A stretch of DNA of 64,000 nucleotides from Amycolatopsis viridis. GTDB lineage: Bacteria; Actinomycetota; Actinomycetes; Mycobacteriales; Pseudonocardiaceae. Shown here in pieces: positions 1-64,000 of the stretch (its first letter is position 1; the number at the start of each line of letters is the position of its first letter). The notes below the pieces were generated by a model. That model was not told the origin of the DNA, made no database searches, and saw only the letters and a program-made list of their open reading frames with translations. The translations under genes and the position numbers were made by a program. Location: NCBI RefSeq assembly GCF_011758765.1, contig NZ_JAANOU010000001.1, positions 4,588,001 through 4,652,000 on the forward strand, in the 5' to 3' direction.

Positions 1-2
1 AG

Positions 3-308
3 GTGGCCGACATGGTGGCCGACAACGCCGCGTTGCAGCAGCGGCTGCTGGCGCTGCCCCGTCTGGACGCGCGCGACCGGGTGGCGGACTGGGCCGTCGG
101 CGAGGCGATGATGGCCCTGTCGAGCGACTGGGCGTTCATGGTGACGAAGGACAGCGCAGCGGACTACGCCCGCCGCCGCGCCGCCGTGCACACGTCCCGC
201 TTCGACGAGCTGGCCGGGTGGATCGGCCGCGGCCCCCTGCCGGCCGCCGTGGAGCGCTGGGCACGTCAGGACAACCCCTTCGGCCAACTGGACGCACGAC
301 TGCTCTGA
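3..308 (+). CDS. GH57 1,4-alpha-glucan branching enzyme, C-terminal fragment (5' end outside window)
   Basis: Last 101 residues of a longer protein; the reading frame is open from the window edge and stops at TGA 306-308. The segment with SSDWAFMVTKDSAADYARRR followed by a conserved H..RF..L pattern matches the C-terminal helical domain of actinobacterial GH57/DUF1957 branching enzymes (Rv3031 type), which make alpha-1,6 branches in glycogen or methylglucose lipopolysaccharide in the cytoplasm. The catalytic TIM barrel is not in the window. The next gene is the matching GT4 glucosyltransferase, as in M. tuberculosis, which supports the call. The long repeat array that follows separates the pair. 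The start of the protein cannot be judged. Confidence 0.75.
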   Translation: MADMVADNAALQQRLLALPRLDARDRVADWAVGEAMMALSSDWAFMVTKDSAADYARRRAAVHTSRFDELAGWIGRGPLPAAVERWARQDNPFGQLDARLL

Positions 309-377
309 CGGAAACCGCGGAACCGGCCACCGATCGTGGCCTCGGCCGAGCTGGTCGGGTTTCGCCGCCGCGGCCGA

Positions 378-671
378 CTGTTTGCCGCCCACCGCAGCGT
401 GTTCGCCACCCCGGCCAGCGTGTTCACCGCTCCGGCCGGCGTGTTGTTCACCGCTCCGGCCGGCGTGTTTGCCACCCCGGCCGGCGTGTTCGCCGCTCCG
501 GCCGGCGTGTTCGCCACTCCGGCCAGCGTGTTCCCCACTCCGGCCAGCGTGTTTGCCACCCCGGCCGGCGCGTTTGCCGCTCCGGCTGGAGTGTTCGCCA
601 CCCCGGCCGGCGTGTTTGCAGCTCCGGCTGGAGTGTTTGCCGGCCGGGCCGGCGTGTTTGCCACCCCGGCC
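378..671 (+). repeat. 21-bp tandem repeat array, 13 units
   Basis: Units begin at 399, 420, 441 (24 bp), 465, 486, 507, 528, 549, 570, 591, 612, 633 and 654 (the last is 18 bp), with a degenerate unit from 378. Typical unit: GTGTTCGCCACCCCGGCCGGC. Variable positions are mostly base 6 (C/T) and bases 10-12 (ACC/GCT). No spacers, so it is not CRISPR. All three forward frames stay open because the unit has no stop; one frame would give a VFAAPAG heptad, but there is no ribosome binding site. It lies between two co-oriented glycan genes and belongs to the same family as arrays at 10258, 20247 and 57311. Confidence 0.9.
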
Positions 672-756
672 ATCCCTCGCCGGCCATCCCTCGCCGCTCC
701 CACCGGTCCCACCGCCGCTCCCACCGGTCCCACCGCCGCTCCCACCGGTCCGCCGC
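669..756 (+). repeat. Short tandem repeats following the 21-bp array
   Basis: Immediately after the main array there are two copies of a 14-bp unit around GCCATCCCTCGCCG (about 669-696), then a second 21-bp unit CGCTCCCACCGGTCCCACCGC at 695-715 and 716-736, with a third partial copy from 737. The unit differs from the GTGTT-type repeat but keeps the same 21-bp period. From 757 to 911 I see no repeat and no gene, only the leader of the glucosyltransferase. Confidence 0.8.
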
Positions 757-911
757 GGCTCCCGGCTGCCGCACCACCCTGGTGCAGCTCCCGGCGCCCC
801 TCGGTCACCAGAAGCCGGACGCCAGCCATGACTTGTGATCGACATCACGCTCGCCCACGCGGGTCGTTCAGGCGGTTCTGTTCTTAGTTGACCAGTGAGT
901 AACCTCCTGGC

Positions 912-2276
912 ATGCGCGTGCTGATGCTGTCCTGGGAGTACCCGCCCGTCGTGGTCGGCGGGCTCGCTCGCCATGTGCACGCGCTGGCCCGGCACCTCGC
1001 CGGGGACGGGCACGAGGTCGTGGTGCTCTCCCGCCACCCGGCCGGCACCGACGCCCACACGCATCCCACGACCGACCTCGTGGTCGAGGGCGTGCGGGTG
1101 ATCCGGGTGGCCGAGGACCCGATGCACGTGACGTTCGAGCGCGACCTGGTGGCGTGGACGCTGGCGATGGGTCACGCCATGGTCCGCGCCGGGCTCGAGC
1201 TGGCGCGGACGTGGCAGCCGGACGTCGTGCACGCCCACGACTGGCTGGTGGCGCACCCGGCGATCAGCTTGGCGGGCACCCTGCGCCGACCGCTGGTGGG
1301 GACGGTCCACGCCACGGAAGCCGGCCGTCATTCCGGGTGGTTGTCGCAACCGCTCAACCAGCAGGTGCACTCGGTGGAGTGGTGGCTGGCGAACCGGTCG
1401 GACGCGCTGATCACCTGCTCCCAGGCGATGCGCGCCGAGGTCGCGAAGCTGTTCGACGTCTCCGCGGACGAGATCACGGTCATCCACAACGGCATCGAGG
1501 AACGGGGCTGGCAGGTCGCGGCGGACGAGATCTCGCGGGCGCGGGAGAAGTACGTGCCGGGCGGTGAGCCGTTGTTGTTGTTCTTCGGGCGCCTGGAGTG
1601 GGAGAAGGGGGTCCAGGACCTGATCGCGGCGCTGCCGAAGATCCGGCGTGCGCATCGCGGGACGCGGCTGGTCGTCGCCGGGCGGGGACGGCATCTGGAC
1701 GAGCTGGTCAAGCAGGTGCGGCGGATGCGGATGCAGCACGCGGTGGAGTTCGCCGGCCATCTGCGGGACCGCGAGTTGCGTGCGGTGCTGGCGGCGGCGG
1801 ACGCGGTGGTGCTGCCCAGCCGGTACGAGCCGTTCGGGATCGTCGCGCTCGAAGCGGCGGCCGCGCGGGCACCGCTGGTGGCTTCGACGGCAGGCGGACT
1901 GGGCGAGGTCGTCGTCGACGGTGTCACCGGGTTGTCGTTCTCCCCCGGGGACGTGGCTGCACTGACGACGGCGGTGAATTCGGTGCTCCGCGATCGCGAC
2001 GCCGCGGCGAGGCGGGCCCGCACCGCGCAGGCCCGCCTCGCCGACGACTTCGACTGGGCCCGGATCGCCGCGACGACCGTGGAGGTTTATCGCCGGGCGC
2101 GGGTCCGCGATCACGGTGAGCTCGGCCGCCCCAAGATCCCGACGGGCAACGTGCTCAACCCGGAACCGCCGCAAGCCCCCGCGCCCCGGAACACCCCGGC
2201 AGCGCGGAACACGCCGACGCCGCGGAAGCGCGTGCCGCACGGAACATCAGCGGGGGCACGCAAGTCCGTGCGCTGA
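912..2276 (+). CDS. GT4 family glycosyltransferase (alpha-1,4-glucosyltransferase, Rv3032-like)
   Basis: 454 aa. It opens with MRVLMLSWEYPPVVVGGLARH, the N-terminal nucleotide-binding fold signature of GT4 glucan synthases, has the HNGIE motif near residue 195, and the C-terminal donor-site block PSRYEPFGIVALEAAAA near 300-315 carrying the E-x7-E pair. The family transfers glucose from an activated donor to growing alpha-1,4-glucan (glycogen or polymethylated polysaccharide) in the cytoplasm. It follows the branching enzyme, matching the mycobacterial order. The ATG at 912 has no clear Shine-Dalgarno. The last ~60 residues after the catalytic domain are a Pro/Arg/Asn-rich tail (PRNTPAARNTPTPRKR) whose DNA resembles the local 21-bp repeats. 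Function is secure at family level; donor and final polymer are inferred. Confidence 0.85.
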   Translation: MRVLMLSWEYPPVVVGGLARHVHALARHLAGDGHEVVVLSRHPAGTDAHTHPTTDLVVEGVRVIRVAEDPMHVTFERDLVAWTLAMGHAMVRAGLELARTWQPDVVHAHDWLVAHPAISLAGTLRRPLVGTVHATEAGRHSGWLSQPLNQQVHSVEWWLANRSDALITCSQAMRAEVAKLFDVSADEITVIHNGIEERGWQVAADEISRAREKYVPGGEPLLLFFGRLEWEKGVQDLIAALPKIRRAHRGTRLVVAGRGRHLDELVKQVRRMRMQHAVEFAGHLRDRELRAVLAAADAVVLPSRYEPFGIVALEAAAARAPLVASTAGGLGEVVVDGVTGLSFSPGDVAALTTAVNSVLRDRDAAARRARTAQARLADDFDWARIAATTVEVYRRARVRDHGELGRPKIPTGNVLNPEPPQAPAPRNTPAARNTPTPRKRVPHGTSAGARKSVR

Positions 2277-2369
2277 CCATCCCCCCGTCCCACCGCGGCC
2301 GGCGCCCGGATCACCCGGCCGCCGGCTGCCGCGGTCCGGCCTCACCCGTCCGCACCGATCACCCGCCGC

Positions 2370-2828
2370 TCAGAACACCGGTAGTGAGCGGCCCCGTTCG
2401 GACTCCGGGCGGGGACCGAAGATGCGGCGCTCGGACTCAGCGATGGGCAGGTCGTTGATGCTGGCCTCGCGGCGGCGCATCAGGCCGTTGTCGGTGAACT
2501 CCCACAGTTCGTTGCCGTAACTCCGCCACCACTGCCCGGCGGCGTCGTGGCATTCGTACTGGAAGCGCACGGCGATCCGGTTGCCGCGGAAGCCCCACAG
2601 TTCCTTGCGCAGCGCGTAGTCGAGCTCGCGTTCCCACTTCCGGCGCAGGAACTCGACGATGGCGTCGCGGCCGACGACGTGCTGATCACGGTTCCGCCAG
2701 ACCGAATCGGGCGTGTAGGCGAGCGCGACCTTCTCCGGGTCCCTGGTGTTCCACGCGTCCTCGGCGGCTTGGACCTTCTGGGCGGCGGTGTCCTCGTCGA
2801 ACGGCGGGAACGGCGGGCGGTCGGACAT
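2370..2828 (-). CDS. DUF1348 / nuclear transport factor 2-like protein
   Basis: 152 aa from the ATG at 2828, which has GAGGAG 6 bases upstream; the longer open frame upstream has no such site. The sequence is a small SnoaL/NTF2-like alpha+beta cone with [13 protein letters not shown] and [24 protein letters not shown], the pattern of the DUF1348 family. Members form dimeric pockets; substrates are generally unknown and I do not assign one. It is divergent from a TetR regulator, and the shared gap holds two copies of GAACGNNCGTTC, so it is probably the TetR target. Soluble, no signal peptide. Confidence 0.8.
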
Positions 2829-2850
2829 AACGGCTCCTCGGGGAAGGTGA

Positions 2851-2899
2851 AGAACGATCGTTCTCCGTTGATGCGATACAGTAGAGAACGAACGTTCTC
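2851..2899. promoter_or_regulatory. Twin TetR operators between divergent genes
   Basis: Two palindromes: AGAACGATCGTTCT at 2851-2864 (perfect, 14 bp) and GAGAACGAACGTTCTC at 2884-2899 (7-bp arms, AA centre). Both contain GAACGNNCGTTC. Their centres are about 34 bp apart, roughly three helical turns. The first lies in the DUF1348 leader and the second just upstream of the TetR gene, the usual layout for self-repression plus control of the divergent gene. Confidence 0.75.
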
Positions 2900-2917
2900 C
2901 ACGCAAGGACCGGTGTG

Positions 2918-3457
2918 ATGGATCACGACGAGGCACGGACCAAACTGCTCGACGCGGCGGAAGCGTTGTTCTACGCGCGCGGAATCCAGGCGGTGGGTAT
3001 GGACGCGATCCGTGCGGCGTCGGGTGTGTCGCTGAAGCGGCTGTACCAGTGTTTTCCGGCGAAGGGCGACCTGGTCGAGGCGTACCTGCGCCGCCGGGAC
3101 GAGCGGTGGCGGAAGTCGCTGGCGGAGTACGTCGAGACCCGGCCACCGGACGAGCGGGTGCCGGCGGTGTTCGACTGGCTGCGGCGGTGGTTCAGCGAGG
3201 ACGGGTTCCGGGGGTGCGGGTTCATCAACTCCTTCGGTGAGCTGGGCGATGCAGCGCCCGGTGTCGTGGCGGTGGTGCGGGAGCACAAGGATCTGCTGCG
3301 GGACTACCTGCGATCCCTTGCTGGTTCCGCCGCGCTCGGCGACCAGATCTTCGCGCTGGTGGAGGGCGCGACGGTGATCGCGGGAATCACCGGCGACCCG
3401 GCCGCGGCCGACAGCAGCAAGACGGCGGCGGAGACCCTGCTGCGGACGGCTTCCTAG
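2918..3457 (+). CDS. TetR family transcriptional regulator
   Basis: 179 aa. The N-terminal helix-turn-helix spans about residues 8-50 ([44 protein letters not shown]), followed by an all-helical ligand domain containing [18 protein letters not shown] and a GFINSF segment. The ATG at 2918 is preceded by AAGGA with good spacing; a GTG three bases earlier is possible. Divergent from the DUF1348 gene, with two matching palindromes between them. Ligand unknown. It probably represses itself and its neighbour. Confidence 0.88.
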
Positions 3458-4093
3458 CGCAGCGCTAGCCGGACCCCGCGCCGGTGCGCCACCGAAGGAG
3501 CTGCATCGAATCGGGGACAGCCGGCCGATCGAGCTGCCCACCAGCCGACGCCAAGTCCCACCCGAGCGTTCGGCCGACCACCCGGACTGCCAGCCGAGGG
3601 AGTGCGCGGGTCAGCGCCAGCCAGCCGGCTCTCCCACCGACCGAAGCAGCCCGCCGAGTTGGCCACCGACCCAGGCAAGCCCGGCCGAGACGGCCATCCT
3701 CCACAGCAGTCCCGTTCAGTTCACCAGTGACCCCAAGCCTGCCCGGCCAGGCGGACTACCCACGCCAGCCGGGCCAGGCCGACCACAAACGAGGCGAGGC
3801 GAGCTGGCCGCGCCGCCGACGGCGCCACCCCCATTGGCCACCTGGCCGCCGGACCAGCCGACCACACCGCCGGAACCGGCCCAGCGCAGGCTGCTCCCCG
3901 CGCCGCCGCAACGAAGACCGGGAAGTGCCCAGGAGACCGCGCGCCGCACCCCGCAAGACACCACGAGTCCGCGCGCTCCCCAGCCCCGCAAGAACCCCGA
4001 GACCGTGGGCAGCCGCAAGTCCCGAAGTGGCCAGGAAGCCACGGGCAGCTCTGGCGTGGATGCGCGCAGGGTCCAGACCGGCAGCGCCGCAGG
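3458..4093. other. 636-bp gene-free stretch with strong A-over-T skew
   Basis: Lies between the convergent TetR and protease genes. Open frames here are Arg/Pro/Ser-rich, differ in every frame and lack ribosome binding sites, so I call no gene. T is the rarest base on the + strand: 3541-3600 has 11 A and 4 T, and 3841-3900 has 9 A and 3 T. Short motifs (CCAGCC, CCGACC, GGCCAGGC) recur without a fixed period. It may be a decayed repeat array, but that is a guess. Confidence 0.6.
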
Positions 4094-4882
4094 TTAAGGC
4101 AGCACCTCCGGCGGGGTCAGTTGCGCTTGCAGTTCGTCGTGGTAGGAGCCCACGCGGGCATAGACGCCGGGCTTCCCCGGTTCGGCACAGCCCTCGCCCC
4201 AGGAGACGACGCCGATAAGGTGCCCGCCGGCCACCAGGGGACCTCCGGAGTCACCCTGGCAGGTGTCCACCCCGCCCTGCGGGTAACCCGCGCACACCAT
4301 CGCCGTGGGGATGTACTGCGAGTAGGCCTTCGCACAATAGTCGTCGCTCGTGATGGGGACCGTGGCCTTCAGCAGGACGTCCGACGAGTCGCCCATCGGC
4401 GCCGTGTTGCCCCACCCCAGGATCGTCGCCTCCGTACCCGCCTGGTAACCGGGATCGTCCTTCGTGGCCAGTGGCAGCGGCTGCCCGGACACCGGTTGCG
4501 TCAGGGACAGCACGGCCACGTCGTAGCCCTTCGTGGCGTCCTTGAACTTCGGGTGCACCCAGACGTGGGACACAGTGGACACTGTGCCGTCGCGTCCGCT
4601 CAGGCGCGTCCGACCGCTCACGACCCGCAGCGCGGACGGGCTCTCCCCCTGTGCGCAGTGCGCCGCCGTCAGCACCTTGTCCGGCGCGACCAGCGTGCCA
4701 CCGCAGAACTGGAGGCCGGAGGGATCGGTCAGCGCCACGGTGAACGGGTAGTCGGCGATGTTCGCGGGTACGCCACCCACGACCCCCGGCTCCGCCTGTG
4801 CGGCCGGCGCGACGGCACACGCGGCGATCACGGCTGCCAGCGCGGCCATCGAACGGGTGAAACGGCGGACTACAGGGATCAT
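4094..4882 (-). CDS. Secreted trypsin-like serine protease (S1 family)
   Basis: 262 aa. The start at 4882 has AAGGAG at ideal spacing. Residues 1-30 form a Sec signal peptide (MIPVVRRFTRSMAALAAVIA...AQA), followed by a short propeptide and VVGG, the mature chymotrypsin-fold N-terminus. The triad is His75 (LTAAHC), Asp121 (YDVAVLSL) and Ser212 (CQGDSGGPL). Asp206, six residues before the Ser, is the trypsin S1-pocket aspartate and predicts cleavage after Arg/Lys. Length and layout match Streptomyces trypsins. Extracellular protein degradation is the likely role. Downstream is the long gene-free region; upstream lie two hairpins. Confidence 0.92.
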   Translation of the reverse strand: MIPVVRRFTRSMAALAAVIAACAVAPAAQAEPGVVGGVPANIADYPFTVALTDPSGLQFCGGTLVAPDKVLTAAHCAQGESPSALRVVSGRTRLSGRDGTVSTVSHVWVHPKFKDATKGYDVAVLSLTQPVSGQPLPLATKDDPGYQAGTEATILGWGNTAPMGDSSDVLLKATVPITSDDYCAKAYSQYIPTAMVCAGYPQGGVDTCQGDSGGPLVAGGHLIGVVSWGEGCAEPGKPGVYARVGSYHDELQAQLTPPEVLP

Positions 4883-4986
4883 GACCAGCTCCTTCGGCAC
4901 CCCTGGATCAACATTGCTGCACTCCAGGATTGCGCTTCGAGCCGGTTCTACACATCTACCGAAAGACAGAAATTTCGTGGCACGAG

Positions 4987-5023
4987 TCGGGCCCGGTAGG
5001 CGGAGCATACCTACCGGGCCCGA
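4987..5023. terminator. Perfect 14-bp inverted repeat between aceB and the protease
   Basis: TCGGGCCCGGTAGG (4987-5000) and its exact complement CCTACCGGGCCCGA (5010-5023) around a 9-nt loop. It lies downstream of aceB and upstream of the protease, both on the minus strand. No U-tract follows, as is common for actinobacterial terminators. It could instead sit in the protease leader. Confidence 0.6.
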
Positions 5024-5056
5024 GTGTCCGCGCTGTCCGGCCACAGCCAGCGCGAG

Positions 5057-5088
5057 CCGGCTTTCCCCGTCAGGAGAGGGAAAACCGG
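5057..5088 (-). terminator. Hairpin just after aceB stop
   Basis: CCGGCTTTCCC pairs with GGGAAAACCGG around a GTCAGGAGA-type loop, with one mismatch in 11 positions. It begins 7 bases after the aceB stop codon, the expected place for the transcription terminator of the aceA-aceB unit. Confidence 0.6.
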
Positions 5089-5095
5089 AGTCCCT

Positions 5096-6703
<1,608 letters not shown>

Positions 6704-6725
6704 GGCAAGCCTTCCTGGAGGGGCC

Positions 6726-6761
6726 GCGAGCGGCCAGGGCGAGCGCACCCCGGCCGCTCGC
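6726..6761 (-). other. Intercistronic hairpin between aceA and aceB
   Basis: GCGAGCGGCC at 6726-6735 pairs exactly with GGCCGCTCGC at 6752-6761 (10-bp stem, 16-nt loop), filling most of the 66-bp gap. On the transcript it lies just before the aceB ribosome binding site. It may partly terminate aceA readthrough or stabilise the aceA 3' end, giving unequal levels of the two enzymes. Confidence 0.55.
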
Positions 6762-6769
6762 GACTCTTT

Positions 6770-8056
<1,287 letters not shown>

Positions 8057-8148
8057 GGGAGTTCTCCACCTTTGCGAACGTTGCGATGACTCGCTTGCTT
8101 GTCTCGACCATGACATGCGCTGCGCAAACACCGCCAGCGCTCCAATTT

Positions 8149-8207
8149 GCCAATTTCTGCGAATTTTGGCGTAGCATGTTGTGAAGGTTGCGAAACGACG
8201 TTTCGCA
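8149..8207. promoter_or_regulatory. Candidate RamB operator region
   Basis: TGCGAAACG-A-CGTTTCGCA at 8189-8207 is a near-perfect 19-bp palindrome (9-bp arms, 1-nt centre). A weaker inverted element GCCAA...TTGGC spans 8149-8170 within an AT-rich patch (CAATTTGCCAATTTCTGCGAATTTT), the most AT-rich sequence nearby. RamB family proteins bind TTTGC/GCAAA-type sites near their own gene and aceA. Both elements lie between the two divergent starts. Confidence 0.6.
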
Positions 8208-8283
8208 GCCGCCGCAAAGTCCGGCGACTGAATCGGTCACGTGATCGGTGCGGTCTGGAAAAGCTCTTCGGAAAGGGCCTGTC

Positions 8284-9708
8284 GTGGAGAAGACTTTCGC
8301 CGGCGCGAAGCTGCGCCACCTGCGGGAGAGCCGGTCGATGAGCCAGGCGGACCTGGCCAGGTTGCTCGAAATCAGCCCCAGCTACCTCAACCAGATCGAG
8401 CACAACTCGCGTCCCTTGACCGTTCCGGTGCTGCTGCGGATCACCGAGGCGTTCGGCGTCGACACCGAGTTCTTCGCCAACAACGACACCAGCCGCCTGG
8501 TCGCCGACGTGCGCGAAGCCCTGCTCGACGAGGCGATCGGCATCGACGCGACGACCAGCGAGCTCAACGAGCTGGCGAAGAACCTGCCCACGATCGCGCA
8601 GGCCCTGGTCCGGCTGCACCGCAGCTACCGGGCGGCGGTGGAGAGCACGGCCGCGCTGGTCACCGAGAACGGCCTGGGGCCGCACGGCAGCGCCGCCGCC
8701 CCCCTGCCGCACGAGGAGGTCCGCGACTTCTTCTACGAGCGGGAGAACTACGTCGCCGAGCTGGACGAACGCGCCGAACGCATGGCCGAGGACATCGGCC
8801 TGCGGCGCGGAGCCGTGCACAACACCCTGCAGGAGCGGCTCGCCAACCACTACGGCGTGCAGGTGACCAGTGAGGGCATCGACGAGGCCGCCGGGCAGCA
8901 GCACCGCTACTCCCCGGACGCGAAGATCCTGCGGCTCGCGCCGAGCCTGCGCGTCGGCCAGCGGGCGTTCCGGATGGCTTCGCAGATCGCGCTGCTCGAG
9001 TACGACGACCTGATCACCGAGCTCGCCGACTCGTGGGCGTTCTCCGGCCCGGCGGCCCGGTCGCTGGCCCGGGTGGGGCTGGCCAACTACTTCGCCGGGG
9101 CGCTGATCCTGCCGTACGGGCCGTTCCTGTCGACGGCGGAGAGCTTCCGCTACGACATCGAGCGGCTGTGCGACCACTTCGGAGTCGGCTTCGAGACGGT
9201 GTGCCACCGCCTGTCCACCCTCCAGCGGCCGAAGCGGCGCGGCGTGCCGTTCTCCTTCGTGCGGGTGGACCGCGCGGGCAACATGTCGAAGCGGCAGTCG
9301 GCGGCCGGCTTCCACTTCTCCCGCGTCGGCGGTTCGTGCCCGCTGTGGAACGTCTACGAGGCGTTCAGCTCGCCCGGCAAGATCCTCACCCAGATCGCGA
9401 CGCTGCCGGACGGCAAGAGCTACTTCTGGATCGCGCGGACGGTGTCGCGCAACATCGGCGGGTACGGCAGCCCGGGCAAGATGTTCAGCGTCGGGCTCGG
9501 CTGCGAACTCCGCCACGCCGGCCGGCTGATCTACTCGACGGGCCTGGACCTGGACGCCAGGGCGGCTGCCACGCCGATCGGCATGGGCTGCAAGGTGTGC
9601 GAGCGCCCGGCCTGCCCGCAGCGCGCGTTCCCGACGATCGGCAAACAGCTCACGGTCGACGAGAACACCAGCACCTTCGTCCCGTACCCGGCGGTGCCCA
9701 AGGGCTAG
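8284..9708 (+). CDS. ramB: RamB-type regulator of acetate metabolism (XRE / short-chain fatty acyl regulator)
   Basis: 474 aa from the GTG at 8284; an upstream GTG would add 12 residues not shared by relatives such as Rv0465c. The XRE helix-turn-helix is at residues ~5-60 (LRESRSMSQADLARLLEISPSYLNQIEHN), an IrrE/M78-like region at ~220-290, and a C-terminal ScfR-type domain with RRGVPFSFVRVDRAGNMSKRQSA and a cysteine cluster GCKVCERPACPQRAFP near 445-460. The family controls aceA and aceB in response to acyl metabolites. Divergent from aceA, with candidate operators between. The cysteine cluster could bind a metal; that is inference. Confidence 0.92.
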   Translation: MEKTFAGAKLRHLRESRSMSQADLARLLEISPSYLNQIEHNSRPLTVPVLLRITEAFGVDTEFFANNDTSRLVADVREALLDEAIGIDATTSELNELAKNLPTIAQALVRLHRSYRAAVESTAALVTENGLGPHGSAAAPLPHEEVRDFFYERENYVAELDERAERMAEDIGLRRGAVHNTLQERLANHYGVQVTSEGIDEAAGQQHRYSPDAKILRLAPSLRVGQRAFRMASQIALLEYDDLITELADSWAFSGPAARSLARVGLANYFAGALILPYGPFLSTAESFRYDIERLCDHFGVGFETVCHRLSTLQRPKRRGVPFSFVRVDRAGNMSKRQSAAGFHFSRVGGSCPLWNVYEAFSSPGKILTQIATLPDGKSYFWIARTVSRNIGGYGSPGKMFSVGLGCELRHAGRLIYSTGLDLDARAAATPIGMGCKVCERPACPQRAFPTIGKQLTVDENTSTFVPYPAVPKG

Positions 9709-9717
9709 CGTGGCAAC

Positions 9718-10254
9718 ATGACGAAGATCTTCCGGATCCTGGCGGTCAGCGGGAGCACGCGGGCGGGCTCGGCCAACTCCGCGATGCTCGCGACCGCGCG
9801 GGCCGTCGCACCCGACGGCGCGGTGGTGGACATCTACGAGGGACTGCGGTCACTGCCGCACTTCGATCCGGATGACGACCGGGATCCGTTGCCGGCGGCC
9901 GTCGCCGACCTGCGCGGGCGGCTGACGGAAGCGGACGCGGTGCTGTTGTGCACCCCGGAGTACGCGGGCGCGCTGCCCGGGTCCTTCAAGAACCTCCTCG
10001 ACTGGGCGGTCGGCTCGGCGGCGATGGACGCCAAGCCGGTGGCGTGGATCAACGTGTCGTCCTCGATCACCGGCGCCGCCGGGGCGCACGCGTCGCTGCG
10101 CACTGTGCTCGGCTACCTGGGAACGCGGATCGTCGAAGACGCGTGCGTGCACATCCCCGTGCGACGGGACGCGGTCGGCGCGGACGGGCTCATCCACGAC
10201 GATGCCGTGCGCGACCAGGTGCGAGCAGCACTCATCGCGCTGGCAACCACCTGA
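9718..10254 (+). CDS. NAD(P)H-dependent FMN reductase family protein
   Basis: 178 aa flavodoxin-fold protein. The N-terminal phosphate loop ILAVSGSTRAGSANSAML (~7-24) binds FMN phosphate, CTPEYAGALPGSFKNLLDWAVG (~79-100) is the PEY.G..PG..KN.LDW signature of NADPH-dependent FMN/azo/quinone reductases, and INVSSSITGAAGAH follows. Starts 9 bp after ramB and could share its transcript. Substrate unknown (flavin, quinone or chromate are typical). A palindromic 21-bp repeat cluster starts 3 bases after its stop. Confidence 0.88.
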   Translation: MTKIFRILAVSGSTRAGSANSAMLATARAVAPDGAVVDIYEGLRSLPHFDPDDDRDPLPAAVADLRGRLTEADAVLLCTPEYAGALPGSFKNLLDWAVGSAAMDAKPVAWINVSSSITGAAGAHASLRTVLGYLGTRIVEDACVHIPVRRDAVGADGLIHDDAVRDQVRAALIALATT

Positions 10255-10257
10255 ACC

Positions 10258-10383
10258 GGCCAATACGGCGCCCGCAACAGCGAACACGGCGCCACGAGCG
10301 GCAAACACGCGCACCTGCCGGCGTGTTTGCCGCTCCGGCCGGCATGTTGGCCGGCTGCGGCGGGCGTGTTTGCCGGCTGCGGC
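10258..10383. repeat. Palindromic 21-bp repeat cluster between convergent genes
   Basis: Three units in CAAACAC orientation (10258-10278, 10279-10299, 10300-10319) meet three in GTGTTTG orientation (10320-10340, 10341-10361, 10362-10383). At the junction GGCAAACACGC (10300-10310) and GCGTGTTTGCC (10321-10331) form an exact 11-bp stem with a 10-nt loop. It fills the gap between the FMN reductase stop and the convergent acyltransferase stop. Units match the arrays at 378, 20247 and 57311. Probably a bidirectional terminator or 3'-end element. Confidence 0.85.
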
Positions 10384-10391
10384 GGTGGGCG

Positions 10392-11147
10392 CTAGTGCTG
10401 TTCGAGCGTTTTCTGGAGCGCCTTGCTCGCCTTGCGGGCCATGTCCGCGACGGCCTCGCGACGGGCGGCGTCGGCTTCGTAGTCGGCCCGCCGGTCCCGC
10501 ACCACGCGGGCCGGGGAGCCGACCGCGATGGCGTAGTCCGGGATGTCACCGCGCACGACCGCGTGGGCGCCGAGCACGCAGCCGCGGCCGACGCGGGTCC
10601 CGCGGAGGACCGACACCTTGGTGCCGATCCAGGTGTCCGGTCCGATCCGGACCGGGGTCTTCACGATGCCCTGGTCCTTGATCGGCAGGTTGATGTCCGC
10701 CGTGACGTGGTCGAAGTCACAGATGTAGACCCAGTCGGCCACCAGGGTCGCCGCGCCGAGCTCGATGTCGAGGTAGCAGTTGATGACGTTCTGGCGCCCG
10801 AAGACCGCCTTGTCGCCGATCCGCAGCGAACCTTCGTGGCAGCGGATGGCGTTGCCGTCGCCGATGTGCACCCAGCGGCCGATCTCCAGGCGGCCGTACC
10901 CGGGCCGGCAGTGGATCTCCACGTCCTTGCCGAGGAAGACCATGCCGCGCAGGATGATGTGCGGGTTGGCGAGCCGGAACTTGAACAGCCGCCAGTACCG
11001 CACGAGGTACCAGGGCGTGTAGGCCCGGTTGCGGAGAACCCAGCGCAGGGACTCGGCGGTCAGGAACCTCGCCTGCCGCGGGTCGCGCCGGGCGCGGCGC
11101 CACGCCTGCACCCGGGACAGCACCGGCGATCCCCACATCGATGTCAT
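10392..11147 (-). CDS. Left-handed beta-helix (hexapeptide repeat) acyltransferase, Rv3034c-like
   Basis: 251 aa. About 45 N-terminal residues precede a series of hexapeptide turns (IGRWVHIGDGNAI, IGDKAVFGRQNVI, LGAATLVADWVYI, IGPDTWIGTKVSVLRGTRVGRGCVLGAHAVVRGDI) ending in PARVVRD, the pattern of trimeric O-acetyl/acyltransferases of the LbetaH fold. FDHVTADINLP near 150 carries the probable catalytic His. It probably acetylates a glycan or lipid-linked sugar; acceptor unknown. M. tuberculosis has a similar gene close to its Rv3031-3032 loci. The ATG at 11147 lies 11 bp from the divergent nucleoside hydrolase start; an internal ATG at 11138 is equally possible. Confidence 0.85.
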   Translation of the reverse strand: MTSMWGSPVLSRVQAWRRARRDPRQARFLTAESLRWVLRNRAYTPWYLVRYWRLFKFRLANPHIILRGMVFLGKDVEIHCRPGYGRLEIGRWVHIGDGNAIRCHEGSLRIGDKAVFGRQNVINCYLDIELGAATLVADWVYICDFDHVTADINLPIKDQGIVKTPVRIGPDTWIGTKVSVLRGTRVGRGCVLGAHAVVRGDIPDYAIAVGSPARVVRDRRADYEADAARREAVADMARKASKALQKTLEQH

Positions 11148-11152
11148 AGGTT
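11147..11152 (+). promoter_or_regulatory. Candidate -10 element for a leaderless transcript
   Basis: TAGGTT fits TAnnnT and ends 6 bases before the nucleoside hydrolase ATG at 11159, so a transcript would start at or next to the A of the ATG. This would explain the missing ribosome binding site and the 11-bp divergent gap. Confidence 0.4.
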
Positions 11153-11158
11153 GACAGT

Positions 11159-12121
11159 ATGCCGCTCCCGTTGATCATCGATACGGACCCGGGCGTGGAC
11201 GACGCCTTCGCGATCGCCGTGGCGGCGCTGAGCGAGGACGTGGATCTGCTCGGGATCACCACGGTGTTCGGCAACGTCCCGCTCGAGGCGACCACGCTCA
11301 ACGCCCGCCGGGTACTGGCGTTGTGCGGGCGTGCCGACGTGCCGGTGGCCGCCGGTGCCGCGCGCCCGCTGGTGCACGCCCAGCTGCGGCGGGCCAGTCA
11401 CGTGCACGGCCCGGACGGGCTGTCCGGGCGTTCGGCGACGCTGCCCGAGCCGCACCGGGCGGTGGAGCCGGGCGGCGCGGTGCGCCTGCTGGTGTCGCTG
11501 CTCGAGGCGGCCGAGGAGCCGGTGACGATCGCGCCGATCGGCCCGTTGACGAACATCGCGCTGCTGCTGGCCGCGCACCCGCAGGTGCGGGAGAAGATCG
11601 GCCGGATCGTGATCATGGGTGGCGGCCTGGCCGGTGGCAACTCGACCGGCGCGGCGGAGTTCAACATCTGGAGCGACCCGGAGGCGGCGCGGCGGGTGCT
11701 GGTCGAGGAGACCGTGCCGTGCGTGCTGGTGCCGATGGACCTGACGTACCGGTGCGCGGTGGACAGCGCGTGGCTGGGCGAGCTCGCCGCGTCCGGCCCG
11801 GTCGGTGCCGCGCTGGCGGCCCTGACCCCGGACTACCGGGCGCACTACCGCACAGCTCTCGGCTGGGACGGGATCGTGCTGCACGACGCAGTCGCGGTCG
11901 CCGAGGCGATCCGGCCCGGCATCCTGCGCACCGAGCGGTATCCGGTGGAGGTCGAGTGCTCGCTGGGTCCGGCGCGCGGCGCGACACTGGTCGACCGGCG
12001 GCGGCAGGCGCTGCGCGCGGACGCGGAGGGCGACGTGGTGCCGGGCCGGGTCGAGATCGCGGTGGACACCGACCTGGACGGCCTGCGCGCGTTCATCCTG
12101 GAGCGACTGGCCCGGAGCTGA
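11159..12121 (+). CDS. Inosine/uridine-preferring nucleoside hydrolase
   Basis: 320 aa. The N-terminal LIIDTDPGVDDAFAI is the calcium-binding DTDPGVDD signature of nucleoside hydrolases. GPLTNIALLL and VIMGGG.AGGNSTGAAEFNIWSDPEAA (about 125-180) supply the ribose and metal contacts, and HDAVAVAEAI near residue 240 provides the conserved His-Asp. The enzyme cleaves the N-glycosidic bond of nucleosides to base and ribose in the cytoplasm. Substrate preference cannot be read from sequence. The start is the first ATG; no Shine-Dalgarno is visible and a -10-like TAGGTT sits 6 bases before it, so it may be leaderless. Convergent with the next gene. Confidence 0.93.
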   Translation: MPLPLIIDTDPGVDDAFAIAVAALSEDVDLLGITTVFGNVPLEATTLNARRVLALCGRADVPVAAGAARPLVHAQLRRASHVHGPDGLSGRSATLPEPHRAVEPGGAVRLLVSLLEAAEEPVTIAPIGPLTNIALLLAAHPQVREKIGRIVIMGGGLAGGNSTGAAEFNIWSDPEAARRVLVEETVPCVLVPMDLTYRCAVDSAWLGELAASGPVGAALAALTPDYRAHYRTALGWDGIVLHDAVAVAEAIRPGILRTERYPVEVECSLGPARGATLVDRRRQALRADAEGDVVPGRVEIAVDTDLDGLRAFILERLARS

Positions 12122-12135
12122 GTTCCCGGCGGCCG

Positions 12136-12152
12136 GACGGCGAGTCGCCGTC
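12136..12152. terminator. Hairpin between convergent genes
   Basis: GACGGCGA-G-TCGCCGTC is an exact inverted repeat (8-bp arms) in the 29-bp gap between the nucleoside hydrolase and the PRiA4b ORF-3-like gene, touching the stop of the latter. Suited to terminate both transcripts. Confidence 0.5.
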
Positions 12153-13644
12153 AGGGCTGGGCGGGGTGCGGGATCCGGATCGCGGCGAGACGGCGGTTGC
12201 GCGAGGAAACGCTTTCCCCGCTCTTGGACACGCTCGTGCAACGCGGGTAGTCCGCGTTCGGATCCGGGTCGAGGATCTTCTCGCACGTCACCACGTGCTC
12301 GGCGCCGCCGAGGACGAACTGCAGGCTCGTGCCCGGCCGCACCAGCACGTGGGACAGCCGGACGTCGTGGGAGTCCCGGTCCTCGCCGAGGCCGAAGAAC
12401 GGGTCCGCGTACCGCACACCGTCGGCTTCGAACAGGTGCTCCTCGCCGGCCGCGTCGAGCGCTTCGGCCAGCACGCCGAGCGTCACGCTCGCCGGGATCA
12501 GCAACCGCCACCACCGCGGTGGCTTGCGGCCCGTCACCGTGATCTTCAGCTGGTACACGCTGAGCCGCACCGAGGCGGCGAAGGCGGCGAGCTCGCGCCG
12601 CAACGCCGTGGCTTCCGGCTCCAGCGCGTCCAGCCCGCCCCGGTCGCGGACGTAGTGGTACGCCTCCTCGACCCCGCTGCGCTCCCGCGCGGACAACGCG
12701 TACTCGGTGACCATGCGCCGGCGCTCCGCTCCGGTCAGCCCAGGACCCTCGTCAAACATCGCCAGCATCGCGGCGGCGTGCGGCCGGACGTTGCGGTAGC
12801 TCAGGGCGCTGTGCCACGCCGGCAGCACCTCGTCACCGAAGCCGGCGGTCACCTCGACGGCCGCGACGCGTTCGACGGGCGAGGCGAACTCGGCGGCGTG
12901 CAGCAGTTGCGCCGCGCCGTCCACCGGCCGCCGGCCCTCGAACCAGCGCAGCGCCTGGTGCCACGCCTCGTCGGCGGGCAGCGGCGCGAGACGGTTCAGC
13001 AGGTGCCCGGCCGGTAGATCGGGTGTGACCGGGCGCGGTTCCCGCGCGGCCCACTCGTCCAGCGCCCACTGGCCCAGCGGCGTGACCTTCCGGTCCCCGT
13101 CGAGGGCGCCGAACTCGGTGAGCACGTCGAGCGCCGCGTCCAGCGGGAACGGCTGGGTGCCGCCGAAACTCGCCGCGACGGCGTGGGCGTCCTCGCTGCC
13201 CTTGAGCAGCCGGTGCACCGAGAACACCAGATCGTCGAGCAGCGGCCCGTTGGCCAGTGCCGTGAGCACCGCGCGGCACAACGCGAACGCCCCCCGGCGC
13301 CGCGGGTCGGCCGATTCCGCGCGCAGCACCGCGTCCAGGCCCTTGAGCCACAACTGCGCCGGGTCGTCGTGCGCGGGCCGGGCGACCGCCTCCTCGACGC
13401 CGACTTCGATCAGCCCGGCGCCTTCCGCGGCCACCCACGGGCGGTGGATCGTGACGACGTCCGCTGCCGACCGCACCTTCTCGCCCACCTCGACGCCCAG
13501 CACCCCGGCGACCGAGGGCACGTCGGCGGGGCGCAGAACTCCTTTGGGCGTAACGGGTCTCCCATCGCCGACCCAGCTCGCCAGCGCCCTGGTGCGGGAG
13601 AGTGCGCGGCACTGACTGGCCAAGGTGGAGATTCCGGTACTCAC
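12151..13644 (-). CDS. Plasmid pRiA4b ORF-3 family protein with long N-terminal region
   Basis: 497 aa from the GTG at 13644. Earlier starts up to 13755 would abut the upstream gene, and a TACTGT -10-like element at 13702-13697 favours the shorter form. The C-terminal ~110 residues (YQLKITVTGRKPPRWWRLLIPASVTLGVLAEAL...LVRPGTSLQFVLGGAEHVVTCEKILDPDP) are a PRiA4_ORF3 domain, named after a plasmid gene and also found beside IS1096. The N-terminal ~385 residues are helical and unrecognised, starting with RALASWVGDGRPVTPKGVLRPADVP. No transposase or plasmid genes are nearby, so it is a resident chromosomal member. Molecular role unknown. Confidence 0.75.
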   Translation of the reverse strand: MSTGISTLASQCRALSRTRALASWVGDGRPVTPKGVLRPADVPSVAGVLGVEVGEKVRSAADVVTIHRPWVAAEGAGLIEVGVEEAVARPAHDDPAQLWLKGLDAVLRAESADPRRRGAFALCRAVLTALANGPLLDDLVFSVHRLLKGSEDAHAVAASFGGTQPFPLDAALDVLTEFGALDGDRKVTPLGQWALDEWAAREPRPVTPDLPAGHLLNRLAPLPADEAWHQALRWFEGRRPVDGAAQLLHAAEFASPVERVAAVEVTAGFGDEVLPAWHSALSYRNVRPHAAAMLAMFDEGPGLTGAERRRMVTEYALSARERSGVEEAYHYVRDRGGLDALEPEATALRRELAAFAASVRLSVYQLKITVTGRKPPRWWRLLIPASVTLGVLAEALDAAGEEHLFEADGVRYADPFFGLGEDRDSHDVRLSHVLVRPGTSLQFVLGGAEHVVTCEKILDPDPNADYPRCTSVSKSGESVSSRNRRLAAIRIPHPAQP

Positions 13645-13756
13645 CCGCAGGACTTTAGCGAGCGCGCCGCCGGACCCGGACGGGTGCTTTCCATCCACAG
13701 TAGCCCGAGCGATGTCGACAAGTCGATCTTGGGCGGCGCGGCTCCGCCCACGCACG

Positions 13757-14146
13757 CTAGTCCAGGTCGACCCGCACGGTCAGCGGCGCGATCCCCAGGC
13801 GGCGCACGACCCAGCTGTTGAACGACGGCAGTGTCTTCAACCGCTCGTCCGGGTTGTCGTCCGGCAGCAGGTGAGCCGTGCCGGCGCGCCAGGTCCGGCC
13901 CAGCCGCACCCGCACCTTGGGGTTCGCCTCGATGTTGCGGACGTAGGCCGCGTGCCGGCCGTCGCCCGCCACGAACCAGAACGAGTCCCCGGCAACCTTC
14001 CCACCGACCGGGGTCTGATGGGGCACGCCGCTGCGGCGCCCGATCGTCTCGAGCACCACCTGCCCGGGCATGCGCCTGGTCACCGGGTTGATCAGCCGGT
14101 GGAACGCGTCCGCCGCCCGCTTCTTCTCCTCTGCGCTCTTCGCCAC
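13757..14146 (-). CDS. Nitroreductase / deazaflavin (F420)-dependent family protein
   Basis: 129 aa, GTG start at 14146. A split beta-barrel of the DUF385/Ddn type: LETIGRRSGVPHQTPVGGKVAGDSFWFVAGDGRHAAYVRNIEANPKVRVRL, in which the basic GRRSG segment and AYVRNIEANPKV are the usual F420-phosphate contacts. Such enzymes use F420H2 or bind other flavin-like cofactors to reduce quinones or xenobiotics. Substrate unknown. About 112 bp upstream of the next minus-strand gene, which probably has its own promoter. Soluble. Confidence 0.85.
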   Translation of the reverse strand: MAKSAEEKKRAADAFHRLINPVTRRMPGQVVLETIGRRSGVPHQTPVGGKVAGDSFWFVAGDGRHAAYVRNIEANPKVRVRLGRTWRAGTAHLLPDDNPDERLKTLPSFNSWVVRRLGIAPLTVRVDLD

Positions 14147-14236
14147 CGTTCATGCTTACCAAGGTTTCCGATCACGCGCCGACGACTTCGCGGCCGTCCG
14201 GCCACTTCCGGCCGGTAATATGATGAGCATTGCTAA

Positions 14237-14255
14237 TAGCTCCTAGACAGAGCTA
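14237..14255. promoter_or_regulatory. Inverted repeat upstream of the marR gene
   Basis: TAGCTC (14237-14242) and GAGCTA (14250-14255) with a 7-bp centre, 10 bases before the GTG start. A second AT-rich half-site (TAATATGATGAGCATTGCTAATAG) lies just upstream. Size and place fit a MarR autoregulatory operator. Confidence 0.5.
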
Positions 14256-14265
14256 TCGTGAAAGC

Positions 14266-14706
14266 GTGCGGGACCTGGCCGAGAACCTCATGACGACCAC
14301 CGCCGGACTGCGGCGGGTGGTGCGGCGCCGGGTGCGGGAAACCCTGCCGCACGCTCCCCTGCGCGCCGGTCAGGTCGAATTGCTCCGCGTGGTCGAGAGC
14401 CACCCCGGTATCGGCGTCGCCGCGGCCGCGCGAGCGTTGCACCTGGCCGGCAACTCGGTGAGCACGCTGGTCAACCAGCTCGTCGACGCCGGCCTGCTGG
14501 AGCGGCGCGCCGACCCCGCCGACCGGCGCGCGGCCCGCCTCGAGCTCACCGGCGCAGCCCGGACGAGGCTGGCGAGCTGGCGCCGCACGCGCACCGGGTT
14601 CGTCGCGTCGGCGGTCGCCACCCTGTCGTCCGCGGACCGCGACGCGATCGAGGCCGCGCTCCCCGCACTCGGCCGGCTGATCGACGCACTCCAGGAGGAG
14701 AAATGA
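14266..14706 (+). CDS. MarR family transcriptional regulator
   Basis: 146 aa from the GTG at 14266; a TTG at 14230 and an ATG at 14290 are alternatives, and none has a good Shine-Dalgarno. The winged helix covers about residues 30-100: LRAGQVELLRVVESHPGIGVAAAARALHLAGNSVSTLVNQLVDAGLLERRADPADRRAARLELT, with the wing DPADRR typical of MarR. The stop overlaps the ATG of the ABC ATPase by 4 bp (ATGA), so the three genes form one operon. It probably represses the exporter until its substrate is bound; substrate unknown. Confidence 0.88.
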   Translation: MRDLAENLMTTTAGLRRVVRRRVRETLPHAPLRAGQVELLRVVESHPGIGVAAAARALHLAGNSVSTLVNQLVDAGLLERRADPADRRAARLELTGAARTRLASWRRTRTGFVASAVATLSSADRDAIEAALPALGRLIDALQEEK

Positions 14707-15509
14707 CCACACCCGCGGTGCGCTGCGCCGGCCTCCGGCACGCCTTCGGCGATACCGTCGCCGTCGACGGCGTCGACCTGGAGATCCCGGCCGGTCAGGT
14801 GTTCGGGCTGCTCGGCCCCAACGGGGCCGGCAAGACCACGACGATCCGGATGATCACCACCCTGCTGCCGGTCCGGACCGGCACGGTCGAGGTCTTCGGG
14901 CTCGACGTCACCCGCCGGAAGATGGCGGTGCGGCGGTTGATCGGCTACGTCCCGCAACAACTCTCCGCCGACGGCTCGCTCAGCGGCCGGGAGAACGTGT
15001 CGTTGTTCGCGCGCCTGTTCGACGTCCCCCGGCGTGAGCGCGCGGAACAGGTCCGCATCGCGCTCGGCGCCGTGGGCCTGCTCGACGACGCCGACCGCAC
15101 GGCCGCGACGTACTCCGGTGGCATGATCCGCCGCCTCGAACTCGCGCAGGCGCTGGTCAGCTCGCCGCGGCTGCTCATCCTGGACGAGCCGACCATCGGG
15201 CTCGACCCGGTGGCCCGCAGCGGTGTCTGGGAGCGCATCGGGCAGGTTCGCGCCGAGACCGGGATGACGGTCCTGGTCACCACGCACTACATGGAGGAGG
15301 CCGAGCAGTACTGCGAGCAGGTCGCGCTCATGCACCGCGGCCGCGTCCGCGCCCTGGGCAGCCCCGCGGACCTGCGGGCGCAGCTGGGTCCGGGGTCCAC
15401 TTTGGACGACGTCTTCCGGGCGGTCACCGGTGACGCGTTCGACGACACCGACAAGGGAGGGATGCGAGGTGTCCGCGCCGCTCGACGCACCGCCCGCCGC
15501 CTGGGCTGA
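14703..15509 (+). CDS. ABC transporter ATP-binding protein, DrrA-like
   Basis: 268 aa. Walker A GLLGPNGAGKTTTIRM (~34-49), Q-loop YVPQQ, signature YSGGM (~138), Walker B LLILDEPTIGLDP (~158) and switch His in VTTHYMEEAEQ. The C-terminal tail after ~215 is the DrrA/CcmA-type regulatory extension. It powers the adjacent ABC-2 permease; the pair resembles daunorubicin-resistance exporters. Its 3' end overlaps the permease start by 41 bp. Regulated with the MarR gene upstream. Confidence 0.92.
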   Translation: MTTPAVRCAGLRHAFGDTVAVDGVDLEIPAGQVFGLLGPNGAGKTTTIRMITTLLPVRTGTVEVFGLDVTRRKMAVRRLIGYVPQQLSADGSLSGRENVSLFARLFDVPRRERAEQVRIALGAVGLLDDADRTAATYSGGMIRRLELAQALVSSPRLLILDEPTIGLDPVARSGVWERIGQVRAETGMTVLVTTHYMEEAEQYCEQVALMHRGRVRALGSPADLRAQLGPGSTLDDVFRAVTGDAFDDTDKGGMRGVRAARRTARRLG

Positions 15510-16281
15510 ACCCGATCCGGTCCGCCGCCTGCTGTCCCGCGTGGGCACGATGTGCCTGGTGGAGCTGCAGAAGCTGCGCCGCGATCGCTCCGAACTCGTC
15601 ACCCGCGCGATCCAGCCGGCGCTGTGGCTGCTGATCTTCGGCGAGACCTTCACCCGGCTGCGCGCCATCCCGACCGGGGACACGCCCTACCTGGACTTCC
15701 TCGCGCCCGGGATCCTCGCGCAGTCCGCGTTGTTCATCGCGATCTTCTACGGCATCCAGATCATCTGGGAACGCGACGCGGGCGTGCTGGGCAAGCTGCT
15801 GGTCACGCCGACACCGCGCGCCGCGCTGGTCACCGGCAAGGCGTTCGCGGCCGGGGTACGGGCGTTCGTGCAGGCGGTGATCGTGCTCGTCCTCGCCGCG
15901 ATCCTGGGTGTCGGCCTGACCGCCAACCCGCTGAAGCTGATCGGCGCCGCGCTCGCCGTGGTGCTCGGTTCGGCGTTCTTCTGCTGCCTGTCGATCGTCA
16001 TCGCCGGACTGGTGCTGTCCCGCGAACGGCTGATGGGCATCGGGCAGGCGATCACTATGCCGTTGTTCTTCGCCTCCAATGCACTCTATCCGGTGGACCT
16101 GATGCCGCATTGGCTGCGCGTGCTCAGCCGCGTGAACCCGCTCAGTTACGAGGTGGACGCCCTGCGCGGCCTGCTCATCGGCACCGTCCACCACCTCTGG
16201 GTGGACTTCGCGGTGCTCGCCGGGTCCGCCGCGGTCGCCATCGCGGTCGCATCCGCCCTGCTCGGACGGCTCGTGCGGTGA
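15469..16281 (+). CDS. ABC-2 type transporter permease, DrrB-like
   Basis: 270 aa from the GTG at 15469, chosen for the GGGAGG site 8 bases upstream. About six membrane segments: ALWLLIFGETF, LAQSALFIAIFYGIQII, FVQAVIVLVLAAILGVGL, LIGAALAVVLGSAFFCCLSIVIAGLVL, ITMPLFFASNALYPVDLMP and a last hydrophobic C-terminal helix (VLAGSAAVAIAVASALLG). The FFASNALYPVDLMP..LR.L...NPLSYEVDALR block is the ABC-2 signature. Exports a drug or lipid with the upstream ATPase. Substrate not predictable. Confidence 0.92.
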   Translation: MSAPLDAPPAAWAEPDPVRRLLSRVGTMCLVELQKLRRDRSELVTRAIQPALWLLIFGETFTRLRAIPTGDTPYLDFLAPGILAQSALFIAIFYGIQIIWERDAGVLGKLLVTPTPRAALVTGKAFAAGVRAFVQAVIVLVLAAILGVGLTANPLKLIGAALAVVLGSAFFCCLSIVIAGLVLSRERLMGIGQAITMPLFFASNALYPVDLMPHWLRVLSRVNPLSYEVDALRGLLIGTVHHLWVDFAVLAGSAAVAIAVASALLGRLVR

Positions 16282-16361
16282 GTTTGCCCACTCAACGCCG
16301 GGGGTAGCCCACCAAGCACATCACGCAACCGTGGTGACGTCGGACGAAGGGGACAGGCGCC

Positions 16362-17003
16362 ATGTCTCGTACCGAACACGCCCGCGTCCGGGCTGCCGGC
16401 TTCCAGCCGGTCCAGGGACTCGCCGCGCTCGTCGGCCTGGTCTACCTCGCCGTGGGCATCGTCGGGTTCGTGCGGACCGGGCTCGGCAGCTTCACCGGCA
16501 ACCAGCACCAGATGCTCCTGGGCTTCATGATCAACCCCTTGCACAACCTGGTCCACACGGTGATCGGTGTGCTCGGCCTGGTGTTCGCCGCGAGCTCACC
16601 CTCGGCACGCACCTTCGGCTGGATCCTGTTCATCGGGTACGGGCTGATCGGCATCTGGGGCCTGATGGTCACCGGGGTGATCTCGTCGAACCCCGTGTCC
16701 GGCCTCGGCAACCCGCTCAACCTGAACTCGGCCGACAACTGGCTGCACCTGGTGACCGCCGTCCTGGGTCTGATCATCGCGATCATGCCGGCACGCAAGA
16801 GGGCGCAGATGGAGTCCACGGACACCGGTACCACCGCCGCCACGGGCGGCGGGATGCAGCAGCCGGTGGTGACCGGGAACGACGTGCCGGGCAACGCGGA
16901 CGTCCCGACCCGCCCGGTGCCGCAGCAGACCGGCGCGGACGAACCCGGCCGGCACCGCACCTCGCGCTGGCGGGCGCACCGGCCGGGACACACCACGCAC
17001 TGA
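16362..17003 (+). CDS. DUF4383 integral membrane protein
   Basis: 213 aa; start ATG with AGGGGAC upstream. Four hydrophobic segments (about residues 20-37, 58-78, 84-105, 124-142) with MLLGFMINPLHNLVHTVIGVLGL and FGWILFIGYGLIGIWGL, the DUF4383 pattern common in actinobacteria. The C-terminal ~70 residues are a polar, His/Arg-rich cytoplasmic tail ending in RAHRPGHTTH. Function unknown. It stands alone between the ABC operon and an SDR gene. Confidence 0.85.
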   Translation: MSRTEHARVRAAGFQPVQGLAALVGLVYLAVGIVGFVRTGLGSFTGNQHQMLLGFMINPLHNLVHTVIGVLGLVFAASSPSARTFGWILFIGYGLIGIWGLMVTGVISSNPVSGLGNPLNLNSADNWLHLVTAVLGLIIAIMPARKRAQMESTDTGTTAATGGGMQQPVVTGNDVPGNADVPTRPVPQQTGADEPGRHRTSRWRAHRPGHTTH

Positions 17004-17024
17004 TCGTCGGGCAGACTGCCGGGC

Positions 17025-17765
17025 GTGAGCGAAACAGTGCTGGTGCTCGGCGGGCGCAGTGAGATCGGCCTCGCCGTCGCGCGGAAACTCGCGGGTGGCG
17101 GAGGAAAGTTCGTGCTCGCGGCCCGGCGCTGCGGCGACCTCGACGACGAGGAGACGTCGCTGCGCCGGGCCGGCGCGTCGGAGGTGGCGCGGGTCGAGTT
17201 CGACGCCGACGACGTGGCCCGGCACCGCGGGGTGCTGGACGCGGTCGTCGCCGAACACGGTCCACTGGCGACCGTCGTGGTCGCGTTCGGCGTCCTGGGC
17301 GACCAGGAGCGGGCCGAACGCGACGCGGCGCACGCGATGGCCGTGATCCACACCGACTACGTGGCGCACGTGAGCATCCTGACCGAGCTGGCGAACCTGT
17401 TGCGGGCGCAGGGCCACGGCCGGCTCGTGGTGTTCTCCTCGGTGGCCGGCGTGCGGGTGCGGCGGGCGAACTACGTGTACGGCTCGGCGAAGGCCGGGCT
17501 GGACGGCTTCGCGAGCGGCCTCGCCGACGCGCTGCACGGCAGCGGCGTGCGGCTGCTGCTGGTGCGGCCCGGTTTCGTCATCGGCCGGATGACCGAGGGC
17601 ATGTCGGCGGCCCCGTTCGCCAGCACACCGGAGCAGGTGGCCACGGCCACGGTCCGTGCCCTGCACCGCGGGCGTGGCGAAGTGTGGGTACCGCCTGTGT
17701 TGCGCCCGGTGTTCTTCCTGATGCGGCTGCTGCCGCGGCCGGTCTGGCGGCGCCTCCCCCGCTGA
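17025..17765 (+). CDS. Short-chain dehydrogenase, DprE2-like decaprenylphosphoryl-keto-ribose reductase family
   Basis: 246 aa, GTG start. Nucleotide site VLVLGGRSEIGLAVARKLA (a GxxxxIG variant with GRS), AFGVLGDQE at beta-4, catalytic Ser in VVFSSVAGVRVRRANYVYGSAKAGLDGF with the YxxxK pair, then LVRPGFVIGRMTEGM. The spacing and the RRANYVYGSAKAGLDGFASGLADAL block resemble DprE2 (Rv3791), which makes decaprenyl-phospho-arabinose for the cell wall. No DprE1 partner is next to it here, so the exact substrate is uncertain and another SDR role is possible. Confidence 0.8.
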   Translation: MSETVLVLGGRSEIGLAVARKLAGGGGKFVLAARRCGDLDDEETSLRRAGASEVARVEFDADDVARHRGVLDAVVAEHGPLATVVVAFGVLGDQERAERDAAHAMAVIHTDYVAHVSILTELANLLRAQGHGRLVVFSSVAGVRVRRANYVYGSAKAGLDGFASGLADALHGSGVRLLLVRPGFVIGRMTEGMSAAPFASTPEQVATATVRALHRGRGEVWVPPVLRPVFFLMRLLPRPVWRRLPR

Positions 17766-17773
17766 TCGAACGG

Positions 17774-17809
17774 CGACGGCCACCTCGCGGCGAACGCGGG
17801 TGGCCGTCG
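17774..17809. terminator. Bidirectional terminator between convergent genes
   Basis: CGACGGCCACC (17774-17784) and GGTGGCCGTCG (17799-17809) form an exact 11-bp stem; part of the 14-nt loop can pair further (CGCG/CGCG). It fills the 59-bp gap between the SDR and the Ser/Thr-rich membrane protein. Confidence 0.75.
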
Positions 17810-17824
17810 GCACGAGGTCCGGGG

Positions 17825-18655
17825 TCAGCCGCCGAGGAGCCCGCCCACCAGGCCGCCGACGACCCCCAGCAGGCCGCCGTCGTTCTTCTTGGTGGTCGCC
17901 GTGGGCCGGGAGGACGAACTGGACGGCGGCTGAGAACTCGGCTGGGTCGTCGTGTCCTGCGCCGTGGTGGTCGTGGTCGTGGTCGTCGCCGCCGGGTGGC
18001 TGCTCGTGCCGGTCGTGCTGCGCGCCGCGGGAGCCCCGGGCTGCGTCGAAACCGGCGCGGCCACCGAGCCGCTGCTGGTGGACGACTGGCCCGTCCGCGC
18101 GCCGCTGCTCGTGCTGCTGGTCCCACCGGGCTGAGTGGCCGCGGACTGGGACGACGCACTGCCGGCCGGTGGCAGGTCCGGGCTCACCGGCATCGGAGTA
18201 CTACTGGCCAGCAGCTGCTGCTGCGGCGCCGCGATGGTGCTCGTGCTGGTGCTGGTGCTCGCCGGCGCGTTTCCGGTGCTGGTGTCCAAGCCGCCGCCGC
18301 CCACGCCGCCCGGCGCGGCCGCGTCGTGCAGCTGTCCGGTGGTCAGCGTGGTCACCGCGACGCCGGCCAGCGCCGCCACACCGGCGGCGAGTGCGCCGAT
18401 CCGGCCCGCCTTGCGCTTGTCCCACCGGCTGCCCGGTTCGCTCTCGCGCCGCAGGATGCTCGCCGCGGGGATGCGCACGGTCGGCGCCTCGGCCACCTCC
18501 GCGGTGATGCCGGGGTCGTCCGCCTGCGGCTCGGGATCCTTCGGCAGCTTGACGGCGGTGAACTCCTGCGTGACGCCTTCCCGGCGCAGCAACTCCGCGA
18601 CACTGATCTGCCGTGTCGTGGCACTCGGTCGAGTGTCTTTGTCGTCGCTCGTCAC
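17825..18655 (-). CDS. Single-pass membrane protein with Ser/Thr/Gln-rich extracytoplasmic tail
   Basis: 276 aa from the GTG at 18655, which has GGAGAGG six bases upstream; an ATG at 18691 lacks a site. Residues 1-85 are charged and cytoplasmic (QISVAELLRREGVTQEF, VRIPAASILRRE). One membrane segment follows at ~86-106 (GALAAGVAALAGVAVTTLTTG), then ~150 residues of low-complexity Ser/Thr with runs of T, and a glycine-rich end GGLLGVVGGLVGGLLGG. No enzymatic domain recognised. It resembles wall-spanning proteins of Pseudonocardiaceae. The hydrophobic Gly/Leu end is odd and may reinsert in a membrane. Divergent from a 60-aa membrane protein. Confidence 0.7.
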   Translation of the reverse strand: MTSDDKDTRPSATTRQISVAELLRREGVTQEFTAVKLPKDPEPQADDPGITAEVAEAPTVRIPAASILRRESEPGSRWDKRKAGRIGALAAGVAALAGVAVTTLTTGQLHDAAAPGGVGGGGLDTSTGNAPASTSTSTSTIAAPQQQLLASSTPMPVSPDLPPAGSASSQSAATQPGGTSSTSSGARTGQSSTSSGSVAAPVSTQPGAPAARSTTGTSSHPAATTTTTTTTAQDTTTQPSSQPPSSSSSRPTATTKKNDGGLLGVVGGLVGGLLGG

Positions 18656-18775
18656 GCTGAACCTCTCCGCTTCCGCTACTGCCCGCGACATAATGACGGT
18701 TGTTATCAGTTCGTTGCCTTCTATCGTGTCCGAGGTCACAACCAGTAGGCCAAATGTCGTACGGACCGTGACAGG

Positions 18776-18816
18776 CCGATCGCGGAACCGACCCGTTACT
18801 GTGAGCCCGATCGCGG
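18776..18816. repeat. Direct repeat CCGATCGCGG in a divergent promoter region
   Basis: CCGATCGCGG occurs at 18776-18785 and again at 18807-18816, 31 bp apart (about three helical turns), flanking a -10-like TACTGT at 18797-18802. Could be paired activator sites for the small membrane protein, or chance. Confidence 0.35.
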
Positions 18817-18835
18817 GATGGCGGAGGTGACGAGC

Positions 18836-19018
18836 GTGGCGGGCCGCAACCCTCTTTCGTGGGTGAGCCGCGTGGCCGACTGGTTCGAGCAGCGCGGCGT
18901 CTACGTCCCCGGCGAGGACAACCACACGGTTGACCCGTGGCGCGATTTCGGCTGGTTGATCGTGGCCTGGCTGGTCGGATGCGGCACGTTCATCCTCTTC
19001 CTCGCTCTCGCGGTCTGA
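18836..19018 (+). CDS. Small single-pass membrane protein
   Basis: 60 aa from the GTG at 18836, which has a textbook GGAGGTGA at 18823-18830; an ATG at 18818 would swallow that site. An amphipathic stretch (NPLSWVSRVADWFEQRGVYVPGED) is followed by FGWLIVAWLVGCGTFILFLALAV, one membrane helix to the C-terminus. No family recognised. The first half has charged residues and the segment YVPGEDNHTVDPWRDF. Divergent from the Ser/Thr-rich membrane protein; no operon partner within 190 bp downstream. Confidence 0.65.
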   Translation: MAGRNPLSWVSRVADWFEQRGVYVPGEDNHTVDPWRDFGWLIVAWLVGCGTFILFLALAV

Positions 19019-19217
19019 TCCGGGGCGTGAGAGCCCGATCACGATCCGTGCCGCTCCGATCACGGATCGGCCACAGGCCGACACCAGGTCCGCGTCAACC
19101 CCGTGCGGTGACTCGCACGCGCACGGGAAGACCGACAAAGTGGAGCGCGCCCGGCGGAAATACCTACCCCGTTCGGACCAGTCGGGCGGCAGTTGAAGAC
19201 GTGAGGAAGTGGCCCCT

Positions 19218-19745
19218 GTGCGCACCCCGAGGCACGCGATGGCCGCTCTCGTCCTGGTGGCGGTGACCGCGTGCGGTGCACCCGCGCAGGTCGGGAGCGG
19301 GTCGACGAGCACCGGTGGGGACATCGCGGCCCAGCAGGCGCTGCCTGCGCTGCGCACGCTCGATTTCGGCGGCCAGTTCCGGTTCGCCGACGGGATCGCC
19401 GTGTCGGTGTCCGCGCCCAAGCCGTTCAAGCCCAGCGACAGCGCGTACCCGCACAGCGATCGCGCGGTGGCGTTCGAGATCATCATCCGCAACGAGGGCG
19501 CTCAGCCGTACCGGCTGTCCGGCTTGAGCGTGTCCGCGACCGTCGGCGACGTCGCGTCCAAACAGGTCGTGGACTCCACCCAGGGCTACAGCGGGATCGT
19601 GGAGGCGGGCAAGGACGTGCAGCCCGGGCGCGACGTGCGGGTGAACCTGGCGTTCGCCGCGCCACCGCAGACGGCCGAGATGAAGCTGACCCTGCGGCCC
19701 ACCGCGACCAGCCCGGTCATCGCGGTGTACTGCGGGCGCGCCTGA
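19218..19745 (+). CDS. DUF4352-like putative lipoprotein
   Basis: 175 aa from the GTG at 19218, with GAGGAAG about nine bases upstream; a GTG at 19209 is too close to that site. An N-terminal signal with lipobox LVAVTAC puts the lipidated Cys near residue 19. A Ser/Thr/Gly linker follows, then a beta-sandwich-like domain (VSVSAPKPFKPSD...VAFEIIIRNEGAQPYRLSGLSVSATVGD...GIVEAGKDVQPGRDVRVNLAFA), similar to DUF4352 extracellular domains. Exported and membrane-anchored. Function unknown; it sits 13 bp before bcp and may be co-transcribed. Confidence 0.75.
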   Translation: MRTPRHAMAALVLVAVTACGAPAQVGSGSTSTGGDIAAQQALPALRTLDFGGQFRFADGIAVSVSAPKPFKPSDSAYPHSDRAVAFEIIIRNEGAQPYRLSGLSVSATVGDVASKQVVDSTQGYSGIVEAGKDVQPGRDVRVNLAFAAPPQTAEMKLTLRPTATSPVIAVYCGRA

Positions 19746-19758
19746 GTACGCTCGGGCC

Positions 19759-20238
19759 ATGACTGACCCGCAGCGGCTCGCCCCCGGCGAGAAGGCCCCC
19801 GACTTCACCCTCCCCGACAGCACGGGCAAGCAGGTGTCGCTGTCCGACTTCCGCGGCAGCCACGTCGTCGTCTACTTCTACCCCGCGGCCGGCACGCCCG
19901 GGTGCACCAAGCAGGCGTGCGACTTCCGGGACAACCTCGCCGAGCTCGACGGCGCCGGTTACCAGGTGCTCGGCATCTCGCCGGACAAGCCGGAGAAGCT
20001 CGCGAAGTTCGCCGACGCCGAGGGGCTGACGTTCCCGCTGCTGTCCGATCCGGACAAGACCGTGCTCACCGAGTGGGGCGCCTTCGGCGAGAAGAAGAAC
20101 TACGGCCGCGTCGTCCAGGGCGTCATCCGGTCGACCTTCGTGATCGACCCCGAGGGCACGATCGTCAAGGCGATGTACAACGTCCGCGCGACCGGCCACG
20201 TGGCGAAGCTGCTCAAGGACCTGCAGATCGCCGCCTGA
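19759..20238 (+). CDS. bcp: Thioredoxin-dependent thiol peroxidase (Bcp/PrxQ)
   Basis: 159 aa. APDFTLPDSTGKQVSLSDFRG..VVVYFYPAAGTPGCTKQACDFRDN contains the peroxidatic Cys of TPGCT near residue 49 and the resolving Cys five residues later, the PrxQ/Bcp pattern. FPLLSDPDKTV..WGAFGEKKNYGR and RSTFVIDPEG complete the fold. Reduces hydroperoxides in the cytoplasm with thioredoxin. Follows a lipoprotein gene by 13 bp; a palindromic 21-bp repeat cluster begins 8 bases after its stop. Confidence 0.95.
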   Translation: MTDPQRLAPGEKAPDFTLPDSTGKQVSLSDFRGSHVVVYFYPAAGTPGCTKQACDFRDNLAELDGAGYQVLGISPDKPEKLAKFADAEGLTFPLLSDPDKTVLTEWGAFGEKKNYGRVVQGVIRSTFVIDPEGTIVKAMYNVRATGHVAKLLKDLQIAA

Positions 20239-20246
20239 GCCACATC

Positions 20247-20382
20247 GGCCAACACACCACCCGGAACCAGCCAACACACCACCCGGAGCGGCAAACACAC
20301 TGCCCGGAGCAGCAAACACGCCGACCAGCGGCGTGTTTGCCGCCGGGGGCGCCGTGTTTGCTGGCGGGGGTGGTGGGTTGGC
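20247..20382. repeat. Palindromic 21-bp repeat cluster between convergent genes
   Basis: CAAACAC-orientation units at 20247-20267, 20269-20289, 20290-20310 and 20311-20329 meet GTGTTTG-orientation units from 20330. At the centre GCAAACACGCC (20312-20322) pairs with GGCGTGTTTGC (20330-20340) around a 7-nt loop. It fills the 149-bp gap between bcp and the GntR gene. Same architecture as 10258-10383. Confidence 0.85.
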
Positions 20383-20387
20383 CGTCG

Positions 20388-21098
20388 CTACATGCCGGTC
20401 CGGTAGGCGGTGACCAGCTGGTTCTCCGCGTCGTCGAGGTAGGCGGCCAGCAGGCGCTCCGCGGCGGCGCCGTCACCAGTACGGAGCCGGTCCAGGATCT
20501 CCCGGTTGCGCTCCAGGTACGGCTCGTGGAACGGCTGCGGGTCGGCCATCACGTGGAAGACCAGCCGCAGCTCGGCGAGCAGCCCGCGCACCAGCTCGTC
20601 AACCCGGGGACTGCCGGCGAGCGTGATCAGCGCCTGGTGGAAGTGGATGTTGGCGGTGCCCAGCTCACGCCAGGCCTGGCGCTTCTTCGCGTCCTCACCG
20701 TCGGCCACCGCGGCCTCCACCGCCCGCAGCTTGTCCCCCGGCGGGCTGTCGATCTCCCGCAGCACCGCGCACTCGACGAGCTTGCGCACCTTGTACAGGT
20801 CGATCACGTCCTCGACCGAGAGGCGGCGCACGAACACGCCCCGGTTCAGCTCGTGGACCAGCAGCTTCTCGTGGGTGAGCAGCCGGAACGCCTCCCGCAG
20901 GGTGTTGCGGGAGACGCCCAGCGCCCCGCCTATCGCCTCCTCGGACAGCCGGCTGCCAGGCTCGAAGTAGCCCTCCGTGATGCGTGCACGCAGGATGTCC
21001 GCCAGGCGTTCGGCGGTGCTCGTGCGCCCGAGCAGCAGGCGGTCCGCTTCGAGCCCGGTGCTGAGCATCGAGCCCATGGACTCGGCGTCGGTGGTCAC
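20388..21098 (-). CDS. GntR family regulator (FCD/FadR subfamily)
   Basis: 236 aa from the GTG at 21098, with CCGGAGG six bases upstream. The winged helix lies at ~20-85 (LADILRARITEGYFEPGSRLSEEAIGGALGVSRNTLREAFRLLTHEKLLVHELNRGVFVRRL). The FCD ligand domain follows, with DLYKVRKLVECAVLREI and the metal-binding His in NIHFHQALITLAGSPR. FCD regulators respond to carboxylic acids. Divergent from the MFS-pxpABC operon, so 5-oxoproline or a related acid is the likely effector; that is inference. Confidence 0.88.
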   Translation of the reverse strand: MTTDAESMGSMLSTGLEADRLLLGRTSTAERLADILRARITEGYFEPGSRLSEEAIGGALGVSRNTLREAFRLLTHEKLLVHELNRGVFVRRLSVEDVIDLYKVRKLVECAVLREIDSPPGDKLRAVEAAVADGEDAKKRQAWRELGTANIHFHQALITLAGSPRVDELVRGLLAELRLVFHVMADPQPFHEPYLERNREILDRLRTGDGAAAERLLAAYLDDAENQLVTAYRTGM

Positions 21099-21235
21099 TC
21101 GAGGCCTCCGGTTTCTCAGGGTCGGACCGCGTAACGGAAACTTAACCATCCCTCGAAGGACGGTCCAACCTGCGACTTGTTCTACGAAAAGTCTATCCGG
21201 ATGCTTCGAAGCCCGGTGCTTGCTCCTCGAAAGTA

Positions 21236-21264
21236 TTGACGGATCGTTCAACAATCCCTAACTT
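21236..21264 (+). promoter_or_regulatory. Predicted promoter of the MFS-pxpABC operon
   Basis: TTGACG (21236-21241) and TAACTT (21259-21264) with exactly 17 bp between, a close match to the housekeeping actinobacterial promoter. The spacer contains CGTTCAACAATC, which may be read by the divergent GntR protein. The start codon lies about 30-40 bases downstream. Confidence 0.6.
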
Positions 21265-21303
21265 CATGACCTACCTCACTCCCTTCGATGGATGGACATC
21301 GTG

Positions 21304-22626
21304 ATGACCGCTTCAACTGAGACCACGGACAAGCGCTCCCTGCGCCGCGCGTTCGTGGCGAGCTTGTCCGGCACCACCCTCGAGTACTACGACTTCGCGG
21401 CCTACTCGGTGGCGGCCGCGACGCTGTTCGGCAAGCTGTTCTTCCCCTCCGGGGACGCGCTCGCCGGCACCATGGCGGCGTTCTCCACGTACGCGGTCGG
21501 CTACCTGGCCCGCCCGCTCGGCGGGTTCGTCTTCGGGCGGCTCGGCGACAAGCTGGGCCGCAAGCAGGTGCTCGTGTTCACCCTGCTGCTGACCGGTATC
21601 GCCACGTTCCTGATCGGTGTCCTGCCCACCCACGCCTCGGTCGGCGGCTGGGCCGCCGTGCTGCTGGTGCTGCTGCGCTTCGCGCAGGGTGTCGGTGTCG
21701 GTGGTGAATGGGGTGGCGCCGTGCTGCTCTCCAGTGAGTTCGGCGACCCGAAGAAGCGCGGCTTCTGGGCCTCGGCCGCGCAGATCGGCCCGCCGGCAGG
21801 CAACCTGCTGGCCAACGGTGTGATCGCGCTGCTGACCGCGCTGCTGAGCACCGCCGCCTTCGAGTCCTGGGGCTGGCGCGTCGCGTTCCTGCTGTCCGGT
21901 GTCCTGGTGCTGTTCGGCCTGTGGCTGCGGATGAAGCTCGAGGAGACCCCGGTCTTCAAGAAGATCGCCGAGAGCGGCGAGAAGCCGAAGGCCCCGCTCA
22001 GGGAGGTCTTCACGCAGGAGCCGCGGGCACTCATCGCCGGCATCCTGGTCCGCATCTGCCCGGACGTGCTGTACTCGCTGTTCACGGTCTTCGTCCTCAC
22101 CTACATGACCAGCGAGCTGCACATGACCCGCAGCCAGGGCCTGACCGCGGTGATGATCGGTTCGGCGTTCCAGCTGTTCCTGATGCCGGCCGCCGGCGCG
22201 CTGTCCGACCGGTTCAACCGCCGCACGATGTACATGGTGGGCACGATCGCCGCGGCGGTCTGGCCGTTCCTGTTCTTCCCGCTGGCCGGCACCAAGTCCT
22301 ACCTGGCCATCGCCGTCGGCATGGTCGTGGCGCTCGCGATCCACGCCCTGCTCTACGGCCCGCAGGCCGCGCTGATCACCGAGCAGTTCTCCGAGCGCCT
22401 GCGCTACACCGGCAGCTCGCTGGCCTACACCCTGGCCAGTGTGGTCGGCGGTGCGGTCGCCCCGCTGATCTTCACCGCGCTGATCGCCAGCTACCACTCC
22501 TGGGTCGCGGTGGCGCTCTACGTCGTGGTGACCGCGGTGCTGACCGGCATCGGTGTCACGCTCGCCCGGAAGACGCCCGTGGAGACTGTCGCGGTTCCGG
22601 CTCCGACGGCGGAAGTCGCACGATGA
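21304..22626 (+). CDS. MFS transporter, metabolite:H+ symporter (MHS) family
   Basis: 440 aa; ATGs at 21292 and 21304 and a GTG at 21301 are possible starts. Twelve membrane segments. The N-terminus SLSGTTLEYYDFAAYSVAAATLFGKLFFPSGD and the loop GRLGDKLGRKQVL are the MHS signatures; RFAQGVGVGGEWGGAVLLSSEF is the family block after helix 4. MHS proteins import carboxylates or betaine-like zwitterions with protons. Its stop overlaps pxpA by 4 bp, so it probably imports 5-oxoproline (pyroglutamate) for the enzymes that follow. Confidence 0.88.
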   Translation: MTASTETTDKRSLRRAFVASLSGTTLEYYDFAAYSVAAATLFGKLFFPSGDALAGTMAAFSTYAVGYLARPLGGFVFGRLGDKLGRKQVLVFTLLLTGIATFLIGVLPTHASVGGWAAVLLVLLRFAQGVGVGGEWGGAVLLSSEFGDPKKRGFWASAAQIGPPAGNLLANGVIALLTALLSTAAFESWGWRVAFLLSGVLVLFGLWLRMKLEETPVFKKIAESGEKPKAPLREVFTQEPRALIAGILVRICPDVLYSLFTVFVLTYMTSELHMTRSQGLTAVMIGSAFQLFLMPAAGALSDRFNRRTMYMVGTIAAAVWPFLFFPLAGTKSYLAIAVGMVVALAIHALLYGPQAALITEQFSERLRYTGSSLAYTLASVVGGAVAPLIFTALIASYHSWVAVALYVVVTAVLTGIGVTLARKTPVETVAVPAPTAEVAR

Positions 22627-23399
22627 GCGCCCCCGCGACCACCGCCACCATCGATCTGAACTGCGACGTGGGCGAAGGGTTCGGCGCCTGGCGGATCGCC
22701 GACGACGAGGCCCTGCTGGACGTCGTGACCGGCGCCAACGTGGCCTGTGGCTTCCACGCCGGTGACCCCTCGACCATGCGGCACGTGTGCGAGGCGGCGG
22801 TGCAGCGCGGGGTCACCATCGGCGCCCACGTCGGGTACCGGGACCTGGCCGGGTTCGGCCGCCGGTTCCTCGACGTGGACCCCGTCGAACTCATCGACGA
22901 GATCCTCTACCAGCTGGGTGCGCTCGACGCACTGGCCGGCGCGTCGGGCGGCGAGATCGCCTACGTCAAGCCGCACGGCGCGCTGTACAACGCCATCGCC
23001 ACGCACGAGAAGCAGGCGGGCGCGGTGGCCGAGGCGGTGTGGCAGTACGACCCGACGCTGCCGGTGCTCGGGCAGCCCGGATCCCGGTGGCTGGCGCGGG
23101 CTGCCGAGATCGGGCTGACCACGATCGCCGAGGCGTTCGCCGACCGCGGGTACTCGCCCGACGGGCGGCTCCTCCCCCGGCGCGAGCCGGGGGCGGTGCT
23201 GACCGACCCGGACGAGGTCGCGCGGCGGTGCGTCCGGCTGGTGCGGGACGGCGAGGTGGTGGCCGTGGACGGCACGGTCATCCCCCTCCAGGCGGGTTCG
23301 CTGTGCGTGCACAGCGACACCCCGGGCGCGGTGGCGCTGGCCACCGCGGCCCGTACCGCGCTGGTGTCGGCCGGGGTCGAGGTGCGGAGTTTCGCATGA
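22623..23399 (+). CDS. pxpA: 5-oxoprolinase subunit PxpA (LamB/YcsF family)
   Basis: 258 aa. IDLNCDVGEGFGAW..ADDEALLDVVTGANVACGFHAGDPSTM is the family signature with conserved metal-site Asp/His residues. GVTIGAHVGYRDLAGFGRR, YVKPHGALYN and EAFADRGYSPDGRLLPRREPGAV follow. Subunit of the ATP-dependent three-protein 5-oxoprolinase that opens 5-oxo-L-proline to glutamate. ATGA overlap with the transporter upstream and with pxpB downstream. Confidence 0.96.
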   Translation: MSAPATTATIDLNCDVGEGFGAWRIADDEALLDVVTGANVACGFHAGDPSTMRHVCEAAVQRGVTIGAHVGYRDLAGFGRRFLDVDPVELIDEILYQLGALDALAGASGGEIAYVKPHGALYNAIATHEKQAGAVAEAVWQYDPTLPVLGQPGSRWLARAAEIGLTTIAEAFADRGYSPDGRLLPRREPGAVLTDPDEVARRCVRLVRDGEVVAVDGTVIPLQAGSLCVHSDTPGAVALATAARTALVSAGVEVRSFA

Positions 23400-24013
23400 A
23401 CATCCGGCGATGCGGGGACCAGGCGCTGCTCGTGGACGTCGGCGACGGCGGGATCGATGCGGTGCTCGGGCTGTACTCCGCGCTGTCCGACCCCCGGCCC
23501 GACGGCGTGACGGAACTGGTGCCGGCGGCGCGCACCCTGCTGGTGCGCTTCGACCCGGCGATCATCGGGGCCGGTGAGCTGGCGGAGCTGCTGGCGGGCA
23601 CCGAACCGGTGCCCGCCCAGGCGATGCGCGGCGAGCTGGTGGAGATCCCGGTGCACTACGACGGCGCGGACCTGGCCGAGGTCGGCGAACACACCGGCCT
23701 CGGCCCGGACGGTGTCGTCGAGATGCACACCGCCGCCGAGTACACAGTGGCGTTCGGCGGCTTCGCTCCCGGGTTCGGGTACCTGACCGGGTTGCACCCG
23801 AAGCTGCACCTGCCGCGGCGGGCCACGCCGCGGACGCACGTGCCCGCGGGTGCGGTCGCCATCGCCGGTGAGTTCACCGGCATCTACCCGCGGTCCTCCC
23901 CGGGCGGCTGGCAGCTGGTCGGCCGGACCGAGATCCCGCTGTGGGACCCGGCCCGTCGTCCGCCGGCCCTGCTGCGGCCGGGTACCCGCATTCGCTTCCG
24001 GGAGGTTCGATGA
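23396..24013 (+). CDS. pxpB: 5-oxoprolinase subunit PxpB
   Basis: 205 aa, slightly short for the family. Cyclophilin-like KipI/PxpB domain: RRCGDQALLVDVGD at the N-terminus, then EIPVHYDGADLAEVGEHTGL, EYTVAFGGFAPGFGYLTGL, LPRRATPRTHVPAGAVAIAGEFTGIYPRSSPGGWQLVGRT, the conserved core. Works with PxpC as the carboxylase-like half of 5-oxoprolinase. Overlaps both neighbours by 4 bp, indicating translational coupling and fixed stoichiometry. Confidence 0.95.
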   Translation: MNIRRCGDQALLVDVGDGGIDAVLGLYSALSDPRPDGVTELVPAARTLLVRFDPAIIGAGELAELLAGTEPVPAQAMRGELVEIPVHYDGADLAEVGEHTGLGPDGVVEMHTAAEYTVAFGGFAPGFGYLTGLHPKLHLPRRATPRTHVPAGAVAIAGEFTGIYPRSSPGGWQLVGRTEIPLWDPARRPPALLRPGTRIRFREVR

Positions 24014-24888
24014 TCGAGGTGGTGCGGCCCGGGCCGTTGACCACGGTGCAGGACCTGGGACGTCCCGGACTGGCCGCCCTGGGGGTCGGCCGGTCCGGGG
24101 CCGCGGACCGGCGGTCGGCGGCGCTGGCGAACCGGCTCGTGGGCAACTTGGACGACGCCGCCGTCCTGGAGACCACGTTCGGCGGTCTGGTGCTGCGGTT
24201 CCGGCAGGTGGCGCGGGTCGTGGTGACCGGCGCACCCTGCCCGGTGCGCCGGGGCCGCCGCGGCGAGGCGATGAACGCGCCGTTCACCGTGTGGCCGGGC
24301 GAGGAGCTGGTGCTCGGTGCGCCGACCTCCGGCCTGCGCACCTACCTGGCGGTGCGCGGGGGGATCGGGGTGGACAAGGTGCTGGAGTCCCGGTCGACCG
24401 ACCTGTTGGCCGGGCTGGGGCCGGCCGCGCTGAGCGAGGGCGACGTCCTGCCGATCGGCCGCGACGAATGCGGTCCGCTGCCGTCGGTGGAGGTCGCGCC
24501 GGTGCCCGATCCGGCCGGGTTCGGGCTGACGGTGCGCGTGATGCCCGGTCCGCGGGACGACTGGTTCACCGCGGAGGCGCTGCGGACCTTCGCCACCGCG
24601 ACCTACGAGGTCACCTCGGAGAGCAACCGCGTCGGCGTGCGGCTGACCGGTCCGGTGCTGGAGCGCGCGCGGGAGGGCGAGCTGCTCAGCGAGGGCATGG
24701 TGCCGGGCGCGATCCAGGTGCCGCCGTCGGGGCTGCCGCTGGTGTTCCTCGCCGACCACCCGGTGACCGGTGGCTATCCGGTGATCGGCGTCGTGCTGAC
24801 CGACGACCTGCCGGTGATGGCCCAGGCGCGGCCCGGGCAGACCGTCTCGTTCCGGCTCGTGTCCGCCGCTCTCCCGGCGGCGGCCTGA
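24010..24888 (+). CDS. pxpC: 5-oxoprolinase subunit PxpC (KipA family)
   Basis: 292 aa. The N-terminal VVRPGPLTTVQDLGRPGLAALGVGRSGAADR is the KipA/PxpC signature (family: GP.T.VQD.GR.G....GV..SGA.D). LRTYLAVRGGI, SESNRVGVRLTGP and SEGMVPGAIQVPPSGLPLVFLADHPVTGGYPVIG follow. Third subunit of 5-oxoprolinase. Last gene of the operon; a strong hairpin begins 4 bases after the stop. Confidence 0.95.
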   Translation: MIEVVRPGPLTTVQDLGRPGLAALGVGRSGAADRRSAALANRLVGNLDDAAVLETTFGGLVLRFRQVARVVVTGAPCPVRRGRRGEAMNAPFTVWPGEELVLGAPTSGLRTYLAVRGGIGVDKVLESRSTDLLAGLGPAALSEGDVLPIGRDECGPLPSVEVAPVPDPAGFGLTVRVMPGPRDDWFTAEALRTFATATYEVTSESNRVGVRLTGPVLERAREGELLSEGMVPGAIQVPPSGLPLVFLADHPVTGGYPVIGVVLTDDLPVMAQARPGQTVSFRLVSAALPAAA

Positions 24889-24892
24889 AACT

Positions 24893-24924
24893 CCCGGGAG
24901 CCGTCCGCACGGGCGGCTCCCGGG
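24893..24924. terminator. Bidirectional terminator between pxpC and rdgB
   Basis: CCCGGGAGCCG (24893-24903) pairs exactly with CGGCTCCCGGG (24914-24924), and TCC/GGG extends the stem over a GCAC tetraloop. It occupies the 46-bp gap of two convergent genes. Confidence 0.85.
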
Positions 24925-24934
24925 TCTCCACTTC

Positions 24935-25543
24935 TCAGTGTCCGGCCAGCTCCCGCAGCGCGGGCAGCAGCGCCCGCAGCGCCCGTCCGCGGTGCGAGGC
25001 AGCGTCCTTTTCGGCCGGTGCCATCTCCGCCGACGTGCGGTTCTCCCCCTCCGGCCGGAAGATCGGGTCGTAGCCGAACCCGTTGCTGCCGCGGGCTTCC
25101 CGGAGCAGGGCGCCACGCCACTCACCGCGCACGACCGTCTCGGTACCGTCCGGCAGCACCAGTGCGGCCGCGCACACGAAAGCCGCGCCGCGCCGCTCGT
25201 CCGGCGTGTCGGTGAGCTGCGCCAGCACCAGGTCGAGGTTGGCCTGGTCGTCGCCGTGCCGTCCGGACCAGCGGGCGGAGAGCACACCGGGCATGCCGTT
25301 CAGCGCGTCGACCGTCAGACCCGAGTCGTCCGCCACCGCGGGCAACGACGTGGCGGCCACCGCGTCCCGCGCCTTGGCCAGCGCGTTCTCCTCGAACGTC
25401 GCGCCGGTCTCCGGCGCCTCGGGGAACTCCGGCACGTCCGACAGGCCCACGACCTCGAGCCCGCCGATGCCCTCGGCCGCCAGGATCCGCCGCAGTTCGC
25501 CGAGCTTCTTGGCGTTGCGCGTGGCCAGCAGGACGCGGCTCAC
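24935..25543 (-). CDS. rdgB: Non-canonical purine NTP pyrophosphatase (RdgB/HAM1)
   Basis: 202 aa, GTG start. [17 protein letters not shown] at the N-terminus, [40 protein letters not shown] and [11 protein letters not shown] are all family signatures. Hydrolyses dITP and XTP to monophosphates, keeping damaged purines out of nucleic acids. The GTG overlaps the rph stop by 4 bp. The order rph-rdgB with the Rv1339-type gene and murI upstream matches M. tuberculosis Rv1338-Rv1341. Confidence 0.95.
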
Positions 25544-26316
25544 TTCGCGCCCTTCTTCTTGCCGGTGGCCGGCTCGGGCAGCTCGTGCGGGTAGGGCTGC
25601 GCCAGCGCGGCCTGCTGCAACCGGGTGAGCTCCGCGCAGCCGGCCTGCGCCAGGTCCAGCATCTTGTCCAAAGTGGAGCGGGTGAAGGTGGCGCCCTCGC
25701 CGGTGCCCTGCACCTCGATGAGGGTGCCGGCGTCGGTGCAGACCACGTTCATGTCGACCTCGGCCCGCGAGTCCTCCTCGTACGGCAGGTCCAGGCGCAC
25801 GCGCCCGTCCACCACGCCGACGCTGACCGCGGACACCATCGCCGACAGCGGTTGCGGATCGGCCAGCCGCCCGGCCGCGGCGAGCCAGGTGACCGCGTCG
25901 GCCAGCGCCACGTACCCACCGGTGATCGCGGCCGTCCGGGTGCCGCCGTCGGCCTGGATCACGTCGCAGTCGAGCTGGATCGTGTTCTCGCCGAGCGCCG
26001 ACAAATCGATGCAGGCCCGCAGTGCGCGGCCGATGAGCCGGCTGATCTCGTGGGTCCGGCCGCCGACGCGGCCCTTCACCGATTCACGGTCGCTGCGGTC
26101 GTGCGTGGCCGAGGGGAGCATCGCGTACTCGGCCGTCACCCAGCCCAGGCCCGATCCGGCGCGCCACCGGGGCACGCCCTCGCTGACGCTGGCCGCGCAG
26201 AGCACCTTCGTGTTGCCGAACTCGATGAGCACCGAGCCGGCGGGCCACTGCTGGAATCCCCGCGTGATCTGCACGTCGCGGAGCTGGTCGTCGTTCCTGC
26301 CGTCTTTTCGCACCAC
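25540..26316 (-). CDS. rph: Ribonuclease PH
   Basis: 258 aa. R.DGR..DQLR...ITRGF...[61 protein letters not shown] and [23 protein letters not shown] are the RNase PH motifs, including the phosphate-site Arg in GGTRT. Trims tRNA 3' ends phosphorolytically. Two GTG codons in tandem (26316, 26313) could start it. A lysine-rich tail, ATGKKKGAK, ends the protein. Confidence 0.95.
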
Positions 26317-26351
26317 GCGTGCAGCGTAGAACCCCGCTGCGGTGGCTGCTC

Positions 26352-26576
26352 ATGCGCGCTGCCTTCGTGACCTTGCCCGCCTGCCTGCTGCGCCTGACCG
26401 CCGCGAGCACAACCACCTGCGCGAGCACCCTGACCTGCACCGCCGCGGACACCGTGGGCGTGCTGGAGTTCTTCGCCGACCGCGGACCCGGTGCGCCCGG
26501 CAGCTCGCTGTCCTATGTGGATGCGCGCATCCTGGAGGGCGCCGAACGGGGAATCGCGCTGTCTCAGATGTCGTAG
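26352..26576 (+). CDS. Hypothetical 74-aa protein, possibly exported
   Basis: Open frame from the ATG at 26352 to the TAG at 26576, in the 247-bp gap between rph and the metallo-hydrolase, on the opposite strand to both. Nearly every codon ends in G or C while second positions are mixed, as in real genes here. The N-terminus MRAAFVTLPACLLRLTAAS could be a weak signal; the end (VLEFFADRGPGAPGSSLSYVDARILEGAERGIALSQ) looks protein-like. It overlaps the convergent hydrolase by 13 bp. No Shine-Dalgarno and no family recognised; it may be chance. Confidence 0.35.
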   Translation: MRAAFVTLPACLLRLTAASTTTCASTLTCTAADTVGVLEFFADRGPGAPGSSLSYVDARILEGAERGIALSQMS

Positions 26577-27331
26577 ACCGCGCCGCGCTCGACGAGCGCC
26601 GCGCCCGGGAACGCCGCGGTGGCCTCGGCGCGGATGGCGTCCCGGTCGCTCCACGGCGCGACGTGCGTGATCAGCAGCCGCGACACGCCGGCGTCGCGCG
26701 CCAGCTCGCCGGCCTGCTTCCCGGACAGGTGCACGCCCGGCGGCCGGTCCGCCGCGTCGGTCCAGGACGCCTCGGCGAGCAGCACGTCGGCGTTGCGGAC
26801 CAGCTCGGTGAGGGCGTCGCACGGTCCGGTGTCGCCGGTGTAGGCCAGCGTCCGGCCGGCGTGCCGCACCCGCAGCCCGAACGCCTCGGTCGGGTGGGAC
26901 ACCGGAACCGCGGTGACCTCGAAGGGGCCGATCTTCACCGGATCGGTGGTCAACGCGTGGAACTCGTAGACGTCGGACAGGTCGGTCTCGGCCAGTTCCG
27001 TCTCGTTCGGTGCGTAGGCCATCGCCAGCCGCACCGGCGCGTTCGCGGGAGCGTGCACCGGCAGACGGCGCGCGGCCGGGTCGTACGGCGGTGCCGGGTG
27101 GTAGCGGCGCAGCACAGTCAGCGCGGTGAAGTCGGCGCAGTGGTCCGGGTGCAGGTGCGACAACACGAGCGCGCCGAGGTCAAAGGGGTCGTGCCGCGTC
27201 TGCAGCTCGGCGAACACGCCGTTGCCGAACTCGACACCCAGCAGGAAACCGTCCGCTTCGAGCAGGTACCCGGACGCGGGCTCGCCCGGGCCGGGCACAC
27301 TGCCCGAACAGCCGAGGATCGTCAGTCGCAC
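26564..27331 (-). CDS. Metallo-beta-lactamase fold hydrolase, Rv1339-like (atypical cyclic-nucleotide phosphodiesterase family)
   Basis: 255 aa, GTG start. The metal motif LSHLHPDHCADF near residue 59 is HxHxDH. His in VSHPTEAFG, the Asp of YTGDTGPC near 173 and the C-terminal ITHVAP complete the two-metal site, the tRNase Z-like arrangement. Lies between rph and murI exactly where M. tuberculosis has Rv1339, reported to hydrolyse cAMP. Substrate here is inferred from family and position. Confidence 0.88.
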   Translation of the reverse strand: MRLTILGCSGSVPGPGEPASGYLLEADGFLLGVEFGNGVFAELQTRHDPFDLGALVLSHLHPDHCADFTALTVLRRYHPAPPYDPAARRLPVHAPANAPVRLAMAYAPNETELAETDLSDVYEFHALTTDPVKIGPFEVTAVPVSHPTEAFGLRVRHAGRTLAYTGDTGPCDALTELVRNADVLLAEASWTDAADRPPGVHLSGKQAGELARDAGVSRLLITHVAPWSDRDAIRAEATAAFPGAALVERGAVYDI

Positions 27332-27350
27332 GAGATGACACCCTGCCAGC

Positions 27351-28151
27351 TCAGGCGCTGATGGGCGAGAGCACTCCGGGCGCGAAGCCCATGAACCGCT
27401 GCGCGAGCCGGACGAACGGTTCTGGAGAGCCGGTGGCGATGAACTCGTGCCGCGGCGGGGTGTCCCGTTCGGCGAGCATGTCCTGCTCGGTGAGCAGGCG
27501 GACGACGTCCTTGGCGGTCTCCTCGGCGCTGGAGACGAGCGTGACCTCCGGGCCCATCACGATCTGCAGGACTCCCGTCAGCAGCGGGTAGTGCGTGCAG
27601 CCCAGCACCAGCGTGTCCACCTCGGCGCGCAGCAGCGGTTCGAGGTAGCCCTGCGCGAGCCCGAGCACCTGGCGCCCGGAGGTGACGCCCCGCTCGACGA
27701 AGTCGACGAACCGCGGGCAGGCGACGGTGGTGATGGACATGTCGCGGGCCGCCGCGAAGGCGTCCTCGTAGGCGCGCGACCGGATGGTGCCCAGCGTGCC
27801 GATCACGCCGATCCGGCCGGTGTGGGTGGCGGCGACCGCCCGCCGCACGGCCGGCAGCACGACCTCGACGACCGGCACGTCGTAGCGCTCGCGTGCATCC
27901 CGCAGGCACGCCGCCGAGGCCGTGTTGCAGGCGATGACGAGGGCCTTCACCCCGCCATCGACGAGATCGTCCAGCGCTTTCAGCGCGAGTTCGCGCGCCC
28001 GCGCGATGGGCAGCGGGCCGTACGGGTTGTGCGCCGTGTCACCCACGTAGCGCAGCTGCTCGGACGGCAGCTGGTCGAGGATCGCGCGGGCGACCGTGAG
28101 GCCCCCGACGCCGGAATCGAACACACCGATCGGGGCCTCGCGATTGCTCAC
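27351..28151 (-). CDS. murI: Glutamate racemase
   Basis: 266 aa from the GTG at 28151. [15 protein letters not shown] (~8-22), [19 protein letters not shown] with Cys75 and GCTHYPLL with Cys185: the two catalytic cysteines for interconverting L- and D-glutamate. Supplies D-Glu for peptidoglycan. The start codon overlaps the rhomboid stop; the gene order is as in M. tuberculosis Rv1337-Rv1338. Confidence 0.96.
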
Positions 28152-28771
28152 GGGTTCGAGGGTACCGTCCGCCGCCGTCCCGCCCGGGCGCCGAACCAGG
28201 CGGCGAGGATGCCGCCGAGCGCACCGAAGGCGTGCGCCTGCCAGGACACGCCCGGATGCCCGGGCAGCACGCCCCACAGCATCCCGCCCCAGCCGATCAG
28301 CAGCACTGCGGCCACCACGATCTGCGCGAACGCCCGGTTGAACAGGCCGCGGACCAGCAGGTACGCCAGCCACCCGAAGGCCAGTCCGGACGCGCCGATG
28401 GTGACCGTGCCCGGCTCCGCGGTCAGCCACACCCCCAGCCCGCTGACCAGCCAGATCGTCGCGGTCACCAGCACCCAGCGGACGAGGCCGGCCGCCATCG
28501 CGAGGAACGCGAACACGACCACCGGCACCGTGTTCGCCAGCAGGTGCGGCCAGCCGGCGTGCAGCAGCGGCGCCCACACCACACCGTCGAGCCCGCCCAG
28601 CGTGCGCGGCACGATGCCCTCGGCGTCGAGCCGGTGGTGCACGATCGTGTCCACGGCCTCGGCCAGGTACAGCAGCGCGGTGAACACCAGCACGACGAGC
28701 GCGGCGGTCTTCGGCTTCGCGGGCAGGACGCGGTTCGCCTGGTCGTTCCGGGGCGCGGGCAACGTGCTCAT
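28148..28771 (-). CDS. Rhomboid family intramembrane serine protease
   Basis: 207 aa. Six or seven membrane helices. [23 protein letters not shown] resembles the rhomboid H..HL..N motif (helix 2), GASGLAFGW carries the nucleophile Ser near residue 130, and [16 protein letters not shown] carries the general-base His of the last helix. Cleaves single-pass membrane proteins within the bilayer; substrate unknown. Corresponds in place to Rv1337, immediately upstream of and overlapping murI. Confidence 0.92.
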
Positions 28772-28888
28772 GCCCTCCACGGTACGAGCGGCACGGCCCG
28801 GTGGGATCGGGAGAAAACCCTGAGCCGCCGGGTGCGGATGCACTGCGCGCCGGGCCGGCGCCCCGCGGGCACAACCCCCTGGAACACG

Positions 28889-28926
28889 ACGGCGCCCCGC
28901 TCCCGCACCGGGGAGAGGGGCGCCGT
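28889..28926 (-). terminator. Terminator after cysM
   Basis: ACGGCGCCCC (28889-28898) and GGGGCGCCGT (28917-28926) form an exact 10-bp stem with additional pairing inside the 18-nt loop. It begins 10 bases after the cysM stop and precedes the rhomboid-murI promoter region. Confidence 0.75.
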
Positions 28927-28936
28927 CCAGATCCGG

Positions 28937-30648
<1,712 letters not shown>

Positions 30649-30649
30649 C

Positions 30650-31150
30650 TTACGTGCCGGACTCCAGGGGTTCACAGAGTGAGAGTGCGCACGCCAGCGC
30701 CACGGCGTCCTGCGCGTGCGACAGCCACTCGAGCGTGACGTCCCTGGCGCTGAGCGGGAAGCGTGCCCAGGCGCGCCCGTCCCGCCACCGGGGTTTGCGC
30801 AGGTAGAGCGTCTGGGCGTGGCCGAAGGTGATCATCCAGGCCCGCTGCCAGGCCGGATCGAGGGTGACCGCCGTCGCACCCGTCCATCCGCGCACCACCG
30901 CCCGGACCGCGGCCGTCACGCTCTGCCGCATCGCCGCACCGTGCCGCTCCCGGAACTCCCGGGCCTCGCGGATCAGCAGGTGAGCGTCGGGGAACAGATC
31001 CTCGTCCCGCAACGGGCGGCGGCCGTGCCGGCCGGTCTCCAGGGCGGTCAGCAGTTCACCGGCGATCGCGTGGAGGCACTCCCCGACGTTCGGCGACATC
31101 TCGACCAGGACCCGCCGGTCCGGCAGCGGGTGCGCGTCCAGGAAGTCCAC
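30650..31150 (-). CDS. Hypothetical protein, possible diverged DUF2017 paralogue
   Basis: 166 aa, soluble, no signal. No firm family. The arrangement of an early Leu/Glu-rich helix, LFPDAHLLIREAREF, a helical middle, then AWMITFGHAQTLYLRK and a final TLEWLSHAQDAVALAC resembles the DUF2017 protein encoded at 32422-32979 (LLPDYHKID..., [29 protein letters not shown]). It directly follows a ClpS-like gene, as the true DUF2017 follows clpS. I infer a diverged copy; a profile comparison would decide. One base before the mec start. Confidence 0.55.
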   Translation of the reverse strand: MDFLDAHPLPDRRVLVEMSPNVGECLHAIAGELLTALETGRHGRRPLRDEDLFPDAHLLIREAREFRERHGAAMRQSVTAAVRAVVRGWTGATAVTLDPAWQRAWMITFGHAQTLYLRKPRWRDGRAWARFPLSARDVTLEWLSHAQDAVALACALSLCEPLESGT

Positions 31151-31151
31151 G

Positions 31152-31394
31152 TCACCCGCCCTGCAACGTGGCGTGCAACCCGAGCACCTGCAGCTCGGCG
31201 ACCAGCGCCTCGGCCTGCTCGCGAGAGGCGAACCGGGTGAGCTCCGCGGCGCCCCGGTGGTCCACCACGTGGGCGAACTCCAGAGCCCTCGCCGCGGAGA
31301 GCCCGAGCACGGCGTGCACCGCGCAGACCACTGTCTGGTAGGAGTTCACGTGGTCGTTGTGGACGACCACCAGCCACGCCCGCACACCCTTCAC
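31152..31394 (-). CDS. ClpS-like Clp protease adaptor, second copy
   Basis: 80 aa, GTG start at 31394. WLVVVHNDHVNSYQTVVCAVHAVLGLSAARALEFAHVVDHRGAAELTRFASREQAEALVAELQVLGL follows the ClpS fold: the ND..N strand-loop that contacts N-degrons, the helix with paired His, and the AE helix. It lacks the long N-terminal extension that canonical ClpS inserts into ClpA/ClpC, so delivery may differ. The canonical clpS is 1.6 kb upstream on the same strand. Coupled to the DUF2017-like gene (1-bp gap). Confidence 0.75.
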   Translation of the reverse strand: MKGVRAWLVVVHNDHVNSYQTVVCAVHAVLGLSAARALEFAHVVDHRGAAELTRFASREQAEALVAELQVLGLHATLQGG

Positions 31395-31424
31395 GGGCTC
31401 ATGATCGCGGCCCGGCCGCCGCCG

Positions 31425-32414
31425 TTACGCGAACGCCTCCGGCCACACGTCCCGGTACGCCGGTACCCCGGCCACCCCCTCCGCACGCACCAACCCGTGC
31501 ACACAGGCCCGCGCGAAGACCCGCGCCGCGGCGGTGCACAGTTCGTCCAGCGCTGCCGCCCGGGTCGTCACCCCGAACGGCCCCGCGGCCGCGGGCAGCT
31601 CCCGGGCGCCGGTGGCCAGCGCGAACACGGTGTCGCCGTCGAACATCGAGTGCGCCGGCCGCACCGCCCGCGCCAGGCCGTCCTGCGCCGCCACCGCCAG
31701 CCTGCGGGCCTCGGCCTTCGACACGTCCGCGTCGACCGCGACCACGCCGATCGTGGTGTTCAGGTCCGTCTCCCGCCGGGGCACCGAGGCGGCGCGCTCC
31801 GGCCACCGCACGCCGAACTCGCCCGCGACCTCGTGATCCGCCGCGAACGGCCGCCCGTTCTCGAACGACACCGCCTCACCCCGCGCGTTGACGACCGCCA
31901 GCGCACCGACCACGAACTCACCCACGCGCTCGCTCGCCGTGCCGATGCCGCCCTTGAGCGACCCCACGGCCGCCCCCGCCCCGGCACCGACCGAACCCTG
32001 TCCGACGGCGACCCCCGCGGCCTCGCACGCGGCGTACCCGAACGACGAGTCCGGCCGGTTGCCCCAGTCCCCGCGCGGCAGGTCGAAGATCACCGCGGCG
32101 GGCACGATCGGCACCACCTCGTGCGGCTCCGCGCCGACGGCGAACCCGCGATCCCGCTCCGCGAGCCAGCGCATCACGCCGTCGGCGGCGGCGAGGCCGT
32201 AGGCGCTGCCACCGGACAGGCAGATCGCGTCGACGTGCCGGACCAGGTTCTCCGGCTCCAGCAGGTTCGTCTCCCGGGTACCGGGCGCGCCACCGCGCTG
32301 GTCGACCGCCCCCGTGGTGCCCGGCGGTGCGAGCACCACCGTGGTCCCGGTGGCCCAGCCCGCACCGATCCGGTGGTGATGCCCGACGAGCACCCCCGGC
32401 ACGTCCGTGATCAC
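31425..32414 (-). CDS. P1 family peptidase (DmpA/BapA-type, Rv1333-like)
   Basis: 329 aa, GTG start. GVLVGHHHRIGAGWATGTTVVLAPPG and ICLSGGSAYGLAAADGVMRWL are family blocks. The self-cleavage site is in DLNTTIGVVAVDADVSKAEARRLA near residue 220: cleavage before the Thr of N-TT frees the N-terminal nucleophile. Related enzymes are beta- or L/D-aminopeptidases. Position between DUF2017 and mec matches Rv1333. 10 bp downstream of DUF2017, so co-transcribed. Confidence 0.9.
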   Translation of the reverse strand: MITDVPGVLVGHHHRIGAGWATGTTVVLAPPGTTGAVDQRGGAPGTRETNLLEPENLVRHVDAICLSGGSAYGLAAADGVMRWLAERDRGFAVGAEPHEVVPIVPAAVIFDLPRGDWGNRPDSSFGYAACEAAGVAVGQGSVGAGAGAAVGSLKGGIGTASERVGEFVVGALAVVNARGEAVSFENGRPFAADHEVAGEFGVRWPERAASVPRRETDLNTTIGVVAVDADVSKAEARRLAVAAQDGLARAVRPAHSMFDGDTVFALATGARELPAAAGPFGVTTRAAALDELCTAAARVFARACVHGLVRAEGVAGVPAYRDVWPEAFA

Positions 32415-32421
32415 GCCCGGA

Positions 32422-32979
32422 TCACCCGGTCAGCGCCTGGACGAGGCTTTCCTGCACCCACGTCAGCCAGTGGTAGACGCCCAGGTGCGGCGCCCGCGGA
32501 TCGTCCTCGGGCAGCTCGTCGGGCATGTCCTCGGTGACGTCGAGCGCCGTGCCCAGTGCCAGCCGGACGTCGTTGATCGCGGCCAGCCACGCGTCCGCCT
32601 GCTCGTAGGTGAGCTGCACGTCGCCGCCGTCGCGCGGCAGCGTCTCCATGACCACCGTGGCCACGCCGACCTTCGCGTCGACCAGTTCGGGTTCGTGCAG
32701 CGACCGCAGGGCGCTCGCCGAGTCCAGGACCTCCTGGCTCGGCGTGTCCGGGTCGATCTTGTGGTAGTCCGGCAGCAACCGGGACAGCACCGGGTCGTCC
32801 GGTGACTCGGGCGATCCGGTGCGGATGCCGGTCAGCTCGGCCAGCGGGTCCTGCGGCGCCTCCTCGGCCCGCGCCCGCAGCATGTCCTCGAGCTGGCTCA
32901 CCAGCCCGCGCAGCACCGCGGCCTCCTGCTGCTCGAACCCGGCGTGCACACGGCCGCCCGTTCGCTGCCAGCCCCTCAC
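32422..32979 (-). CDS. DUF2017 domain protein
   Basis: 185 aa from the GTG at 32979, overlapping the clpS stop by 4 bp. Typical family pattern: [100 protein letters not shown]. Acidic and helical. The family is almost always next to clpS in actinobacteria (Rv1332 in M. tuberculosis), suggesting a role linked to Clp-dependent degradation, but no activity is established. Confidence 0.9.
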
Positions 32980-33275
32980 GAAGTGTGCTCCATCGTCGCC
33001 CACAGCCCCGCGGCGTGCAGTCTGGTCACGTCCGCCTCGACCTTCTCCTTCGTCCCCGAGGACACCACCGCACGCCCTCTGTGGTGCACGTCGAGCATCA
33101 GCTTGGTGGCGTGGTCCCGGCTGTAGCCGAACAGCTTCTGGAAGACGTACGTCACGTACGACATCAGGTTCACCGGGTCGTTCCAGACGATCGTCTGCCA
33201 CGGCTCGTCCTCGGCACCGGCCTCGGTGCCGATGGGTTCAACCTGCGTCTGTTCGGATGCGACAGGCGTGGTCAT
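32976..33275 (-). CDS. clpS: ATP-dependent Clp protease adaptor ClpS
   Basis: 99 aa from the ATG at 33275 (an ATG at 33284 is possible). A flexible N-terminus of ~25 residues precedes [71 protein letters not shown]. The NDPVN..SYV loop and the M..VH..G segment are the N-degron pocket. Delivers N-end-rule substrates to ClpC-ClpP. Overlaps DUF2017. Divergent from pncB with a 97-bp gap. Confidence 0.95.
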
Positions 33276-33372
33276 GCGATCCATGGTGTCACGGAACCCA
33301 CATGCCGGGGACCGGTGGTGGCTCTGTTCGGGTGATTCAGCCGAACGCGCAAGTACCTCATAGTCTGATCCC

Positions 33373-34677
33373 ATGGGTTTTCCCGAGACGCACGGCAGCA
33401 CGGCCCTGCTCACCGACCACTACGAGCTCACCATGCTGGGCAGTGCCCTGACCGACGGCACCGGCGACCGCCAGTGCGTGTTCGAGGTGTTCGCCCGCCG
33501 GCTGCCCGCCGGGCGGCGGTACGGCGTGGTCGCGGGCACCGGGCGGCTGCTGGAGGCGATCGCCGACTTCCGGTTCGCCGACGCCGAGCTCGACCTGCTC
33601 GCCACGACCGCGGTGGTCGACGACGACACCCTGTCGTGGCTCGCGAACTACCGGTTCAGCGGCGACATCGACGGCTATCCCGAAGGGGAGCTGTACTTCC
33701 CGGGCTCGCCGGTCCTCACCGTCCGGGGAACCTTCGCCGAAGCGGTCCTGCTGGAGACCCTGGCGTTGTCCATCCTCAACCACGACAGCGCGATCGCCTC
33801 CGCGGCCGCACGCATGTCCTCGGCCGCGCACGGCAGGCCGATCATCGAGATGGGCGGCCGCCGCACGCACGAGATGGCCGCGGTCGCCGCGGCGCGCGCC
33901 GCCTACATCGGCGGGTTCGCCACCACCTCCAACCTGGAGGCCGGCCGCCGCTACGGCATTCCCACCCGCGGCACGGTGGCGCACGCGTTCATGCTGTTGC
34001 ACGACAGCGAAGAGGACGCCTTCCGCGCCCAGGTCGCGAAGATGGGCACCGACACCACCCTCCTGGTCGACACCTACGACATCACGCGCGGCATCGACAC
34101 CGCGGTGCGCGTGGCCGGACCCGAGCTGGGCGCGATCCGCATCGACTCGGGTGACGTGGGCGTGCTGGCCCGCAAGGCGCGCGAACAGCTGGACTCCCTG
34201 GGCGCCAGGGACACCCGCATCGTGGTGTCCGGCGACCTCGACGAGCACGCCATCGCGGCCCTGCGCGCCGAACCGGTGGACGCCTACGGTGTGGGCACGT
34301 CCGTGGTCACCGGTTCGGGCGCGCCGACCGCGGGCATGGTCTACAAGCTGGTCGAGGTCGACGGCCGCCCGGTCGCCAAGCGCAGCGAGAACAAGGCGTC
34401 GCGCGGCGGCGAGAAGTCGGCGCTGCGCCGCCACAAGCCGACCGGGACGGCGCTGGAGGAGGTCGTGTACGTGGCCGGCCGGCGTCCCGAGCCCGGCGAG
34501 AACGACCGTGAACTGCCGATTCCGCTGATGCGCGGCGGCAAGCCGGTCGACGGCCTGCCCTCGCTCGACGACAGCCGTCAGCGGCTGCGCGACGGCCTGG
34601 TCAGCCTGCCGTGGGAGGGGCTGAAGCTCTCCAGCGGCGAACCCGCGATCCCCACTGTGTTCCCCCAGGAGGCGTGA
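33373..34677 (+). CDS. pncB: Nicotinate phosphoribosyltransferase
   Basis: 434 aa. [18 protein letters not shown] at the N-terminus, [19 protein letters not shown], then [29 protein letters not shown] and [16 protein letters not shown]...IRIDSGD form the active site; [13 protein letters not shown] carries the phosphate loop. Converts nicotinate and PRPP to nicotinate mononucleotide in NAD salvage. The catalytic His is probably that of GTVAHAFML. Stop and pncA start share one base (TGATG), so the two are coupled. Matches Rv1330c in place beside clpS. Confidence 0.95.
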
Positions 34678-35246
34678 TGAGCCGGGCACTGATCGTCGTG
34701 GACGTGCAGAACGACTTCTGCGAGGGCGGTGCGCTCGCGGTCGCCGGTGGCGCCGAGGTGGCGACGAAGATCAGCGAGCACCTCGCGCGCGGCGGCTACC
34801 CGGCGGTGGCCGCGACCCGCGACTACCACATCGACCCCGGCGCGCATTTCAGCGACGACCCGGATTACGTGCGGTCCTGGCCGCGGCACTGCGTGGCCGG
34901 GACGCCGGGCGCGTCGTTCCACCCGGCGCTCGACGTCGGCCCGATCACCGCGGTGTTCTCCAAGGGCCAGTACAGCGACGGCTACTCCGGCTTCGAAGGG
35001 CACACCGATGCCGGCGAGAAACTCGTGGACTGGTTGCGGGACCGGGAGATCACCGACGTCGACCTCGTCGGCATCGCGACCGACCACTGCGTGCGGGCCA
35101 GCGCGCTGGACGCCGCGGCGGCCGGGTTCACGGTGCGGGTCCTGCTGGACCTGACCGCCGGAGTCGCGCAGGAGACCGTGGACGCGGCGCTGGACCGGTT
35201 GCGGGCGGCCGGGGTGGAACTCGTGGGCACCCCGCGGGTCGGCTGA
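34677..35246 (+). CDS. pncA: Nicotinamidase
   Basis: 189 aa from the ATG at 34677, with AGGAGG upstream inside pncB. Asp9 of LIVVDVQNDFCEGGALAV, the Lys of FSKGQYSDGYSGF and the Cys of ATDHCVRASALDA form the catalytic triad; DYHIDPGAHF...WPRHC supplies the metal His/Asp. Hydrolyses nicotinamide to nicotinate, the substrate of PncB just upstream. In M. tuberculosis pncA is elsewhere in the genome, so pairing with pncB is a local feature. It shares one base with the next start. Confidence 0.96.
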   Translation: MSRALIVVDVQNDFCEGGALAVAGGAEVATKISEHLARGGYPAVAATRDYHIDPGAHFSDDPDYVRSWPRHCVAGTPGASFHPALDVGPITAVFSKGQYSDGYSGFEGHTDAGEKLVDWLRDREITDVDLVGIATDHCVRASALDAAAAGFTVRVLLDLTAGVAQETVDAALDRLRAAGVELVGTPRVG

Positions 35247-35905
35247 TGCGGACGGTGCTGCGCAAGCACAACAACCGCTTCCGGGAGCGCCTCGCCGCCG
35301 GCCGCGTCATGGCGCTGCTGCGCGCGGACTCGCCAGCTTGGTTCGCCGACGCCGGCCTCGTCCTGTACGACGCGGGCCTGCGGGTGATCGAGGCGGACCT
35401 GGCGACGCCGGGCGCGCTGGACGCGATCGCGGTGCTGCAGGCGGAGCTGGGGCCGGACGCGCTGATCGGCGCGGGCGGGGTTCGTACGGCGTCCGCCGTG
35501 GACCGGTGCGTGGCGGCCGGGGCCGACTTCGTCGCGACACCCACGTTCTCGCCCGAGGTGCTGTGGCGGGCGCAGGAGTACGCGTTGCCGATCGTGTGCG
35601 GCGCACTGACGCCGACCGAGATCGACGCGGCGTGGAGCCACGGACCGGCCGCCGTGCAAGTATTCCCGGTCACCACCGCCGGTGGCGCGCGGTACCTGGA
35701 GGAGGTCCAGTCCACCCTGCCGGAGGTGCCGCTGGTGCCGGCCGGCGGGGTGTCGTTGTCCGATGTGGACGACTACCTGGACGCGGGTGCGCTCGCGGTC
35801 GCGGTCGGCCCGGCCCTGCTCGGCGACGCGACCGAAGGTGGCCGCCTCGACGAGCTGGCCGAGCGGGCCACCCGGGTGGCGGCGGCCGCCGGCCGCTACG
35901 CCTGA
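35246..35905 (+). CDS. KDPG/KHG aldolase family protein lacking the catalytic lysine
   Basis: 219 aa (beta/alpha)8 barrel of the Eda family. VMALLRADSP, GLRVIEADLATPGALDAI (Glu49 kept), DALIGAGGVRTASAV, GADFVATPTFSPEVL and PLVPAGGVSLSDVDDYLDAGALAVAVGPAL are the family strands. The usual Schiff-base Lys, expected in AxKxFPA, is Gln138 here (AAVQVFPV; codons CAA GTA TTC). The protein may be a pseudoenzyme, bind a phosphorylated ligand, or use another chemistry. Coupled to pncA by TGATG, suggesting a role near NAD salvage. Confidence 0.8.
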   Translation: MRTVLRKHNNRFRERLAAGRVMALLRADSPAWFADAGLVLYDAGLRVIEADLATPGALDAIAVLQAELGPDALIGAGGVRTASAVDRCVAAGADFVATPTFSPEVLWRAQEYALPIVCGALTPTEIDAAWSHGPAAVQVFPVTTAGGARYLEEVQSTLPEVPLVPAGGVSLSDVDDYLDAGALAVAVGPALLGDATEGGRLDELAERATRVAAAAGRYA

Positions 35906-35909
35906 GCCG

Positions 35910-36560
35910 TCAGAACCCGAACGGCGAGCAGCGGGCCGAGCCGACCAGGATGTCGCCGGAGGCCGGGCCACCCTGCGGGAACAGCTTGATGTGCATGGCG
36001 TTCGTGGTCAGGCTGCCGTCCGCGGGCACGGGCACGATCAGCTCGTTCAGGACGACCTCGGCCATCGGCGGCGCGCCGGGCGTGGTGCCCGGCACGGTGA
36101 TCGTGTGGTTCGGCGGGATGTTCTGCGGAACGGTGATGCCGGTGACGTTGCCCAGCTCCATGGTGCCGTTGCTGCCGTTGGCGGTGGTGGTGCAGCCGGC
36201 GCCGAACGTCCGCACCTTGATCACCGGGCCGCCGAACTGCTGCAGCACGCTGGTTTCGAACCGCTGACCGGTCACCTTGACGCTCGCGGTGCCGTCCGCG
36301 TTGCGGGTGCACGTGCTGCTGCCCAGGCCGTATTTCGTGCGGGTGCCGACGGTGACCGGATCGGTGCGGCCCGCCGGCGTGGCGTCCACGACGCACGGCG
36401 CGATCGGGTCGGCGTGCGCCGGGGTGCCGTTCACGGCGATGTCGGCCGCGCCCACCGAACCGGCGCCGGTCGCGCCGGGCTGCGCCTGCGCACTCCCCGG
36501 GGCCGCCACCAGGCCCCCGCAGAGCACCGCTGCCGTCACGATCCGCCTGGCCCGCCTCAT
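35910..36560 (-). CDS. Secreted protein of the choice-of-anchor P type
   Basis: 216 aa. Sec signal peptide at residues 1-27 (MRRARRIVTAAVLCGGLVAAPGSAQAQ). The rest is Gly/Thr/Val-rich beta structure with four or five cysteines probably in disulfides (APCVV, SSTCTRN, GAGCTTT, SARCSPF). EVVLNELIVPVPADGSLTTNAMHIKLFPQGG..GDILVGSARC at the end is the pattern of choice-of-anchor P proteins. No catalytic motif. Own transcription unit, convergent with the aldolase-like gene 4 bp away. Confidence 0.7.
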   Translation of the reverse strand: MRRARRIVTAAVLCGGLVAAPGSAQAQPGATGAGSVGAADIAVNGTPAHADPIAPCVVDATPAGRTDPVTVGTRTKYGLGSSTCTRNADGTASVKVTGQRFETSVLQQFGGPVIKVRTFGAGCTTTANGSNGTMELGNVTGITVPQNIPPNHTITVPGTTPGAPPMAEVVLNELIVPVPADGSLTTNAMHIKLFPQGGPASGDILVGSARCSPFGF

Positions 36561-36720
36561 GAGCCGCTCCTTTCGCCTGGGAAATCCTCCTCGTCAATCG
36601 GCAGCACGCCGGGCCCGCCTGACCCACCCGGCCGGATGCCACCCGGACGGGTGGATCTCCCCGTGACCGGCAGCGGGACGGCGACCCGGTTCTGACAGTG
36701 GTCCCCGGTACCGTGTCCTG

Positions 36721-38766
36721 GTGGCCGTCCGAACTGCGTTCCCCGGTGTCAACGAGCTCCTCTCGACCGCTGTCGAGGCGCTCGGCGGTGCGGAGCGCGC
36801 CGGCCAGGTCACCATGGCCGAAGCGGTCGGGCGGGCCATCCGCACCGGCGAGCACCTGGCCGTGCAGGCGGGCACCGGCACCGGGAAGTCGCTGGCCTAC
36901 CTGGTGCCGGCCATCCGGCACGCGGTCGAGAAGGACACCACGGTGGTCGTGTCGACGGCCACGATCGCGCTCCAGCGCCAGCTCGTGGACCGCGACCTGC
37001 CGCGGCTGGCGAAGGCGTTGAAGAAACCGCTGGGCCGCACCCCGACGTTCGCCATCCTCAAGGGCCGCCGCAACTACCTGTGCCTGCACCGGCTGGATTC
37101 GGGCGCCCCGGAGGAGCCGGAGGACCCGGCGCTCTTCGACCCGTTCGCCGTGTCGCGGCTGGGCAAGGAGGTCACGCGGCTGCGGGAGTGGGCGTCCGAC
37201 ACCGAGACCGGCGACCGGGACGAGCTGGTGCCGGGGGTGTCCGAGCAGGCGTGGCGGCAGGTGTCGGTCACCGCGAAGGAGTGCCTGGGGGTGGCGCGCT
37301 GCCCGATCGGGCAGGACTGCTTCGCCGAGCGGGCGCGCGGTGAGGCGGGCAGGGCCGACGTGGTGGTCACGAACCACGCCCTGCTGGCGATCGACGCGTT
37401 GCAGGGCTACCAGGTGCTGCCGGAGCACGACCTGGTGATCATCGACGAGGCGCACGAGCTGGTCGACCGGGTGACGTCCGTGGCCACCGGTGAGCTGACG
37501 TCGTCGGCGGTCGCGGTCGCGGTGCGGCGCTGCGGGAAGCTGATCGACGCGGGCACGGCCGACCGGCTGCAGGAGGCGAGCGAGGGCCTGGCGCTGATCC
37601 TGGAGGATCTGCCGGCCGGGCGGATGGACACCCTGCCGAAGGCGCTGGGCGGAGCGGTCGCCGCGGTGCGGGACGGGGCGCACGCCTGCCTGTCCGCGCT
37701 CGGGTCGGACCGCAAGGAGGACGTCGAGGAGGCCACCGCCCGCAAGCTCGCGCGGTCGCAGCTGGAGGAGGTGCACGACACCGCGGTGCGGCTGCTCGAC
37801 GCGTTCGGCGAGGACGCGGCGCACCAGCGGGACGTGGTGTGGTTGTCCAACGACAAGTTCTCGTTCGGCAACCGGCCACCGACGCTGCACGTGGCGCCGC
37901 TGTCGGTGGCCGGGCTGCTGCGGGAGCGGGTGTTCGCGCAGAAGACCACGGTGCTGACGTCGGCGACACTGGCGCTGGGCGGTGCGTTCGACACGCTGGC
38001 GCGGCAGTGGGGGCTGCCGCCGTCGCAGGCGCGGGTGGTCAAGGCCGAGGGCACGGCGTCGGAGAAGGCGCCGCCGGCGGACGACGACGAGCTGAAGTGG
38101 TCCGGATTGGACGTCGGGTCGCCGTTCGACCACCGGCGCAACGGGATCCTGTACGTGGCCAAGCACCTGCCGCCGCCGGGGCGGGACGGCCTGGGCGAGA
38201 AGACGCTGGACGAGATCGCCGCGCTGATCGAGGCCGCCGGCGGCCGCACCCTGGGACTGTTCTCGTCGATGCGGGCGGCGAAGCAGGCGACCGAGGAGCT
38301 GCGGGACCGGATCGGGTTCCCGATCCTGTGCCAGGGTGAGGACGCGACGTCGCTGCTGGTGACGAAGTTCGCCGAGGACCCGCGGACCTGCCTGTTCGGC
38401 ACGCTGTCGCTGTGGCAGGGCGTGGACGTGCCCGGGCCGTCGCTGCAACTGGTGATCGTGGACCGCATCCCGTTCCCGCGCCCGGACGACCCGGTGTCCT
38501 CCGCGCGCCAGCGCGCGGTCGAAGCCCGCGGCGGCAACGGTTTCCTGCAGGTGGCGGCCACCCACGCGGCGCTGCTGCTGGCGCAGGGCACCGGGCGGCT
38601 GCACCGGTCGGTGGGCGACCGGGGTGTGGTGGCGGTGCTGGACTCCCGCCTGGCGACGGCCCGCTACGGCGGCTTCCTGCGCTCCTCGCTCCCGCCCCTG
38701 TGGCCCACCTACGACCCGGAGGTGGCCAGAGCGGCGCTCCAGCGCCTCGACGCGGCCGCCGGCTGA
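36721..38766 (+). CDS. dinG: ATP-dependent DNA helicase DinG family (XPD-like)
   Basis: 681 aa, GTG start. Walker A VQAGTGTGKSLAYLVPA (~50), FAILKGRRNYLCLHRL with the first Cys of the Fe-S site, then KECLGVARCPIGQDCF (further Fe-S cysteines), VVVTNHALLAID, DEAH box VIIDEAHEL (~240), motif GLFSSMRAAKQ, GTLSLWQGVDVPG and the final RLHRS..DRG motif VI. A 5'-3' helicase that unwinds R-loops and damaged forks. Equivalent to Rv1329c next to pncB1. Confidence 0.93.
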   Translation: MAVRTAFPGVNELLSTAVEALGGAERAGQVTMAEAVGRAIRTGEHLAVQAGTGTGKSLAYLVPAIRHAVEKDTTVVVSTATIALQRQLVDRDLPRLAKALKKPLGRTPTFAILKGRRNYLCLHRLDSGAPEEPEDPALFDPFAVSRLGKEVTRLREWASDTETGDRDELVPGVSEQAWRQVSVTAKECLGVARCPIGQDCFAERARGEAGRADVVVTNHALLAIDALQGYQVLPEHDLVIIDEAHELVDRVTSVATGELTSSAVAVAVRRCGKLIDAGTADRLQEASEGLALILEDLPAGRMDTLPKALGGAVAAVRDGAHACLSALGSDRKEDVEEATARKLARSQLEEVHDTAVRLLDAFGEDAAHQRDVVWLSNDKFSFGNRPPTLHVAPLSVAGLLRERVFAQKTTVLTSATLALGGAFDTLARQWGLPPSQARVVKAEGTASEKAPPADDDELKWSGLDVGSPFDHRRNGILYVAKHLPPPGRDGLGEKTLDEIAALIEAAGGRTLGLFSSMRAAKQATEELRDRIGFPILCQGEDATSLLVTKFAEDPRTCLFGTLSLWQGVDVPGPSLQLVIVDRIPFPRPDDPVSSARQRAVEARGGNGFLQVAATHAALLLAQGTGRLHRSVGDRGVVAVLDSRLATARYGGFLRSSLPPLWPTYDPEVARAALQRLDAAAG

Positions 38767-38805
38767 CCGCCGCCCGAGCCGGCTCCGTGCCCCGCTTCGG
38801 GCCGG

Positions 38806-38823
38806 CCGCAGGCACGCCTGCGG
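38806..38823. terminator. Hairpin between convergent dinG and osmC-like gene
   Basis: CCGCAGG-CACG-CCTGCGG: 7-bp exact stem with a 4-nt loop (38806-38823) in the 73-bp gap between two convergent stops. Confidence 0.65.
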
Positions 38824-38839
38824 TGAAGCGCGCGCGGGT

Positions 38840-39235
38840 CTAGCCGGCGAACTCCTCGGTCACCGGAATGCCCTTCTTGAGGGTCCGGGACACCGTGCAC
38901 AACCGCTCGATCGCCCGGTCGACCGACGTCACCAGCTTCTCGCGCTCCTCGGCGCCGAGGGCGGACAGGTCGACGTCGAAGAGCACGTGCACCGCATCCA
39001 GCTCGGAGGCACCCTCCCGGCGGTCGGCGCTCACCGCCACCCGCAACGGCGCGTCGGTCCGCCGGGTGATCAGCTCCTCGGCCGTCACCGCTGCGCACCC
39101 GGCCGCGGCGATCTGCAACAGCTCGGCCGGGGAGAACGCCCCCGCCGCACCTTTGCGGCCGATCCGCACCGTCGCGCCACGCTCATTGCGTCCCACGAAC
39201 TCGTGCTCGCCTTCGCGGCGGACGTCCAGGTTCAC
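38840..39235 (-). CDS. OsmC/Ohr family peroxiredoxin-like protein
   Basis: 131 aa from the GTG at 39235, with GAGGAG five bases upstream; an earlier GTG would overlap that site. FSPAELLQIAAAGCAAVTAEELI carries the peroxidatic Cys and AIERLCTVSRTLKKGIPV the second Cys, the OsmC/Ohr pair. Reduces organic hydroperoxides with lipoyl or thiol partners. Last of a minus-strand series ctaD-serB-PTH2-osmC, 19 bp after PTH2. Confidence 0.88.
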   Translation of the reverse strand: MNLDVRREGEHEFVGRNERGATVRIGRKGAAGAFSPAELLQIAAAGCAAVTAEELITRRTDAPLRVAVSADRREGASELDAVHVLFDVDLSALGAEEREKLVTSVDRAIERLCTVSRTLKKGIPVTEEFAG

Positions 39236-39254
39236 CAGCACTCCTCGATCGGGG

Positions 39255-41236
<1,982 letters not shown>

Positions 41237-41258
41237 CTACCTGCCCGGACGCCGTTGG

Positions 41259-43040
41259 TCACTGCTCGCTCGCGTTGTCCTTGTCGTGGTCACCCGGGAT
41301 GACCGCGTCGGTGAGGGCCTGCGACGGGGCCTTGACCCCGGCGTGGACCTTCGGCTTGCCGAAGAAGCCGATCTCACCCTCGTGGTGCATCCGCTCGACC
41401 ATGTGCGGGTAGTGCATCTCGAACGCCGGCCGCTCGGAGCGGATCCGGGGCAGCTCGGTGAAGTTGTGCCGCGGCGGCGGGCACGAGGTGGCCCACTCCA
41501 GCGAGTTGCCATAGCCCCACGGGTCGTCCACCGTGACGAGCTCGCCGTACCGGTAGCTCTTGAACACGTTGTAGATGAACGGCAGGGTCGACGCGCCGAG
41601 GATGTAGGCCCCGATGGTCGAGATGGTGTTCAGCGTGGTGAAGCCGTCGCTGGCCAGGTAGTCGGCGTAGCGGCGCGGCATGCCCTCGGCGCCCAGCCAG
41701 TGCTGGACCAGGAAGGTGCCGTGGAAGCCGAGGAACGTGGTCCAGAAGTGCAGCTTGCCGAGCTTCTCGTCGAGCATCCGGCCGGTGATCTTCGGGAACC
41801 AGAAGTAGATGCCGGCGAAGGTCGCGAACACGATCGTGCCGTAGAGCACGTAGTGGAAGTGCGCCACCACGAAGTAGCTGTCCGACACGTGGAAGTCGAT
41901 CGCGGGCGCGGCCAGCAGGATGCCGGTCAGACCACCGAAGAGGAAGGTCACGAGGAAGCCGACCGAGAAGATCATCGGCGTCTCGAAGCTCAGCTGCCCC
42001 TTCCACATGGTGCCGATCCAGTTGAAGAACTTCACCCCGGTCGGGACCGCGATCAGGAAGGTCATGAAGGAGAAGAAGGGCAGCAGCACCGCGCCGGTGG
42101 CGTACATGTGGTGCGCCCACACCGCGACCGACAGCGCCGCGATGCCCAGCGTCGCGAAGACCAGGCCCTTGTACCCGAAGATCGGCTTGCGGGAGAACAC
42201 CGGGATGATCTCGGAGACGATGCCGAAGAACGGCAGCGCGACGATGTACACCTCGGGGTGCCCGAAGAACCAGAACAGGTGCTGCCAGAGGATCACGCCG
42301 CCGTTGGCGGGGTCGAACACGTGCGCCCCGATGTGCCGGTCAGCCATCAGGCCCATCAGCGCGGCGGTGAGGATCGGGAACGCGAGCAGCACCAGGATGC
42401 TGGTGACCAGGATGTTCCAGGTGAAGATCGGCATCCGGAACATGGTCATGCCGGGCGCGCGCAGGCACACGATCGTCGTCACCATGTTGACCGCACCCAG
42501 GATGGTGCCCAGACCGGAGACCGCGAGGCCGGCGATCCACATGTCGGCGCCGATGCCCGGCGAGTGGATGGCGTCCGACAGCGGGGTGTAGGCGAACCAG
42601 CCGAAGTCCGCCGCACCGCCGGGCGTGAGGAAGCCGGAGACGGTGATCAGGCCGCCGAACAGGTACAGCCAGTACGAGAAGGCGTTCAACCGCGGGAACG
42701 CCACGTCCGGCGAGCCGATCTGCAGCGGCATGACGAAGTTCGCGAAGCCGAACAGGATCGGGGTCGCGTACAGCAGCAGCATGATCGTGCCGTGCATGGT
42801 GAACAGCTGGTTGTACTGCTCCTGCGACAGGAACTGCTGTCCCGGGCGCGCCAGCTCGGTGCGGATCAGCATCGCCATCGCGCCGCCCACCATGAAGAAG
42901 GCGAACGACGTGACCAGGTACATGATGCCGATCTGCTTGTGGTCCGTCGTGCGGAACAACCGCAGCAGCAACGAACCCTTGGCCTCCTGTCGCGCCGGGT
43001 AGGGACGCGTGACAATCGGCTGCGGGGCTACGGCTGTCAC
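41259..43040 (-). CDS. ctaD: Cytochrome c oxidase subunit I (aa3 type)
   Basis: 593 aa from the GTG at 43040, with GGAGG upstream; further upstream codons have no site. Twelve membrane helices. Haem a ligand in [10 protein letters not shown], CuB ligands [11 protein letters not shown] (His-Tyr crosslink) and AHHMYATG, and haem a3/a ligands in [10 protein letters not shown]. It ends with a hydrophilic tail of ~60 residues. Terminal oxidase of aerobic respiration, in the membrane. Followed by serB 28 bp downstream, as in mycobacteria. The divergent kinase-like gene is 110 bp away. Confidence 0.97.
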
Positions 43041-43150
43041 TCCTGCCTCCAAGTTCTGCTTTGGTGTGTCAGCGGCCGCGGCGGGGCGACCAGTCCGGAT
43101 GGTATCCCTCGGCTCCGACACTGTTGCGCACCGGCTGGGAAGATCACGCC

Positions 43151-43984
43151 ATGGGAGACCCGTTCGTCACCGCGGCGGTGGCCGCGGCGGTCGAGGTCGG
43201 GAACCGGTTCCACCTGCCGACCGAGTTCCCGGAAGTGCTGGCCACGCGGTCGAACGTGCTGGTGAGACTGGGTGCGATCGTGGCCAGGGTACCGGCGACG
43301 ACGCTGGTCGCACGGCCGGAGGTGCAGCGGTCGCTGGTCCGCGAAGTGGCACTTTCGTCGTTCCTCCAGAGACGGGACGCTCCGGTCGTACCGCCCTTCG
43401 AGAGCCCGGGGCCACACCTCGCGCGGGACCTCCCCGTCACACTGTGGCGTTTCACACGTCACGATCCGGATCACGTCTTCTCCCCCGCCGAAGTGGCCTG
43501 GTCGCTCGCCGAGCTGCACGCGGCGCTGCGGGAGTTCCCGGACGAGCTGGACGCGCCCGGGCCGCTGGTCGAAGCCCGGAGCTGGGTCGAGCGGCTCGCC
43601 CTGCCCGCGGAGCTCGCGGACGAGCTGGCGGCGGCCGAGGCGGCCCTGCCGGCCACGTCCGGCCGGCCCCTGCACGGCGACGCGCACCCCGGCAACCTGC
43701 TGGCGACCGCGAGCGGGCCGCGGTGGATCGACTTCGAGGACACCTGGCGCGGTCCGGTGGCCTGGGATCTGGCGTGCCTCGTGGCAGCGCCGCAGCCGGA
43801 CGGCCGGGCCGCGGCGGACGCCTACCCGCACGGCCCCGATCCGGATGAGCTGGCCCCATGGGTGCGCCTGCGCGAGCTGTTCGCAGTGTGCTGGCGGTTC
43901 GTGGTCGCGCGCCGGTTCCCCGGCCGGCTCCCGGACGCGCACGCCGGGCTCCGGCGGTTCCAGGCCGCCCGTGGCCCCCGCTAG
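43151..43984 (+). CDS. Aminoglycoside phosphotransferase (APH) family protein
   Basis: 277 aa, kinase-like fold. The N-terminal lobe has [23 protein letters not shown] and [11 protein letters not shown]; the catalytic loop is [14 protein letters not shown] with the Asp base, and the metal Asp is in [18 protein letters not shown]. These resemble APH and choline/homoserine kinase-like proteins in actinobacteria. Substrate unknown; antibiotic resistance should not be assumed. Single gene, convergent with the alpha/beta hydrolase after 24 bp. Confidence 0.85.
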
Positions 43985-44008
43985 CCCCGGCGACGCGGTC
44001 CCGCCCGG

Positions 44009-44761
44009 CTAGCCGAAGGGCCACCACCCGAGGATCGCCTCGGTGACCATCGCCGGTGCCTCGACCGGCGTGAGGTGCCCGGCCTGCGGCACCACCACCA
44101 GCTCGCCGCGGGGCAGCGACTCGGCCATCTCCTGCGCGGCGCCGGGCGGCGTGAGGGTGTCCTGCTCACCCACGACGACCAGCGCGGGAACTCCGGTCGC
44201 GGCGAGCAGGTCCGTCGAATCGGGACGGTCGGCCATCGCACGGGCGGCCCACGCCACGCCCGCCCCCGGCTGGCTCTCGATCAGGTCCCGCACCGACTCC
44301 ACCACTTCCGGCCGTGTCTGGCGGGTCTCGGCGCTGAGCAGGTTCGGCACCATCGACTCGGCGAGCCAGCCGGACACCCCGTCGGACTCCGCACGCCCGG
44401 CGATCCCACGGCGGGCCTCGGCCGCCTCCGGGGTGTCGGCCGAGGCCTTGGTGTCGATGAGGACCAGCCCGGCGACCCGCTCGGGCGCGGCGCGCAACAC
44501 CGCCATCGTGACGTAGCCGCCCATCGAGCAGCCGCCGAGCACGACCTGCTCGAGGCCGAGCTTGTCCAGCAGCGCGAGCACGTCCCGCGCGGCGTCGTCG
44601 AGGCTCGGCGCGCGGCCGGTCTCCGGCAGCGGTGTCCGGCCGAGGCCGCGCTGGTCGGGCGTGATCAGGCGGTGGCGCGTGGTGAGGCCGTCACGCAGCG
44701 GCCGCCACATGCGGGCGTCCACCGGGAACGCGTGCAGGAGAACCAGGGGAAGATCAGCCAT
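44009..44761 (-). CDS. Alpha/beta hydrolase
   Basis: 250 aa. LVLLHAFPVDARMWRPL (oxyanion hole HAFP), PDQRGLGRT, nucleophile elbow LGGCSMGGYVTM with Ser near 80, Asp in VGEQDTLTPP near 205 and His in PQAGHLTPVEAP near 230: a complete triad. Resembles BioH/3-oxoadipate enol-lactonase-like esterases; substrate unknown. The ATG at 44761 overlaps the first possible ATG of the divergent acetyltransferase, so one of the two probably starts elsewhere. Confidence 0.88.
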   Translation of the reverse strand: MADLPLVLLHAFPVDARMWRPLRDGLTTRHRLITPDQRGLGRTPLPETGRAPSLDDAARDVLALLDKLGLEQVVLGGCSMGGYVTMAVLRAAPERVAGLVLIDTKASADTPEAAEARRGIAGRAESDGVSGWLAESMVPNLLSAETRQTRPEVVESVRDLIESQPGAGVAWAARAMADRPDSTDLLAATGVPALVVVGEQDTLTPPGAAQEMAESLPRGELVVVPQAGHLTPVEAPAMVTEAILGWWPFG

Positions 44762-44801
44762 GACCGCGATTGTGCTGGACGAACGCGGGTACCGTCGCCT
44801 C

Positions 44802-45314
44802 GTGAGCGTCCAGTGGCGGGACATCCGCACGGAGCGGCTGCTGCTGCGGCCGCTGCGCCCGGACGACCGGGACGACGTGGTCGCGATCCAGACCGACCCG
44901 CGCACCCACTGCCACGACCCGGCCGCGCCCACCCGCGGAGAGGCCGACGTCAAGTTCACGGCCTGGCTGGAGCACTGGAACGCGCACGGCTTCGGCTACC
45001 TCGCGGTGCTGCCGCTCGGCTCGGCCGAGCTGATCGGGGTCGGCGGGCTGCAGCACACGCAGTTCGACGGCCTGCCGCTGCTGAACCTCTACTACCGCCT
45101 GCGGCCCACCGCCTGGGGGCGCGGCTACGCGACGGAACTGGCCTCGGCCGTCGTCGAGTGGGCCGAGCGGGACCTGCCTGGGCTCCCGGTGCAGATCAGC
45201 GTGCACACCACCAACGAACCGTCACTGCGGGTCGCGGAACGGCTCGGCTTCACCGTCTGCGCCGAGAGCTTTTCCGACGGCACCACTTCCCAGCACTTCC
45301 GCAAACCGCGCTGA
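44802..45314 (+). CDS. GNAT family N-acetyltransferase (RimJ-like)
   Basis: 170 aa from the GTG at 44802; an ATG at 44760 would add 14 residues and overlap the divergent gene's start codon. IRTERLLLRPLRPDDRDDVVAIQTDP opens the fold, GVGGLQHTQF forms the central strand, YRLRPTAWGRGYATELASAVVEWA contains the Q/RxxGxG/A acetyl-CoA loop (WGRGYA), and TTNEPSLRVAERLGFTVCAE is the typical end. Acetylates an amino group of an unknown substrate, possibly a protein N-terminus. Confidence 0.85.
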   Translation: MSVQWRDIRTERLLLRPLRPDDRDDVVAIQTDPRTHCHDPAAPTRGEADVKFTAWLEHWNAHGFGYLAVLPLGSAELIGVGGLQHTQFDGLPLLNLYYRLRPTAWGRGYATELASAVVEWAERDLPGLPVQISVHTTNEPSLRVAERLGFTVCAESFSDGTTSQHFRKPR

Positions 45315-45317
45315 GTA

Positions 45318-45617
45318 TCAGAACCGCTTCCGGGTGGGACCGCGGCGGGTGCGGGCCTGCCAGCAAGCGCGGTGCCAGTGGCGGCGGTCGGCGACGGACC
45401 CGAGTTCGTCGGCCGGCCAGGCGACCACGTGCGGCACGCCGGGCTGGATCTCGTGGTCGCAGCCAGGGCAGCGGTACACCTTGGTCGCCTGGCTGCCCGG
45501 CACGCTGCGCACCAGCCAGTCGCCGTCCGGGCCGGACTCCGCACGCGCCCACCCGGAAGCCGCCCCGGCGCGGTCGGCGTCGGGGCGGCCACGGTGTGGT
45601 CGGTGGCGGCGCGGCAC
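45318..45617 (-). CDS. Small actinobacterial protein with zinc-ribbon-like motif
   Basis: 99 aa, GTG start. The C-terminal half VYRCPGCDHEIQPGVPHVVAWPADE...RRHWHRACW has two Cys pairs/His that could bind zinc (C-P-G-C and H-W-H-x3-C). The N-terminus is Arg-rich and low complexity. Similar small proteins in actinobacteria are often labelled ATP/GTP-binding without evidence. Function unknown. Convergent with the acetyltransferase, 3 bp apart. Confidence 0.65.
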   Translation of the reverse strand: MPRRHRPHRGRPDADRAGAASGWARAESGPDGDWLVRSVPGSQATKVYRCPGCDHEIQPGVPHVVAWPADELGSVADRRHWHRACWQARTRRGPTRKRF

Positions 45618-45633
45618 CCGGCCACGGTATCGC

Positions 45634-47067
45634 CTACGCGGTGCGCTCGGGCTCGCGCCGGAAGGTGAGTGCCACCACGAAGGTGAGGCACGCGATGACG
45701 ATCGATCCGGTGAACGCGGCCGTCATCCCGCTGACCATCACCTCGTGCGGTCCGCCGGTCGCGGCGCGGCCGGCCGTGCCGAAGATCGTGACCAGGATGG
45801 CCAGGCCGAGCGTGGAGCCGGTCTGCTGCAGCGTCTGCATCACGCCGCCGGCGGCCCCCGCGTCGGGCCCCGGCACGTTGCTCATGATGATCACGCTGAG
45901 CGGGGCGAACGCGAGCCCCATGCCGAGTCCCATGAGGATCATGGGGCCGAGCACGCCGCCGGCGTAGGTCGAGCCGGCCTCCAGCTGCGTCGCCCACGCC
46001 AGCCCGGCGATCATCGACAGGGTGCCCGCGATCGCGATCGGCTGGGGCCCGAACCGGGGCAGCAACCGCGGGATGATCCGGCTCAGCACGAAGACCAGCA
46101 CCGCCATCGGCAGGAACGCGAACCCCGTGCCCAGCGCGCTCATCCCCCGCACGTCCTGCAGGTACTGCGTGAGGAAGAAGAACATCGACATGCCGATCAT
46201 CGGCCCGAAGAAGAAGTTGGCGTAGGCGGCAGCGCGGTTGCGGTCGCGGAACAGGCGCAGCGGCAGCAACGGCTGCGCGGTCCGCGCCTCGACGGCGAGG
46301 AACGCCCCGATCAGCACCGCACCGGCGGCGAGCGCGGCCACCGTGAGCCCGTTCGTCCAGCCCACTTCGGCGGCCCGGATGAATCCGTAGACCAGCGCCG
46401 CGACCCCGAGCGTCCCCGTCACGGCCCCGGGCAGGTCGAGCCGGGCCGGGTGCCGCGGCGGTTCCGCCACGAACCGGGTGGCCAGCACGGCCACCACCAG
46501 CCCGAACGGCACGTTGATGAACAGCACGGCACGCCACGACAGCCATTCGGTGAGCAGCCCGCCGAGGATGAGGCCGACCGCGAACCCGGCGCTGGACATG
46601 CCGGCGAACAGGGCCAGCGCGCGCAGCCGGGCCCGGGGTTCGGTGATCGTGGTGGTGAGCAGGGCGAGCGTGCTCGGCCCCGCGGCGGCGGCGCCGAGGC
46701 CCTGCACGATCCGGGCGGCGATCAGCAGGGCGGCCGACCCGGCCAGCCCGCCGGCGAACGAGGCGACGGTGAACAGCAGCACACCGCCGATGAACAGCCG
46801 CTTGCGGCCGAACAGGTCGCCGGCGCGCCCGCCGAGCAGCAGCAGGCCGCCGAAGACCAGGGTGTAGCTCGACATGACCCAGCTCAGGGACGCCGGGGTG
46901 AACCCCAGGTCGGCCTGGATCCGGGGCAGCGCGACGTTCATGACCGTGATGTCGAGGACGAACATGACTTGGCAGGTGAGCAGGATTGCCAGCGCCACGC
47001 CGGTGCGTGGCCGCGCGGCGGTCGCAGCGCCTGCCGTGCGGGACGCGGGCAGCGTTGTCTCGGACAA
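45634..47067 (-). CDS. MFS drug efflux transporter (EmrB/QacA, 14-TM type)
   Basis: 477 aa from the TTG at 47067, which has GGAG seven bases upstream; no ATG or GTG fits upstream or shortly downstream. Fourteen membrane segments. VMFVLDITVMNVALPRIQADLGF (motif D), LLLGGRAGDLFGRKRLFIGG (motif A), ALLIAARIVQGLGAAAAGP (motif B) and GFAVGLILGGLL (motif C) are drug:H+ antiporter-2 motifs. Exports cationic or other drugs. Divergent TetR with three inverted repeats between, so regulation is local. Confidence 0.9.
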   Translation of the reverse strand: MSETTLPASRTAGAATAARPRTGVALAILLTCQVMFVLDITVMNVALPRIQADLGFTPASLSWVMSSYTLVFGGLLLLGGRAGDLFGRKRLFIGGVLLFTVASFAGGLAGSAALLIAARIVQGLGAAAAGPSTLALLTTTITEPRARLRALALFAGMSSAGFAVGLILGGLLTEWLSWRAVLFINVPFGLVVAVLATRFVAEPPRHPARLDLPGAVTGTLGVAALVYGFIRAAEVGWTNGLTVAALAAGAVLIGAFLAVEARTAQPLLPLRLFRDRNRAAAYANFFFGPMIGMSMFFFLTQYLQDVRGMSALGTGFAFLPMAVLVFVLSRIIPRLLPRFGPQPIAIAGTLSMIAGLAWATQLEAGSTYAGGVLGPMILMGLGMGLAFAPLSVIIMSNVPGPDAGAAGGVMQTLQQTGSTLGLAILVTIFGTAGRAATGGPHEVMVSGMTAAFTGSIVIACLTFVVALTFRREPERTA

Positions 47068-47096
47068 GAGAAGACTCCAGTGGACGGACGGGAAAT

Positions 47097-47180
47097 AAGC
47101 GGACAGACTCTCCGCTTCACTGGGGTTAGCATATGGAGAAGGTCTCCGGTTGCGCAAGAGTATCCGGAGAATGTGTCCGG
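47097..47180. promoter_or_regulatory. Three inverted repeats between efflux pump and TetR gene
   Basis: AAGCGGA-N7-TCCGCTT (47097-47117), GGAGAAGGTCTCC (47135-47147) and CCGGA-N7-TCCGG (47164-47180). The last two share a GGAGA/TCCGG-like core (GGAGAAGGTCTCCGG; CCGGAGAATGTGTCCGG), spaced about 31 bp apart, and are the better operator candidates. The sequence TTAGCATAT between them is the probable -10 region of the pump (on the minus strand) or of tetR. Confidence 0.6.
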
Positions 47181-47196
47181 TTTTGAGGTGAGGCGC

Positions 47197-47760
47197 ATGA
47201 TGGCACCGCGGCCGATGCGCGCCGATGCGCGGCGCAACTACGAGCGGCTCCTGGCCACCGCGCGCGAGGCGTTCCGCGAGCACGGCCCGGACGCACCCCT
47301 CGACGACATCGCCCGCCGGGCCGGTGTCGGCGCCGGCACCCTCTACCGGCACTTCCCCAACCGCGAGGCGCTGATCGAAGCCGTCTACCGCGACGACATC
47401 GAACGCCTCTGCGCAGGCGCGCACCAACTGCTCGCCGAGCACGAACCGGGCAAGGCGCTGGAGCTGTGGATGCGCGACCGGCTGGCGTTCGTGCTGCAGA
47501 AGCGCGGGGTCGCCCACACCCTCAAGGCCGCGATGGACCGGGATTCGGAAACGTTCGCCTACTGCCGCTCACTGATGAACGACGCCGCCGAGGAGGTGCT
47601 GCGGCACGCGCAGGAGGCCGGTGCCGTGCGGGCGGACGTGCAGCCACGCGACCTGCTGCTGCTCGGGCACGGGGTGTGCGTGGCCGCCGACGAGGACGAG
47701 GAGCTGGCCGGCCGCCTGCTGAGCGTGATGCTGGACGGCCTCAAGCCGCAGCCGGCCTGA
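47197..47760 (+). CDS. TetR family transcriptional regulator
   Basis: 187 aa; ATG ATG tandem start at 47197/47200 with GAGGTGAGG upstream. N-terminal DNA-binding domain at ~8-55: NYERLLATAREAFREHGPDAPLDDIARRAGVGAGTLYRHFPNREALIEAVY. Ligand domain with MRDRLAFVLQKRGVAHTLKAAMD and a C-terminal LLLLGHGVCVAADEDEELAGRLL resembling SbtR-like C-terminal domains. Probably represses the divergent efflux pump until a drug binds. Confidence 0.9.
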   Translation: MMAPRPMRADARRNYERLLATAREAFREHGPDAPLDDIARRAGVGAGTLYRHFPNREALIEAVYRDDIERLCAGAHQLLAEHEPGKALELWMRDRLAFVLQKRGVAHTLKAAMDRDSETFAYCRSLMNDAAEEVLRHAQEAGAVRADVQPRDLLLLGHGVCVAADEDEELAGRLLSVMLDGLKPQPA

Positions 47761-47766
47761 GCCGCC

Positions 47767-48888
47767 TCAGGAGCGCGCGATCGCCAGCGGAACCAGTTGT
47801 TCGGCCGGGGTCAGCGAACCGTGCTGCCCGATCAGCGCGGACTCCAGCGGCTCGGCGGTGCGGCGCACCATCCCGAACTGGTCCCGGGCGGCCGCGATGA
47901 CGTTGCCGAACCGGGGGCGCACCCGGTCGGTCACCCGTGGCCCGAACCACCCGGCGGCGATCGCCTCGGCGCGGGAGACCACCCACGCCCGGCTGCCCAG
48001 CGTCTCCCGCCAGGCGGCCAGCACGTCCTCCGCCGCGCCGGGCGCGGCGTAGACGTGCCGGATCCGCGGGTCCCCGCCCAGCTCGCGCACGCCCGCGGAC
48101 AGCGCGGGCGCCCGGTCGAGGTCGATGACGTCGTCCAGGGCAACCATCCCGTGGTCGGCCACCACCGCCAGCAGACGGCCGGGCGGCAGACCGTCCACCA
48201 GCGACTCCACCAGGCGGTCGACCTGCCGCAGCTGCATCAGCCACGCCGGCGAACCCGGCCCGTAGCGGTGACCCAGCTCGTCGAGCTGTCCGTGGTAGGC
48301 GTAGCAGAACCCCGCTGGTTCGCGCAGGGCACGCAGGGTCTCCGCGGCGAGGTCGCCGATCGCGTACACGCCGCGGTAGTCCCCGCCGCGCTGGACCGCA
48401 CGGGTGAGCGGCGACTTCGCGAACTTCGCCTCGGCGACCACCACCGCCCCGACACCGGCCGCGACCGCGCGCTCGAACGTCGTGGGCAGCGGCTGCACCT
48501 CCTCCGGCACCAGGTCCAGCTCACCGCCGCCGGGATGACGCCGCCAGCGCAGGGCGTTGAGCACGCCGCACCCCGGGACCTCGAACGTGTAGCCCGCCAT
48601 GCCGTGCTCCCCCGGCGCCAGGCCCGTGCCGATCGCGGCCAGCCCGGCGACCGTGGTCGACGGGCACCCGACGGTGAGCGTGGCCCGCGTCAGCCCGGCC
48701 AGCACCGGCGCGTACTCGGCGTGGGTCCGCAGCAGTTCCGCGCCGAGGCCGTCGATGAGGAGCACGCACGCGCCGGCGGCCTCGGGCAGGGCGAGCGTGT
48801 TCGCGTACCCGGGGACGCCGAGAGTGGCGAGAACGGAGGGCACCACCTCGGCGAGGTGCCGCCGGCCGGACACGGTTGGCAGGTCCAC
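47767..48888 (-). CDS. Alkaline phosphatase superfamily (nucleotide pyrophosphatase/phosphodiesterase-like) protein
   Basis: 373 aa, GTG at 48888 (a GTG at 48873 is also possible). CVLLIDGLGAELLRTH carries the first metal Asp; VGCPSTTVAGLAAIGTGLAPGEHGMAGYTFEVPG contains the nucleophile Thr in PSTT. YAYHGQLDELGHRYGPGS and VVADHGMVAL supply the remaining Asp/His metal ligands. Hydrolyses a phosphoester; no signal peptide, so it is cytoplasmic. Substrate unknown. Convergent with the TetR gene, 6 bp apart. Confidence 0.87.
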   Translation of the reverse strand: MDLPTVSGRRHLAEVVPSVLATLGVPGYANTLALPEAAGACVLLIDGLGAELLRTHAEYAPVLAGLTRATLTVGCPSTTVAGLAAIGTGLAPGEHGMAGYTFEVPGCGVLNALRWRRHPGGGELDLVPEEVQPLPTTFERAVAAGVGAVVVAEAKFAKSPLTRAVQRGGDYRGVYAIGDLAAETLRALREPAGFCYAYHGQLDELGHRYGPGSPAWLMQLRQVDRLVESLVDGLPPGRLLAVVADHGMVALDDVIDLDRAPALSAGVRELGGDPRIRHVYAAPGAAEDVLAAWRETLGSRAWVVSRAEAIAAGWFGPRVTDRVRPRFGNVIAAARDQFGMVRRTAEPLESALIGQHGSLTPAEQLVPLAIARS

Positions 48889-48945
48889 GGGGTCAGCTTG
48901 GCAGGAAGGTGGCTGCCCGCGCACGCGCTGCCCGATAATGACGGC

Positions 48946-49152
48946 ATGCCGACCTACGCCTACCGCTGCCGCGAATGCACGGGCACCTTCGAGGTGAACC
49001 GGCCGATGAGCGAATCGAGCGATCCGGCCCGCTGCCCGGAGGGGCACACGGACACCGTCAAGCTGCTCACGACCGTCGCGCTGACCGGCTCGGCCACCGG
49101 CGCACCGTCCGGCGGCGGGTGCTGCGGCGGCGCCTGCGGGTGCGGCCACTGA
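48946..49152 (+). CDS. FmdB family zinc-ribbon protein
   Basis: 68 aa. MPTYAYRCRECTGTFEVNRPMSE gives the first CxxC; ARCPEGH the second half of the zinc ribbon (the second CxxC is CPEGH, with His replacing the last Cys). The tail after ~40 is Gly/Cys-rich: GGGCCGGACGCGH, six potential metal ligands. The FmdB ribbon is a putative regulatory or metal-binding domain of unknown target. Starts 58 bp from the divergent phosphodiesterase-like gene. Confidence 0.85.
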   Translation: MPTYAYRCRECTGTFEVNRPMSESSDPARCPEGHTDTVKLLTTVALTGSATGAPSGGGCCGGACGCGH

Positions 49153-49166
49153 GCCGGTAGGCCGAG

Positions 49167-49184
49167 GCCGCCCGCCCGGGCGGC
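49167..49184. terminator. Hairpin between fmdB-like gene and dhaM
   Basis: GCCGCCCG-CC-CGGGCGGC (8-bp arms, 49167-49184) in the 65-bp gap between convergent stops. GC-rich, no U-tract. Confidence 0.6.
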
Positions 49185-49217
49185 GCTGGACCGTGCGCCC
49201 AGGTGCACGTGGGACGG

Positions 49218-49895
49218 TCAGGCGGGTTCGCCGAAGTTGTCCGCCACCATCTCCTGCACGACGCGCAGCGCTTCGGCGGCCTGAGGGCCGGCGGCGCGGA
49301 CCTGGATCCGGTCGCCCTTCCGCGCGCCCAGCGACATCAGCGCCAGCACGCTGTGCGCGTCGGCCTCCTGATCGCCCAGCCGGACGGTCACGTCGGCCTC
49401 GATGCCGGCCAGGCCGCGGGCCAGGACCGCCGCCGGCCGGGCGTGCAGGCCCACCTCGTTGCTCAGCGTCAGCTCCACGCTGTCCCCGGACGGTTCCGGC
49501 GCGGCGGACGCGAGTTCCGGTGGTGCCCCGGCCGCGGACGCGGCCTCCAGCACGCCGGCGCGGTCGGCCCCGTTCTGCGCCGCCACCGCGGCGGCGACCG
49601 TGCCCTCCACCAGCGGGGCGTCCGCGACCACCACGGCCTCCGGGTCGGCCAGCGACTCGACCGCGAGCTCCGCCGTCATCTGCGCGCTGCCCAGGTCGTA
49701 GAGCAGCACGACCCCGGACCCGGAATCCGCGCGCTGGACGGCGGCGACGACCGAGTCGTAGTCCGTGCCGATGCCACCACCGGGCATGCCGCCCGCCGGG
49801 ACGATCGTCACGTCCGGCGCCATCTGCTCGGCGACCTCGGCAACCCCTTCGGCGAGCTTGGCGCTGTGCGACACCAGAACCAGGCCGACGCTCAT
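49218..49895 (-). CDS. dhaM: Dihydroxyacetone kinase phosphotransfer subunit DhaM (EIIA-HPr fusion)
   Basis: 225 aa. The EIIA-Man-like domain is at ~1-125 (VLVSHSAKLAEGVAEVAEQM with His10; YDLGSAQMTAELAVE). A short Ala-rich linker leads to an HPr domain at ~140-225 (NEVGLHARPAAVLARGLAG with the phospho-His; ADAHSVLALMSLGARKGDRI). It lacks the third, enzyme I-like domain found in E. coli DhaM, so it must receive phosphate from a separate PTS enzyme I. Rephosphorylates ADP bound to DhaL. Overlaps dhaL by 4 bp. Confidence 0.93.
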   Translation of the reverse strand: MSVGLVLVSHSAKLAEGVAEVAEQMAPDVTIVPAGGMPGGGIGTDYDSVVAAVQRADSGSGVVLLYDLGSAQMTAELAVESLADPEAVVVADAPLVEGTVAAAVAAQNGADRAGVLEAASAAGAPPELASAAPEPSGDSVELTLSNEVGLHARPAAVLARGLAGIEADVTVRLGDQEADAHSVLALMSLGARKGDRIQVRAAGPQAAEALRVVQEMVADNFGEPA

Positions 49896-50515
49896 CGGGC
49901 CGCCTTCGCGAACGCCTCGAGCAGCAACGCCGTCGAACGGGCGCCCGGGTCGAGGTGTCCCGCGCTGCGCTCGCCGAGGTAGGACGCACGCCCCTTCCGG
50001 GCGACCAGATCCACAGTGGACTCGGCACCGGCCGCGGCGCCCTCGGCAGCCGCGGCCAGGACCGCCGCGACATCGCCACCGGCCGCCTTCTCCGCGGCCG
50101 CGACCGCGGGCAGCAGGGCGTCCACCATCGTCTTGTCGCCCTCGACCGCCTTGCCCCGCGCCTGGACGCCCTCCAGCCCGGCCCGCAGCGCGGCGACGAT
50201 CTCCGCCGCGCCCAGCTCCGGCTGGCTCGACACCACCGTGGCCGCACGCAGGAAAGCCGTGCCGTACAACGGTCCGGCGGCGCCGCCCACCTTCGAGATC
50301 AACGTGGTGGCCACGAGCTTGAGCACCGCGCCCGGGGTCTCGGGCGCCCCGCCATCCAGCGCGGCGACCACCGCCTGGAACCCACGGTTCATGTTCTCGC
50401 CGTGGTCCCCGTCCCCGATCGCGCGATCGAGGGCGATCAGCTCGGCGCGGTGCTCGGCGATCGTGGCCGCCGCGTCCCGCAGGGCGTTCACGACGCCGTC
50501 GGGCGTGCATCCCAT
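49892..50515 (-). CDS. dhaL: Dihydroxyacetone kinase ADP-binding subunit DhaL
   Basis: 207 aa. LIALDRAIGDGDHGENMNRGFQAV holds the Asp residues that chelate Mg and nucleotide; TLISKVGGAAGPLYGTAFLRAA, VQARGKAVEGDKTMVDAL and GRASYLGERSAGHLDPGA are the other DhaL blocks. The nucleotide stays bound as a cofactor and is recharged by DhaM. Four bases after dhaK and overlapping dhaM: one operon dhaK-dhaL-dhaM. Confidence 0.95.
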   Translation of the reverse strand: MGCTPDGVVNALRDAAATIAEHRAELIALDRAIGDGDHGENMNRGFQAVVAALDGGAPETPGAVLKLVATTLISKVGGAAGPLYGTAFLRAATVVSSQPELGAAEIVAALRAGLEGVQARGKAVEGDKTMVDALLPAVAAAEKAAGGDVAAVLAAAAEGAAAGAESTVDLVARKGRASYLGERSAGHLDPGARSTALLLEAFAKAAR

Positions 50516-50519
50516 GTCT

Positions 50520-51521
50520 TCATGCCTTCCAGCGCAGTGCGGCGGTGTTCACCGGCGCGTCCCACAGTTCCGTCAGCTCGTCGTCGAGTCTGAGCAGGGT
50601 CAGGCTGATGCCCTGCATCTCCAGGCTGGTGATGTACGGCCCCACCAGCCGGCGCTCGACCATGATGCCCCGATCGGCCAGCAGCCGCTCGGCGATCCCG
50701 TGCGCGAGGTACAGCTCGACCAGCGGGGTGCCGCCCATCGAGTTGGTGAACAGCAGCACCCGGTCGCCGCGCTCGAACGGCAGGTCGTCGACGATCGCGC
50801 CGACCATCCGCCCCACCAGGGCGTCGGCGGGCTCGGCGGGGATGCGCTCCCGGCCCGGCTCGCCGTGGATGCCGATGCCGAACTCGATCTCGTCGGCACC
50901 GAGGTCGAAGCTCGGCTCACCGACGTGCGGCACGACGGGAGCGGTGAGCGCGACCCCGATCGAGCGGACCTGGCCGACGATCTTGCGGGCCAGCGCCTCG
51001 ACCGCGTCCAGCGAGTCGCCGCGTTCGGCCGCCGCGCCCGCGAGTTTCTCCAGCAGCACGGTGCCGCCGACACCGCGGCGCCCGGCCGTGTACGTCGAGT
51101 CCGCCACCGCCACGTCGTCGTCGATCACCACGCTGCGCACGTCCAGGTCCTCGGCCGCGGACAGCTCACCCGCGGTCTCGAAGTTCAGCACGTCCCCGGT
51201 GTAGTTCTTGACGATCAGCAATGCGCCCGCCTCGCCGGTGGTCGCCGAGATCGCGGCCTGCACGGCGTCGGGGGTGGGCGAGGTGAACACCGCGCCCGGT
51301 ACGGCCGCGTCGAGCATGCCGGCACCGACGAACCCGCCGTGCAGCGGCTCGTGCCCGGATCCGCCGCCGGAGATGACCGCGACCTTTCCCGCCACGGGCG
51401 CGTCGGCGCGGACCACCACGTTCGGGTCCTCCTGGACCCGCAGGATGTCCGCGTGCGCGGCGGCCATCCCGCGCAGCGATTCGGTGACCACGTCCGCCGG
51501 ATCGTTAATGATCTTCTTCAT
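50520..51521 (-). CDS. dhaK: Dihydroxyacetone kinase substrate-binding subunit DhaK
   Basis: 333 aa from the ATG at 51521, with AGGAGG upstream. MKKIINDPADVVTESLRGMAAAH, VAVISGGGSGHEPLHGGFVGAGMLDAAV and IVKNYTGDVLNF are the DhaK signatures. The His in GIGIHGEPGRER forms the covalent hemiaminal with dihydroxyacetone. Converts dihydroxyacetone to its phosphate with DhaL and DhaM, feeding glycolysis. First gene of its operon. Confidence 0.96.
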   Translation of the reverse strand: MKKIINDPADVVTESLRGMAAAHADILRVQEDPNVVVRADAPVAGKVAVISGGGSGHEPLHGGFVGAGMLDAAVPGAVFTSPTPDAVQAAISATTGEAGALLIVKNYTGDVLNFETAGELSAAEDLDVRSVVIDDDVAVADSTYTAGRRGVGGTVLLEKLAGAAAERGDSLDAVEALARKIVGQVRSIGVALTAPVVPHVGEPSFDLGADEIEFGIGIHGEPGRERIPAEPADALVGRMVGAIVDDLPFERGDRVLLFTNSMGGTPLVELYLAHGIAERLLADRGIMVERRLVGPYITSLEMQGISLTLLRLDDELTELWDAPVNTAALRWKA

Positions 51522-51556
51522 GCCCGCCTCCTGACTCCGTCGTCGCACTCTTCCTA

Positions 51557-52546
51557 TCAGGCCCTGGGCAGCTTGGGCAGGATCGTGTCGACAATTCGCC
51601 GGGCTTTGCCACACGAATCGTCCCCGGCGGCGTCATCGTGGTAATTGTCGTACTCGAATTTGACGACCTCACCCTCGTCGCCGGTCTCCAGATGGGTCCA
51701 GGCAATGGTGCACCTGCTGCCAGACCTGGTCTCCTTCTTCTGGTACGCCGTGATGCCACCAGCGAGGGTGATGCGGGAACCGTTCTCGTCCTCGGACGGC
51801 TTGACGGTCTGCGAGATCCGCAGCCAGCCGTCGGCGGTGCCGCCGGTCCAGTTGCAGTCGTGCAGGCCGACGGGCTTGGCGGTGGCGCGGCCGAGGACCT
51901 CGGTCACCACGGCGGTGTCGGCGAGCGCGCACGGGTCGAGGGACACCGCGGAGTTCGCCGGGCGCCGCTGCTGGGGCGGCCCGGCGTGCACCTTGCGGAC
52001 AACTTCGCGCAGCACCGTCAGCCCCGCACCGCAGGCGTCGCCGCCGACGTAGGTGACCTGGACGGCGATGCCCAGCCCGGCCACGCTGTCCGTGAGCACC
52101 GAGACGATGCACCCCTCGTTCTCCGGCGTGTCCGGGTCGTCCAGGTCATTTTCGACGACGGGCAGACCGTCGACCGCGCCGGCCTGCTGGGACGTCGAGT
52201 CGATGAGCTCGCCCATGGTGAGGGACAGCCGGGCTTCCTTCCCGCCGGCGTCGGTCACGTGGATGCCGCACCCGTCCAGGCCCCGGGGATAGAGGCTTTC
52301 GGCTACCGGTGCGCCGACGCCGGTGACCGTGTCGCCCTGCAAGATCTGGCACGGGTCGACGGTGCGCAGCGCGTCCAGCCGCACCGCCGGGTCGTCCACC
52401 GGCGCCGGGGCCACGCTGCTCTCGGTGACCGTGGTGCGGGGGAAGTTCTGCTTGGCCAGGTCGGGGCCGCACGCGGACACGGTCAGGGCGAGCAGGACCA
52501 GCAGCACGAAACGGCGGGGCCGGGCGACACGGAACACGCGATGCAC
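51557..52546 (-). CDS. DUF3558-like lipoprotein
   Basis: 329 aa from the GTG at 52546. Signal with lipobox LTVSACGPD (lipid Cys near 26). Two repeated halves each begin with a Cys-containing DPC motif: LRTVDPCQILQGDTVTGVGA and VSLDPCALADTAVVTEVLG, the DUF3558 pattern, and each contains a further paired Cys (GLDGCGIHV; LHDCNWTGG). It thus looks like a tandem DUF3558 protein. Anchored outside the membrane; role unknown, common in Pseudonocardiaceae and Nocardia. 35 bp after dhaK on the left, independent. Confidence 0.78.
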   Translation of the reverse strand: MHRVFRVARPRRFVLLVLLALTVSACGPDLAKQNFPRTTVTESSVAPAPVDDPAVRLDALRTVDPCQILQGDTVTGVGAPVAESLYPRGLDGCGIHVTDAGGKEARLSLTMGELIDSTSQQAGAVDGLPVVENDLDDPDTPENEGCIVSVLTDSVAGLGIAVQVTYVGGDACGAGLTVLREVVRKVHAGPPQQRRPANSAVSLDPCALADTAVVTEVLGRATAKPVGLHDCNWTGGTADGWLRISQTVKPSEDENGSRITLAGGITAYQKKETRSGSRCTIAWTHLETGDEGEVVKFEYDNYHDDAAGDDSCGKARRIVDTILPKLPRA

Positions 52547-52584
52547 CGTAGCCGCCCGGCCCCGCCGGCTCGTGGGGAACCTGC

Positions 52585-52857
52585 CTATTCCGCCCCGGTC
52601 TCGTCCCCTTCCGTCACCGGGACCCGGATCGGCCGCGTGAGAGCCCAGAGCGCCATCAGGGCGGTGAACACCAGCAGGCCGATGCCGGCCCACAGGTTGA
52701 TGTTCACACCCGCCGCCTTGCGCAGGTCCGCGTCGTCGGTGAACGCGATGCCCATGACGGTGAGGACCACGCCGTACACGCCGGTCAGCAACGCGATGAT
52801 CAGCCGGATGTCGAACGCGCCGGCCCGGCGCGTGCGCACGCGGGTTTCGCTAGCCAT
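52585..52857 (-). CDS. Small two-TM membrane protein linked to the symporter
   Basis: 90 aa from the ATG at 52857, with AGGAGG nine bases upstream. Basic N-terminus (RVRTRRAG), then two membrane segments: FDIRLIIALLTGVYGVVLTVMGIAF and VNINLWAGIGLLVFTALMALWALT, joined by a short polar loop, and an acidic tail. Starts 13 bp after the symporter stop, so it is almost certainly in the same transcript; it may be an accessory or stabilising subunit, which is inference. No named family. Confidence 0.75.
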   Translation of the reverse strand: MASETRVRTRRAGAFDIRLIIALLTGVYGVVLTVMGIAFTDDADLRKAAGVNINLWAGIGLLVFTALMALWALTRPIRVPVTEGDETGAE

Positions 52858-52870
52858 GTCTGCCAACCTC

Positions 52871-54571
52871 CTAGAAGGCGATGTTCAGCGCGATCGTGAC
52901 GACCAGGACGATGCCCGCGAGCAGGCCCGGGTTGCGGTACCAGCCCGCGTCCGCACCGGTGGTGGCGTGCCGGCGCGACTCCTTCGGGGTCAGCGAGTAG
53001 ACCAGGCCGACGAGTTCAGCGTCCGGGCGCGGCTGCGTCACCGCGGTGATGGCGACGCTGACGACGATGTCGACCACGAAGGCGGCACCGGCACCGATGA
53101 AGCTCGCGCCCTGGCCGGGCAGGTCCCACACGCCGGTCTCGGCGAGCAGGAACACCACGATGGCCGACGCGGTGCCGGCCAGCAGACCGATCCACGCGGC
53201 CTTCGGCGTCATCCGCTTCCAGAACATGCCCAGGATGAACGTGGCGAACAGCGGCGCGTTGAAGAACGAGAACAGCTGCTGCAGGTAGTCCATCAGGTTG
53301 GAGTACTGGGAGGCGATGGCGGCCGTGCCGATGGCCAGGACCGTCGCGCCCGCGGTCACCCAGCGTCCCATGTTCAGGTAGTACGAGTCCGGCTTGTCCT
53401 TCTTGATGTAGGTCTGCCAGAGGTCGTAGGTGAACACGGTGTTGAACGAGCTCAGGTTCGCCGCCATGCCGGCCATGAACGAGGCGAGCAGGCCGGCGAT
53501 CGCGACGCCCAGCACCCCGTTGGGCAGCAGGTCACGCATGAGCAGCAGCAGCGCGTTGTTGAAGGTCGCGCCGCTGGGTGCGGAACCGCCGCCGAGCAGA
53601 GCCTGCTTGTTGGCGCCCTGCAGCTCGGTGACCGTGACCGCGGCGATCATGCCCGGGATGATCACGATGAACGGGATCAGCATCTTCGGGAAGGCACCGA
53701 TGATCGGGGTGCGGCGCGCGGCCGACATGCTCTTCGACGCCATCGCGCGCTGGACCTCGACGAAGTTCGTGGTCCAGTAGCCGAACGACAGCACGAACCC
53801 GAGTCCGAACACCAGGCCGAGGACCGACAGGAAGTTGCTGCTGAACCCGGTCAGCTGGTTACCCGGCCAGGAGGTCAGCTGCTCGGCGCCGCCGGGGCTG
53901 TTCGTCACCTTGTCGACCAGGCCGCTCCAGCCGCCGACCTTGTAGAGGCCGACGATGGTCAGCGGCACCAGGGCGGCGACGATGACGAAGAACTGGAGCA
54001 CCTCGTTGTAGATCGCCGCGGACAGGCCGCCGAGCGCGGTGTAGGCGAGCACGATGACCGCGGCGATGACGATCGAGAGCCAGATCGGCCAGCCGAGCAG
54101 CAGGTTCACCACGCTGGCCAGCAGGTACAGGTTCGCCCCTGCGATGAGGATCTGCGCCAGGGCGAAGCTGATGCCGTTGGTCAGGTGGGCGCCGGTGCCG
54201 AAGCGGCGGCGCATGAACTCCGGCACGCTGCGGACCTTGGAGCCGTAGTAGAACGGCATCATCACGATGCCGAGGAACAGCATCGCGGGGATCGCGCCGA
54301 TCCAGAAGTAGTGGGCGGTCGGCAGGCCGTACTGCGCACCGTTGGCCGACATCCCCATCACTTCGATGGCGCCGAGGTTGGCGGAGATGAAGGCGAGCCC
54401 GGTGACCCACGCCGGCAGCGACCGTCCGGAAAGGAAGAAGTCGATGCTGCTCGACACCTGTTTGCGGGCCAGGTAGCCGATGCCGAGCACCAGCACGAAG
54501 TAGAACGCGAGCAACACGTAGTCGATCGCGTGCGCATCAAGTCGCAGGTTCGCTGCGGCTAGGACATGCAC
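52871..54571 (-). CDS. Sodium:solute symporter (SSS) family transporter
   Basis: 566 aa from the GTG at 54571, with GGAGGT six bases upstream. About 14 membrane segments. FFLSGRSLPAWVTGLAFISANLGAIEVMGMSANG is the SSS N-terminal block (Na+ site in helix 1), followed by RRRFGTGAHLTNGISFALAQILIAGANLYLL, YTALGGLSAAIYNEVLQFFVIV and LLASFMAGMAANLSSFNTVFTYDLWQTYI, which carries the second Na+ site. Closest in pattern to the Na+/sugar or myo-inositol branch; substrate not certain. Followed by a two-TM protein. Confidence 0.9.
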   Translation of the reverse strand: MHVLAAANLRLDAHAIDYVLLAFYFVLVLGIGYLARKQVSSSIDFFLSGRSLPAWVTGLAFISANLGAIEVMGMSANGAQYGLPTAHYFWIGAIPAMLFLGIVMMPFYYGSKVRSVPEFMRRRFGTGAHLTNGISFALAQILIAGANLYLLASVVNLLLGWPIWLSIVIAAVIVLAYTALGGLSAAIYNEVLQFFVIVAALVPLTIVGLYKVGGWSGLVDKVTNSPGGAEQLTSWPGNQLTGFSSNFLSVLGLVFGLGFVLSFGYWTTNFVEVQRAMASKSMSAARRTPIIGAFPKMLIPFIVIIPGMIAAVTVTELQGANKQALLGGGSAPSGATFNNALLLLMRDLLPNGVLGVAIAGLLASFMAGMAANLSSFNTVFTYDLWQTYIKKDKPDSYYLNMGRWVTAGATVLAIGTAAIASQYSNLMDYLQQLFSFFNAPLFATFILGMFWKRMTPKAAWIGLLAGTASAIVVFLLAETGVWDLPGQGASFIGAGAAFVVDIVVSVAITAVTQPRPDAELVGLVYSLTPKESRRHATTGADAGWYRNPGLLAGIVLVVTIALNIAF

Positions 54572-54760
54572 CGATGCACCTCCGGGAAGTCCAACATCTC
54601 CGAACAAAAATCACCACGATCGAGTGACAAACGCACATTACTACGCGGTAGCCCGGCTGTGCACATCAACAGGCGCGACTTGACCGTGTCGAAATCAAAT
54701 TCGTGATCACCCAACCCCGCAGCGTTACCAGCCGCAACTCGGAACCCCCGGACGCACGAC

Positions 54761-54796
54761 GGCCCCCGCGCGGCGCGGGTGCGCCGGGCGGGGGCC
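54761..54796 (-). terminator. Terminator after nucS
   Basis: GGCCCCCG (54761-54768) and CGGGGGCC (54789-54796) form an 8-bp GC stem; the 20-nt loop (CGCGGCGCGGGTGCGCCGGG) can itself fold. Located 13 bases after the nucS stop. Upstream of it, 54572-54760 holds the symporter promoter region; no gene is visible there. Confidence 0.7.
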
Positions 54797-54809
54797 GCCG
54801 GGAGCCGGG

Positions 54810-55469
54810 TCAGAACAGCCGGAGGTCGTCGGACTCGGTGCCACGCAGGGCGTCGTAGTCCAGCGTGAGGCAGCGGATGCCGCGGTCCTCGGCGAGCGTG
54901 CGGGCCTGCGGCTTGATCAGCTGCGCGGCGAACACGCCCTGCACGGGGGCGAGCAGCGGGTCGCGGTTGAGCAGCTCCAGGTACCGGGTGAGCTGTTCCA
55001 CACCGTCGATCTCGCCACGCCGCTTGATCTCCACCGCCACCGAACCGCCGTCGGCGTCCCGGGCGAGGATGTCCACCGGCCCGATCGCCGTCGGGTACTC
55101 CCGGCGGACCAGGGTGTAGCCCTCGCCGAGGGTGGTGATGTGCTCGGCCAGCAGCTCCTGCAGGTGCGCCTCGACACCGTCCTTCTGCAACCCCGGCTCG
55201 GCGCCGAGGTCGTGGCTGATCTCGTCGATCCGTTCCGCGATCGTGATGACGAGCTTCTCACCGGCCTTGTTCTGCACGGTCCAGATGTCACCGTCCTCGA
55301 TCAGCCAGCACGGCGGGCTCATCCAGTTCAGGGGCTTGTAGGCGCGATCGTCGGAGTGCACCGACACCGAGCCGTCCGCCTTGATGAGCAGCAACCGGGT
55401 GGCCATGGGGAGGTGGGCCGTCAGCCGGCCGGCGTAGTCCACTTGGCATCGAGCGATCACGAGACGCAC
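54810..55469 (-). CDS. nucS: Mismatch-specific endonuclease NucS (EndoMS)
   Basis: 219 aa from the GTG at 55469. N-terminal DNA-binding half: [49 protein letters not shown]. Nuclease half: [38 protein letters not shown] (Asp, Glu, Lys catalytic set), [21 protein letters not shown]. The extreme C-terminus DDLRLF resembles the sliding-clamp binding motif of mycobacterial NucS. Provides non-canonical mismatch repair in actinobacteria that lack MutS/MutL. Divergent from a NUDIX gene with a 37-bp gap. Confidence 0.96.
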
Positions 55470-55506
55470 CCGGCGAGGGTAGAAGATGCTTCGGCAGACT
55501 GGTCGC

Positions 55507-56109
55507 GTGGATCCCATCGAACGGCTCGGCTCCCGCGAGGTGTACCGCAACAACTGGATGACCGTGCGCGAGGACGACATCCGCCGCCCGGACGGCTCGC
55601 ACGGCATCTACGGCGTGGTGGACAAGCCCGACTACGCGCTCGTGGTCCCGCTCGACGGCGACCGGCTGCACCTGGTGGAGCAGTACCGGTACCCGCTGGG
55701 CCTGCGGCGATGGGAGTTCCCGCAGGGCACCGCGCCGGACCTGGCGGAGCTGGACACGCTCCAACTGGCCGCCCGGGAGCTGCGGGAGGAGACCGGACTG
55801 GTCGCCGGATCGCTGATCGATCTCGGCCGGCTCGACGTCGCGCCCGGCATGTCCAGCCAGCGCGGCCGGGTCTACCTCGCCACCGGCCTGATCGAGGGAC
55901 CGCACGAGCGCGAGCACGAGGAACAGGACATGCGGACCGCCTGGTTCAGCCGCGCCGAGTTCGAGAAGATGATCGAGCGCGGGGAGGTCACTGACGCGCA
56001 GTCGATCGCGGCGTACGGGCTCCTGCTGCTGCACGAACGCCGCTCATCGCCAGAGCACCGAGCACCGGGCCGATCGACAGCAGGGCCACCGCGTCGCGCC
56101 AGCCCGTGA
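55507..56109 (+). CDS. NUDIX hydrolase (ADP-ribose pyrophosphatase-like)
   Basis: 200 aa, GTG start. [21 protein letters not shown] at the N-terminus and [32 protein letters not shown] lead to the Nudix box ending [35 protein letters not shown] follows, as in ADP-ribose pyrophosphatases and GDP-mannose hydrolases. The last ~40 residues ([22 protein letters not shown]) are low complexity and overlap the convergent MFS gene by 122 bp, so they may be a late extension. Start 37 bp from nucS on the opposite strand. Confidence 0.85.
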
Positions 56110-57151
56110 CGTCGGCGAGCGGCGGGAGCAGCTGGATGGTGACCGCGCTGACGACGAACCCGGCGGCGGTCATCGCGGTGAGGGCGGTGCCGACGTAACG
56201 GGGATCGGCCACTTCGGACAGCGCCGCGGAGAACTGGGCGGAGTCGGCGATCACGGCCGCGCCCCAGAGGAACAGCAGCGGGACCAGCAGCGGGGTGCCC
56301 CAGGCCGCGACGGACAGCACGCCGCATCCGGCGCTGAGCAGCATGGCGCCGATGGTGACCGCGGTGCGTCCGGCGCGGTCGGACAGCAGTCCGCCGAGCA
56401 GCGAACCGGCCGCGCCCGCGAGACCGATGACGGCGAACGCGCTGCCGGTCCCGGCGGCCGCGAGGTAGACGGGCAGCCACGCCCACAGCGCGTACAGCTC
56501 CCACATGTGTCCGAAGTAGCCGAGGCAGACGAGCCGCTGCGACCGGGCGCGGACCATGCGCAGCAGGTAACGCGGTTCCCAGGGCGGGGCCGGCTGCCAG
56601 TCCGGGCCGGGCCGCACGCAGACGACGGCGACGAGGGCGGCGAGGAGCGCGAGCGCCGCGGCGACGTCCAGGACGGCCCGCCAGCTGCCGATACCGGTGA
56701 GCAGGCCGGGCAACGCCGAGCCCACGGTCAGCGCGCCGACCAGTACGCCGAGCGCGAGACCACGGGCGAGGCGGAACCAGGACACCACGATCTTCATGCC
56801 GACCGGGTAGACGGCGGCGAGCGCGAAGCCGGTCAGGAAGCGCAGTGGAGCGGCGGCGGCCGGACCGGCCAGCGGGAAGGCGGCCGTCGCGGACGCGCCC
56901 AGGGCCGCGCCGCCGGCGAGGAGCCGCTGCGGCTCGATGCGGTCGGCGAGGTTGAACGCGGCGGACACGACGGCCCCGGCGGCGAACCCGAGCTGCACGG
57001 TGACCGACAGCAGGATCCCCGCCTCCCGGGACAGGCTCCAGTCGACCCGCAACGCCGGCACGACGGTGGAGGCGGAGAACCACAGGCTCATCGCGAGAAC
57101 CTGCACGACGGCGATGACAGCCAGCTGCGCCCCACGCCGTCGGAAGATCAC
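55988..57151 (-). CDS. MFS transporter (12-TM)
   Basis: 387 aa, GTG start. Twelve membrane segments: LAVIAVVQVLAMSLWFSAS opens, SLSREAGILLSVTVQLGFAAGAVVSAAFNLADRI contains motif A-like residues, LRFLTGFALAAVYPVGMKIVVSWFRLARGLALGVLVGALTVGSALPGLL follows, and the C-terminal six helices end at [14 protein letters not shown]. Resembles CynX/NimT-like or nitrate/cyanate-type MFS. Substrate unknown. Overlaps the NUDIX gene 3' end in antisense. Upstream is the 21-bp repeat array. Confidence 0.85.
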   Translation of the reverse strand: MIFRRRGAQLAVIAVVQVLAMSLWFSASTVVPALRVDWSLSREAGILLSVTVQLGFAAGAVVSAAFNLADRIEPQRLLAGGAALGASATAAFPLAGPAAAAPLRFLTGFALAAVYPVGMKIVVSWFRLARGLALGVLVGALTVGSALPGLLTGIGSWRAVLDVAAALALLAALVAVVCVRPGPDWQPAPPWEPRYLLRMVRARSQRLVCLGYFGHMWELYALWAWLPVYLAAAGTGSAFAVIGLAGAAGSLLGGLLSDRAGRTAVTIGAMLLSAGCGVLSVAAWGTPLLVPLLFLWGAAVIADSAQFSAALSEVADPRYVGTALTAMTAAGFVVSAVTIQLLPPLADVTGWRDAVALLSIGPVLGALAMSGVRAAAGARTPRSTARQ

Positions 57152-57258
57152 CCGTCGTGCTTATGGCGGCAACTCGGCGAGGTCAACGCAGCGAGGTGCC
57201 GGTCATCCGATCGCGTGGATTCGATCCCACAGCGCGGAACCGCGCCCCCGGGCAGACT

Positions 57259-57290
57259 GTCCCCACCCGCGGACTGTCCCGGGTGGGGAC
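57259..57290. terminator. Hairpin following the 21-bp repeat array
   Basis: GTCCCCACCCG (57259-57269) and CGGGTGGGGAC (57280-57290) make an exact 11-bp stem with a 10-nt loop, 20 bp beyond the array in the direction of transcription of the ECHDC3-like gene. Likely that gene's terminator, or part of the MFS promoter region. Confidence 0.65.
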
Positions 57291-57310
57291 ACCCACGCCT
57301 GACGCTCGCG

Positions 57311-57457
57311 GGCCAACACGACGCCCGGAGCGGCCAACACGCCGACCGGAGCGGCGAACACGCCGACCGGAACGGCCAACACGCCGACCGGAACGGCCAA
57401 CACGACGCCCGGACCGGCCAACACGACGCCCGGACCGGCGAACACGACGGCGGGGGC
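57311..57457 (-). repeat. 21-bp tandem repeat array, exactly 7 units
   Basis: Units start at 57311, 57332, 57353, 57374, 57395, 57416 and 57437, each 21 bp with no length variation. On the plus strand a typical unit is GGCCAACACGCCGACCGGAAC; on the minus strand it is the GTGTTGGCC type, the same orientation with respect to the upstream gene as the array at 378. Lies 16 bp after the stop of the ECHDC3-like gene and before a co-oriented MFS gene. No spacers. Confidence 0.9.
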
Positions 57458-57473
57458 GGGGGGAGGTGCGCTG

Positions 57474-58247
57474 TCAGGCGGGCCACTCCGGCTTGCGCTT
57501 CTCCAGGAACGCCGCCATCCCCTCGCGGGCCGCAGGGGTCTGGGAGGCCGCGGCCATGACCTCGACCGCGATCGCGTACGCGTCCGCCTCCGGGCGGTCC
57601 AGCTGGGCGTAGAGGGTCTGCTTGCCGAGCGCCTTGCTGGCCCGGCTGCCGCGCGTCGCGCGGGCGAGCAGGTCGGTCACCGCCGAGTCCAGCTCGGCGT
57701 CCGGCACCACGCGGTTCACCAGGCCCCACTCCAGCGCCGTCGCCGCGTCCACGACGTCTCCGGTGAGCGCGAGCTCCATCAGCCGCTTGCGCCCGATCGC
57801 CCGCGCCACCGGCACCGCCGGCGTGTGGCAGAACCAGCCGCCCTTGCCGCCGGGCAACGCGAAACCCGCCGACTCCGCCGCGACGGCGAGGTCGCACGAG
57901 GCGACCAGCTGGCAGCCGGCCGCGGTCGCCAGCCCGTGCACCCGCGCGATGACGACCTGCGGCACCGACTCCATCGTCCGCATCAGGCGCGTGCACAGCG
58001 TCAGCAGCCGCCGCACGCCGTCGTGGTCGCGGGCGGCCACGTCACCGAAGTCGTGCCCCGCCGAGAACACCGGCCCCGCCCCGGCGAGGACGATGCCCGT
58101 CGCGTCGGTGGCGGCGGTCTCCTCGAACGCGGCCAGCAGCTCGGCCAGGTGGGCCTCCGACAGGGAGTTGCGCCGGGCAGCCCGGTTCATCGTGATCGTG
58201 ACCGTGGCGTCGTCGCGCTTGACCAGGATGTGCTCGTACTCGGCCAT
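57474..58247 (-). CDS. Enoyl-CoA hydratase/isomerase family protein, ECHDC3-like, without catalytic glutamates
   Basis: 257 aa crotonase fold. VTITMNRAARRNSLS, VLAGAGPVFSAGHDFGDV (oxyanion-hole strand), IARVHGLATAAGCQLVASCDLAVA, FALPGGKGGWFCHTPAVPVARAIGRKRLMELALTGD and the end EGMAAFLEKRKPEW match the ECHDC3 branch. Where true hydratases have Glu in AxGGGxE and in PE, this protein has Gln (AAGCQ) and Gly, so simple hydration is unlikely. Possible acyl-CoA binding or thioester/isomerase role. Followed by the 7-unit repeat array. Confidence 0.88.
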   Translation of the reverse strand: MAEYEHILVKRDDATVTITMNRAARRNSLSEAHLAELLAAFEETAATDATGIVLAGAGPVFSAGHDFGDVAARDHDGVRRLLTLCTRLMRTMESVPQVVIARVHGLATAAGCQLVASCDLAVAAESAGFALPGGKGGWFCHTPAVPVARAIGRKRLMELALTGDVVDAATALEWGLVNRVVPDAELDSAVTDLLARATRGSRASKALGKQTLYAQLDRPEADAYAIAVEVMAAASQTPAAREGMAAFLEKRKPEWPA

Positions 58248-58310
58248 GGTCCGACGCTACCCCGCGCGCCGGCGTCGCGCTTCCCCCTGGCGGCGGACGG
58301 GCGGTGCCGC

Positions 58311-59093
58311 TCAGCCCCGGTCCAGCACCGCGTGCAGGAATTCCCGGGTCCGCTCGTGGTCCGGGTCGGTGAACAGCTTCTCCGGCGGCGCGTCCTCGAT
58401 GATCTGCCCGTGGTCGAACATCAGCACGCGGTCGGACACGTCCCGCGCGAACTGCATCTCGTGGGTGACGCAGAGGAACGTGATGTCCGTGGTCGAGGCG
58501 ATCTCCTTGAGCACCTTGAGGACCCCCGCCACCAGCTCGGGGTCCAGGGCGGAGGTCACCTCGTCCAGCAGCAGCACCTCGGGCCGCATCGCGAGCGCCC
58601 GGGCGATCGCCACGCGTTGCTGCTGCCCGCCGGAGAGCTGGGACGGGTGGGCGTCCGCCTTGTCGCTCAGCCCGACCATCTCCAGCAGCTCCCGGCCGCG
58701 CTGCTCGGCGTCCACGCGCGGCAGCCCGAGCGCCCGGATCGGCGCCTCGGTCACGTTCTGCAGCACCTTCATGTTCGGGAACAGGTTGAACTGCTGGAAG
58801 ACCATCCCGATCCGCCGGCGCATCCGGCGCTGGTGCTTCTCCCCCGCCGGCACGAACCGGCCGTTCTTCTCCACGTGCGACAGGCATTCCCCGCCGACGT
58901 AGATGCGGCCGGCGTTCACCTGCTCCAGCGTCATCAGCAACCGCAGGATCGTGGTCTTGCCCGACCCGCTGGGCCCGATCAGCGTCACGAACTCGCCCGG
59001 GCGCACCGTGAAGTTCAGCTCCCGCAACACCACCTGGTCGCCGAACTTCTTGACGACCCCCTCGAACCGGATCATCTCAGAGCTGTCCGACAC
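58311..59093 (-). CDS. ehuA: Ectoine/hydroxyectoine ABC transporter ATPase EhuA
   Basis: 260 aa from the GTG at 59093; an ATG at 59075 is also plausible and would remove the 17-bp overlap with ehuD. Walker A LIGPSGSGKTTILRLL (~38-52), Q-loop MVFQQFNLFP, signature LSGGQQQRVAIARAL, Walker B EVLLLDEVTSALDP and switch VTHEM. The insertion VEKNGRFVPAGEKHQRRMRRR is typical of EhuA. Energises uptake with EhuC/D. Last of the operon ehuBCDA. Confidence 0.92.
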   Translation of the reverse strand: MSDSSEMIRFEGVVKKFGDQVVLRELNFTVRPGEFVTLIGPSGSGKTTILRLLMTLEQVNAGRIYVGGECLSHVEKNGRFVPAGEKHQRRMRRRIGMVFQQFNLFPNMKVLQNVTEAPIRALGLPRVDAEQRGRELLEMVGLSDKADAHPSQLSGGQQQRVAIARALAMRPEVLLLDEVTSALDPELVAGVLKVLKEIASTTDITFLCVTHEMQFARDVSDRVLMFDHGQIIEDAPPEKLFTDPDHERTREFLHAVLDRG

Positions 59094-59733
59094 GGCGTTC
59101 CAACCTTCGCACCAGGATCGACGACGGGTAGCTGATCAGCAGGAACAGGATGCCGGCCAGCGTGTACGGCTCGAGCACCTGGAAGGTTTGCGCGCCCTGT
59201 TCCTTGGCGCGGTTGAGCACCTCGAGCACGCCGATGCTGAGCAGCAGCGGGGTCTCCTTGAACATCGAGATCATGTAGTTGCCCAGCGCGGGCAGCACGC
59301 GCGGCACGGCCTGCGGCAGCACGATCCCGGTCCACACCCGGGCGCGCGGGATGCTCAGCGCGGTCGCGGCCTCCCACTGTCCTTTCGGGACCGCGTCGAT
59401 GCCGGCCCGGTACACCTCCGCGGTGTAGGTCGCGTAGTGGATGCCGAGCGCGATCACGCCGGTGAGGAACGCCGACGGCGTCACGCCGAGCGCCGGCCAG
59501 AGCAGGTAGAAGATGAAGAACACCTGGATCAGCAGCGGAGTCGACCGCACCACCTCGATGAACAGGTACACCAGCTGGCTCAGCACCGGGATCCGCGCGC
59601 GCCGGAGCAGGGCGAGCACCAGCCCCAGCACGTAGGCGACCAGCGAGCCGAGCACGGTCAGCTCGACGGTGACCAGCAGTCCCATCAGCAGCAGCGGGAT
59701 CGATTCGGAGACGTAGTCCCAGTGCCAGGTCAT
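59077..59733 (-). CDS. ehuD: Ectoine/hydroxyectoine ABC transporter permease EhuD
   Basis: 218 aa, HisM/GlnP type. WDYVSESIPLLLMGLLVTVELTVLGSLVAYVLGLVLALLRR, FIEVVRSTPLLIQVFFIFYLLWPALG and the EAA loop YRAGIDAVPKGQWEAATALSIPRARVWTGIVLPQAVPRVLPALGNYMI are the family marks. Five membrane helices. Shares one base with the ehuC stop, so it is coupled. Membrane component of the compatible-solute importer. Confidence 0.92.
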   Translation of the reverse strand: MTWHWDYVSESIPLLLMGLLVTVELTVLGSLVAYVLGLVLALLRRARIPVLSQLVYLFIEVVRSTPLLIQVFFIFYLLWPALGVTPSAFLTGVIALGIHYATYTAEVYRAGIDAVPKGQWEAATALSIPRARVWTGIVLPQAVPRVLPALGNYMISMFKETPLLLSIGVLEVLNRAKEQGAQTFQVLEPYTLAGILFLLISYPSSILVRRLERRVGQL

Positions 59734-60440
59734 CAGGTGGTCACCCCCACCTTGGCGAACGCCTTGTCCCGCTTGGGCGGCTCCCGCCCGAGCCGTCCGG
59801 CGAGCACGCGTTCGGTCAGGCGCATGACCACGGTGATCACGACGGCGATCACCAGGTAGCAGATCAGCTCGACGCCGTAGATCAGCACCAGCTGGCTGCC
59901 GTACACCGGCCGCAGCAGCTCGCCCTTCTCGGTGATCTCCCCGGCCGAGATGAAGTACAGCAGCGCCGTGCTCTTCATCAGCTGGATGAAGAGGTTGTTG
60001 AACGGCGGCAGCATCTCCACGACGGCCTGCGGCAGGATCACCCGGACCATCCGCTGCGCCGGGCTGAACGACAGCGCGACCGCGCCTTCCCGCTGCGCGG
60101 GCGGCACGGACTGCACCGCGCCACGGACGACCTCTGCACCGTAGGCGCCGTGGTTCAGCCCCAGCACGATGATGCCGGCGAACAACGGGACCAGCTTGAA
60201 CCCGACCAGGGCCGGCAGCACGAAGTACAGCCAGAACAGCTGCACCACCTCGGACGTGCCGCGGAAGCCCTCCACGTACACCCGGCTGACGAACCGCACC
60301 GCGCGCGACCGCGAGAGCATCGCGAGCCCGGCGAGGAAGGACAGCACGATGGTCAGCGCGATACCACCGGCCGCCGCGGCCACGGTCGCGCCGAGTCCAC
60401 TGAGGATGGTGCTGATGATGTTGCCAGTCGAGCCGGACAC
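59733..60440 (-). CDS. ehuC: Ectoine/hydroxyectoine ABC transporter permease EhuC
   Basis: 235 aa, GTG start. IVLSFLAGLAMLSRSRAVRFVSRVYVEGFRGTSEVVQLFWLYFVLPALVGFKL and the EAA loop VRGAVQSVPPAQREGAVALSFSPAQRMVRVILPQAVVEMLPPFNNLFIQLMKSTAL identify the polar amino acid permease family. Second permease of the heterodimer with EhuD. 22 bp after ehuB. Confidence 0.92.
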   Translation of the reverse strand: MSGSTGNIISTILSGLGATVAAAAGGIALTIVLSFLAGLAMLSRSRAVRFVSRVYVEGFRGTSEVVQLFWLYFVLPALVGFKLVPLFAGIIVLGLNHGAYGAEVVRGAVQSVPPAQREGAVALSFSPAQRMVRVILPQAVVEMLPPFNNLFIQLMKSTALLYFISAGEITEKGELLRPVYGSQLVLIYGVELICYLVIAVVITVVMRLTERVLAGRLGREPPKRDKAFAKVGVTT

Positions 60441-60462
60441 GACGCGTCCCCGCTCTCGAGCG

Positions 60463-61356
60463 TCAGGCCGAGCAGAGTTTGTCGGTGGTCAGCCCGGCCT
60501 TGGGCAGGTTGCTCTGGTCGAACCCGAACGGCGACGCGATGCGGAGCCATTCCCCGTTGTCGTGCAGCGTTCGCAGTTGCGCGTTGAACGCGTCCCGCAG
60601 TGAGGTGTCGTCCTTGCGGAACACGAAACCACCCGCGGTCTGCACCGGCTGCCCGTTCTGCGTGGGCTGGAAGCCCGGGGTCACCTCGACCCCGGCGTTC
60701 GGGTTCTGCTTCACCAGCCACTTCAGTGAGATGTCGGTCAGCGCTGCGCAGTAAACGCGCCCGGTGGTCACCGCGCGCAACATGTTGTCCTGCGTGTCCA
60801 GGGTTTCGATCTGGTCGTCGGTCACCCCGGCTGCGGTGGCGAAGCCCTTCTCCACCGCAGCCGAGAGCACCGCGAGCTTGACCTTCTTGGCGGCGACGTC
60901 GGCGAGCGTGCTGATGCCCTGCGGGTTTCCCTTGGGCACCAGCAGCGCGGTGAGCGCCGAGTAGTCGGGATCGGAGAACAACGCCGCGTTGCAGCGCGCC
61001 GGCGTGATGTTCATGCCGGCGGCCACCACGTCGAACTGTTTGGCGTTGAGCGCCGGGATCAGCTGGTCGAACGGTACGACGTTGGCCTGCACCGTGTCGA
61101 TCCCAATGCCCTTGAACACCGCGCGCGCCACTTCCGGCGCCTCACCCGTGGTGTTTCCGGAGGTGTCGGCGAAACCGTACGGCGCCTCGTTGGCAATGCC
61201 GATGCGGATCGTTTTCGCGTTCTTCGCCGATTGGAGCGTGTCACCGCTCCCCGTGCTCTGACAGGCCGCCAACAAGGTCGGCCCCGCGACCGCGGCGGCG
61301 CCCAGAACCGCCGATCGCCGGAAGAAGTCCCGTCGCGTCCACTGACCGTGCGTCAT
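60463..61356 (-). CDS. ehuB: Ectoine/hydroxyectoine-binding lipoprotein EhuB (Tat signal)
   Basis: 297 aa from the ATG at 61356. Twin-arginine signal TRRDFFRRSAVLGAAAVAG and lipobox LLAACQS predict Tat export and lipidation. The binding domain has IRIGIANEAPYGFADTSGNTTGEAPEVARAVF and VPFDQLIPALNAKQFDVVAAGMNITPARCNAALFSDPDY, the EhuB pattern. First gene of the operon. Inverted repeats lie in the 154-bp leader. Osmoprotectant and nitrogen-source uptake from outside the cell. Confidence 0.94.
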   Translation of the reverse strand: MTHGQWTRRDFFRRSAVLGAAAVAGPTLLAACQSTGSGDTLQSAKNAKTIRIGIANEAPYGFADTSGNTTGEAPEVARAVFKGIGIDTVQANVVPFDQLIPALNAKQFDVVAAGMNITPARCNAALFSDPDYSALTALLVPKGNPQGISTLADVAAKKVKLAVLSAAVEKGFATAAGVTDDQIETLDTQDNMLRAVTTGRVYCAALTDISLKWLVKQNPNAGVEVTPGFQPTQNGQPVQTAGGFVFRKDDTSLRDAFNAQLRTLHDNGEWLRIASPFGFDQSNLPKAGLTTDKLCSA

Positions 61357-61372
61357 CTTCGTCGCACCCCTT

Positions 61373-61415
61373 GTTCGGTTCGGCCGGTTCACCGAACGTA
61401 GGTGCTCCGATCGGA
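61373..61415. promoter_or_regulatory. Inverted repeats in the ehu operon leader
   Basis: GTTCGGT-N11-ACCGAAC (61373-61379 and 61391-61397) followed by the 10-bp palindrome TCCGATCGGA (61406-61415). Both lie upstream of ehuB and could be regulator sites. Ectoine uptake is often under GntR or MarR control, but no regulator gene is adjacent here. Confidence 0.4.
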
Positions 61416-61510
61416 ACGGTCAAAAGAAGCAATGAGATCGCCACGTGCTGTTATCGGATAGAGATCAACGTTGGGTGTGGACAAGAGGTACGGACCGTGA
61501 CAGAAGTGGC

Positions 61511-63532
61511 TCAGTCCTGGGGCAATTCGTGGCGTTCCCGGATCACCGTGACGATTTCGTCCATGATCCCGGTCAGCTCGTAGTCCTTCGGCGTGAAGAC
61601 GCGGGCGACGCCGCGTTCGCGGAGCAGCCGGGCGTCCCCGGGCGGGATGATGCCGCCGACGATCACCGGGATGTCCCCGGCGCCGGCGGCGCGGAGCCCG
61701 TCGGCCACCTGCGGCACCACCTCGAGGTGCGAACCGGACAGCACCGACAGACCGACGACGTGCACGTCCTCCTGCACCGCGGCCGCCACGATCTGCTCCG
61801 GGGTGAGCCGGATGCCCTGGTAGATCACCTCGAACCCGGCGTCCCGGGCGCGCACCGCGACCTGCTCGGCACCGTTGGAGTGGCCGTCCAGCCCGGGCTT
61901 GCCGACGAGGATCCGCAGCTTCTCACCCAGCTCTTCGCCGGTCGCCCGCACCCGGTCGCGCACCCGGGACAGCTCGCCCGCGTCCCCGGACATCGCTGCC
62001 GCGGACACGCCGGTGGGTGCCCGGTACTCGCCGAACACCTCGCGCAGCGCCCCCGCCCACTCCCCGGTGGTCACGCCGGCCGCCGCGCAGGCGAGGGTGG
62101 CCTCGAACAGGTTCGCGGAGGTCTTCGCGACCTCCCGCAGGCGCGTCAGCGACGCGTCGACCACGGCCTGGTCACGCTCGGCACGCCAGCGGGCCAGCGC
62201 CGCGACGGCCTGCTCCTCCACCACCGGGTCGACGGTCTCGATCGCCTCGGCGCCCTCGGCCTGCAGCGGGCTCGGCTCGGTGGTGGCGAACCGGTTGACC
62301 CCGACGATGACCCGCTCACCGGACTCCACCTCGCGCCGGTACTCGGCAAGGGAGGAGACCAGCTGGGACTTCAGGTATCCGCTCTCCACCGCGGCCACCG
62401 CACCACCGAGATCCTGCACCTGCTCAATCTCGGCGCGCGCACCCGCGACGATCTCGTCTACTTTGGACTCGACGACGTGCGATCCGGCGAAGATGTCCTC
62501 GTACTCCAGCAGATCCGTCTCGTAGGCGAGCACCTGCTGCATGCGCAGCGCCCACTGCTGGTCCCACGGGCGCGGCAGGCCGAGCGCCTCGTTCCACGCC
62601 GGCAACTGGATCGCGCGGGCCCGCGCGTCGCGGGACAGCGCCACACCGAGCATCTCCAGCACGATCCGCTGCACGTTGTTCTCCGGTTGCGCCTCGGTCA
62701 GCCCGAGCGAGTTGACCTGGACGCCATAGCGGAGCCGGCGCGCCTTCGGGTCCGTGACGCCGTACCGGTCGCGCGTGATCTCGTCCCACAACCGGGCGAA
62801 CGCGCGCATCTTGCACATCTCTTCGACGAACCGGGCACCGGCGTTGACGAAGAACGAGATCCGGCCGACCACCCTGGCCATGTCGGCCGGCTCGATCTGA
62901 CCGGAGTCGCGCACCGCGTCCAGCACGGCGATCGCGGTGGACAACGCGTAGGCGACCTCCTGCGTCGGGGTCGCGCCCGCCTCCTGCAGGTGGTAGCTGC
63001 AGATGTTGATCGGGTTCCACTTCGGGACGTGGTGCACCGTCCAGGCGATCACGTCGGTGATCAGCCGCAGGCTCGGCGCGGGCGGGAAGATGTGGGTGCC
63101 GCGGGACAGGTACTCCTTGATGATGTCGTTCTGGGTGGTGCCGGTGAGCTGGGCGAGCACCTCGTCCCGGTCGCGGCCCGCCGCGTCGGCCTGCTCCCGC
63201 GCGACGGTGACGTAGAGCGCGAGCAGCCACATCGCCGGCGCGTTGATCGTCATCGAGGTGTTCGCCTCGGCCAGCGGGATGCCGTCGAACAGGCGGCGCA
63301 TGTCGCCCAGGTGCGCGACGGGCACCCCGACCTTGCCGACCTCGCCCCGGGCGAGCGGGTGGTCCGGGTCGTAGCCGGTCTGGGTGGGCAGGTCGAAGGC
63401 CACCGACAGGCCGGTCTGCCCCTTGGCGAGGTTGCGGCGGTAGAGCTCGTTGGAGGCTGCGGCCGACGAATGCCCGGCGTAGGTGCGCATGACCCAGGGC
63501 CGGTCCCGGTCACGGTCGGTGGGGTAGGGCAT
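61511..63532 (-). CDS. ecm: Ethylmalonyl-CoA mutase (MeaA family), adenosylcobalamin-dependent
   Basis: 673 aa from the ATG at 63532, with AGGAGGT upstream. The N-terminal ~510 residues are the mutase barrel: RTYAGHSSAAASNELYRRNLAKGQTGLSVAFDLPTQTGYDPDHPLARGEVGKVGVPV, the ethylmalonyl-CoA mutase/MeaA version of the signature, and SMTINAPAMWLLALYV. The C-terminal B12 domain has LVGKPGLDGHSNGAEQ (DxHxxG lower axial His) and SVLSGSHLEVVPQV. Converts ethylmalonyl-CoA to methylsuccinyl-CoA in the ethylmalonyl-CoA pathway. Distinct from two-subunit methylmalonyl-CoA mutase. Divergent from a LysE gene. Confidence 0.93.
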   Translation of the reverse strand: MPYPTDRDRDRPWVMRTYAGHSSAAASNELYRRNLAKGQTGLSVAFDLPTQTGYDPDHPLARGEVGKVGVPVAHLGDMRRLFDGIPLAEANTSMTINAPAMWLLALYVTVAREQADAAGRDRDEVLAQLTGTTQNDIIKEYLSRGTHIFPPAPSLRLITDVIAWTVHHVPKWNPINICSYHLQEAGATPTQEVAYALSTAIAVLDAVRDSGQIEPADMARVVGRISFFVNAGARFVEEMCKMRAFARLWDEITRDRYGVTDPKARRLRYGVQVNSLGLTEAQPENNVQRIVLEMLGVALSRDARARAIQLPAWNEALGLPRPWDQQWALRMQQVLAYETDLLEYEDIFAGSHVVESKVDEIVAGARAEIEQVQDLGGAVAAVESGYLKSQLVSSLAEYRREVESGERVIVGVNRFATTEPSPLQAEGAEAIETVDPVVEEQAVAALARWRAERDQAVVDASLTRLREVAKTSANLFEATLACAAAGVTTGEWAGALREVFGEYRAPTGVSAAAMSGDAGELSRVRDRVRATGEELGEKLRILVGKPGLDGHSNGAEQVAVRARDAGFEVIYQGIRLTPEQIVAAAVQEDVHVVGLSVLSGSHLEVVPQVADGLRAAGAGDIPVIVGGIIPPGDARLLRERGVARVFTPKDYELTGIMDEIVTVIRERHELPQD

Positions 63533-63663
63533 TGGTGCACCTCCTGCGGAACGACACCCAGAGCGTACTGGGCGGTAACTTCGCGTGCAGCCCCGCAAGG
63601 ACGCACGTCACTGGTGCAAAATGACCTGACGTCGCCCGGGGTGCTGGAGTTAGCCTGGCAGAC

Positions 63664-64000
63664 GTGACGTGGAGTCTGTACCTGAGCTACCTGGTGTTCG
63701 CGCTGATCATCGCGGCGCTGCCGGGTCCGGACACGATGGTGGTGCTGAAGAACGCCCTGTCCGGCGGTGCGCGGGGCGGGCTGTTCACGTGCGCGGGCAT
63801 CGCGCTGGGCAACTTCGTGCAGGCCACCGCCGTCGGGCTCGGGCTGGGCACGCTGATCGTGCAGGTGCGGCCGCTGTTCGAGGGCGTGCGCTGGGCCGGT
63901 GTGGCGTACCTGTGCTGGCTCGGGTTCCAGGCCCTGCGCGGGGCGCGGCGCGGCGACTACGAGACGCTCGACGCGCTGGAACGCCGCCGGGCGAGCGGCC
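63664..64000 (+). CDS. LysE/RhtB family exporter, 5' part (runs off window)
   Basis: 112 codons seen, GTG start. MTWSLYLSYLVFALIIAALPGPDTMVVLKNALSGGARGGL is the LysE/RhtB signature with the PGPDTMVV motif, then GIALGNFVQATAVGLGLGTLI and VRWAGVAYLCWLGFQALRG: three membrane segments so far of about six. Amino acid or threonine/homoserine-type efflux. The 3' end is outside the window, so its full length is unknown. Divergent from ecm, 131 bp between starts. Confidence 0.85.
   Translation, partial: MTWSLYLSYLVFALIIAALPGPDTMVVLKNALSGGARGGLFTCAGIALGNFVQATAVGLGLGTLIVQVRPLFEGVRWAGVAYLCWLGFQALRGARRGDYETLDALERRRASG

Follow-up and report, generated by a model that had tools for sequence, protein, structure and literature searches.

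What does a short repeat do that lies as a palindrome between two stop codons, and does its orientation report the direction of transcription? In the analyzed window, i.e. the whole stretch of 64,000 nt, six 21-bp units (10252-10380) occupy the convergent intergenic space between an NADPH-dependent FMN reductase gene (PF03358; 9718-10254, plus strand; stop codon TGA at 10252-10254) and a hexapeptide-repeat transferase gene (PF00132; 10392-11138, minus strand), the stop codon of which reads CTA on the plus strand (10392-10394). This space has a length of 137 bp from stop codon to stop codon (10255-10391). Three units were found on each strand with GTGTT facing outward. The left arm (10252-10314, minus strand) consists of the units 10252-10272, 10273-10293 and 10294-10314 with profile scores of 13, 22 and 17 bits, respectively. 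The right arm (10317-10380, plus strand) consists of the units 10317-10337, 10338-10358 and 10360-10380 (27, 12 and 14 bits) with a spacing of 21 and 22. Both arms carry the GTGTT-type core. The exact 11-bp stem at the palindrome centre (10300-10331) that was described in a sequence-only reading of this locus could be confirmed: GGCAAACACGC at 10300-10310 and GCGTGTTTGCC at 10321-10331 are separated by a loop of 10 nt. The same reading described three CAAACAC-type units facing three GTGTTTG-type units. The count of three per strand was correct, but the literal motif is present in only three of the six units (the other cores are CCAATAC, CGAACAC and ATGTTGG). The array nearly fills the space between the stop codons, though not exactly as proposed, since the stop codon is part of the first unit and 11 bp on the right remain unoccupied.

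The profile search identified four clusters in the window, compared to three in total when the window was dinucleotide-shuffled 100 times over its full length. A second palindromic cluster with four left and three right units occupies 20241-20389, where an AhpC/TSA-type gene and a GntR/FCD gene converge. Unidirectional arrays were found at 372-668 (plus strand, 14 units, co-oriented genes on either side) and at 57305-57451 (minus strand, 7 units, between co-oriented minus-strand genes), in agreement with the single direction reported earlier for these two co-oriented sites (378 and 57311).

The units belong to a dispersed repeat family of the window's genome (G000; single contig, 5,684,261 bases). 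The named relatives that matched this genome best by a single gene are Amycolatopsis species, with a protein identity of 97%. The unit profile learned from tandem members is GGCGGC GTGTTNGCC GCTCCG. In this genome, 74 strict tandem pairs and 392 pairs of a looser pattern were detected, compared to none for the reversed pattern in both cases; the reversed controls gave single matches in a few other genomes. The controls of the palindrome search resulted in 1 to 5 matches per genome, so that low palindrome counts are meaningless there. An unbiased sample comprising the window and 80 evenly spaced tiles (1.664 Mb) contained 23 clusters. With the addition of 30 stretches and 12 small loci, a partial census of 66 clusters and 709 units was obtained, in which arrays with strict tandem pairs are over-represented, since the targeted regions were picked from tandem-pair match lists (for the looser pattern, from the first part of the 392 matches). 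Genes were called by a small custom script and not by a published gene finder, and calls largely covered by array units were regarded as spurious. Two inward pairs (L063 and L083) were each entered as two clusters and the weak two-unit cluster L075 was kept. The genome coordinates of eight small census loci are approximate, while the array-gene relations are unaffected. The spacing between units on the same strand was exactly 21 in 565 of 596 census steps, the centres of outward palindromes were spaced 20-23 in 33 of 41 cases, and the longest head-to-tail runs comprised up to 19 units. Between about 2.66 and 4.45 Mb of the contig (G000:C1) the census clusters appear sparser than elsewhere; the census of this region is partly biased.

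Next to the family itself, the position relative to genes was analyzed. The unbiased sample contained 1,517 neighbouring gene pairs (255 convergent, 1,006 co-oriented and 256 divergent) with 25 kb of convergent, 87 kb of co-oriented and 53 kb of divergent space. Of its clusters, 11 are located in convergent, 8 in co-oriented and 1 in divergent space, and one further cluster lies within a gene (classes counted by hand, after reassignment of L102:5319 to the convergent and L087 to the co-oriented class). The 20 intergenic clusters are unevenly distributed over the bases available per class (P = 2e-6, chi-square test). Divergent spaces comprise twice the DNA of convergent ones, yet hold one cluster compared to 11. 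In the census, 35 clusters were convergent, 26 co-oriented and 3 divergent, whereas 2 were found inside genes; 21 of the 26 co-oriented clusters are closer to the upstream stop than to the downstream start. Thus, arrays favour the 3′-ends of genes and avoid divergent spaces, and the earlier description of the repeat as a 3′-end feature holds. This location may in part reflect tolerance, since an array should be least harmful after a stop codon and most harmful in a promoter. The sole divergent cluster of the unbiased sample (L107:6768-6989) is an exception to the 3′-end rule, with a distance of 35 bp to the called start of a minus-strand gene downstream of it.

Outward junctions prevail over inward ones in the census (41 vs. 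6). The proposed rule that arrays are palindromic between convergent genes and unidirectional between co-oriented genes failed in the census: outward palindromes were found in 20 of 35 convergent and in 14 of 26 co-oriented clusters (Fisher P = 1.0). Since the frequencies are alike, the palindrome is no mark of convergent genes; the sequence-only reading had itself named such an outcome as a refutation. In agreement with this, among 19 clusters in stretches of a sister genome (G092) that were picked around array loci of G000, the outward ones were co-oriented in 8 cases, convergent in 4 and at an edge in 1, and the unidirectional ones were convergent in 4 and co-oriented in 2 cases. In our preferred reading, the palindromic layout would arise incidentally, as two arms extend away from a common centre, and would not be a sign of convergent transcription. 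Of 22 unidirectional arrays, 15 are in sense relative to the closest stop codon (P = 0.13), and 3 of the 9 that lie between co-oriented genes are antisense. The latter (L245:3358-3669, L024:1498-1686 and L234:5978-6186) are antisense to both neighbours and closer to the downstream start than to the upstream stop, L234 by 7 bp. An unseen transcript of the opposite strand would explain these antisense arrays.

The location after stop codons would be expected of intrinsic terminators, in which an RNA hairpin folded from the palindrome would terminate transcription arriving from either gene. The consensus arms GCGGC/GCCGC are present in the unit. Outward clusters folded better than shuffled sequences (z of −2 or lower) in 22 of 24 cases on the plus strand and in 21 of 24 on the other strand, as expected of any inverted repeat; this good folding results from the inverted copies of one consensus. 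The folding set consisted of sequences trimmed to 260 nt, with the eight small loci, unidirectional arrays of less than four units, outward clusters of more than 12 units and inward or mixed clusters omitted. Unidirectional arrays fold variably on the sense strand, with z of −2 or lower in 7 of 21 and z of 0 or higher in 11 of 21, which speaks against termination by folding. A hairpin function also predicts matching arms within a locus. The inner units of the two arms of a locus were identical at 14.17 of 21 positions on average, compared to 14.49 for permuted loci (41 pairs, P = 0.945), so that the arms match no better than the common consensus allows. Base-pair covariation within the unit was not found, as the pairing was within 0.03 of independence for all six pairs tested. 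Actinobacterial terminators can be without a T run. No terminator-like site with a G+C-rich stem followed by a T run was detected in 9700-11200, a scan which covers only terminators with a T run, and Rfam gave no match above the gathering score in the window. The hairpin is therefore unsupported by covariation, arm complementarity and folding. Of the putative action at RNA 3′-ends that was suggested in the sequence-only reading, the hairpin form is weakened by the missing covariation and by two relatives (G155 and G064) that have overlapping stop codons and no array beside the FMN reductase gene. A plain hairpin terminator is considered unlikely and is the least likely reading compared to recognition sites or a selfish repeat.

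The sequence of the units is constrained in a different manner. Among 478 inner units, 88% carry GTGTT without a mismatch. Of the eight 5-mer windows examined elsewhere in the unit, the best, which includes the conserved GCC, reached 34%; the profile was trained on core-bearing seeds and is thus biased toward the core. The strict core is GTGTTBGCC, where B is any base except A. An A at position 5 was found in 2 of the 709 units of G000, all others having T, C or G, and in none of 88 units of G092, 36 of G156, 54 of G210 and G219 and 18 of G009. The core and the A-free position 5 recur in G092 and G156 as well as in two genomes from genus g16 and one from g10, with different spacer preferences. 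Positions 5 and 6 are coupled (TG, GG, CG or CA).

Copying between loci was not seen. Identical units in different loci were observed in 41 pairs compared to 67 expected (sd 19), and no 30-mer was common to two loci among the 23 tile clusters. The family profile is thus not the result of recent copying. Adjacent units, in turn, were alike at 10.0 of 14 variable positions compared to 8.2 by chance (589 pairs), which indicates local duplication. Furthermore, the arrays have a polarity: in 105 runs, position 5 of the first unit was T in 48% and G in 22%, and that of the last unit was T in 32% and G in 61%. Last units also carry A or G at position 1 more often. The preference of the first unit is C in unidirectional arrays (62%) and T in outward arrays (57%), which fits no reading offered here.

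The strict core, the lack of copying between loci and the polarity point to sequence recognition, either by a factor serving the cell or by a unit-copying activity. Since the core is kept while hairpin arms do not match, the units resemble a set of docking sites for a putative factor rather than a simple stop signal. Our preferred reading, held tentatively and at slightly less than even confidence, is that the arrays are dispersed, oriented 21-bp recognition sites for such a factor which expand by local duplication. A sequence-specific factor of the cell would read the core in one orientation on DNA or RNA. Units would multiply by tandem duplication within a locus and decay there, and those without a core would be lost. 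The core could be maintained by selection for the cell or by selection among units, in which core-bearing ones get copied; the data are compatible with either. In orthologous units the core had diverged at 18 of 165 positions compared to 83 of 462 for the rest (33 aligned units, P = 0.036), a weakly significant difference that suggests only somewhat lower divergence of the core.

Comparison with G092, for which aligned tiles are 94-98% identical to G000, revealed a rapid turnover. The comparison comprised 110 orthologous spaces of at least 20 bp with clean 300-bp flanks, the locus reported here not being among them. The unit number differed in all 10 array spaces, which were longer in G000 in every case, in one by 5 bp. 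A length change of at least 5 bp was found in 10 of 10 array spaces compared to 11 of 100 array-free and 2 of 11 array-free convergent spaces. In the alignments inspected, sequence was gained or lost, in many cases by a multiple of 21 bp, and G092 carries decayed units. The identity of aligned bases was 0.882 for the 10 array spaces, 0.953 for the 100 array-free spaces and 0.900 for the 11 array-free convergent spaces; much of the gap may be an effect of convergent spaces, as their identity is also low without an array. Faster point change in arrays was rejected as confounded in this way, which the length change is not. At the locus reported here, the array of G092 consists of four units on the left and one on the right, and that of G156 of three on each side, beside a neighbour other than the FMN reductase gene. 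The FMN reductase gene is kept without an array in G155 and G064 (88 and 85% identical, respectively), where the stop codons overlap, and in G130, G161 and G146.

Tandem pairs occur in 14 of the 19 genomes of the genus (range 0 to 392), and 10 of the 19 have 0-2. On a one-gene tree the 7 array-rich genomes are scattered, requiring 6 changes compared to a mean of 5.9 after shuffling. Since arrays are scarce or absent in close relatives, any function should be dispensable or replaced. In the family, a match was found in 120 of 390 genomes and ten or more in just 18, which span five genera. In the order outside of the family, 9 of 318 genomes had one match each with a slightly stricter pattern, similar to 6 of 318 for the reversed control. 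In the fragmented assembly G150, several tandem pairs are found no further than 250 bases from the start of contigs such as C3, C10, C15, C17 and C46, so that arrays may break assemblies.

The turnover, the patchy occurrence and the five array-free genomes with a kept FMN reductase gene are what would be expected of a selfish or neutral minisatellite, which multiplies by core-dependent copying or slippage and is tolerated after stop codons without a function for the cell. One array that sits in a coding linker agrees with this as well. Such a repeat would account for turnover and patchiness equally well as recognition sites or better. It fits less well with the strict core in units with highly diverged spacers and with the lack of copying between loci, and plain slippage leaves the common core across genera unexplained. 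A minisatellite of this kind is the main rival of our preferred reading and is regarded as a serious possibility, clearly short of even chances.

If the arrays are recognition sites serving the cell, the likeliest consequence, if any, would be a boundary after transcription units similar to BIMEs, which may influence read-through, transcription ends or supercoiling. A more specific and rather improbable variant is that of roadblock terminators, in the manner of TTF-I at Sal boxes: a putative sequence-specific DNA-binding protein on the arrayed units would stop RNA polymerase after genes in an orientation-dependent manner. As 21 bp correspond to two helical turns, the bound proteins would be aligned in register along a single face of the DNA, and the outward arms would let the polymerase pass oppositely facing units and halt it before the opposing gene.

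In eukaryotic rDNA, the Sal-box/TTF-I terminator arrays consist of oriented protein-binding sites that are repeated in tandem downstream of the RNA polymerase I transcription unit. The 21-bp arrays are similar in this layout, whereas the protein partner is known there and putative here. The 12-nt segment between cores fits one profile and is not unique, which speaks against a CRISPR array. Among the open-licence literature matches listed (titles and beginnings of abstracts), the 21-bp family was not described. Among known elements, it comes closest to REP/BIMEs (PMC3733652) and to the non-coding satellites of bacteria (PMC6749651).

REP/BIMEs are palindromes tagged with GTAG or CGTC, which in the excerpted text occur mainly after coding regions, between convergent or unidirectional genes (PMC3733652). 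They share with the family described here the short repeats at many loci, the common dimers of opposite orientation, the placement mostly at gene 3′-ends, the patchy distribution across species and the occurrence of some copies within genes (PMC3733652, in excerpt). The 21-bp family differs from this excerpted description in its head-to-tail arrays, in a unit pairing that is not kept through paired changes and in having no constant GTAG or CGTC tag (PMC3733652). Spacers in several other genomes do contain CGTC, though not as a constant element. The REP transposase domain (Y1_Tnp, PF01797) was not found in G000 or in 16 of 18 array-rich genomes (36 genomes searched); matches were obtained in the array-rich G086 and G125, and a weak one in 1 of 18 array-poor genomes. 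An identity with REP/RAYT systems was therefore rejected by paired changes, tag and PF01797, although the extragenic 3′ placement is the same. The word actinobacteria does not occur in that REP/BIME text (PMC3733652).

In the excerpt of the second source, non-coding satellite families in bacteria were reported solely for Leptospira interrogans, where dispersed tandem arrays of related non-coding units resemble those described here (PMC6749651). The bacterial satellite families covered by this excerpt have repeats of more than 30 nt, whereas the present units have 21 bp, are oriented and are linked to gene ends (PMC6749651). The arrays described here are head-to-tail, variable in unit number and located outside of genes, as for non-coding tandem satellites. 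For Amycolatopsis mediterranei 23 satellites were counted, so that members of the 21-bp family may already be included in that count, undescribed in the excerpt (PMC6749651). If our preferred reading is true, the family would represent a bacterial equivalent of satellite DNA in which recognition, and not pairing, keeps the sequence in check. Oriented, core-constrained arrays lie at scores of gene ends, and their turnover is visible between genomes of about 96% identity. The array-rich G000 and G156 and their array-poor relatives offer a ready comparison to distinguish a role in termination or supercoiling from tolerated parasites.

Finally, the unit length of 21 bp corresponds to 7 codons, and the arrays could be remnants of coding sequence or a translated repeat. 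In 233 units, one sense frame contained 2 stop codons compared to 12.7 expected under independent shuffling of positions, and one array lies in frame within a gene. On the other hand, nearly all arrays are outside of called genes (2 of 66 clusters inside) and occur in both orientations, the most variable position of the unit would be a second codon position, and the other frames contain 16 and 35 stops. A translated repeat was therefore rejected as very improbable despite the stop-depleted frame. The in-frame array (L052:18647-18751; G000:C1 near 1509647) comprises five units in the linker of a Mg-chelatase-like AAA/VWA protein, where they encode peptide repeats of the GEHGDGS type. In the G092 ortholog of this protein, four weaker units are present at the equivalent position (L292:3793-3876).
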